Source: a virus
Strand: one strand, 5' to 3'
Length of the DNA: 33,080 nt
Virus record (IMG/VR): IMGVR_UViG_3300032046_000125
Coordinates: 1-33,080 of that record
Under the pieces are notes generated by a model. That model was not told the origin of the DNA. It saw only the letters and a program-made list of their open reading frames with translations, and ran no database searches. The translations under genes and the position numbers were made by a program. Every line of letters begins with the position of its first letter. Positions within the stretch are counted from its first letter, which is position 1. Shown here piece by piece: positions 1 through 33,080 of the stretch.

Positions 1-1
1 T

Positions 2-1144
2 GGAGTTAGCTCGTCATCTTTACCAGCCGTTAAAAAAATGCAACAAGCAATTTTAAACTTTGCTTCTGTCGCCGCGAGCACCGACGTCACTTCAATGACA
101 GGAAATCAAACCGGTCAAATGGAAGGGGCACCAGATCGCTCTGTTAATATTGCCCCCGTTACAGAAGAGAATCCTTATTACAATGTTAGAGATCCTGCGC
201 TCAATAAAGAAGATTATAGTAATGAGGTTGAGCGAACCGATTTTGATAGTCCGGGAGCCGCTTGGGCAAGAGAACATCGCGAACAAACGTATCCTGACAG
301 AACTGAACTTGCGCCGGGAGTATCTGAGAAGCCAGGTTCAAAAAAAGAATATCTTGGAGGCTCTGATCCATTCGGAGATTTTATCGTCCAACAATTTGTA
401 GCTAATGATCCTGCCGGAAGACAATATTTAAATATTGATGTTACTGGTACGCCAGAAAGAGAAAACGCTTTGATTGAGAAAACTAATCTTCGCGGATTGA
501 TTGATACTATCAGCCGCGTTGGCTCTCCGGGAGTTGGTGGTGGAGAAAAGTCTGTTGATGGTATCTGGAAGAATAGAACAGATAATGCACTTAAGGGAAT
601 TTCTGTCCTCACCAAAGGTATGTTAGACTTTGCTAATGCTCTAAAGGTGGAGACACAATATCAAGCTAAAAATTTAGAGCAATTTAATTCCGCTCTTCCT
701 AAGCCAGATTATACGGCACTTGAAGGTACATCAGATATTATAAAAAGATCAGATTGGCTCGCTTCACATATCACTAATCTTATCACTCCATTCTTTCAAG
801 AATTGAAGGCTAAAATTCTAAATAATAAAGAGCATAGACAATACATTGATCAAAAGAAACCTTTTGTCTCTTATAAACAACAGCCTAAAAAATCAGTTAA
901 AGAGATTTTAACCCCACAAGAGCTTGCTGGATTTACTAATAATCAAATGCTGGGAATTCCTCAAGTTGGATTTAGCGGAGTCAGTCAAAATGCTAACTGG
1001 ATTTCATTAAAAGAGTTATCAGATTTAGATTCATTTAAAGGATTTATGAAACGAATTGGCAAAGGTAAAGAGGCTGAAAATCCAGCCGAAGTAAAAAAGA
1101 TGCTTGATGCAGTTTCAACGCAACTTAGTTCAAAGGCAGGATAA
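2..1144 (+). CDS. Putative virion protein with a degenerate peptidoglycan-binding-like motif (5' end cut by window)
   Basis: The reading frame is open from base 2, and the first ATG (base 38) has no ribosome binding site, so the true start probably lies before the window. The visible part is about 380 residues, soluble and mostly helical in its second half. Counting from the ATG at 38, residues 173-185 read VDGIWKNRTDNAL, which resembles the core of peptidoglycan-binding repeats (DGxWGxxTxxAL) but lacks the usual glycine after Trp. The first visible segment (KKMQQAILNFASVA) is an amphipathic helix of the kind seen at the N-termini of neighbouring head-region proteins. It is followed 4 bases later by the next gene, so the two are probably co-transcribed. 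A role as an internal or structural virion protein is inferred from its place upstream of the capsid genes. No exact family is recognised. Confidence 0.6.
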   Translation, partial: GVSSSSLPAVKKMQQAILNFASVAASTDVTSMTGNQTGQMEGAPDRSVNIAPVTEENPYYNVRDPALNKEDYSNEVERTDFDSPGAAWAREHREQTYPDRTELAPGVSEKPGSKKEYLGGSDPFGDFIVQQFVANDPAGRQYLNIDVTGTPERENALIEKTNLRGLIDTISRVGSPGVGGGEKSVDGIWKNRTDNALKGISVLTKGMLDFANALKVETQYQAKNLEQFNSALPKPDYTALEGTSDIIKRSDWLASHITNLITPFFQELKAKILNNKEHRQYIDQKKPFVSYKQQPKKSVKEILTPQELAGFTNNQMLGIPQVGFSGVSQNANWISLKELSDLDSFKGFMKRIGKGKEAENPAEVKKMLDAVSTQLSSKAG

Positions 1145-1148
1145 TAAA

Positions 1149-2591
1149 ATGTCTATTTTTGATGACAAAAATTTACTAAGTGAGCTACTTAAAATTGCAC
1201 AGGTACCTGCGCAACCTACAGTCGCGCCTGGACCAAAAGCAAATCCAAATCTTGGCGCTCAAGAAATTAAAGATCTTGCAGCTAAGCTAGTTGCTAATTT
1301 ACAGGAGCAATTAAGCGCGCCAAAATTTACGTCCGAAAAGCCCAATGCAGACTTAAGAATGCAGGCAAAAGATCTTAATTCTATGTTGGCATTTTTAAGA
1401 TTAAAAGGAATTGCTTATAATGATTTAAAGATAGTGTATCCTAATGACGCTACGCATGAAAAAAGAACTGAAAAGACCATAGATTCTAATTTCGAATTAA
1501 GCAGCAAAGATCCTAAAATTCAAGAATTATATGCGCCTTATCCAGATGAAAATCCAATATACTTTATTTATAAAGACGGTTTAATCGCTTATCTACGAGA
1601 CCTCAAATCTAAAAATATTCCATTGCTCACTCTTCAAGCAGATAGACTGATCGATCAAGCAAATAATGAGCTTGGTCTTAAAATGTCTAAAGAAATTGCA
1701 AAAGAAGAAATTAAAATTGGACCAGATGTTGTTATTGATGAATTGCCATCTCCATTAACCTTAGAAAATGCAACTGAATCTGGAACAGCAGTAATTTCTG
1801 GTAAAGACCTTGCTTCTTTTTCAACACCATCTACATTTATTGGAAATATTTTAGGAAAACTTAAATATACTAAAGATGATAAGGTTGTTGATTTAAGAAC
1901 TATTGATAAGGAAACTATTTGTGAGGTTGTTAATATCTTAAAGACTAGAGCTAAAAATTATAAAGATGCTCGTCCAGATGATCCAAGATTTGACGCTTAT
2001 TTAAAAGCGGTCACGCAAATTGCATCAACATATTCTTGTCCAGTTGGGCAGTCAGCTCCAAGCGCTGGAGGGAATGTTAAACCGGTAGGCTATATATTAC
2101 CTAGTGGCGAATTTACTGCGGCAGGTCTTGCACAACTTGGTGGTCTCGAATGGCCTCTTGATCCAGATGTAATTGATTTTGGCAGAATAACGAGATTCAC
2201 TAAAAAATATGTTGATTTTACCGGCAGCTCCGGAGTTGCGGCTCCAGTCTCCGCTTCCATTGGTAAAATATCTCAAAATTATTCAAATATACCTCAACAG
2301 GATTTATCAAGAACTACTTTTGGGACATTAGAGATGTTTGTTCATAGTAGAACTGGTAGAGATTCTGCATTTGATTATATTAACACTTTAACAGAATTAG
2401 TTCAAGGAACATACCTTCTAATTCAAAATATGAATTCAAGGTTAAGGAATTCTGGAAATAATCCCCTTGTTAAAAAAATATTAGAAGATATTAGTGAGCA
2501 AGCTTATTATTATAGTAAGAATATGAGTAAGCTTACTGAATGGACTCAAGATTTTAATAAACAATTAGCTCAAAAACACCAACAAAAATAA
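1149..2591 (+). CDS. Putative virion-associated protein, 480 aa
   Basis: The ATG at 1149 is chosen over an in-frame ATG at 1104 because the latter lies inside the preceding gene; the site GGCAGGA precedes 1149. The protein opens with an amphipathic helix (NLLSELLKIAQ, residues 8-18), then a Pro/Ala-rich linker (about 20-35), then a mixed helical body. The last 110 residues are strongly helical (ELVQGTYLLIQNMNSRL, KKILEDISEQAYYY). There are no membrane segments and no catalytic motif that I can identify. Its stop overlaps the next start by one base (TAATG), so the two are translationally coupled. The N-terminal helix followed by a linker could be a capsid-targeting peptide, but this is inference. 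Family not recognised. Confidence 0.7.
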   Translation: MSIFDDKNLLSELLKIAQVPAQPTVAPGPKANPNLGAQEIKDLAAKLVANLQEQLSAPKFTSEKPNADLRMQAKDLNSMLAFLRLKGIAYNDLKIVYPNDATHEKRTEKTIDSNFELSSKDPKIQELYAPYPDENPIYFIYKDGLIAYLRDLKSKNIPLLTLQADRLIDQANNELGLKMSKEIAKEEIKIGPDVVIDELPSPLTLENATESGTAVISGKDLASFSTPSTFIGNILGKLKYTKDDKVVDLRTIDKETICEVVNILKTRAKNYKDARPDDPRFDAYLKAVTQIASTYSCPVGQSAPSAGGNVKPVGYILPSGEFTAAGLAQLGGLEWPLDPDVIDFGRITRFTKKYVDFTGSSGVAAPVSASIGKISQNYSNIPQQDLSRTTFGTLEMFVHSRTGRDSAFDYINTLTELVQGTYLLIQNMNSRLRNSGNNPLVKKILEDISEQAYYYSKNMSKLTEWTQDFNKQLAQKHQQK

Positions 2592-3712
2592 TGAAAAATC
2601 ATAATTTACAAAACTTGGTAGATTCTATAATTCTAGAAACTGTTCTAGCAGATCCTAGAATTGTAAAAAAAGCCGAAGAAGCAGGATTAGGATCTTCCAT
2701 CTTTAACGCCGTTAAAGATTACGCATTAAGTTTATATGATAAAGAACATCCAGTAGCCAGCGTCTTAGCTATTTTAGCTCCGGGAATGCTTACCGCATTA
2801 GGTATGCCGGTCATCGGTGTAATAGTTTTTTTAGCGGAGTCGGTTTTTGATGTTGATTTAAAAAAGATCTTTATCTCTATCGGTGAATCCATCAAAGGGC
2901 TTCTTTCAGGCGGAACTAAAATAGATGAAGGTACGGCACAAGCTGTCGCTAATAAAGCAGTTGATGAAAATGCGGGCGGAGCGCCTACTGAAGAAAATCT
3001 AGCCAAAATTGATAAACGAAATGTAAATGCATCATTTACTATTGAAGATGCAAAGTTATTTAATTTTGCATTAAGAAAATTAGTTAAAGATTATCCTAAT
3101 TTTGATTTAAATAATCCTGGATTAATTCGTCAAGCCGGAATGACTTCCAGATTACTTGCCCTTGTAGGACTAAAGGGTAAGTTTATTGATTTATTAAAAA
3201 AGCTTTTTGGCAAAATTCTTATGGGAGTTCTTTACTCTACTATATTTGCGGCAGCAGGCGCCGCAGGATCTGCAGCTAAAAGTTATTTTGGTGGAGACTC
3301 GAAAGAAGACTCTGAAAAAGATAAAACGATAAATTTTAGAGGATTACCAGAATCAAGCTCGCAACAGACCTATAAAGTGAGCCCTAATTATCAAGAGGAG
3401 TTGCTAAACGGAAAATATAGCAGATGGATTATTCAGGGCTCTGCCGCTAATATAGAGCCGCTTGTAGTCTCTTGGGCTATAGACGTTTATCCTGGCTTAA
3501 AAGGAAAAGAATCTGACATTACTTCCTCTGGAAATTTCCAAACGGTAGTTAGCATAATTAAAGACGCTAATAAAGGTAATGTTTCTGGAATGATTATAAT
3601 TCCAGGATTCACCTCAAGAAAAGATCTTGTTGATAAGTTTATTGATCAAGTAGCCTCTCATGGCGCTAGCCCGTTTGTCCCGCCTGGTAAAAATCCGCCA
3701 TTAAGTATATAA
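2591..3712 (+). CDS. Putative membrane-active virion protein, 373 aa
   Basis: It starts at the ATG that overlaps the previous stop. Two hydrophobic stretches are visible. One is at about residues 55-84 (ASVLAILAPGMLTALGMPV and onward to FLAE); the other, at about 205-230, is Ala/Gly-rich (GVLYSTIFAAAGAAGSAAK). A charged low-complexity linker follows (about 233-250), then a C-terminal alpha/beta region with SRWIIQGSAANIEPLVVSWA. The N-terminus is again a helix (NLQNLVDSIILETVLA). A protein with cryptic membrane segments beside capsid genes could be an ejection or pore protein delivered with the DNA, as in short-tailed phages, or a host-membrane protein. The sequence does not decide between these. 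No known family is recognised. Confidence 0.65.
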   Translation: MKNHNLQNLVDSIILETVLADPRIVKKAEEAGLGSSIFNAVKDYALSLYDKEHPVASVLAILAPGMLTALGMPVIGVIVFLAESVFDVDLKKIFISIGESIKGLLSGGTKIDEGTAQAVANKAVDENAGGAPTEENLAKIDKRNVNASFTIEDAKLFNFALRKLVKDYPNFDLNNPGLIRQAGMTSRLLALVGLKGKFIDLLKKLFGKILMGVLYSTIFAAAGAAGSAAKSYFGGDSKEDSEKDKTINFRGLPESSSQQTYKVSPNYQEELLNGKYSRWIIQGSAANIEPLVVSWAIDVYPGLKGKESDITSSGNFQTVVSIIKDANKGNVSGMIIIPGFTSRKDLVDKFIDQVASHGASPFVPPGKNPPLSI

Positions 3713-3737
3713 TAAGATAACATCTAATTGAGGTTCC

Positions 3738-4970
3738 ATGCCAAGATATAATGATAATGAGAGTGAAATTTTTGAAAGTTTCGTAAAAATCGCCAATGAA
3801 AAAGGGCTGATTTCTAAGGCAAAGCCACATGAATACCGTTCTCCTAAAGAGATTGCAGATCTTCATGGCGTAAAACCAGATATGATTCCGGGTATGAAAT
3901 ATGATAAGAATATTTTAGAGGTATCTCACCCAGATACTTTTGTTGTCTTACCAACTCATGATAGAATTAATGGTCTTCTTGAAAATATTACGGAACGCCA
4001 TAATATAATGGTTAATATTGTTCAAAAAAGAACTTACGGTAATTTGAATACCAGAAAACTTGCTCAAGATCAACTTATGAAGTCTTTAGTTAAAGTTGCT
4101 AATGATTTAGATAATAGAGATGCTGAAGAATTAAGAGTTCTTGCAGATGCTTGTATTGATGATTTAACCAAACAAGCTGGTCTTTGGGATGATATTAAAG
4201 GATATTTTAGTGGTGGTAAGCCTGGCGGTGATGTAGTTGATGTTGGAACTGGCGCCCTTGGTGGTGCGGGCGTTGGCGCAACTGTCGGAGCTATTATTGG
4301 AGGCGCAGTTCTTGGCGCCGGGACAGGGGGCGCTGGCATTTTACCTGGAGCTTTGGTTGGAGCACAAATTGGTGGTTTGGCTGGCGGGCTCCTTGGAGGG
4401 TTGGTTGCAGATGTCGCTAAAACAGGACCTCACGCTAGCTCTGTATCTAACAACGCTAAAATTGCTATTGATGCACTTAAGCCGTTGATTAGTAAATTTC
4501 CTAAAATTGCGCTTTTAACAACGCTTAATAACGAATTAATGAAATTAAAGGTATTTGCTGAGCAATATGCTACTATTGCCGGTAATCCTGATGCAACGGT
4601 TAGCAATCCTGATGCAGTAGAAAAATTTACCAAAGCTTATCTTGCTCAAATGGATAAAATTAAACCATTAATTGGTCTTTTTCAAGCAGAAGTTGATCAG
4701 GGAGATTTTGCCTCGGCAACGAGCAGCTTATTATCTTGGTTTATGAATGATGATGCTGAAAACGTTACTAAAGCATTAGGCGTTCTCGATACCGTTATTG
4801 ATAAGGCAAAAGAAGGTTTTAATAAGGTTAAAAGTAGCACACAAGCGGTAGTTGAACAGACTAAAAAAGAAGGTCCAAAGCCTGCTGGCGAAAAAAAGGA
4901 TAAATCTTTGGAAGAGATGGTTGCCGATTTAAAAAAGGATCATCCAGCTATCGAAAAATATTTAGGATAA
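3738..4970 (+). CDS. Glycine-zipper virion protein, 410 aa
   Basis: The ATG at 3738 follows GAGG about 5 bases upstream. The N-terminus carries an amphipathic helix (IFESFVKIANEKG, residues 11-23), and a similar one recurs inside (LMKSLVKVANDLD). Residues about 170-222 form a long Gly/Ala-rich hydrophobic block with GxxxG spacing (GAGVGATVGAIIGGAVLG and similar), a glycine-zipper pattern typical of proteins that insert into membranes or oligomerise there. The rest is helical and charged, with a Lys-rich tail (KKEGPKPAGEKKDK). It is the last gene before the intergenic leader of the decoration protein. Membrane insertion during DNA entry is inferred; a purely structural role is the alternative. 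Confidence 0.7.
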   Translation: MPRYNDNESEIFESFVKIANEKGLISKAKPHEYRSPKEIADLHGVKPDMIPGMKYDKNILEVSHPDTFVVLPTHDRINGLLENITERHNIMVNIVQKRTYGNLNTRKLAQDQLMKSLVKVANDLDNRDAEELRVLADACIDDLTKQAGLWDDIKGYFSGGKPGGDVVDVGTGALGGAGVGATVGAIIGGAVLGAGTGGAGILPGALVGAQIGGLAGGLLGGLVADVAKTGPHASSVSNNAKIAIDALKPLISKFPKIALLTTLNNELMKLKVFAEQYATIAGNPDATVSNPDAVEKFTKAYLAQMDKIKPLIGLFQAEVDQGDFASATSSLLSWFMNDDAENVTKALGVLDTVIDKAKEGFNKVKSSTQAVVEQTKKEGPKPAGEKKDKSLEEMVADLKKDHPAIEKYLG

Positions 4971-5030
4971 AAAGCTCTCAAATATATCAATAATCGAATA
5001 TAAAGTTATTGTAAGTACAGGCGTAAGACA

Positions 5031-5047
5031 GGAATTCAAAGAATTCC
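5031..5047 (+). promoter_or_regulatory. Perfect hairpin in the 5' leader of the decoration gene
   Basis: GGAATTC, loop AAA, GAATTCC: a 7-bp perfect stem with a 3-base loop, ending 22 bases before the ATG at 5070 and just upstream of its AAGGA ribosome site. There is no U-run, so it is not a terminator. A stem this close to a highly expressed gene could stabilise the mRNA 5' end or be an RNA-processing site. The gap 4971-5069 otherwise holds AT-rich sequence (GAATATAAAG) that could include a promoter. Confidence 0.45.
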
Positions 5048-5069
5048 GGAAAATTCAAGGAAAAATAAC

Positions 5070-5747
5070 ATGGCATTAAAACTATTACAACCAGGCGGAC
5101 AACCATTAGGACAATTCGACTGCCTCGACGCTGATCTTTCAGCAATTTTAGGCGGAGAAGTTATGACTTTCGGTACTGCCGTTGTCGCAACTGATAAAGG
5201 CGCTTCTGACGTCGCTGACGGTTATTTAAACGCATCAACGACCAGAGCTGTCGTCAAACTTAAGAAAGATCCTACAACGGCATCTACTCTTATGTTGTCA
5301 GACGATGGTACCTCAGGTTACGGCACTCTTTTCGGAACCGTCGTTGGCGGAACTGTTGGTAGAGTCGTTACCGGTGGTGTGGTTCTTGGACCAAGCTCTC
5401 AAACTGGTTCAGGTAAAGTAACTTGCTGGATGACCCCAGGTCTTTATGCTGTTACTCTTGACGCATGCGACATGACCACCTCAACTGGTCTTGTTACAAA
5501 CAACGCAACTTGCGTTCCAGGCTGCGCACTTGGACCAAACACCTCAGGTTTATTAACCCCAACCAACGGTTCTGGTTACAGTGCAACGTCTATCGCAGGG
5601 CGCTTCGTTTCTTTCGAAACTGACCGCACCTTAGTCAATACTCCAAACAGATTAGTTGCAGCATTAAATAGCCCAGGCGGCGCTGTTGCCGGCTCTCTTG
5701 CTCAAAACTATACCGTTGCAGTGTTCCACTTCAATCCAACTGTATAA
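5070..5747 (+). CDS. Probable capsid decoration / head-associated protein, 225 aa
   Basis: The start follows AAGGAAAAATAAC. The protein is beta-rich, with Gly/Thr/Val-heavy composition and no membrane or signal segment. It begins LKLLQPGGQPLGQFDCLDAD and ends VAVFHFNPTV. It has at least five cysteines (FDC, VTC, DAC, ATC, PGC), which is many for a phage shell protein and leaves room for disulphides. The gene lies immediately upstream of the major capsid gene with its own leader and a strong terminator. It uses the same C-ending codon set (TTC, GAC, AAC, ATC) as the capsid gene, as expected for a protein made in similar copy number. Small beta-rich proteins next to the capsid gene are commonly decoration proteins. 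The family was not formally identified. Confidence 0.65.
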   Translation: MALKLLQPGGQPLGQFDCLDADLSAILGGEVMTFGTAVVATDKGASDVADGYLNASTTRAVVKLKKDPTTASTLMLSDDGTSGYGTLFGTVVGGTVGRVVTGGVVLGPSSQTGSGKVTCWMTPGLYAVTLDACDMTTSTGLVTNNATCVPGCALGPNTSGLLTPTNGSGYSATSIAGRFVSFETDRTLVNTPNRLVAALNSPGGAVAGSLAQNYTVAVFHFNPTV

Positions 5748-5753
5748 CTAATT

Positions 5754-5773
5754 GATTAGCTGAAAGGCTAATC
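5754..5773 (+). terminator. Small hairpin after the decoration gene
   Basis: GATTAGC, loop TGAAAG, GCTAATC: a 7-bp perfect stem just after the stop codon. It has no T-run, so alone it would be a weak terminator or an mRNA 3'-end protector. It sits 14 bases before the strong terminator. Confidence 0.5.
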
Positions 5774-5787
5774 GGTAAAAATATAAA

Positions 5788-5823
5788 AGAGAGGTAGAGA
5801 AATCTATCTCTCTTTTTTTTTAT
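5788..5823 (+). terminator. Strong intrinsic terminator between decoration and capsid genes
   Basis: AGAGAGGTAGA, loop GAAA, TCTATCTCTCT: an 11-bp stem with one G-T pair, followed directly by an unbroken run of eight or more T. It is a textbook rho-independent terminator and separates the transcripts of the two shell genes. Confidence 0.9.
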
Positions 5824-5932
5824 TTATTTTATCAAAATCTAGGAATATAATAATATTAATCTAGATTCCCTGAAAAGGGCATTTGTTTTAGCTGATAAGA
5901 TCGGCAAATAATTCAACTAATGAGGAACAAAT
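5824..5932 (+). promoter_or_regulatory. Leader and probable promoter of the capsid gene
   Basis: Because a strong terminator lies just upstream, the capsid gene should have its own promoter here. TATAAT occurs at 5846-5851, with no clear -35 box. An inverted repeat AATCTAG / CTAGATT (5836-5842 and 5861-5867) and a small CCCT-GAAA-AGGG hairpin (5868-5879) follow. GAGGA lies about 6 bases before the ATG. No protein-coding frame is evident. Confidence 0.4.
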
Positions 5933-6946
5933 ATGAATATGTTTAACAATAAAGGCGATATGAACGCGTCCGGCTTAAGAGACGCTTTACAAACACTTGT
6001 GAAATATGCCGCGATACTTGAGGAGAATACTCCTTCTAACACCGGTATGGCTGGTCAAACGTCTTTGTCTGATGACAAGCGTGACGAATTAGTTACCCGC
6101 GCAATTATGACTCAAGAAGGCAAAATTGCTTTAGCTCAAGCGATGGCAAATCCAATTCGTAGAAACTTAGACTACCATGGAATTGCACGTAGAGCATTAG
6201 TCGTTGATGCATTAGCACAAGGTGCATATCCATCATACGAAAGAGACATCGACGTCTCAGCCGTTGTTATTTCAAGCAACGGAACTGGTCCAGAATCACG
6301 CGTCTTCGGTGACCGTGTTGTTGTACCAACCTTCGAACTTTATTCTAACCCAACGGTCAGAATCTCAGAAGTTCGTCGTCGTAGATTTAACGTGATTGAC
6401 AGAGCCGTTCAAAAGGCTCGTCAAGAAATCATGGCACAAGAAGACGCGAACGTGTTCGCAGCCATTGATGCAGCAGCTTCAGTCGAGAACACTGTTCAAG
6501 ACATCGCTGATGCAGGTCTTCTTAAGAGAGACCTTGTTGAGTTGAAGGCTCAAGTTGATCGTTGGGACTTAGTTACGACTAAGTATTTCATGAATATCAA
6601 CGAATTCACCGATATCCTTAAGTGGGGTTCTGGTGGTGGTCAAGCTGCATCAAGCGGCGGAGAAGTAGATCCAGTTACGATGAGAGAAATCCTTCAAACC
6701 GGACTTTACGCTCACATCTGGGGAGCTGACATCATGGTCAGCAAAATCGTTCCACCAGGAACCGTTTATGCTTGTGCAGATCCAGAATTCGTCGGCGTCA
6801 TGCCAATTCGTCAAGACATCGAAGTTCTTCCAGCAGATGAACCAAAACAACTTAAGTTAGGTTGGGTCGTTTCAGAAGAAATCGGCATCGCGATAGTTAA
6901 TCCTCGCGGCGTGGCAAAAGGAAATAAGTCCGCTGTAACGCAATAA
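5933..6946 (+). CDS. Major capsid protein, HK97 fold
   Basis: The main shell protein. It has the order expected of HK97-fold capsid proteins. First comes a helical N-terminal arm (residues 1-40, LRDALQTLVKYAAILEEN, then a Ser/Thr/Gly linker). Next are NPIRRNLDYHGIARRAL and a long helix with RRRRFNVIDRAVQKARQEIMAQED. A Gly/Ser loop with WGSGGGQAAS follows, and then the characteristic ending EVLPADEPKQLKLGWVVSEEIGIAIVNPRG. At 337 residues it is a normal capsid length. Codons are shifted to ATC, TTC, CGT, GAC and CTT compared with neighbouring genes, indicating very high expression. It is flanked by terminators on both sides. The N-terminal arm might be removed by a prohead protease; the sequence does not show a proven site. 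The identification is from remembered family pattern, but I am fairly sure of it. Confidence 0.88.
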   Translation: MNMFNNKGDMNASGLRDALQTLVKYAAILEENTPSNTGMAGQTSLSDDKRDELVTRAIMTQEGKIALAQAMANPIRRNLDYHGIARRALVVDALAQGAYPSYERDIDVSAVVISSNGTGPESRVFGDRVVVPTFELYSNPTVRISEVRRRRFNVIDRAVQKARQEIMAQEDANVFAAIDAAASVENTVQDIADAGLLKRDLVELKAQVDRWDLVTTKYFMNINEFTDILKWGSGGGQAASSGGEVDPVTMREILQTGLYAHIWGADIMVSKIVPPGTVYACADPEFVGVMPIRQDIEVLPADEPKQLKLGWVVSEEIGIAIVNPRGVAKGNKSAVTQ

Positions 6947-6983
6947 GTATAAATAACAAAACGGTCTTCTAAAGATCATTTAT

Positions 6984-7017
6984 GACTCGGTAGATTTATC
7001 TACCGAGTCTTTTTCTT
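6984..7017 (+). terminator. Strong intrinsic terminator after the capsid gene
   Basis: GACTCGGTAGA, loop TTTA, TCTACCGAGTC: an 11-bp perfect stem followed by TTTTTCTTTT. It lies 38 bases after the capsid stop and isolates the capsid transcript from the tail operon. Confidence 0.92.
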
Positions 7018-7040
7018 TTATGCAACTATAAGGATAATTC

Positions 7041-7055
7041 GATATCATATAGAGG
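7041..7055 (+). promoter_or_regulatory. AT-rich promoter-like element before 7068
   Basis: GATATCATAT occurs here, between a terminator and the next gene. AATATCATAT or AATATCATTA occurs before other gene starts (21451, 30427, 32018). CTATAAGG lies just upstream (7026-7033). A promoter is needed here because of the preceding terminator; which bases form it is uncertain. Confidence 0.3.
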
Positions 7056-7067
7056 TTTATCAATCGC

Positions 7068-7763
7068 ATGACCATTAAATTGTATGCTGAGATTTTTGAT
7101 GATATAATTGCTGGGACGAAAAATTTTTCGTCCTATAAGCAAGGCACTCAATTGCATAAACAATGCTATAACAGCATAATTAATCCGGGATTAGTAAAAT
7201 TAGCCTTTGATTCTAGAAGGATAGACCAAGAGACAGAGTTTAATCCAAGAAGAGGGTTACAATTCTACAATAGAAGCGATGCATTTCTTTCCGAGGGCAT
7301 TGCCTCTAAATTAAAACATTTTGAGCGGTTGAAAGTCATCCTAGATAATTTAAAAATTAAGTTTGGCAAGAAGCCTGCCTGGCAAGATAGTTATACAAGA
7401 GTTCTTTTAAATTCAATTGAGAGGGCTTTAAGGACCAATCAACAGGATGGCGATTACACTGACAATCAGCCCGGCGTAGGAAGTTTTGATTATTTAGAAG
7501 AGATGTTATATGTTAGATATAGGCTGCAACCAGATGATTTAGTAAATATGACAGATGAGCAACTAATTAAATCCATTTTATCAAAAGATGAAGAGTTAAT
7601 GAAAGATACAAATGATGCCCATGAGATCACTCGCTCTGACGTAGCAACTCAACCATATGATTCATTAATAGAAAAATTATTTGGTGGAATAAAGGCAACA
7701 AAAGAAAACCCTGAAGTTGAACGCACAGTAACGATAACAATAAAAGATAAATTTGTGGAATAA
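7068..7763 (+). CDS. Hypothetical virion protein, 231 aa
   Basis: First gene after the capsid terminator; AGAGG lies about 11 bases before the ATG. The protein is mixed alpha/beta, highly charged and without membrane segments. Recognisable stretches include FNPRRGLQFYNRSD and a helical block with LKHFERLKVILDNLKIKFG. The final 30 residues look like a beta strand rich in Thr/Val (VERTVTITIKDKF). It is followed 2 bases later by the next gene. Genes directly after the capsid gene often encode neck or head-completion proteins, so that is the best guess from position only. I do not recognise the family. Confidence 0.6.
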   Translation: MTIKLYAEIFDDIIAGTKNFSSYKQGTQLHKQCYNSIINPGLVKLAFDSRRIDQETEFNPRRGLQFYNRSDAFLSEGIASKLKHFERLKVILDNLKIKFGKKPAWQDSYTRVLLNSIERALRTNQQDGDYTDNQPGVGSFDYLEEMLYVRYRLQPDDLVNMTDEQLIKSILSKDEELMKDTNDAHEITRSDVATQPYDSLIEKLFGGIKATKENPEVERTVTITIKDKFVE

Positions 7764-7765
7764 AA

Positions 7766-8422
7766 ATGGCATATGATACTTTCGCTCCCTATAAGAAAAA
7801 GAACGGATGTTTCATTGTTAGAAATGTTACGCCTGATAGAAACAAAACTATCAGAATTTTTGGCAATCCCATTCTCTTTAACTGCACCAGAGATATCCTC
7901 GCTATAACTGGCGTGGCAGAATCTGACATACGCGCGTCCTTATTAAAGGGAGAGCTTCAACATAAAATCTTAGCCAAAGATATTGTAGTTGAATGTTCTG
8001 ATATTGATCTTCTTCAATTTAATGATGAGCAAAAATTATTTTTGCAAAATGCAGGAATTATAAAGGGCTTAGAGGTGTCTGCAGGATCTGGTATGACTGA
8101 TGTTCAGCACGAAACATTGCGTCAATTAATTCATTTAGCAGATGGTGTTGGTGGTCCGATGACCGGCTTCGCTTCAGGAGCTTTTAGAGAAACCTTACCG
8201 CTTGATGATCCCTTTCCAACATCTATTACCTGGTGGGATTCAAGCTCTAAATCACTTAAAATTGTGGAGAAGAACTTATCATATGATGCTAATAAAAGAA
8301 TAACCGTAACTGTCTGGAAAGTTTATGACGAAGGCGGTATTTTATTGGCGACGGTAACGGATACATTTGCTTATAATGGAAGCTCTCCATTTGAATCATC
8401 TAGAACGAGAGTAATTACCTAA
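7766..8422 (+). CDS. Putative tail/virion structural protein, 218 aa
   Basis: A two-part protein. The N-terminal half (to about residue 105) is mixed, with CFIVRNVTPDRNKTIRIFGNP and a helical part. The C-terminal half is beta-rich and begins after GMTDVQHETLRQLIHLADGVGG. The C-terminal pattern FPTSITWWDSSSKSLKIVEK, then VWKVYDEGG, then TDTFAYNG is typical of small beta domains shared by several tail proteins of large phages. The stop overlaps the next ATG by one base, so expression is coupled. A structural role is inferred from pattern and operon; the exact position in the virion is unknown. Confidence 0.6.
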   Translation: MAYDTFAPYKKKNGCFIVRNVTPDRNKTIRIFGNPILFNCTRDILAITGVAESDIRASLLKGELQHKILAKDIVVECSDIDLLQFNDEQKLFLQNAGIIKGLEVSAGSGMTDVQHETLRQLIHLADGVGGPMTGFASGAFRETLPLDDPFPTSITWWDSSSKSLKIVEKNLSYDANKRITVTVWKVYDEGGILLATVTDTFAYNGSSPFESSRTRVIT

Positions 8423-10182
8423 TGGCAGATTCACCTGCGGCAATTCTGTTTGATGTAAATGGCAATCCAGTTGGAACCGTCATTGATGGTGTATTTTATC
8501 GTCTTCAGGTTGAAGCAAAATTAGCACCGGGCACGAGCACCATAGGTAAAGTTGATCAAGGCGCACCAAATTCCAGCATAAACGCTTGGCCAGTTAGCAT
8601 TCAAAATGCTACGATGCCAAATATTCAAAACCTATCAATCGAAACTAATTTGGCAGTAGATGGTTATAATATTAATGCCGGTATATATTCTGCAAGCGTA
8701 ACATTTACAAATGACGCTTTATTGGCGGCATTAGAATTAAGATTCTCAACAACGGCATCTCGTAATATTTCTGTGTCTATAGATGGTGTAACTATACTTT
8801 TTTCTGAAACAGCAAATACATCGCTACTTTTAGAACTGGATTTTGAGGATTATGCTATTGATACTGGAACAATAGTAACATTAACAATATCACAAGCCGG
8901 AGCGGCGTGCCTTGCTGATATTACATTAACTTCAAAAGTTTCAACGCCAGTATCTGGAGTTAATCCAATATTAGGCTCTGGAACAAGTCATATAGGATCC
9001 ATCTCTATAGATTCAAATAACTCTGGATCCACTGATGCTTTTGGAAGATTACGCATTTCAAATCCACAATCTCTTTTTGAGGTGACACATCAATATGATT
9101 TGGCTCCAAGATTAATGGGGTTGCAGCGACAAGACGCTAGTACAAGCATTACTCACAATTCCCCTGTTGCAACGCTTTCGGTACCCGCCATTGCTGGAAG
9201 AAAAATAGTTCATCAGTCACACCAACATATAATTTATCTTTCAGGTAAAAGTCATTTTATCCGTATGACGGGTACGCTTGATGGCGCATCAGCTATTGCT
9301 GGCATGGGGTATGGAGATAATGCTGATGGTATTTTTCTAGAAAATAATAGCGGCACAATACAGCTTGTATTTTTATCATCTACAATTGCAAATCAAACAG
9401 TAACTCAAGCAAATTGGAATATAGATAAGCTTGACGGATATGGCACTAGTGGTTACACATTGGCAACATCTGTAGCTTATCATTTGGTTATTGATTTATC
9501 GTGGCTTGGTGTAGGTAGAATTCGTGTTGGTTTAGATATTGGCGGAACACTTATATATGTGCATCAATTTATATTTTCAAATGTCGTAACAACCGCTTAT
9601 ATGCGAGCTGGGAGCTTACCAATTCGATGGTATCTAGAAAGCACCGGGTCGGTAGCCTCTATGCAGTGCATTTGTGCGTCTGTGTCTTCCGAAGGCGGAC
9701 ACGATCCATTAGGAATTACATATTCTGCCGCTAGAACGACAGCAAAAACTACATTAGGTTTAGGTACCAGAACTCCATTAATATCATTAAGACCAAAATT
9801 AACTTTTAATGCATTGGCTAATAATGTTCATTTATTATGGAATAATATATCATTTTTAGCTACAACAGCCGATAATCTTTTTGTTGAAATAATTATGGGA
9901 GGAGCACTTGCAGGAGCATCTTGGACATCGGTAGATGCTGATAGTCATTCCGAGTTTGATCAGGCGGCTACAGCCATTACAGGCGGTCGGGCAATATATC
10001 AAGATTATGTATCATCGACGACACGAGGACCATTAAGTGTTGCGGGGCAAATTAATTTAAAAACATTACCGCTAACATTAAATGCCGATGGAACGCAAGA
10101 TAATGTTACCATTTGCGTTACTAGAATTGGAAATAATAATGCTGACTGTTTTGCCGGATTTAATTGGCGAGAGGTGCATTAA
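8422..10182 (+). CDS. Conserved phage virion structural protein, 586 aa
   Basis: All-beta, Ser/Thr/Gly-rich, with no catalytic motif. Residues 1-195 hold small beta modules (DVNGNPVGTVIDGVFYRL). From the hinge DAFGRLRISNPQSLFE a large jelly-roll-like domain follows, with QSHQHIIYLSGKSHFIRMTG, GYGDNADGIFLE, WNIDKLDGYGTSGYTL, DLSWLGVGRIRVGLDIGG and ICASVSSEGGHD. I recall this series of motifs from virion proteins annotated only as structural in many environmental phages. The next gene repeats the hinge motif (DNLGNLRIT), so the pair probably shares a connector and may form one appendage. Start and stop overlap neighbours by one base on both sides. Confidence 0.72.
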   Translation: MADSPAAILFDVNGNPVGTVIDGVFYRLQVEAKLAPGTSTIGKVDQGAPNSSINAWPVSIQNATMPNIQNLSIETNLAVDGYNINAGIYSASVTFTNDALLAALELRFSTTASRNISVSIDGVTILFSETANTSLLLELDFEDYAIDTGTIVTLTISQAGAACLADITLTSKVSTPVSGVNPILGSGTSHIGSISIDSNNSGSTDAFGRLRISNPQSLFEVTHQYDLAPRLMGLQRQDASTSITHNSPVATLSVPAIAGRKIVHQSHQHIIYLSGKSHFIRMTGTLDGASAIAGMGYGDNADGIFLENNSGTIQLVFLSSTIANQTVTQANWNIDKLDGYGTSGYTLATSVAYHLVIDLSWLGVGRIRVGLDIGGTLIYVHQFIFSNVVTTAYMRAGSLPIRWYLESTGSVASMQCICASVSSEGGHDPLGITYSAARTTAKTTLGLGTRTPLISLRPKLTFNALANNVHLLWNNISFLATTADNLFVEIIMGGALAGASWTSVDADSHSEFDQAATAITGGRAIYQDYVSSTTRGPLSVAGQINLKTLPLTLNADGTQDNVTICVTRIGNNNADCFAGFNWREVH

Positions 10183-10844
10183 TGAAAATCCGTAGAAATG
10201 GAATTCTTGAAACACAAGTGATCGCCGGCGCGGGCGCTAGCGGCTCATCAATTAATTATAATCCGGTTCTTATATCCGGATCTGATGGTACCAATGCTAG
10301 AACATTGCAATCAGACAATTTGGGTAATTTAAGAATTACCAATAGCAATAATTTGACTTATTCATCAAGCAACCCGGTGCATGTCACAACGAGTACCGTC
10401 GTAGCATCCACGAGCTCTTTAGCTTATTTATGGCATCCAAGCGCTAATACTAAAACGATTGAAATTATTAAAATAATAATTTCATGGAGCAATGGTAAAA
10501 ATGGAGAATTGGCTATTGGTGGTAATTTTATTACAGCCGAAAATGGAACTCCAGGAGGAACGAGCCAAACTATTAAGACTTTAGATAACGCTGACGCGGC
10601 AAGCACACTAACATTTAGAACAGGAGCGAATGCTCCAACAAGATCGGCTGGAAATTTATTTGGATTTAATATTTTACCTGCCGTTACTACTAATGATATA
10701 GTTATTTTTGAATCTAATATAAATATGAAGCCAATTAGATTAAGACCTTCAGTTAATGAAGGTTTTGAGATATATTCTACTGTAGTCTCTACGATAGTGA
10801 CCGGGGTTAATATAAAAACATCTTTCTTTTGGAAGGAGATATAA
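10182..10844 (+). CDS. Putative tail-tip/appendage protein, 220 aa
   Basis: The ATG at 10182 overlaps the previous stop; an upstream in-frame ATG at 10164 lies inside the preceding gene and is rejected. The protein is beta-rich. DNLGNLRITNSNN near residue 45 echoes the DAFGRLRIS hinge of the upstream gene. The second half reads like the compact beta domain of the tandem paralogues at 23214-25880, with a final strand ending FFWKEI against their W.E.DLDLE ending; this similarity is by eye and weak. It is probably a subunit of the same appendage as the preceding protein. Confidence 0.6.
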   Translation: MKIRRNGILETQVIAGAGASGSSINYNPVLISGSDGTNARTLQSDNLGNLRITNSNNLTYSSSNPVHVTTSTVVASTSSLAYLWHPSANTKTIEIIKIIISWSNGKNGELAIGGNFITAENGTPGGTSQTIKTLDNADAASTLTFRTGANAPTRSAGNLFGFNILPAVTTNDIVIFESNINMKPIRLRPSVNEGFEIYSTVVSTIVTGVNIKTSFFWKEI

Positions 10845-11311
10845 TGGAAGAGCTTCAAATAGATTATACTACTTTTAAAACTGTCAGATCTAACATAAAT
10901 GGTACTATATATTATTTTCAAGATACCGTAGGTCCAGATTCATATTATTTAGTTTTAGTTTTAAATGCAGATATTTTTACCACTTTAATTACGGCAGGTG
11001 GCGACATTACTGACTTTTTAACAAATTTAAGCGAAGTTTCTTTTGTGGCAAGCAGCAAAAATGCAGCATTAGCTTTGGCGATTTCGGCATCTTATTCTAA
11101 GAGTATTTTTAAAGATGGTGGATATAAAGAATTATACGATTTAAGCGATAATAATACATATTATATAGGCACCGCGCCCATCGATTCATTAACTAGTGCA
11201 GCCGTATGGACTATAAAAAAAGTTATATTATCTTCGGGAACACCGGTTAGCACCCAATGGTCATCTAAAAAAGCAATATGGAATGATCGTTTGACAGAAT
11301 TATACACTTAA
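10844..11311 (+). CDS. Hypothetical virion-operon protein, 155 aa
   Basis: The start at 10844 overlaps the preceding stop (TAATG) and has a near-perfect ribosome site, GGAAGGAGAT; the in-frame ATG at 10829 lies inside the preceding gene. The protein is small and mixed, with an N-terminal beta part (TVRSNINGTIYYFQDTVG), a helical region (ITDFLTNLSEVSFVASSKN), and a C-terminal part with TQWSSKKAIWNDRLTELYT. No membrane helix or motif of known function was found. It is embedded in the tail operon, 9 bases before the large fibre gene. Function unknown. Confidence 0.6.
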   Translation: MEELQIDYTTFKTVRSNINGTIYYFQDTVGPDSYYLVLVLNADIFTTLITAGGDITDFLTNLSEVSFVASSKNAALALAISASYSKSIFKDGGYKELYDLSDNNTYYIGTAPIDSLTSAAVWTIKKVILSSGTPVSTQWSSKKAIWNDRLTELYT

Positions 11312-11320
11312 GACAAGTAA

Positions 11321-13879
11321 ATGGCATTAACAATAACAACAGATTTGACAGTTATTACGACTGCTGAAACTATTACAGGATGGACTACTTATGGCGCCGG
11401 CGGCGCCGGAGCGCAAGCCCTTGAGCCCGATTTTTTCGCTCAAGGGTCTAACTGCATTTCTCGTGGCGTTACTGGCGCAGCCACCAATAAAGGCATGACG
11501 TTCGACGCCACAGCGTTGAACTTCACGACCACGCATGCCGGGAAGCTAATCTACATCTGGATGCGTTGTAATACGCCATCACTTGCGGATACGCGAGTGA
11601 ACGGCGGCATCCGAATCGTTATCGGTTCCGGCGCGACAGCTCCCGCTGATGCGGCTGGAGTTTGGAGTGCGTGGTATGTAGATGGGTCGGATACAATCAC
11701 CACCGAAACGGGCTGGAAGTGCTACGTCATCGACCCAACGCTTCCACCCAGTACAACATTCGGCGGAGGCGTCGATCTCTCAGGTCTCCGTTGGGTCGGC
11801 GGCGTCATGCGATCAATTACTACCGCAAAGGGGCAGAATTTTGGAGTCGATCAAATCTCTTATGGGCTTGGAGAGATTCGTTGTCGAGGAACCAATACTA
11901 CGCCCGGCGCTGGCTTCGCAGAAATGCTGACTGCAGATTATGGTACCGCAACAAATAGATATGGTATTTTAACAGATCGCGCTGGCACTATTATTGTTCA
12001 AGGAAAAATTGTTATTGGTGATGGAGTATCAACAAACGCTACTACTTTTACAAGCGAGGATGAGGTCCTTGCTTGGGAAAGAAGAACATATTATGATGGA
12101 ACTCGTGAATCTCCATGCGTTAAAGACCTAAATCCAAATACTGGATTACCATATCATGGACTTGATTTTCGTGGTAATGGTACTGGAGACACAATCATAA
12201 CCTTTGGACAAAAGGTAGGCACTGGCACAACAGCCTCAGGACGTAATGGTCCATTATTTACTGGTCATCGAGGGACCGTCGCATTTGACTTCGATGACGG
12301 CTCGGTTGAAGCAACAAAAATATATGGAACTACATTTAAACAAATTAGAGGTGGAATAGATATGTCCGCCAACGCCTCGGGTGATGAATTTATTGGAAAT
12401 ACGCTGATTGGTTGTGGCTCTTTTCAAGCGGGACCTGTCACAGTTTTAGCTTGCAATTTTATCGCCAATACGGGTGGAGCTAATAAAATATTTGAAGATT
12501 TTATTAATGACGCTGCCGCCGCCGAGGCATTAGCGGTTGCTGATCCAATGAAGTCTTGGCTAAACGTTGCAGCAGGTACATTTTGGAATTGTCCTGTAAA
12601 AGTTAATTATGTAGAACTTCAGGACCCTGGAGGCGCGGACACAAAAGAAGTAGTTCAATTAGAAGCTATTGATTCTGCAGCATTAACAGTAACAGTGGCG
12701 GCAGCGGGAGGCACCTATACTCGTTCTGCTGGCTCATATATTACAGATTTATTCCGTGTTGGACAGACTGTTACGTGGTCTGGATTTACCAATGCTGGCA
12801 ATAACGCCACAAAAGTTATTCTTGCCCTATCGGCTACGGTTATGACTACGAGTACAACCGGTCTTATAAATGAAACTGGTAATGGCGATGAGCGCGTTAT
12901 CGATTCGTCTGGCGTCGGCTCTGATGATCATTATGCGGAATGTATTCTTAGATGGCCAAGTGCCGGATCATTGCAAGGAGCAATGGGACCAACTATTCGC
13001 GGCGCCGCAGCAACAACAGCAAGCTATTGGTATCTAAAGTGTGATCTTAGAAATAATCAAATTACATTGATTAGCACTACGACTGGAACCGATACGACCG
13101 TGGTAGGTCCAACTACATATACGTTTGCAGAAGATACTGATTATATGGTTCAACTTATTGGACGAGGTACTATTATCGAGGGATTTGTTGATGGTTACAA
13201 GATGGCAACAACCTCTGCCACACATCAAACAAATCGTCGCGTTGGTATTCGTGGAGACGCGAGGAACGATCAAGTAGGCGCTACAGGAGAATTGCCGCGT
13301 CTTCGCTCTTTTGCTGCCGGACCAATTACAGATAAGCTAGGCGCGCTTGTTGTACTATCCGCAACGGATAGTTTTGGCACTAGCAATTTTATCAATAATG
13401 CTCGTGCGCTGGGTTTGCAAACAACCGGCACATACAGTTCGACAAATAATAATTTTTCTGGTAATTTAGTTGATATTCGCGATGATTCTAGCGGAGCAAC
13501 TACAGTAAACGTTACTGGTACGGGCGGAGCACCACTTCTAACATCAAGTGAAGAGGTTGATGATGCGGTTACCACCATTAGCGCCTCAGTTACCATTACT
13601 ATAACGGTTAAAAATAGCATTGGAGTCGCAATTCAAAATGCCCGCGTAGCCGTTTATAAATCTTCTGATAATACTGAATTGATTAATTCATTAACTGATG
13701 CGAGCGGAATAGTTACAAATACATTTGCTTTCGCTTCAAATACTGACGTTTATATTCGCATTCGTAAAACTAGTACAGGGACAACGCGATATATTAATAA
13801 TGATGCATCAGGAACAATTACTTCAGCCGGATTAACCGCAACTTATACATTATTAACTGATACGATAGCATCTGCTTAA
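11321..13879 (+). CDS. Large tail-fibre/adhesin-like protein with lectin-like and Ig-like domains, 852 aa
   Basis: A modular beta protein. Residues 1-200 are a beta-rich head written in GC-rich DNA (see separate entry). Residues about 200-420 look like a beta-solenoid or structural stem (FKQIRGGIDMSANASGDEFI, NTLIGCGSF). Residues about 528-669 resemble a concanavalin/LamG-type jelly roll that binds sugars (HYAECILRW, YWYLKCDLRNNQITL, VQLIGRGTIIEGFVDGYK). The last 90 residues are a small Ig- or transthyretin-like domain (VKNSIGVAIQNARVAVYK, then TDASGIVTNTF). Domain calls are by pattern, not by search. The start is preceded only by AAGACAAG, a weak site. Host recognition is the natural inference. 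An ordinary baseplate spacer is the alternative. Confidence 0.65.
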   Translation: MALTITTDLTVITTAETITGWTTYGAGGAGAQALEPDFFAQGSNCISRGVTGAATNKGMTFDATALNFTTTHAGKLIYIWMRCNTPSLADTRVNGGIRIVIGSGATAPADAAGVWSAWYVDGSDTITTETGWKCYVIDPTLPPSTTFGGGVDLSGLRWVGGVMRSITTAKGQNFGVDQISYGLGEIRCRGTNTTPGAGFAEMLTADYGTATNRYGILTDRAGTIIVQGKIVIGDGVSTNATTFTSEDEVLAWERRTYYDGTRESPCVKDLNPNTGLPYHGLDFRGNGTGDTIITFGQKVGTGTTASGRNGPLFTGHRGTVAFDFDDGSVEATKIYGTTFKQIRGGIDMSANASGDEFIGNTLIGCGSFQAGPVTVLACNFIANTGGANKIFEDFINDAAAAEALAVADPMKSWLNVAAGTFWNCPVKVNYVELQDPGGADTKEVVQLEAIDSAALTVTVAAAGGTYTRSAGSYITDLFRVGQTVTWSGFTNAGNNATKVILALSATVMTTSTTGLINETGNGDERVIDSSGVGSDDHYAECILRWPSAGSLQGAMGPTIRGAAATTASYWYLKCDLRNNQITLISTTTGTDTTVVGPTTYTFAEDTDYMVQLIGRGTIIEGFVDGYKMATTSATHQTNRRVGIRGDARNDQVGATGELPRLRSFAAGPITDKLGALVVLSATDSFGTSNFINNARALGLQTTGTYSSTNNNFSGNLVDIRDDSSGATTVNVTGTGGAPLLTSSEEVDDAVTTISASVTITITVKNSIGVAIQNARVAVYKSSDNTELINSLTDASGIVTNTFAFASNTDVYIRIRKTSTGTTRYINNDASGTITSAGLTATYTLLTDTIASA
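11390..11935. other. GC-rich segment inside the fibre gene
   Basis: Base composition rises sharply from about 11390 (GGCGCCGGCGGCGCCGGAGC) and falls back at about 11935, while the reading frame is unbroken. Arg codons become CGA/CGC/CGT and third positions become C or G; before and after, AT-ending codons dominate. It encodes residues about 24-205. This is consistent with a module acquired from a higher-GC phage by recombination. Confidence 0.6.
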
Positions 13880-13900
13880 TTAATTTAATTAAACTACTAC

Positions 13901-13917
13901 TTTTTACCTATTATATT
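13901..13917 (+). promoter_or_regulatory. Promoter-like AT-rich element before 13950
   Basis: TTTTTACCTATTATATT lies in the 70-base gap upstream of the gene at 13950 and resembles the TATTTTGCTATTATCTTG element before 22908. It is preceded by an A/T palindrome (TTAATTAATTTAATTAA, 13877-13893). GGAGAG for the next gene follows. Promoter activity is inferred only. Confidence 0.3.
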
Positions 13918-13949
13918 AGAGATCTGTTAAATTACTGGAGAGATAAATA

Positions 13950-16379
13950 ATGAGTGATACCATCCTTGGCGGCGATTTTACAGTTTATTATTTAGCAGAA
14001 ACCCGTCAAAAACGCGTCGTTTGGACCGGATCTGCCACTGGAACTAGAACAACCAATCAATTATATTCTGCTTTAGCCGACCTTTTAGATGAGCTTAATC
14101 AAATGGATGACGGCTCTGCTATCAGCGCTCAAACGCCTACCGAATATACAATTGGAATTATCGATCCTTCCGATAAGGATCCTTGGTTTATCGATAAAAC
14201 GTCGGTAGAGCATCTTTATGGTGGAGCACTTAAGACAAACGGATGGCTTCGTGCAACTGGAACGAACACAGGAATTGTAAGAATTACCTATACTATTGGT
14301 ACTGATTTCGTAGGCGGCGATATTGGTAAAACTGTTACAAATGCAACTAGCACCTCTACTGGAACTCTTCTAGATTATGCTAATTATGCTGGCGTTAAAT
14401 ATGCTTGGATTCGTCCGGCATCTTTTGCTGCCGGTAATGATTGGGCTGGCACCACGGGAACAATTACTGTAACCGGCGGTTCTGCCGCCTCTGTAACTCA
14501 AGCGACTGCTGCAGTTTCTGGAGAAATGCTTTGGGCTAATATTTATAACACAGGTATTGCTACTTTGGTTTCTAATACCGAACAATACGTTTATCAAAAT
14601 GGAGTTAAACTCACAGCATATAAGGGAACGTTCTCTTGGTGGCCAAGCGGAACTCTTGACGTTCTTATTCCTGTAACAGAAATGGGTACATCTGTCGATG
14701 GCGGTTTCGTTACCGTATTCGCTCGCCAAGCTGACCAATCGTATGCGCACTTCACTTCTGGTCTTTCTGCCGGTGGTCGTAACCCTATCCCTCTTCAAAC
14801 CGGATCCGATCTTAACAACAGTCTTCAAGGATATAGAACCTTTACATCTACGGCAGGAACTGGAACGTTCGTCGTCGGTGAAATTATTTATACACCAGCA
14901 GCTGGTGCCCTAGCAGCAGCAACCGCAAAAGCAATTCTTACGGCAGTTACAGGCTCTCCAGGAACAACACCAACGCTTACCTATTATTTGATAGGAGACC
15001 TTACCGATTTCATTAATACGAATACAATTAAGGGCAATACATCTTTAGCTACATGTACCTCGGCGGCACCATCTAATACCGGAATCGTATCATATACTTC
15101 AACGATAACTCACGCCGCTGATGTAACGCAAGACGTTACTGAAAATGGTACGGTTGAGCCGTACTCAATCGCAATTGATCTTGTAAGTACATATTCGGTT
15201 CTTCAGGGCTATCAATGGTCGCAGTTTTTAACTCGTCGAGGCGGGACTACAACAACTGCCACAGATGGTATTGAGGGTGAGCGTTATATTGGATCTGACT
15301 ACCGTATGACTTACACCGCATTAACAGGATCTATTGCAGAAGGAACCGTCGTAACCGGAGTAACCAGCGGAGCTACTGGAACTGTCGTAGCACATCATAC
15401 CGGTTTAAAGATTTTAGTTCTTCGTAATTCAAGAGGAACATTTTCTAGCGGTGAAATAGTTAGACGCATCGCATCTAATGAAGTTTCAGCAGTAGTTCCA
15501 ACATCTATTACGCCTATCAGTGCCGCCCCATTTGGAGCTTTCGCTGGAGGAACTTGGTTCGCAGCGCCAGGCGTTGTTCTTAAAAATTATCTTACCGGAG
15601 ACGTTAATAAGTTTCAGCTTACGGATGATACCGGAACTACAGTCGTAGCTCCAACTAAGGTTACAGTGCAAGTTTCAAATACCAGAGCGGCTGACCGTGT
15701 AGCCGTTTTCAGACTTACTGTTGCCGGTGGTATCATCAACAAATCTGAATATGCAGGAACTGCCCAATCAGCGGGTGCGACATCTCTTATTGCAGGTTCC
15801 TCAATTACAAATGATACTCCTGGAAAAACAGTGGGAGGAATTGTTAGAATAGTTGATACTAGTGCTAGCACAGAATATCGATTAAGATATAACAGTTATG
15901 CGACCACAACCTTCACCTTAGCTTCACGTACCGCATTAACTGCAGATGCCACCTCAACAAGCACTTCATTATTTGATGCCGCAGCCACATTCGTGACTTG
16001 GGGTATTAAAGTCGGAGATCTTATTAGGAATACTGCAGAGTCTGTTATAGCTTATGTAACAGTAGTTGTTTCTGAAACTACTCTTACTACTACTCCAATT
16101 GGTGATTGGACTGGCGATGCATATGAAATTAATACTTTGCCAGTAGCCACTACAACCGGCGACTTCATTTATGTTCCAATTATTGACAGCTATGAAACTA
16201 CTGGAACGGGTGGTTCTCCAGGTGATGAGTCTGTAAGCGTTACATACCTTGCCAACGTACCGGTTGTCGTTCGTGCGCGAAAAGCAGGAACAATTCTTCC
16301 TTTCGAAACAGAATCGACAATTACGACGGCTGGTATGAACGTATCCGTTATTAGAACGGCTGATCCAATCTTCACCTAA
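13950..16379 (+). CDS. Large beta-rich virion structural protein, 809 aa
   Basis: It starts after a strong GGAGAG site. The protein has no membrane or catalytic motif. It contains repeated small beta modules of the form V-x-G-x-T-G-T-(V/L), each followed by a strand: TGTLLDYANYAGVKYAWIRP, TGTITVTGGSAASVT and TGTVVAHHTGLKILVLRN. Other marks are a helical N-terminal segment (LADLLDELNQMDDG) and conserved-looking blocks YQWSQFLTRRGG, GIEGERYIGSDYRM and a final VPVVVRARKAGTILPFET. I recall proteins with this layout in structural regions of large phages, where they are annotated only as virion proteins. Codons are somewhat richer in GGA/CTT/ATC than the flanking genes, hinting at good expression. 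The exact virion position is unknown. Confidence 0.65.
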   Translation: MSDTILGGDFTVYYLAETRQKRVVWTGSATGTRTTNQLYSALADLLDELNQMDDGSAISAQTPTEYTIGIIDPSDKDPWFIDKTSVEHLYGGALKTNGWLRATGTNTGIVRITYTIGTDFVGGDIGKTVTNATSTSTGTLLDYANYAGVKYAWIRPASFAAGNDWAGTTGTITVTGGSAASVTQATAAVSGEMLWANIYNTGIATLVSNTEQYVYQNGVKLTAYKGTFSWWPSGTLDVLIPVTEMGTSVDGGFVTVFARQADQSYAHFTSGLSAGGRNPIPLQTGSDLNNSLQGYRTFTSTAGTGTFVVGEIIYTPAAGALAAATAKAILTAVTGSPGTTPTLTYYLIGDLTDFINTNTIKGNTSLATCTSAAPSNTGIVSYTSTITHAADVTQDVTENGTVEPYSIAIDLVSTYSVLQGYQWSQFLTRRGGTTTTATDGIEGERYIGSDYRMTYTALTGSIAEGTVVTGVTSGATGTVVAHHTGLKILVLRNSRGTFSSGEIVRRIASNEVSAVVPTSITPISAAPFGAFAGGTWFAAPGVVLKNYLTGDVNKFQLTDDTGTTVVAPTKVTVQVSNTRAADRVAVFRLTVAGGIINKSEYAGTAQSAGATSLIAGSSITNDTPGKTVGGIVRIVDTSASTEYRLRYNSYATTTFTLASRTALTADATSTSTSLFDAAATFVTWGIKVGDLIRNTAESVIAYVTVVVSETTLTTTPIGDWTGDAYEINTLPVATTTGDFIYVPIIDSYETTGTGGSPGDESVSVTYLANVPVVVRARKAGTILPFETESTITTAGMNVSVIRTADPIFT

Positions 16380-16398
16380 AATTTAATGTGAGAGTAAA

Positions 16399-16560
16399 AT
16401 GGATAAAGAAAAAAAGAAATACGCTAACACCAAAGGTCCTGGAAGTCCCATTGAAACGCCATTTAAACACGGCGATTCCAGGATAATTAAACATGAAAAA
16501 GATGAATCTTCTGATAAAGAGGTTATATTGTCTGATGAAGAGTCTTTATTGAAGAAATAA
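16399..16560 (+). CDS. Small highly charged protein, 53 aa
   Basis: A short frame with ATG at 16399, preceded by GTGAGAG (about 5 bases away), ending one base before the start of the next gene. The product is MDKEKKKYAN at its start and ESLLKK at its end, very rich in Lys, Glu, Asp and Ser, with no hydrophobic core, so it is probably disordered. Its good ribosome site and tight fit between two genes (19 bases and 1 base) support it as real. Function unknown; it could be a small virion or assembly factor. Confidence 0.6.
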   Translation: MDKEKKKYANTKGPGSPIETPFKHGDSRIIKHEKDESSDKEVILSDEESLLKK

Positions 16561-16561
16561 T

Positions 16562-16933
16562 ATGATTAATTTAGAGCAAGAAGCAAAAAAATATGATTTA
16601 CCATCTCTTGTGAATCTGCAAGATAAGAGAAAAGAAAATATTAATATTTTTGAGCAATCAATTAAAAATGAACGCGCGGCATCTCAACAAGAAGAGTTCA
16701 TGCAATCTACTCTTGAAAATAAAATAAGAAATCATGATTTAAATATCGCAAAGTTATCTGATACAGAGCGCGAGTGGATCCTTTCAGATCTTCCAAAAAT
16801 TAAATCTACAAGAGAAAATCGTGATAAAACTATTACTCTTTTAAAAACTGCAATTCTTGAAGAATATGATAAAATGGATCATGAATCAAGAATGATCATG
16901 TTTCTTCAATCTAAAACAAATGTAAAAGAGTAA
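16562..16933 (+). CDS. Coiled-coil protein, 123 aa
   Basis: Almost entirely helical and charged, with long heptad-compatible stretches (KYDLPSLVNLQDKRKENI, KNERAASQQEEFMQST, ENRDKTITLLKTAILEEYD). No membrane segment is present. It starts one base after the stop of the small charged gene and ends 3 bases before the beta-helix gene. Small coiled-coil proteins in tail operons can be chaperones or spacer proteins, but nothing here fixes the role. Confidence 0.6.
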   Translation: MINLEQEAKKYDLPSLVNLQDKRKENINIFEQSIKNERAASQQEEFMQSTLENKIRNHDLNIAKLSDTEREWILSDLPKIKSTRENRDKTITLLKTAILEEYDKMDHESRMIMFLQSKTNVKE

Positions 16934-16936
16934 GTT

Positions 16937-18142
16937 ATGACAGCAAGAGCAGACGTTACGATAAATTGGGCGACATCCCCACGCATTTTAACAGTTTTGT
17001 CTCCGTCTGTCGAAATTACTATTCAAGATTTATTAGATACTTGTCGTGAATTAGAAGATGATGTAATAGGCGTTCAATATAATGCATTGGCGTCTGCCGC
17101 AGGAAAAGAAAATTTAGGCGGCGGCGTTAAAGTAGGAATAACGCTGACTCTTTTAAATGCCGTTTTAGCCTTTGAAGCTCGTCCGGGACCTACCTACGTG
17201 CAATGTCGCGTCTCTGGAGGCAATCTTGTCGCAGTAGATGGGGTTGGTGCAGATATTTCTCCAATTTATCCTACTGCATTTACGCAGGTAGTAACTACTG
17301 CCTCTAGCTCTGCCACCATTCAAGAGCAAGCAGATATTCAATATGCTTCTTTTGGCGGTGCCGTACATTTAAACTTATCATCATCTTATTCTGGATCAAC
17401 CTTTCCTGTTGGAACGCCTCGACAACCAGTTAATAATTTTGCTGATGCTATAGCTATTGCAAATGAAAGAGGATTTACAGAATTTAATATTATAGGTAAT
17501 GCAACTATTGACTCCGGCTTAAATTATAATGGAATTAATTTTGTTGGAGAAAGTCAAACAAAAAGCACTTTAATAATTGATCCTGCGGCTAGTGTGTTAA
17601 ATTGTGAATTTAATGATGCAAGCATTAGCGGTACGTTGGATGGAGGATCGCATATCAAAAATTGCCTTATTACTAATCTCAATTATGTTGATGGATTTAT
17701 CGAAGATTGTGTTCTTGCCGGAACAATTGTTTTAGGAGGCGATGCTCATATTTTAAATTGTTGGAGCGGGATCCCCGGAGCAAGCACGCCTATTATAGAT
17801 TTTAATAATGTTATGGCTGCTCTTTCTCTTCGTAATTACAACGGTGGAATTACTCTTAAAAATAAAACTATGGATGGTTATGTATCTATTGATTGTAATA
17901 GTGGGCAAATTATTCTTGAAAGCACCGTTACGGCTGGCTCTATACTTATTAGAGGTATTGGAAAGCTTACCGATAACTCAGCTGGTGCGACCATAGATGC
18001 CACTCACCTTATTCGTCCATCAATGATTGCTACATCTGTATTAGATGAGCCCAAAACAAATCACACAACCCCGGGCACAATTGGTAATGATATGGCTACT
18101 AAAAAAGACATTATCTCAACAGCTATAGTATTTGGTAAATAA
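16937..18142 (+). CDS. Tail/baseplate protein with right-handed beta-helix, 401 aa
   Basis: The N-terminal domain (1-130) includes ITIQDLLDTCRELED, GGGVKVGITLTLLNA, FEARPGPTYVQCRVSGGNLV and YPTAFTQVV, a combination I recall from conserved phage tail proteins. Then comes IQEQADIQYASFGGAVHL. From about residue 150 (GTPRQPVNNFADAIAIANE) starts a right-handed beta-helix with short rungs such as INFVGESQTKSTLIIDPAAS, IKNCLITNL and IEDCVLAGTIVLGG, running to about 350. The ending (NDMATKKDIISTAIVFGK) is a likely tip or connector. Beta-helix regions commonly occur in fibres and tailspikes. No catalytic carboxylate cluster is evident, so an enzymatic spike is not claimed. Confidence 0.72.
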   Translation: MTARADVTINWATSPRILTVLSPSVEITIQDLLDTCRELEDDVIGVQYNALASAAGKENLGGGVKVGITLTLLNAVLAFEARPGPTYVQCRVSGGNLVAVDGVGADISPIYPTAFTQVVTTASSSATIQEQADIQYASFGGAVHLNLSSSYSGSTFPVGTPRQPVNNFADAIAIANERGFTEFNIIGNATIDSGLNYNGINFVGESQTKSTLIIDPAASVLNCEFNDASISGTLDGGSHIKNCLITNLNYVDGFIEDCVLAGTIVLGGDAHILNCWSGIPGASTPIIDFNNVMAALSLRNYNGGITLKNKTMDGYVSIDCNSGQIILESTVTAGSILIRGIGKLTDNSAGATIDATHLIRPSMIATSVLDEPKTNHTTPGTIGNDMATKKDIISTAIVFGK

Positions 18143-18145
18143 TTT

Positions 18146-19006
18146 ATGAGAGCGCTAGTTTTATCAGGCGGTGGAAGTAAAGGAAGCTATCAAGCTGGTG
18201 CTCTTAAATATATTTTAGGTGAATTGAAAATTCCATATGACATATTTTGTGGTGTTTCAGTTGGTGCTATTAATTGTGGTTTTCTAGCTCAATTTAAAAC
18301 TGGAGAAGAGGTAGAGGGCGTCACCCAACTAACTAAGCTTTGGGACGAAATAGATACGCCTAACATTTATCAGCGATGGAAGCCTTTTGGAAGATTACAC
18401 GCTCTTTGGGAAAAAAGTTTTTATGATAGCTCGCCTTTACATAAATTAATAAAAGATAAAATATCAATAGACAGAATTAGGTCGAGCAATAAAAAAATTA
18501 ATATTGGAGTCACCTCATTAAGCTCTGGCAAATATACAATTTTCGATCAAGTTCATCATTCTTTTATTCAAGCTATAATTGCCTCTGCCTCTTTTCCAGG
18601 AATGCTGGGTCCGGTCAAAATAGATGGTCACTGGTGGGCTGACGGCGGCGTAAAAGAGATTACTCCCATCAAAACAGCCATTGATCTTGGAGCTACTGAA
18701 ATTGATATCATCATGACCTCCCCAGAAAAAAGGGTTAAATTTTTCATGGAAGAGCCGAGCACCGCAGATATCATTCAACGAGTAATCGACCTGGCGTCAG
18801 ACAAGATTATGTCAAATGATATTGAAAAAGCAATCATGTATAATCGCTTGGCTGAAGTGGGCTATCCAGATAGAAAAATAATTAAAATTAACATAATTCG
18901 ACCTAAAAATAATTTAATTGAAGACCTTCTAGACTTTAACCCCATTAAAATCAAGGAAATGATGCAAAGGGGTTATCATGATGCTGCAATTAATTACAAA
19001 ATCTAA
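18146..19006 (+). CDS. Patatin-like phospholipase
   Basis: A Ser-Asp dyad lipid acyl hydrolase of the patatin family, which cleaves acyl chains from phospholipids. All the hallmark sites are present: oxyanion loop GGGSKG (residues 8-13), nucleophile Ser38 in GVSVG (36-40), ASASFPG (146-152), and catalytic Asp166 in DGG. At 286 residues it has the size of bacterial patatins. No signal peptide or membrane helix is visible, and there is no fused cyclic-nucleotide sensor domain. The gene lies 3 bases after the beta-helix gene and 31 before another structural gene, so it is made with the tail operon. This placement suggests a virion or late lytic function, for example attacking host membrane lipid during entry or release. 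An effector acting in the infected cell is the alternative. The ribosome site is weak. Confidence 0.9.
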   Translation: MRALVLSGGGSKGSYQAGALKYILGELKIPYDIFCGVSVGAINCGFLAQFKTGEEVEGVTQLTKLWDEIDTPNIYQRWKPFGRLHALWEKSFYDSSPLHKLIKDKISIDRIRSSNKKINIGVTSLSSGKYTIFDQVHHSFIQAIIASASFPGMLGPVKIDGHWWADGGVKEITPIKTAIDLGATEIDIIMTSPEKRVKFFMEEPSTADIIQRVIDLASDKIMSNDIEKAIMYNRLAEVGYPDRKIIKINIIRPKNNLIEDLLDFNPIKIKEMMQRGYHDAAINYKI

Positions 19007-19037
19007 TAATTTTTCATTATATATGTGGAGACAATAA

Positions 19038-19427
19038 ATGACTATCCCTATAAATACCGTTACCAAAGTAACAAAAAAGAACTTGGGCAGAGATTTCAAT
19101 TTCTTTGGAAAGAAAGCTGTATCAGCAACCGCTTTTGGTGGTGACGGCTATGCCGCAGGTGATGGTTATACTTGTGATTTATTTATTACCTTTCCTACTA
19201 CCGGAATAATTTTTAATACTGAGGGAACATCAGCTACGACTAGTATCGTAGAATATTCTTTTAATGGAAATACTGTACATGGAGAGTTAGTTCCCAATAC
19301 CGCAACGGTAAATGGTCGAGCAACATTGACTTTTTATAATAGAAGAGTGACCGCAATTTGGTTTAGATTAAAATCAGGGTCTTCTGGACCGGTTACGGTT
19401 TCGGTTGAAGCCTGGGCATGTCCGTAA
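19038..19427 (+). CDS. Small beta-rich virion protein, 129 aa
   Basis: GTGGAGA precedes the ATG. The protein is a single compact beta domain: DFNFFGKKAVSATAFGGDGY, CDLFITFPTTGIIF, VEYSFNGNTVHGELVP, then RRVTAIWFRLKSG and VTVSVEAWACP. The order of strands (IWFRLKSGSSGPVTVSVEAW) is typical of small jelly-roll or Ig-like phage structural subunits. Two DGY turns occur close together (GGDGYAAGDGY). There is no enzyme motif. It is most probably a tail or fibre accessory subunit. Confidence 0.6.
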   Translation: MTIPINTVTKVTKKNLGRDFNFFGKKAVSATAFGGDGYAAGDGYTCDLFITFPTTGIIFNTEGTSATTSIVEYSFNGNTVHGELVPNTATVNGRATLTFYNRRVTAIWFRLKSGSSGPVTVSVEAWACP

Positions 19428-19447
19428 ATAAGTAAGTAGAGGTAAGT

Positions 19448-19747
19448 ATGGCATCAATTGACATTAATGGAAATTTGGTTATGGAAAGAGAAGCCGTCAA
19501 GATGACGGATGAAAAAACTTATAGGGCTAGACTTTTGGAAGAGGCAAAATATAAGGGTTGCGAGAAAGAATTGCAACAAATTTTTAATAAATATGATAGT
19601 TTATTACGCAATTGTTCCAATGCCAAAGAGCGAGAGCAAATTGGAATGTTAGGCGTACTTGCTGTAAGTAAGCTTATTGATAATGGCTATGTCGGTGAAG
19701 GTGGATCATTAATTGTTAATGGTCAATTAGTTATTGATAGTGAGTGA
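19448..19747 (+). CDS. Hypothetical phage protein, 99 aa
   Basis: AGAGG lies 5 bases upstream of the ATG. The centre is helical (RARLLEEAKYKGCEKELQQI and FNKYDSLLRNCSNAKEREQI). It is bracketed by two short matching beta segments, DINGNLVME at the start and LIVNGQLVIDS at the end, which could pair in an oligomer. The last bases include the ribosome site region of the cold-shock gene. Similar small proteins occur in structural regions of other phages as far as I recall, without known function. Confidence 0.55.
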   Translation: MASIDINGNLVMEREAVKMTDEKTYRARLLEEAKYKGCEKELQQIFNKYDSLLRNCSNAKEREQIGMLGVLAVSKLIDNGYVGEGGSLIVNGQLVIDSE

Positions 19748-19758
19748 AGGATAAGTTA

Positions 19759-19995
19759 ATGGATAATAAAGATAAATTTGTTGGCGATGTTTTGTGGTTC
19801 GATCCAAAAAAAGGCTATGGCTTTATTGGCTGGAGCAAAGATGAGCAAGCTCAAAAGGATCTTTTTGTCCATTTTTCAGATGTGGAATCCGATGGATTTA
19901 AGACATTGTATAAAGGACAAAAAGTAGCTTTCGGCTTAGGCACCAATAAACATGGCGTTCCTAAAGCTACGGAAGTTTCAGTCCTAAAACAGTAA
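19759..19995 (+). CDS. csp: Cold-shock domain protein (CspA family), 78 aa
   Basis: A single OB-fold RNA/single-stranded-DNA-binding protein. RNP1 is KGYGFI (residues 18-23) and RNP2 is LFVHFSD (35-41), with the aromatic residues used for base stacking. The length is close to the usual 65-75. The ATG at 19759 is chosen because GAAGGAT lies 6 bases upstream; an in-frame GTG at 19744 would add five residues and has no such site. It ends one base before the reverse-strand stop at 19997. Such proteins melt mRNA structure. In a phage it might help late translation or growth at low temperature, which is inference. Confidence 0.9.
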   Translation: MDNKDKFVGDVLWFDPKKGYGFIGWSKDEQAQKDLFVHFSDVESDGFKTLYKGQKVAFGLGTNKHGVPKATEVSVLKQ

Positions 19996-19996
19996 T

Positions 19997-20173
19997 TTAA
20001 GGTCTTTTTCTACGACTTCTTTTTTCAAAAAGAACGTCTATTTTATCATTAAGTTTCTTGTAGGCTTCCATAAGAAGTTCATGAGATGTTTTTGATTGGG
20101 AAACTTCAACTAATTGTAGATCAGTTTCATTTTCATTATAATCATTAGACATTTTGGCGTTCGATTTATTCAT
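19997..20173 (-). CDS. Small charged protein, 58 aa (reverse strand)
   Basis: On the reverse strand the ATG at 20173 is preceded by CGGAGTC with 7-base spacing, which supports this start over the in-frame ATG at 20152. The product begins MNKSNAKMSNDYNE and ends EKRSRRKRP; the middle is helical (HELLMEAYKKLNDKIDVLFE). It lies 19 bases after the stop of the upstream reverse gene, so the three reverse genes probably form one operon. Helix plus basic tail could bind nucleic acid or a partner; no family is recognised. Confidence 0.55.
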   Translation of the reverse strand: MNKSNAKMSNDYNENETDLQLVEVSQSKTSHELLMEAYKKLNDKIDVLFEKRSRRKRP

Positions 20174-20192
20174 TAAAAGACTCCGTGGGTTA

Positions 20193-20519
20193 TTATCGTA
20201 AATCGTCTATTTTCTCTACAATTTTTTCAAGAGCTTTAATTTGTTGATTCATGTTATCAGACGTATGTTCGTGCTGATTTTCACAAATCGCATTTTGAAT
20301 TTGAATGGCTGAAATTTTAGAGCCATAATCTTCTAGCTTAGTATCAATTCTAGCAATATCATCTCTAATAACAATTAATTCTGAATTAACGCTTGCTGCT
20401 TGAGCGAATTTATCATCAGATATTTCTTTACGAACCGCTTTGGTATTTAAATAGCCAAGAATATTAACGGCGGCAACCGTTACAGAAATTCCTAAGCCTA
20501 TAATTCCAAGATCGATCAT
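20193..20519 (-). CDS. Membrane-anchored coiled-coil protein, 108 aa (reverse strand)
   Basis: AAAGGAATTACAT precedes the ATG. Residues about 3-23 form one hydrophobic helix (LGIIGLGISVTVAAVNILGY), followed by a charged helix with heptad pattern to the end (SVNSELIVIRDDIARIDTKL, QQIKALEKIVEKIDDLR). The layout, a short N-terminal membrane anchor and a long soluble coiled coil, resembles small phage proteins linked with lysis (holin-associated or spanin-like) but also inner-membrane exclusion proteins. There is no lipoprotein box or signal peptidase site. The role is not decided by the sequence. Confidence 0.6.
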   Translation of the reverse strand: MIDLGIIGLGISVTVAAVNILGYLNTKAVRKEISDDKFAQAASVNSELIVIRDDIARIDTKLEDYGSKISAIQIQNAICENQHEHTSDNMNQQIKALEKIVEKIDDLR

Positions 20520-20548
20520 AATGTAATTCCTTTATATTGTCAGAAAAT

Positions 20549-20923
20549 TTATTTTTTTGTATTATCTTCATCATCGCCAATTTGTGCGGCGTATTGATCA
20601 TCAGTAAATTCTAATTCCTCAAACTTTTCTTCCTTAATCTCAAAAATAGAACGAGATTTAGACGGAAAGATAGCTTGAGTATCTATTTGAACTGGAGCAT
20701 TATTTTTTACTGGCGGAAAAGCTCTTTTAACAATCTTATCTCTTTTTTTATACAGAGAGCCTGATTTTAATGACACCTCTAACTGCTCTAAAGAATAATA
20801 GTAGTGCCTAGTGTCCATTAGATTGACTGATCCCCTTGCCGGAATGCTTAAGCCAAGGTCGGATAAACTAACATTTCTGTTAGATATATTAGTTATCCAA
20901 AAGTCTGGTAAAATTGGTTTCAT
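20549..20923 (-). CDS. Conserved hypothetical phage protein, 124 aa (reverse strand)
   Basis: First gene of the reverse trio; no clear ribosome site precedes the ATG. Residues 1-70 form a compact domain (FWITNISNRNVSLSDLGLSI, PARGSVNLMDTRHYYYSLEQ, LEVSLKSGSLYKKRDKI). This pattern I recall from small proteins in structural regions of large phages. The C-terminal 50 residues are acidic and probably disordered (DEDNTKK end). The start of the domain looks like a small beta sandwich followed by a helix. Probably virion-related; no function can be assigned. Confidence 0.55.
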   Translation of the reverse strand: MKPILPDFWITNISNRNVSLSDLGLSIPARGSVNLMDTRHYYYSLEQLEVSLKSGSLYKKRDKIVKRAFPPVKNNAPVQIDTQAIFPSKSRSIFEIKEEKFEELEFTDDQYAAQIGDDEDNTKK

Positions 20924-20950
20924 GTCTATTATTATATGGATTTATTCAGT

Positions 20951-20970
20951 GCATAATAAAATATGATAGT
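20951..20970 (-). promoter_or_regulatory. Promoter-like element for the reverse trio
   Basis: Read on the reverse strand this is ACTATCATATTTTATTATGC, similar to AATATCATTATTTT found before 30453 and 32078. It lies in the 70-base divergent gap between 20923 (reverse) and 20994 (forward), so a bidirectional control region is expected here. Confidence 0.3.
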
Positions 20971-20993
20971 AGAGCCTTATAGGGAGATAATTC

Positions 20994-21446
20994 ATGTCTA
21001 AAACTAACACCTGGGAATCCGATTTACTTTTATTAGTATTTAATAATACAGCAGCTACATTAATCGGAGACGCGGCTGGCTTAAGAGCAACTACCACCGC
21101 AGGTTCAATTTTTGTTAGTTTGCATACCGCCGATCCAGGTGAAACTGGCATTCAAACAACTAGCGAAACGGCTTATACCAATTATGTTCGTGTCGGCGTA
21201 GCTCGTTCTGGCGCCGGTTGGACTATTTCAGGTACTGCCCCAACTCAAGCGGCTAATGCTGCTGCCGTCACATTCGCACAATGTGGTGTTACAGGAGCCA
21301 CAATAACGCATGTTGGAGCCGGAACAGATTCATCTGGTGGCGCTGGTAAATTACTTTATTCTGGCGCTTTGACGAGTCAGTTGATTGTAAGTACGAATAT
21401 TACGCCATCATTTGCTATAAATCAACTTGCCTTCACGGAAGATTAA
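20994..21446 (+). CDS. Phage tail-fibre-type protein (Gp80-like beta domain), 150 aa
   Basis: GGGAG lies 8 bases before the ATG. The sequence follows a widespread small tail protein pattern: an N-terminal helix ESDLLLLVFNNTA, GSIFVSLHTADPGETG, SETAYTNYVRVGVARSGAGW, then VTFAQCGVTGATITHVGAGT and a closing strand series KLLYSGALTSQLIVSTNITP. I recall this as a family named after a mycobacteriophage gp80-like tail-fibre protein; the name is less certain than the pattern. It is probably a small trimeric or hexameric tail attachment. It faces the reverse trio divergently and is followed by the GIY-YIG endonuclease gene. Confidence 0.72.
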   Translation: MSKTNTWESDLLLLVFNNTAATLIGDAAGLRATTTAGSIFVSLHTADPGETGIQTTSETAYTNYVRVGVARSGAGWTISGTAPTQAANAAAVTFAQCGVTGATITHVGAGTDSSGGAGKLLYSGALTSQLIVSTNITPSFAINQLAFTED

Positions 21447-21450
21447 CAGC

Positions 21451-21464
21451 AATATCATATACTT
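21451..21464 (+). promoter_or_regulatory. Promoter-like AT-rich element before the GIY-YIG gene
   Basis: AATATCATATACTT lies 82 bases before the endonuclease ATG and shares AATATCAT with the elements at 30427 and 32018. The rest of the 86-base gap is AT-rich with no gene. Function inferred only. Confidence 0.25.
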
Positions 21465-21532
21465 AGCCGATATATTAAAATTTTGGTGGATAATATAATT
21501 TTGAATGATATATGTAGTGTGAAAGGCTTACG

Positions 21533-22564
21533 ATGCACTACATATACAAAATTACATGTCTTATAAATAATAAACTTTATATAGGCCAAGCTCAAGATCC
21601 AAGAGTTCGATGGAACAATCATAAATTAGAAGCGAGGCAAGAATTTCCTCGTATGATTATAAATAAAGCCATGAAAAAACATGGTATTGAAAATTTCACA
21701 TTTGAAGTAATTGTAACTTGTCAAACATTAGATGATGCTAATGAATTAGAAACATTGTTAGTTACGCAATATGAAAGCCATATCTCAACAGATAAGGGAT
21801 ATAATGTTTCTCTTGGTGGTTCTAATGCGCCCAAAACTGATGCTTGGAAACAACAAATAAGTAAGCTTGCTCAAGAACGCGCACCAGAAACCAGTAAGCA
21901 AATGACTACCATTGCTGCCGCGCGACCTGAAGATTATTACGAATATATGAAGGGTAATACCATCAATACTGGTCGAACTCAGTCGCCCGAATGGATTGAA
22001 ATGATGCGTAATCGAGAGCGTTCCGAAGAGGAAAAAGCAAAGATATCCGAAAGCCTCAAAGCATCTTATGCGGCTGGAGAAAGAACAAGTTATTTTAGAG
22101 ATAATGATCCTTGGAATAAAGGCAAATCTATGCCTTCACCATCTAATAAAATTCAATGGACTGATGAGCAAATTGAAGCAATTAAACAAGATACTCGCTC
22201 AATATTAAAGATAGCTGCAGATTTAAATGTATCAGCCACACCAATTACGTCTTTACGCAAAGAGCTTGGAATAGCATCAAAGCCAGGTAATACTGGAAAT
22301 AAACATTCAGAAGAAACAAGAAAGAAAATCTCAGAAGCCATAGTTGGCAAATTAGTAGGAGAAAAGAATGGTTTCTTCGGCAAATCACATTCCGAAGAAG
22401 CTATCGAAAAGAACCGACAGGCTCATCTTGGTAAATGCAAATATGATGCAGAACAAATTGCTCAAATGAAAGAGTTAGCTAGACAAGGCGTATCTATGCA
22501 AACAATAGCATTAAAATATAATTGTTCGGCACCGACCGTTAAACGAATGATAACTAAATCATAA
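21533..22564 (+). CDS. GIY-YIG homing endonuclease with helix-turn-helix repeats
   Basis: A site-specific nuclease of the GIY-YIG family, which spreads its own gene by cutting DNA that lacks it. The catalytic module is at residues 1-95: YIY (3-5), YIG (16-18), the likely catalytic Arg at about 26, and a Glu in DDANELETLLV. DNA-binding modules follow. These are NUMOD-type segments (DPWNKGKSM, then KHSEETRKKISEAIVGK and FFGKSHSEEAIEKNR) and two helix-turn-helix segments (ILKIAADLNVSATPITSLRK; MQTIALKYNCSAPTVKRMI). At 343 residues it is intact. It stands free between structural genes rather than in a visible intron; AAAGG precedes the ATG. Both flanking genes appear intact, so it is a free-standing homing gene. 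Confidence 0.9.
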   Translation: MHYIYKITCLINNKLYIGQAQDPRVRWNNHKLEARQEFPRMIINKAMKKHGIENFTFEVIVTCQTLDDANELETLLVTQYESHISTDKGYNVSLGGSNAPKTDAWKQQISKLAQERAPETSKQMTTIAAARPEDYYEYMKGNTINTGRTQSPEWIEMMRNRERSEEEKAKISESLKASYAAGERTSYFRDNDPWNKGKSMPSPSNKIQWTDEQIEAIKQDTRSILKIAADLNVSATPITSLRKELGIASKPGNTGNKHSEETRKKISEAIVGKLVGEKNGFFGKSHSEEAIEKNRQAHLGKCKYDAEQIAQMKELARQGVSMQTIALKYNCSAPTVKRMITKS

Positions 22565-22574
22565 AGAGATCATT

Positions 22575-22847
22575 ATGCATTATCACGTTATGTCAGGACC
22601 TAGACGTAAAACAGCTGTCACCTCCCTTAAATTTCAAGATAAAATGGAAGGTATAACCGCCTTCATTAACATGGCTAAAGTTATTTGGGCACATTTAGAA
22701 GCTCCGCCACCTCACAAAGAGATTAAAAAAAGCAAAACCATCTCAATCATTAGAATGCAAGACGAGGCAACAAAGCTTGTCTTCGTTTATTGTAATCGCG
22801 ATAATTGTGATGAATCTGACAATTTAGAATTTAAAATACAGCTCTAA
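22575..22847 (+). CDS. Hypothetical protein, 90 aa
   Basis: Starts 10 bases after the endonuclease stop with AGAG upstream. It is basic in its first half (GPRRKTAVTSLKFQDK), then has a helix (GITAFINMAKVIWAHLEAPP), and ends with strands (KTISIIRMQDEATKLVFVYC, NLEFKIQL). Two cysteines lie close together (YCNRDNCDES). No family is recognised. It may have arrived with the endonuclease or belong to the older operon. Confidence 0.5.
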   Translation: MHYHVMSGPRRKTAVTSLKFQDKMEGITAFINMAKVIWAHLEAPPPHKEIKKSKTISIIRMQDEATKLVFVYCNRDNCDESDNLEFKIQL

Positions 22848-22867
22848 AATTAAAAATATTCGATGAA

Positions 22868-22885
22868 TATTTTGCTATTATCTTG
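22868..22885 (+). promoter_or_regulatory. Promoter-like element before 22908
   Basis: TATTTTGCTATTATCTTG; TATTTTGCTATAA occurs at 32026-32038 before the gene at 32078. It sits 23 bases ahead of the ATG with GGAGAG in between. Promoter function is inferred from sharing and position. Confidence 0.3.
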
Positions 22886-22907
22886 TAATCTAATGATGGA
22901 GAGATAA

Positions 22908-23198
22908 ATGGCTGATGGAACTAGATTAAATACCGGTATCGGCGGCGATCTTATTCAAGATGAAGATATTCGCACCGGTCAGGGCGTTGGTGGTGGAACT
23001 AAAGTTCCAGTTTCCAAAATATATATTGGTTCGCTTGACAGATCTGATGGTCCGGTTTCTCAAGAAAATCCATTTCCAGTTTATGCTCAAAGACTTGAAG
23101 AACTGTTTGTTAAACAAAATAAGATTTTAGTAATGATCTTGATGGCATTAGATAATACAGTTAATGAAGACGACTTAGACGAATTAGAAGATTCGTAA
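22908..23198 (+). CDS. Conserved small virion-operon protein, 96 aa
   Basis: GGAGAG precedes the ATG. The N-terminal half is Gly-rich, with GIGGDLIQDEDIRTGQGVGG and then VPVSKIYIGSLDRSDGPVSQENPFPVY. This pattern (a GGD-IxxDDI start, then a short beta hairpin ending in NPxPV) I recall from small proteins near phage tail genes. The second half is one amphipathic helix with an acidic tail (LEELFVKQNKILVMILMALD). It is likely a connector or cap; it precedes the four tandem paralogues by 15 bases and is presumably co-expressed with them. Confidence 0.6.
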   Translation: MADGTRLNTGIGGDLIQDEDIRTGQGVGGGTKVPVSKIYIGSLDRSDGPVSQENPFPVYAQRLEELFVKQNKILVMILMALDNTVNEDDLDELEDS

Positions 23199-23213
23199 TC
23201 TTAGGAGAATACT

Positions 23214-23867
23214 ATGGGAATGGAAATGATCGCAAAGATACGTCGTTTTGTTGTTGGCAAAGCAGGAGTATCTCCAATTACAGTTCGTGCTACCGCAACA
23301 GAAAGTCTTGCTGTCGCCATGGTAGAATCTGAGGGCACAGAAATGACTCGGGCGGGCAGAAGATTCTTTTTAGGAAGAAATGCCGCTGTCACCGGAATTG
23401 CCCCTGTTGCCGCTCAAGTAACAACTGCAGCCCAATGGGTTATTTGGAATGCTGATTCAAATAAATCATATGTAATTGATCACCTTGGAGCTGTTCTCGT
23501 TTCAGGAACGGCTGCAGCCGGAGCAATACTTGACGCCTGCCTATTTCAAGCTCCAGTAAGTTCTGGGTCGAGCGCGACGGGCATGAGCGTAGCATCAGCA
23601 TCTAACGGAGGACCTTCGAGCCGCGCCATCGTTACAACGAACGTTACCATAACTGGACCTACGGCTCCGGTATGGTTTACGGTAGCCAAAACAGATTCTA
23701 CTAACACCGCAGCACTTTCAGTTTCTATGGCAAACTATGATCTTAGAGGTCGTATCGTCATTCCACCAGGACAAGGATTAGGCTTAGCCGTATATTCAGG
23801 AACTGGCACATCTCCATTATTCGCTCCAACCGCTTGTTGGAATGAAATAGAATTGGATTTGGAGTAA
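23214..23867 (+). CDS. Tandem virion paralogue 1, 217 aa
   Basis: TTAGGAGAA precedes the ATG. It is a beta-rich protein with a basic N-terminal helix or strand (EMIAKIRRFVVGKAGVSPIT), TRAGRRFFLGRNAAVTGI, WVIWNADSNKSYVIDHLGAV, a central variable Ser/Ala/Gly stretch, and the conserved end RGRIVIPPGQGLGLAVYSG with W.EIELDLE. No catalytic motif is visible. It is the first of four copies and is closest by eye to copies 3 and 4. Likely a subunit of a multimeric tail appendage; the family is known to me only as structural. Confidence 0.7.
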   Translation: MGMEMIAKIRRFVVGKAGVSPITVRATATESLAVAMVESEGTEMTRAGRRFFLGRNAAVTGIAPVAAQVTTAAQWVIWNADSNKSYVIDHLGAVLVSGTAAAGAILDACLFQAPVSSGSSATGMSVASASNGGPSSRAIVTTNVTITGPTAPVWFTVAKTDSTNTAALSVSMANYDLRGRIVIPPGQGLGLAVYSGTGTSPLFAPTACWNEIELDLE

Positions 23868-23871
23868 AACT

Positions 23872-24549
23872 ATGGGCGTAGAAATAATCGCAAAAATTAG
23901 ACGTTTCGTGGCAGGTAAAGCCGGAATGTCACCAATTGTTGCCCGCGCGACGGGCGCAGAAAGTTTAGCTACTGCACAAGTAGATGTGTATCATAGCGAA
24001 TTAACTAGAGCCGGAAGAAGCTATGCTTTAACGGTCGCTGGAGCGACTGCCGGACGTGTTTCCGTTGTTGCACAAGTTACTACTGCACCACAATGGTCAA
24101 TTTGGAATAATGATTCTCAGAAGTCTTATATTTTTACTGAACTAGGAGCTATGATTACATCAGGAGTTCTTACTGCGGGCTCTGGCATTATTGTTCAGGT
24201 CGCATTTTTTCAAGCCCCAGCGCGCGTAGGAGCCAATACAGCAAATATGGTAGTTTCTTCATTATCAAATGGCGGATCTGTAAGCAAAGCTATCGTACAA
24301 TCACAGGCAACAGCATTAACAATAACTACGCCTGCCGCTCCAGTTTATTATACTGTCGCTAAAAGTGATGGAGCTAATATTGGAGTCACAACAAATCCAA
24401 CTATTGCCGCTATAAACGAAGATTTAGAAGGTTGTTTAATTCTTCCTCCACAATGGGGACTTGCGATTAATGTTTATACAACTGCAACTGGTACTCCATT
24501 ATTTGTTCCACATGCAGTTTGGCAAGAGATAGAATTGGATTTGGAGTAA
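23872..24549 (+). CDS. Tandem virion paralogue 2 (most divergent), 225 aa
   Basis: Starts 4 bases after copy 1. It keeps the N-terminal RRFVAGKAGMSPI and the end IELDLE. It replaces RRFFLGRNAA by RSYALTVAGATAG and the PPGQGLG block by LPPQWGLAINVYTTATGTPL. The D-H-(L/I)-GA segment becomes TELGAM. These are the positions where the other three copies agree, so copy 2 probably has a changed surface or partner. It otherwise has the same length and beta-rich make-up, with no membrane segment. Confidence 0.7.
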   Translation: MGVEIIAKIRRFVAGKAGMSPIVARATGAESLATAQVDVYHSELTRAGRSYALTVAGATAGRVSVVAQVTTAPQWSIWNNDSQKSYIFTELGAMITSGVLTAGSGIIVQVAFFQAPARVGANTANMVVSSLSNGGSVSKAIVQSQATALTITTPAAPVYYTVAKSDGANIGVTTNPTIAAINEDLEGCLILPPQWGLAINVYTTATGTPLFVPHAVWQEIELDLE

Positions 24550-24550
24550 A

Positions 24551-25216
24551 ATGGCAATAGAAATGTTAGCAAAAGTTCGTCGATTTGTAATAAGCAAAGC
24601 GGGACTCTCTTTAACTTCACTTCGCGCAACAGGAACAGAAAGTCTTGCTATTGCCGTGGTAGAGCCTGAATTTACAGAATTAACCAGAGCTGGAAGACGA
24701 TTCTTTTTAGGTCAAAATGCAGCGACGACCGGAATTGTTTCTACTGCAACTCAAGTTACTACTGCTCCGCAATGGGTTATTTGGAATGCTGATCCAAGCA
24801 GATCTTATGTCTTTGATCATATTGGTGCTATTATGACTAGCACCGGGGCTTTAACCGCTCCTGGTGGAATTATAGTAGATGCATGCATCTTTCAAGCGCC
24901 AGCACAGACCGGAGCCCCGAGCGTCGCAGGAACAGTTGTACAAAGTTGTTCTGCTGGAGGCTTTAATAGCAAAGCAATAATTAAAACAGGCGTAACCATT
25001 ACAACGCCGGCTGCGCCAACATGGTTTAATGTTGCTAGAAGCGAAACAATAAATACGGTTGCTTTTACAATAGCTTGTATTAATTATGATCTTAGGGGTC
25101 GCATAATTGTTCCGCCAGGTCAAGGTCTTGGAATAGTCGTTTATGCAACGCCGACGGGAACACCATTATTTACACCAGTGGCAATGTGGTCTGAATTAGA
25201 TTTGGATTTGGAGTAA
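24551..25216 (+). CDS. Tandem virion paralogue 3, 221 aa
   Basis: The ATG lies one base after the stop of copy 2; the ribosome site is the TTTGGAG that encodes the last residues of copy 2. It has the family marks RRFVISKAGLS, TRAGRRFFLGQNAATTGI, WVIWNADPSRSYVFDHIGAI and RGRIIVPPGQGLGIVVYA, ending LDLDLE. The central segment is variable (APAQTGAPSVAGTVVQSCSA). It is most similar by eye to copies 1 and 4. Confidence 0.7.
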   Translation: MAIEMLAKVRRFVISKAGLSLTSLRATGTESLAIAVVEPEFTELTRAGRRFFLGQNAATTGIVSTATQVTTAPQWVIWNADPSRSYVFDHIGAIMTSTGALTAPGGIIVDACIFQAPAQTGAPSVAGTVVQSCSAGGFNSKAIIKTGVTITTPAAPTWFNVARSETINTVAFTIACINYDLRGRIIVPPGQGLGIVVYATPTGTPLFTPVAMWSELDLDLE

Positions 25217-25220
25217 AATC

Positions 25221-25880
25221 ATGGGAATGGAAATTTTAGCAAAAGTTCGCAGGTTTATAATTGGTAAATCCGGATTATCTGCAATTAATATTAGAGCTAC
25301 CGGACTTGAAAGTTTGGCGATTACTGCAGTTGAATCTGAGGGCACCGAAATGACCCGAGCAGGAAAAAGATTCTTTTTAGGAAGAAATGCCGCTGTTACC
25401 GGATTAGCTCCTCTTGGAGCATTAGCAGTTTTAACTCCAAATTGGACGATATGGAATGGTGATGCGACCAAATCATATGTGTTCGATCATATTGGAGCTA
25501 TTCTTGTTTCAGGAACTCTAACAGCATCTCGTGGATTTACCGTAGCAACATGTATCTTTCAATCTCCAGCTTTAACCGGAGCAAATAATGCGGGCATGGT
25601 TGTTACAAATGCATCAAATGGCGGACCCAATAGTAAAGCTATAGTTAAAACTGGCGCTGCAATTACTACACCAGCAACTAATGCTAGGTGGGCTCAAGTG
25701 GCACAATTTGATGGAGCAAATACCACCGCATTTAACTGTGCAGCAATTAATTATGATCTTAGAGGTCGTATTATATTGCCTCCTGGACAGGGATTAGGAA
25801 TAGTTGTTTATGCAATTGGAACTACACCACTGTTTGTTCCATATGCTTGCTGGAATGAAGTAGATTTAGATTTGGAGTAA
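25221..25880 (+). CDS. Tandem virion paralogue 4, 219 aa
   Basis: Starts 4 bases after copy 3, again using TTTGGAG from the previous coding end. Marks are RRFIIGKSGLSAI, TRAGKRFFLGRNAAVTGLAP (nearly identical to copy 1 here), WTIWNGDATKSYVFDHIGAI and RGRIILPPGQGLGIVVYA, ending VDLDLE. The middle carries a short insertion (AALTGANNAGMVVTNASNGG region is close to copy 1). Copies 1 and 4 share SESEGTEMTRAG-type sequence, which suggests they are sisters. Confidence 0.7.
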   Translation: MGMEILAKVRRFIIGKSGLSAINIRATGLESLAITAVESEGTEMTRAGKRFFLGRNAAVTGLAPLGALAVLTPNWTIWNGDATKSYVFDHIGAILVSGTLTASRGFTVATCIFQSPALTGANNAGMVVTNASNGGPNSKAIVKTGAAITTPATNARWAQVAQFDGANTTAFNCAAINYDLRGRIILPPGQGLGIVVYAIGTTPLFVPYACWNEVDLDLE

Positions 25881-25930
25881 GGAGATGCCTGGGGTACGAT
25901 TGGCTTCTTAAACAATAATAAAGGAGTAGT

Positions 25931-27943
25931 ATGCCGGGTGGTCTTGGTTCGTTTAGCTTATATACCTTTCTTAATAATGATGTAACGCAAATAAGCGCTA
26001 CAATCAATGGTATTGCTACTTCTGATGCCACCAGCATAAAAGGTACTGGTGCGATGGCGTGTGTCATCGCCGGTTCATCTACGATTACCGCCAATATAAA
26101 TGGATCTGGTTCAGTTGCCTCAACAATTACAAACGTTTCGACAGCCTCCGCAAATTTATTGGGAGCAGGCGATGTCGCAAGCGTTGTTGCTAACGCATCA
26201 ACTACAATCGCCAATTTACTTGGCTCCGGTACCTTTGCAAGCACTATTGCGAGTGCAGCTTCTATTTCTGCCGATTTATTTGGTTCAGGCGTCCTTTCTG
26301 AAATTACAGCTGGAATTTCAACAACCACAGCTAGTTTATTAGGCGCTGGCGACGCTGCAAGTACCACCGCAGGCATATCTACTACAACCGCCAATTTATT
26401 GGGCACTGCTTTAATAAATTCAGTTATTGCTGGCGCAGCAAGCACTTCCGTCGATTTATTTGGCAATGGAGTTATAGCGAGTACAATTTCTGGAGCAGCC
26501 ACGATTGTAGCCGATCTTACTAATGCTTCTCCTCCAGGAAGCGTCGAAGCTACGATAAATAGCTCTGCATCTATTACCGCCAATTTACTTGCAACTGGAG
26601 TCATCGCCTCTTCTATTTCAGGAGCATCAACAACCGCTACAAATATTTTGGGAACGGGAGTGATATCGGCAACGTCTGTTGCCACAGCTACGACTACTGC
26701 TAATTTATTTGGAGTTGGTCTTGTCGCAAGTACCATTGCTGGAGTTTCTACGACAGCAGAAAATCTTCTTGGTACTGGAAACATTGCAAGCTCTATCGCC
26801 GGTATCTCTACAACCACAGCCGATCTTACTAACGCTATCAATGCTATAATAAATGGCGCTGCAACCGTTCCTGCAACCTTATTAGGATCTGGATCTTTTG
26901 CCTCAACCGTTCCGGGAACTGCTACGATCGCCGCAAACCTTCTTGGCAACGGAATTTTCTCAAGCTCAATTGCTGGTGCCGCGTCTGTAACTGCAAATGT
27001 TCTTGGAGCAGGAGCTATTGCAAGCACGATCGCTGGTACATCAACTATCCTCGCTACGCCAGCTTCATCCGCCATAATCATATCATCATCAACTGCATTT
27101 GCCAATTTACTTGGCACCGGAGCAGTTGCAAGCTTTATTGCCAACACTTCAACTATTGAGGCTAGTGTTCATGGAATCGGTGCAGCGGCGAGTACAATAA
27201 ACGGCACCTCTGATGCTTCATTTGTTGTAAGCATAAGCACGTCGTCATTATTATCTGGAAGTTCTACCGTCAGCGCAACATTATCGGGCGCAGGAGATCT
27301 TGCTGCACAAGTAGCAAATGCTGCAACCGCATCGGCATCAATAACAGGTTTGGTTGATATTAGTGCAATAATAGAAAATACTTCTACTTCAAATGCATCT
27401 ATAACTGGTGACGCATTCATTACGGCACAAATATCTTCTGCAGCAACCGCGTTTGGATTATTAGGAGGCAATGGTCCATTATTCTCCATATCTGGTGGCG
27501 AAGCAAATATAGAATCTTTACTTGAAGGTTTTTTTACTAGTTCAGCTATCATAAATGGAATATCTATAACAAACGCTTATATAGTAAATTATTTAGGAGA
27601 TAAGTTAATAGCTAACCCTCCACATTTAATGGACTCTGGCGTAGAGCTTGCTGAACCAGTTGTTCCAGAATTAATAATAGATTCTAATGTTCCCATATTA
27701 TCAGAACCGGTTGTTCCTGTCATTCCTCCCGAAACATTGATTCAACCAGCTATTATGAAATCTGGAAATCAAATTGCTAATGCAATCATACCAACTTTAA
27801 TACAAGCAATTATTCCGCTACCACCCGAACCAGAACCCACGCCTGAAGTGACGAGAGAGCCCGCCATCGGAAAATCTGGTACAAAATTAACAAGGGCAAT
27901 AATGCCTATTAAAATAATAAATTCTGGACAACCAATTAACTAA
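25931..27943 (+). CDS. Ser/Thr/Ala-rich solenoid-like virion protein with 20-residue repeats, 670 aa
   Basis: AAAGGAG precedes the ATG. Residues 24 to about 550 are built of about 27 units of near 20 residues with consensus I-A-G-x-S-T-T-T-A-N-L-L-G-x-G-x-x-A-S-T; about 16 units are exactly 20 long. Alternating small and hydrophobic residues at fixed spacing suggest a beta-solenoid or stacked hairpins forming a long fibre. The last 110 residues are Pro/Glu/Ile-rich (EPVVPELIIDSNVPIL, PLPPEPEPTPEVTREP) with two similar motifs, PAIMKSGNQIANAIIPT and PAIGKSGTKLTRAIMPI, likely an attachment tail. There is no signal or membrane segment. It follows the four paralogues and is probably part of the same appendage. 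Confidence 0.75.
   Translation: MPGGLGSFSLYTFLNNDVTQISATINGIATSDATSIKGTGAMACVIAGSSTITANINGSGSVASTITNVSTASANLLGAGDVASVVANASTTIANLLGSGTFASTIASAASISADLFGSGVLSEITAGISTTTASLLGAGDAASTTAGISTTTANLLGTALINSVIAGAASTSVDLFGNGVIASTISGAATIVADLTNASPPGSVEATINSSASITANLLATGVIASSISGASTTATNILGTGVISATSVATATTTANLFGVGLVASTIAGVSTTAENLLGTGNIASSIAGISTTTADLTNAINAIINGAATVPATLLGSGSFASTVPGTATIAANLLGNGIFSSSIAGAASVTANVLGAGAIASTIAGTSTILATPASSAIIISSSTAFANLLGTGAVASFIANTSTIEASVHGIGAAASTINGTSDASFVVSISTSSLLSGSSTVSATLSGAGDLAAQVANAATASASITGLVDISAIIENTSTSNASITGDAFITAQISSAATAFGLLGGNGPLFSISGGEANIESLLEGFFTSSAIINGISITNAYIVNYLGDKLIANPPHLMDSGVELAEPVVPELIIDSNVPILSEPVVPVIPPETLIQPAIMKSGNQIANAIIPTLIQAIIPLPPEPEPTPEVTREPAIGKSGTKLTRAIMPIKIINSGQPIN
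26000..27580 (+). repeat. Degenerate 60-base coding repeat array (about 27 units)
   Basis: The DNA encoding the 20-residue repeats has a 60-base period but little base identity between units, so the repeat is conserved in protein rather than DNA. Units of 17-19 or 21-23 residues break the rhythm near 26300, 26530, 26830, 27060-27130 and 27240-27300. Reverse-strand frames stay open through much of it because of this composition. Confidence 0.8.
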
Positions 27944-27983
27944 AATATGTGATATTTAAGCATTCCTTAGGAGAGGTCCCCGC

Positions 27984-28493
27984 ATGATACAAACATTAGC
28001 TTATTCACCCGGTCAAACGGCAACTATCTTTTTAGAAGTGCTGGATATTAATGGTGTTCGTGCTAATAATTATCATTTAGACGGTTATTTTAGCACTACT
28101 GACGGCTATATTGCCGGATTTATTGACGGATATGTCTCTGCCCATGTAGATGGTTATCTTGTAAATACCAATGTCAATAGTGATTTCACTCAAAATATTG
28201 ATGGTTATGTTAATGCTTTAGTAGATGGATATATTACTAGCTCACGTTATCCCACAATAGTTAGACTTGTCTTTCCAGACCTTGATTTAGCTTCTGGATA
28301 TCCTGCCCGAATGATTAAATTAGATACCGGCTTATATTATTATCAATTTGTTTTGCCGACAGGGGCAACGGCAGTTGGAAGTTATTTGGTAGATGTTTCA
28401 TTCACAGATCCGAGCACCCTTTACACAAAAACATATCTTTATCAAATAGCGGTGAATGCACCTTATGGTAATTATGGAATAACGGCAGGATAA
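27984..28493 (+). CDS. Tail-associated beta protein with DGY repeats, 169 aa
   Basis: TTAGGAGAGG precedes the ATG. It starts QTLAYSPGQTATIFLEVLD, a strand pattern like an Ig-type domain. Residues 33-83 then contain six DGY turns, mostly 7-8 residues apart, before returning to the normal domain (PDLDLASGYPARMIKLDTGL, YYYQFVLPTGATAVGSYLVD). The flanking halves match a small tail-protein family I recall, in which the middle is short and variable. The repeats look like an inserted, expanded loop. The next gene starts 2 bases later and has a similar Ig-like start, so the two probably stack. Confidence 0.7.
   Translation: MIQTLAYSPGQTATIFLEVLDINGVRANNYHLDGYFSTTDGYIAGFIDGYVSAHVDGYLVNTNVNSDFTQNIDGYVNALVDGYITSSRYPTIVRLVFPDLDLASGYPARMIKLDTGLYYYQFVLPTGATAVGSYLVDVSFTDPSTLYTKTYLYQIAVNAPYGNYGITAG
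28080..28232 (+). repeat. DGY octad repeat (six copies)
   Basis: DGY occurs at residues 33, 40, 48, 56, 73 and 81 of the protein, each followed by V, I, L or F and preceded by I, V, L or T. The DNA copies (GA[CT]GG[ACT]TA[TC]) differ at third bases, so the repeat is not a recent slippage product. Confidence 0.8.
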
Positions 28494-28495
28494 AT

Positions 28496-29392
28496 ATGAC
28501 TATAAAAGCACGCGGCCAAACGCTCGATGTCTTAGATCAAGTCAATTTAATCGTTCAATTTAAAGATCAGAACGGCGCTCCGATTGATACCGACTCTTAT
28601 CCAACTATATCTATAACTCAACCAAGCGGGCATGTTTTATTCGCCGGAACAAGTGCGGGCGTGGCTCGCGTCTCCACCGGTAGATATAGTTATATCTTCA
28701 CCATTCCTTTAACTGGACCTTATGGTATTTTTAATGATAATTGGGTAGGTCTTATTAACGGAATACAAGTCACGGCATCTTTTAGTTTTGTTGTTGTTAA
28801 GACAGATGTTCCAGGTATAAATAGTGATGGTTATGTCCATTTAGGAGATATCTTTCCATTAACCTATTCTCAAACATCAATTCAAAATATCAATAAACTT
28901 CTTAGGATTCTAAAAGCAAGATTGAACAGTTCAGGAAAAGCCCCAAGAACTATTAATGGTAATTTAACCTATGTAGATTGCGATATTTTTTCTACGGATA
29001 CATTGGTGAGTCTTTTAGGAGCCGCTCTTTCAGATTTTAATCAGGTTCCTTATTTCACCGCTTTTACTTTTGATGAAAGTGATTTCGTAACACAATTTAC
29101 AGAGATACTTGTCGAAGGTGCAACTTTATATGCCCTATCCTCTCAAGCTCTTATTGAAAAAGGCAGAGAGTTTCAATTTACCGATAACAGTATTAACTTT
29201 AATCCACCAAGCATGGGAGATATGTTAAATACTCAGTATAGCACATTATTAACTCACTATTGGGAAAAGCTTAAATATATAAAGAACTCTTTACGACCAG
29301 GACCAAAAGGATTGGGAGTCTTCGGAATGACCAGTGGTTTAAATCCAGCTATTGCAAGATTACGGCATTTGAGACAGCGTAGAGTGATTTGA
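28496..29392 (+). CDS. Baseplate/tail structural protein with Ig-like and helical domains, 298 aa
   Basis: GGCAGGA precedes the ATG. Residues 1-100 form an Ig-like beta sandwich (VNLIVQFKDQNGAPIDT, GRYSYIFTIPLTGPYG, VTASFSFVVVKTD). A linker with NSDGYVHLGDIFPLTYSQTS follows, then a helical domain with RILKARLNSSGKAPRTIN. The C-terminal block (ALIEKGREFQFTDNSINFNP, SMGDMLNTQYSTLLTHYWEK, RPGPKGLGVFG, ARLRHLRQRRVI) is a pattern I recall from conserved structural proteins of large phages. The very basic C-terminus suggests contact with acidic partners. The next gene is a homing endonuclease, placed just after this conserved gene. Confidence 0.72.
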   Translation: MTIKARGQTLDVLDQVNLIVQFKDQNGAPIDTDSYPTISITQPSGHVLFAGTSAGVARVSTGRYSYIFTIPLTGPYGIFNDNWVGLINGIQVTASFSFVVVKTDVPGINSDGYVHLGDIFPLTYSQTSIQNINKLLRILKARLNSSGKAPRTINGNLTYVDCDIFSTDTLVSLLGAALSDFNQVPYFTAFTFDESDFVTQFTEILVEGATLYALSSQALIEKGREFQFTDNSINFNPPSMGDMLNTQYSTLLTHYWEKLKYIKNSLRPGPKGLGVFGMTSGLNPAIARLRHLRQRRVI

Positions 29393-29432
29393 GGCAACGA
29401 AGGATTATATAAGTGGTGATATATAAATAAGT

Positions 29433-30428
29433 ATGAAAAACAAATTACTTGATCTTCTCACTCCCGAACAATTAAAACAAGAATTAATCGATGTAGGCTC
29501 TGCTACTAAAATAGCAAAGAAATACGGTATTAATCCAATTACCGTTTATTCTGCATTTAAAATTTGTGGAATTAATTGTATTATCAAGCCTAAACAAGAT
29601 AAACTGCTAACAAAAGAATTATTAGAAATAACGTACGCTGAGCTAGGCAGTCTCAAAGCCGTAGCTCGTAAATTCGATGTAGATTCTGGCACAGTAAAGC
29701 GCTATATGCAACAGCATAGCCTAGAATTTAAGCCTCAAGTTAGACATGATTGTGATCATGAATTCTTTTCAAGAGATAATCAAGAATCATTTTATCTGGC
29801 AGGATTTATTGCTGCTGATGGTTGTGTCAAAATTCATTCTAATGGCAATTCATATCAAGTTCAGATTGGATTAGCCAAATCTGATAAAAAATTTCTAGAA
29901 AATATTAAAAAATCATTTAAGGCTGAAGCGCCCGTTAATGATTTCATTGTTAAAAATTCTAAGCGCAATCCTAAATGGAATGATACTTGGAAAAGTGAAT
30001 TAACAATTACATCAAAACAAATGTTTGATGATCTTGTACGATTTAATATAGTTCCAAGAAAAAGCTTAATCTATACGTTTCCTGAATGGTTAGCTGATCA
30101 TCCGCTATGCCATCATTTCATTCGTGGATACAATGATGGTGATGGCAGTTTTTATATACCTAAATTAGCGGAAGGTAAAATAACTAAACAAATATATTTC
30201 TCTTTAAGAGGTACTCCTGCATTTTTAGAAGTCGCACGCAACGTATTGCAAGAAAAATGTAACTTACCCGTTCGTGATACAGAAATTAGAATTTCAAGCG
30301 GACATGGTGTCCTAGAATATGGCGGCAACGGCATCGTCAGTAAAATAGTAGATTATCTTTATCAAGATGCAACTATCTATCTTCCTCGTAAATATGACAT
30401 CGCGATGAAACTAAAAGAATATGTTTAA
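29433..30428 (+). CDS. LAGLIDADG homing endonuclease with N-terminal helix-turn-helix domains
   Basis: A monomeric two-motif LAGLIDADG nuclease. Motif 1 is FYLAGFIAADG (residues 120-130) and motif 2 is HHFIRGYNDGDGSF (227-240). The acidic residues at their ends (Asp129 and Asp237) are the expected metal ligands. Two helix-turn-helix segments precede the core (ATKIAKKYGINPITVYSAFK, residues 24-43; LKAVARKFDVDSGTVKRYM, 74-92), as in phage free-standing homing enzymes. The length, 331, is intact. The ribosome site is weak, and TATAAATA lies at 29421-29428. It stands between a baseplate-type gene and an unrelated gene, with no intron visible around it. Confidence 0.88.
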   Translation: MKNKLLDLLTPEQLKQELIDVGSATKIAKKYGINPITVYSAFKICGINCIIKPKQDKLLTKELLEITYAELGSLKAVARKFDVDSGTVKRYMQQHSLEFKPQVRHDCDHEFFSRDNQESFYLAGFIAADGCVKIHSNGNSYQVQIGLAKSDKKFLENIKKSFKAEAPVNDFIVKNSKRNPKWNDTWKSELTITSKQMFDDLVRFNIVPRKSLIYTFPEWLADHPLCHHFIRGYNDGDGSFYIPKLAEGKITKQIYFSLRGTPAFLEVARNVLQEKCNLPVRDTEIRISSGHGVLEYGGNGIVSKIVDYLYQDATIYLPRKYDIAMKLKEYV

Positions 30429-30440
30429 TATCATTATTTT
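30427..30440 (+). promoter_or_regulatory. Shared 14-base element AATATCATTATTTT
   Basis: This exact 14-mer recurs at 32018-32031, each time in a short intergenic gap ahead of a forward gene. Here it overlaps the last stop bases of the endonuclease and lies 12 bases before the ATG at 30453, which lacks a ribosome site. It may be a phage promoter core. Confidence 0.35.
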
Positions 30441-30452
30441 ATCATTACTTTT

Positions 30453-31382
30453 ATGAAGTTAGATGGTCTTATAAATAAATGCAATCTCTTTTATAAAGTT
30501 GCTCGCAAGCAAGATAATTTAGAGATACTAAAATCTAATATTGGAAATTATATTCATTTTTCTAACTCTGATCGTTTTGGTATTTCCTATCACCACAATA
30601 TTCATCCGGGAAATCCGCGAGGAGTTTATGGGTTTCCACTCACCCCTGAATTATTTAATCTAATAACTAAAAATAATGCTCATATTGAAGATTATGGATA
30701 CTCAAAATATATTTACATTTTCAATACAACCGGCAATGTTCTTAATTTAGATAATTTTGATCTTAAAGAAGTTGCCAAGAAAATACGAGACTTTTTTGTA
30801 TCACAATATGGAGATAAAGTTAGTGATCTAACAATAAAAATGTTAGACCTGCATATTAGACAAATTGGAACTGGAATCATTGGTGGAGTTAAACCTCTTC
30901 ACGATATAATATCATCGGTTATAAATAGCCTTACCCTAAGTAATGTAATGGTTAATGAACATTCCGCTTTCAATGTTATTATTAGAGGTGCAGGGTTTGA
31001 TGCTATGGAAACAAGAAAGGGCGGATTCTTAGATAATATTAGAGAAGAAATTGTAATTCTTAATCCAGCCACCATCAATCTAATAACAAAAATAGATAAT
31101 CCAATGTTATCTAAAAAAGATGTAGATAAAATTAATTGGAAAAATAGTGATGAATATAAAGAACAACGCGAGCGAGCACGCCGAGCTAAAGAGTTTGAAG
31201 AGGAAGAAAGGTTAGATGCAATCAATCGTTTAAATAATGAAAGAGCAAAATTAAATCAAATGGAGCAAGATCTTAGAGAAGAACGAAAAAGAAGTGGTTC
31301 ATCTCCAGAATATTTAGCTAAGCTTGATTTGCATTTAGAATTAACTAAAAAACTTAATGAAAAATGGAAACATCTCTTCTAA
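30453..31382 (+). CDS. Putative ADP-ribosyltransferase-fold protein with coiled-coil tail, 309 aa
   Basis: The pattern YIHFSNSDRFGISYHHNIHP, then GVYGFPL, and later GFDAMETRKGGFLDN with REEIVILNP, matches my memory of phage proteins with an ART-like fold, where His, Tyr and Glu form the NAD site. Candidates here are His35, Tyr59 and Glu199. The canonical GYDG...NEPTQ end is altered to GFDA...NIREEIVI, so activity is uncertain. The N-terminus (LINKCNLFYKVARKQD) resembles the short helices at the start of head-region proteins, perhaps a virion-packaging signal. Residues 225-309 are a charged coiled coil (EYKEQRERARRAKEFEEEER). If active it would modify host proteins early in infection; this is inference. 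It meets the 2H gene end to end. Confidence 0.5.
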   Translation: MKLDGLINKCNLFYKVARKQDNLEILKSNIGNYIHFSNSDRFGISYHHNIHPGNPRGVYGFPLTPELFNLITKNNAHIEDYGYSKYIYIFNTTGNVLNLDNFDLKEVAKKIRDFFVSQYGDKVSDLTIKMLDLHIRQIGTGIIGGVKPLHDIISSVINSLTLSNVMVNEHSAFNVIIRGAGFDAMETRKGGFLDNIREEIVILNPATINLITKIDNPMLSKKDVDKINWKNSDEYKEQRERARRAKEFEEEERLDAINRLNNERAKLNQMEQDLREERKRSGSSPEYLAKLDLHLELTKKLNEKWKHLF

Positions 31383-32000
31383 TTAGCGCTGATGCACTCG
31401 ACGCTCAGTAGTCTTACTCAAAACACCATCATGGTCTCTTGAGGCTAATTTATGAAATACATTTGTCTTCTGAATGAGGAAAGAGTTCTTTTTGCAACTT
31501 ACCCCCTTTAGCGGGAAGGTAATAAAAATTCTGTCATCGCCATTATCTCCGCCCCAAAGTAGGATCTCGGTAACCGTAAATTCAATAGGCGAAACTTTTA
31601 AATCATCAATTTCTTCATCTGCATAGGATAAAGTAATGTGTGGTTTAAAATCTTTGAAGTCCGCTTTATAATCAATCTTTTCTTTATCGAATTTAGACTT
31701 TAGTTTTTTATTGAGAGATAATAGCTCTTTACTTTCCACCTTTGCAATAATAGGACAAGGACTATCTTCTCGTTTAGGAAAGCAGGTTATCTTTGAAACA
31801 GATACTTGAAAAGGTTCAACATCGCTAAGAACTTCGAAGGCAGCTTCCATAGCTTTCGCCAGCTCTTTAATCGGCCAATTTTCTTCAAAACAAAGAATGG
31901 TAATGTGTTGCTCAGCCTCCGAAACCTTTTCGCCAGGAAGGTTGATGCCCCTAAAAAGCCGCGTAATATCCTGTGCAATTTTAATTCCGATGAATGCCAT
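31383..32000 (-). CDS. 2H phosphoesterase (LigT/Acb1-like), reverse strand
   Basis: A two-histidine phosphoesterase. The two catalytic H-x-T motifs are HITIL (His32, Thr34) and HITLSYA (His121, Thr123), about 89 residues apart as the family requires. The start follows AAAGGAC. At 205 residues it has the family core (about 180) plus a basic C-terminal tail (SKTTERRVHQR). Members cleave 2',3'- or 3',5'-cyclic phosphates. In phage T4 the 2H protein Acb1 degrades cyclic oligonucleotides of the CBASS defence, so an anti-defence role is attractive; RNA-end processing is the alternative. Its stop abuts the stop of the forward gene with no base between them. Confidence 0.85.
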   Translation of the reverse strand: MAFIGIKIAQDITRLFRGINLPGEKVSEAEQHITILCFEENWPIKELAKAMEAAFEVLSDVEPFQVSVSKITCFPKREDSPCPIIAKVESKELLSLNKKLKSKFDKEKIDYKADFKDFKPHITLSYADEEIDDLKVSPIEFTVTEILLWGGDNGDDRIFITFPLKGVSCKKNSFLIQKTNVFHKLASRDHDGVLSKTTERRVHQR

Positions 32001-32017
32001 TAACTTGTCCTTTATAC

Positions 32018-32038
32018 AATATCATTATTTTGCTATAA
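32018..32038 (+). promoter_or_regulatory. Promoter-like element between divergent genes
   Basis: AATATCATTATTTTGCTATAA combines the 14-mer of 30427 with the TATTTTGCTAT element of 22868. It lies in the 77-base gap between the reverse 2H gene (start 32000) and the forward gene at 32078. It is the most complete copy of the shared motif. Confidence 0.4.
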
Positions 32039-32077
32039 AGGTAACCTTTCCCCAATTAAAAGTCAATGCGGTAAATC

Positions 32078-32599
32078 ATGGCAAAACAAGAAAAACCTAA
32101 AATATCCTTAGAGACGATTAAAAAAGTAAAGCCGGAGATTTTATTAAAATTAATCAATAAGGCTAAAGAACACCTGAAGACCGACGAGGTTATGCAAAGG
32201 ATCTGCAAAGAATACGATCAATCAGTAGATATGATTGATTTAATACCTACTACTTTTAAAGATTTAGATGTCAGTGCTAAGACAGACCACGGTGTCGTAT
32301 ATCTTAATTATAAGCTTTTAGAAGATGGAGATTTTCTTAAAGATTATTCTTATTTAATTCATGAGTACTCCCATTTCTTCCAACAATGCTTCATGAGTAA
32401 GCCAACTAAAGGCGCCGATGATGGGGAATACTTAGACAATCCATACGAAATAGAGGGATTCGTTAATCAGATAGAATATATAGCTAATGAATTAGGTGAA
32501 GATGAAGCTCATGATTATGTAGATGACCTTCTAGATCATCATGATATTGATGATAAAGAAAAGGATGATAAGAAAGAAACTCTGATGGCTCGGGTCTAA
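32078..32599 (+). CDS. HExxH metalloprotein/peptidase-like protein, 173 aa
   Basis: The sequence has HEYSH (residues 95-99), the zincin motif with two His ligands and the general-base Glu96. A downstream YLDNPYEIEGFVNQIEYI (residues 118-135) follows, whose Glu124 or Glu126 could be the third ligand. I recall HExxH followed by an NPxExEA-like element from small phage and ImmA/IrrE-like metallopeptidases. There is no signal peptide or membrane helix. An acidic C-terminal tail (DDKEKDDKKETLMARV) follows. It could cleave a host regulator or an assembly substrate, or be a structural zinc protein. The ribosome site is weak (GCGGTAAATC). Confidence 0.7.
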   Translation: MAKQEKPKISLETIKKVKPEILLKLINKAKEHLKTDEVMQRICKEYDQSVDMIDLIPTTFKDLDVSAKTDHGVVYLNYKLLEDGDFLKDYSYLIHEYSHFFQQCFMSKPTKGADDGEYLDNPYEIEGFVNQIEYIANELGEDEAHDYVDDLLDHHDIDDKEKDDKKETLMARV

Positions 32600-32710
32600 G
32601 ATCGGGCAGCATATATATTCTCTATCCCCTTATACCCCAGGCGTTTGTCGAGATCAACCTCGGGAAGATCACTATCTTTTTGATAAAAGTTAATAAATTG
32701 GAATAGTGGT

Positions 32711-33080
32711 ATGGTTTATTACATTAACCCCGTAAATGAAGGTATAATCTCTGTTTCCTCAGCTGGAGACGGATATACTATTACTTTAAAATGGGATACA
32801 GCCTATCCATCGGTAAGTACTAATAAAATAGCCTATCAAATTTATATGGCGACCGACGAAGACGCCGTGTTCTCGGAGGGCGTAAAGTTCATTTCGATTG
32901 GAGGTGTTACCACCGCCGACATTTTTGAACTCACTCCGGGAGAACTTTATCATTTTGCTGTTAGAGCAATTGAATATAATCCAATTTTAATTGATCCAAC
33001 CTTATTGCCTGAAACCTTTAGTTCTTTAAGGGTTGCTCCTCAGAGTGTTCTGCGTGCAGACATTTCTGCAACAGATACCA
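32711..33080 (+). CDS. Start of a tail protein with fibronectin-III-like fold (3' end cut by window)
   Basis: The frame is open from ATG 32711 to the window end (123 residues visible). It reads VYYINPVNEGIISVSSAGDG, YTITLKWDTAYPSVSTNKIA, YQIYMATDEDAVF, then FELTPGELYHFAVRAIEYNP. The strand order and the Trp/Tyr and LxPGxxYxFxVR signature match a fibronectin-type-III-like domain. I recall this start from structural proteins of large phages. The ribosome site is weak (GGAATAGTGG), and an upstream promoter may lie in the 111-base gap, which holds no gene. Confidence 0.68.
   Translation, partial: MVYYINPVNEGIISVSSAGDGYTITLKWDTAYPSVSTNKIAYQIYMATDEDAVFSEGVKFISIGGVTTADIFELTPGELYHFAVRAIEYNPILIDPTLLPETFSSLRVAPQSVLRADISATDT

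Follow-up and report, generated by a model that had tools for sequence, protein, structure and literature searches.

The minus-strand gene at positions 31383 to 32000 of the viral DNA analysed here (IMG/VR record IMGVR_UViG_3300032046_000125; the whole stretch of 33,080 nucleotides is called the window) encodes a 205-aa protein that belongs to the 2H phosphoesterase superfamily, as judged from two HxT motifs, Pfam matches and a predicted duplicated fold. The protein possesses a conserved C-terminal tag, a new finding of this analysis. By sequence the major capsid protein of the window resembles that of phage G (52% identity to Bacillus phage G gp27 across 85% of its length). We suggest, with a probability of about one half, that this is a core-gene 2H phosphodiesterase of phage-G-like jumbo phages, a counter-defence effector that would be delivered or localised by its tag.

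The reading frame starts with ATG, has AAAGGA upstream and contains no internal stops. Catalytic motif 1, H32-I-T34, lies at 31899–31907 and motif 2, H121-I-T123, at 31632–31640, both on the minus strand and both intact, as an earlier note on this DNA had claimed. In the alignment of 20 family members H32, T34 and H121 were invariant and T123 was present in at least 90%. Estimates of dN/dS were about 0.02–0.13 in the 2H domain and 0.05–0.19 in the C-terminal tail, so that both parts are under purifying selection by this sequence measure. The same note had described the protein as longer than T4 Acb1, which it is (205 aa vs 152 aa for T4 57B/Acb1), and as having a basic tail. The tail is present and proved in the end to be the most informative part of the protein.

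Pfam matches were found to 2_5_RNA_ligase2 (PF13563, 43.9 bits, E 3e-11), LigT_PEase (PF02834, 39.5 bits, E 7e-10) and AKAP7 (27.0 bits). The NCBIfam ThpR model TIGR02258 scored 36.7 bits, not reaching its curated cut-off of 65.7. Given these Pfam scores and the low ThpR score, the protein was considered a 2H phosphoesterase, yet no clear member of any named subfamily. An AlphaFold2 model, for which six aligned relatives served as input, had a pLDDT of 77, with most of the 2H domain at 80–91 and the final 17 residues unreliable. Its top structural matches were drCPDase (5h7e, Z 19.2), TT0787 (1iuh, Z 18.5) and E. coli LigT (5ldi, Z 17.6), placing it in a LigT-type fold at Z 17–19 across 149–163 residues. 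Acb1 structures scored far lower (7t26, Z 11.4; 7t27, Z 11.2), with other 2H proteins in between. The 2H assignment of the earlier note was thus borne out by the 43.9-bit Pfam match and the predicted fold, and in the structural comparison that it had proposed the predicted fold was nearer to the CPDase/LigT group than to T4-type Acb1. A common fold leaves the substrate unfixed. With the CPDase, LigT and ThpR RNA 2',3'-cyclic phosphodiesterases the protein shares the 2H fold (residues 1–166), the two HxT motifs and the strand order, while the C-terminal tag and the basic tail are extras of the window protein. Two of the three ThpR proteins compared have HITLxR at motif 2, whereas the window protein has HITLSY, without the Arg.

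Relatives of the protein, 37–62% identical, were found in other jumbo-phage contigs of IMG/VR, as long as 512 kb. The gene lay antiparallel to its neighbours at the same place in 20 jumbo-phage contigs, window included (it is truncated in one). The syntenic order was a divergent HExxH gene, separated by a short common intergenic region, then the 2H gene, a variable slot and a conserved virion protein. In the window these are a metalloprotease-like HExxH protein at 32078–32599 on the plus strand (HEYSH at 32360–32374), the divergent partner of the 2H gene; a 309-aa neighbour, ART-like by eye, at 30453–31382 (plus); a LAGLIDADG homing endonuclease in the variable slot at 29433–30428 (plus); and the conserved virion protein at 28496–29392 (plus), which has a weak head-tail connector match and is present in all 20 syntenic contigs. 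Elsewhere the slot held homing endonucleases, small unrelated genes or nothing. LAGLIDADG and HNH-like homing endonucleases repeatedly fill it, in the window and in contigs L042, L043, L047, L056 and L008. The earlier note had placed the 2H gene between an ART-like and a metalloprotease-like gene. The positions are correct and the metalloprotease-like label is plausible, with the HExxH motif present in 20 of 20 homologues. The ART-like label was not confirmed: the 309-aa protein had no match of weight in Pfam, PHROG or NCBIfam, no relatives in phage or viral-contig searches, and a single-sequence model with a pLDDT of 48. The note had also proposed an anti-defence insertion; a recent one is ruled out by synteny in 20 contigs, the 2H gene being a positional core gene while the adjoining slot varies.

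In contig L062 (6001–6243), as in L063 and L064, only 80 aa of the 2H reading frame remain, directly next to the remnant of a LAGLIDADG homing endonuclease. No 2_5_RNA_ligase2 match was found elsewhere in the L062 contig. An intron was considered as the cause of this truncation and rejected, with no Rfam match and the second half absent nearby. The gene was apparently lost in this lineage and hence is one that can be lost. The best match in bacterial genomes was a 7.7-kb Planctomycetota MAG contig (L075, 31% identity), which is possibly phage-derived. Other bacterial-genome matches overlapped cellular ThpR genes.

The 2H gene is encoded among virion genes in the window and the syntenic contigs, as polyvalent-protein genes are. 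(The virion gene block of the window also has a patatin-like phospholipase-like gene with GGGSKG and GVSVG at 18146–19006, kept in relatives.) The 2H-family profile detected one 2H domain in each of the four related phage-G-like GenBank phages searched. Phage G encodes it in a gene of its own, gp240, which lies outside the virion genes and near DNA ligase. In Tunturiibacter phage Tunturi_5 it is part of gp321 (1362 aa), encoded between genes for a head-tail connector and a minor tail protein, a place matching the window locus. Besides 2H (46.4 bits), gp321 contains ART-PolyVal (163.6 bits, three stretches), GNAT (40.1 bits) and a SprT-like HExxH stretch whose 24.7 bits fall slightly below the cut-off of 25.6. 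In the 2039-aa Rctr197k_173 the 2H domain is fused with InPase and DUF7178. Both gp321 and Rctr197k_173 have the several unrelated domains per polypeptide that define polyvalent proteins. Fusions of 2H to capsid maturation proteases were also found in two actinophages. A 503-aa protein of an uncultured 485-kb phage (L094, LR745208) combines a 2H domain at its N-terminus with stretches of AxRVAxR type that recur.

That polyvalent proteins can include 2H domains was described in 2017 by Iyer and colleagues, who predicted injection together with an RNase or counter-nucleotide role (PMC5512222). A survey of jumbo phages made the same 2H/polyvalent prediction and added a role in RNA repair (PMC7824862). 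The window protein resembles the phage polyvalent and MuF/portal-fused 2H proteins (PMC5512222) in lying in the virion gene region, and the neighbours of its gene recall the metalloprotease and ART partner domains of gp321, with the ART-like label of the window given by eye. Unlike these fused proteins, it is encoded by a separate gene on the opposite strand and, by Pfam, holds one domain only, without the several unrelated enzymatic domains of polyvalent proteins. As HExxH, 2H and ART-like genes adjoin at the matching place, the window locus was read as a split version of a gp321-type protein. It is chiefly the 2H and HExxH genes and their position that carry this reading, because the ART neighbour is unconfirmed and without relatives in the collections searched. 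From these sequence comparisons we infer that the 2H gene is the single-gene counterpart of the 2H domain inside the polyvalent virion-region proteins of its relatives.

The C-terminal tag, LIQKTNVFHKLA, was delimited by alignment to residues 175–186 (31443–31478, minus strand), and the basic tail that comes after it, ending in TTERRVHQR, comprises residues 187–205 (31386–31442, minus strand). Tag residues L175, F182, K184 and A186 were invariant in a first six-member alignment. The pattern L-x2-K-x3-F-x-K-[IL]-A forms a C-terminal helix in the full-length syntenic family members, most of which have LTPSxERRKxER after it. Three distant family members, encoded elsewhere than at the syntenic locus, lack the tag. 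Contig L056 is not a true tailless exception, since the tail sits in another frame of the same gene. Among the loci read, the ERR part of the tail was confined to the 2H family but the tag helix was not. The tag recurs, without a shift in register, at the N-terminus of the window's 309-aa neighbour (LINKCNLFYKVA, 30468–30503), which opens with MKLDGLINKCNLFYKVA. The helix also opens a 166-aa and a 105-aa (weakly ParB-like) protein that occupy this slot in two other phages. Further proteins that begin with it include a slot protein of 129 aa and some with a weak likeness to peptidoglycan-binding proteins. The window neighbour and the weakly ParB-like slot protein aligned over residues 1–17 only.

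Among 1344 non-2H proteins from seven contigs, the tag pattern, refined after examples were seen, was N-terminal in nine proteins against 0.23 expected (maximum 3 in 2000 shuffles), the nine forming about seven families with some homologous to each other. Internal or C-terminal segments of these proteins held it in zero to one case. A stricter pattern, derived from 2H tails alone, detected two held-out proteins, both with an N-terminal match, and none elsewhere. Weaker forms (FESFVKIA, LLSELLKIA and LQTLVKYA) occur near the N-termini of head-region proteins at 3738–4970, 1104–2591 and 5933–6946 of the window; the major capsid protein is among the head-region proteins with such a form. Similar small proteins with tag-like N-termini were seen far from the 2H locus at 174384–175040 of contig G135 and 11218–11856 of contig G001, adjoining lipoprotein-like and virion-like genes. 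Contig G001 also encodes small CPRC zinc-ribbon-like proteins in a tandem run of about twelve (4858–8900).

The internal proteins of T4 are diverse defence proteins that are alike only in their capsid-targeting sequence (PMC3012670). Here, too, unrelated proteins carry one short terminal signal. However, its sequence differs from that of T4, and it is C-terminal on the 2H protein and N-terminal on the neighbours. By analogy, the tag may mark proteins for loading into the virus particle. A further reading, which we hold as tentative and rather doubtful, is that of a split polyvalent system, in which one virion locus would host interchangeable unrelated effectors (the 2H enzyme and ART-like, ParB-like, peptidoglycan-binding and other proteins) with a common 12-residue amphipathic-helix loading tag at either end. 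Since each would have the same loading tag, effectors could be swapped with delivery kept.

The 2H and HExxH genes have in common a 77-bp divergent intergenic region (32001–32077). In relatives the matching region contained a promoter-like site, TTGACA-17-TAGGAT, in one clade and the element TAAATAGTCATATT in another. The first of these or a close variant stood directly upstream of the 2H gene in six relatives (contigs L040, L041, L044, L048, L054 and G004), and it looks like a host-type promoter. The window itself had a weak promoter candidate only. Because TAAATAGTCATATT was rare in the contigs read, a general late-promoter role is not supported for it. Early synthesis of the 2H protein in the cell is suggested by the host-type promoter directly upstream in these six relatives. 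Such timing would fit counter-defence and not late packaging, though both in turn are possible.

The earlier note had seen a candidate Acb1-like or RNA-repair enzyme. The Acb1 profile PF23474 gave 27.0 bits for the window protein, at its curated cut-off of 27, compared with 202.7 bits for T4 Acb1. It matched 20 of 20 family members at E ≤0.01 (best 2e-10), and a profile comparison of the family with T4-type Acb1 returned a probability of 94%. A PF23474 search across 120 genomes had no match; the controls likewise had none and the search was uninformative. The Acb1 residues reported are H44/T46/H113/T115, the aromatics Y12, W74, F107 and W147, and E141 with a C-terminal lid (PMC9117128). We aligned seven T4-type Acb1 proteins with the 2H family. 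Window protein and Acb1 (T4 gp57B; FBB1 7t26/7t27) have the HxT/HxT tetrad and PHITLSY around motif 2 in common, and the Y12, W74 and F107 positions are aromatic in the window protein (F3, F74 and F115); ThpR enzymes, however, are aromatic there too. E145 and W149, conserved in the family, may correspond to E141 and W147, in an uncertain alignment with a different spacing. S50-R51, invariant in the seven Acb1 proteins, is replaced by F38-E39, leaving the window protein without YSR. It is also 53 residues longer and has the C-terminal tag where Acb1 has a short C-terminal lid. T4-type Acb1 genes adjoin the 57A tail-fibre chaperone and dNMP kinase, a context unlike that of the window gene. The tree separated the 2H family from Acb1 and an exclusive clade with T4-type Acb1 was disfavoured (AU p 0.029), but p rose to 0.31 when portal-fused and long-branch/Rhizobium-phage rows were added. 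Acb1 membership is not supported, on account of the CPDase/LigT-nearer fold, the PF23474 score at cut-off only and the change of S50-R51 to F-E, and the tempting label that generic profiles would assign is corrected here. Cleavage of cyclic oligonucleotides in the manner of Acb1 is a possible activity without such membership. The stronger proposal, of a divergent Acb1 that is made early from the host-type promoter seen in one clade, cleaves the cyclic di- and trinucleotides of CBASS and has a merely accessory tail, draws on the profile matches and the shared motif and aromatic positions; given the fold, residue, context and tree differences we consider it unlikely. An anti-defence or RNA-related role is still the best guess.

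The RNA-related alternative is end healing: where host defences cut tRNA and leave 2',3'-cyclic phosphate ends, the enzyme would open these and phage ligases would rejoin the RNA. CPDase/LigT enzymes are the best structural matches of the model, and an RNA-end repair role has been proposed for jumbo-phage 2H enzymes (PMC7824862). ATP-grasp RNA ligases were detected in four of eight relatives. Four of the eight contigs bearing the 2H gene, some of which may be incomplete, had no RNA_ligase match, however, and none of the eight had RtcB; the neighbours of the 2H gene in the syntenic contigs included no ligase family, and an association with RNA ligases is reported as absent for such 2H domains (PMC5512222). 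RNA repair is therefore possible but not favoured, and as the main function it seems improbable. It would be far more surprising if the tag were a virion assembly or scaffold-binding signal and the 2H protein mainly structural or regulatory, with catalysis secondary. The weaker motif forms on major capsid and other head-region proteins agree with this, but strong purifying selection keeps the catalytic His and Thr.

Our preferred explanation remains the tagged counter-defence effector. In this model 31383–32000 would encode a metal-independent 2H phosphodiesterase, a core gene of phage-G-like jumbo phages, whose probable action is to cleave cyclic-phosphate bonds of RNA or immune signal molecules. 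Its targets would be 2',3'-cyclic or similar phosphodiester bonds in defence signal nucleotides or at the ends of damaged RNA, and opening them would blunt host immunity. The tag would be a loading or localisation signal with a logic comparable to the T4 capsid-targeting sequence; if so, both the enzyme and the neighbours that bear the tag would be active as soon as infection starts. Points that weigh against the model are the host-type promoter of the six relatives, the location of phage G gp240 away from the virion genes and the lack of the tag in the three distant family members. Taken jointly, counter-defence in early infection and tag-based loading or localisation have about even odds. 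The window locus ties one gene to polyvalent proteins for which injection was predicted in 2017. Should the tag be a loading signal, every protein with the tag at its start or end would be a candidate injected effector of jumbo phages, whatever its fold.
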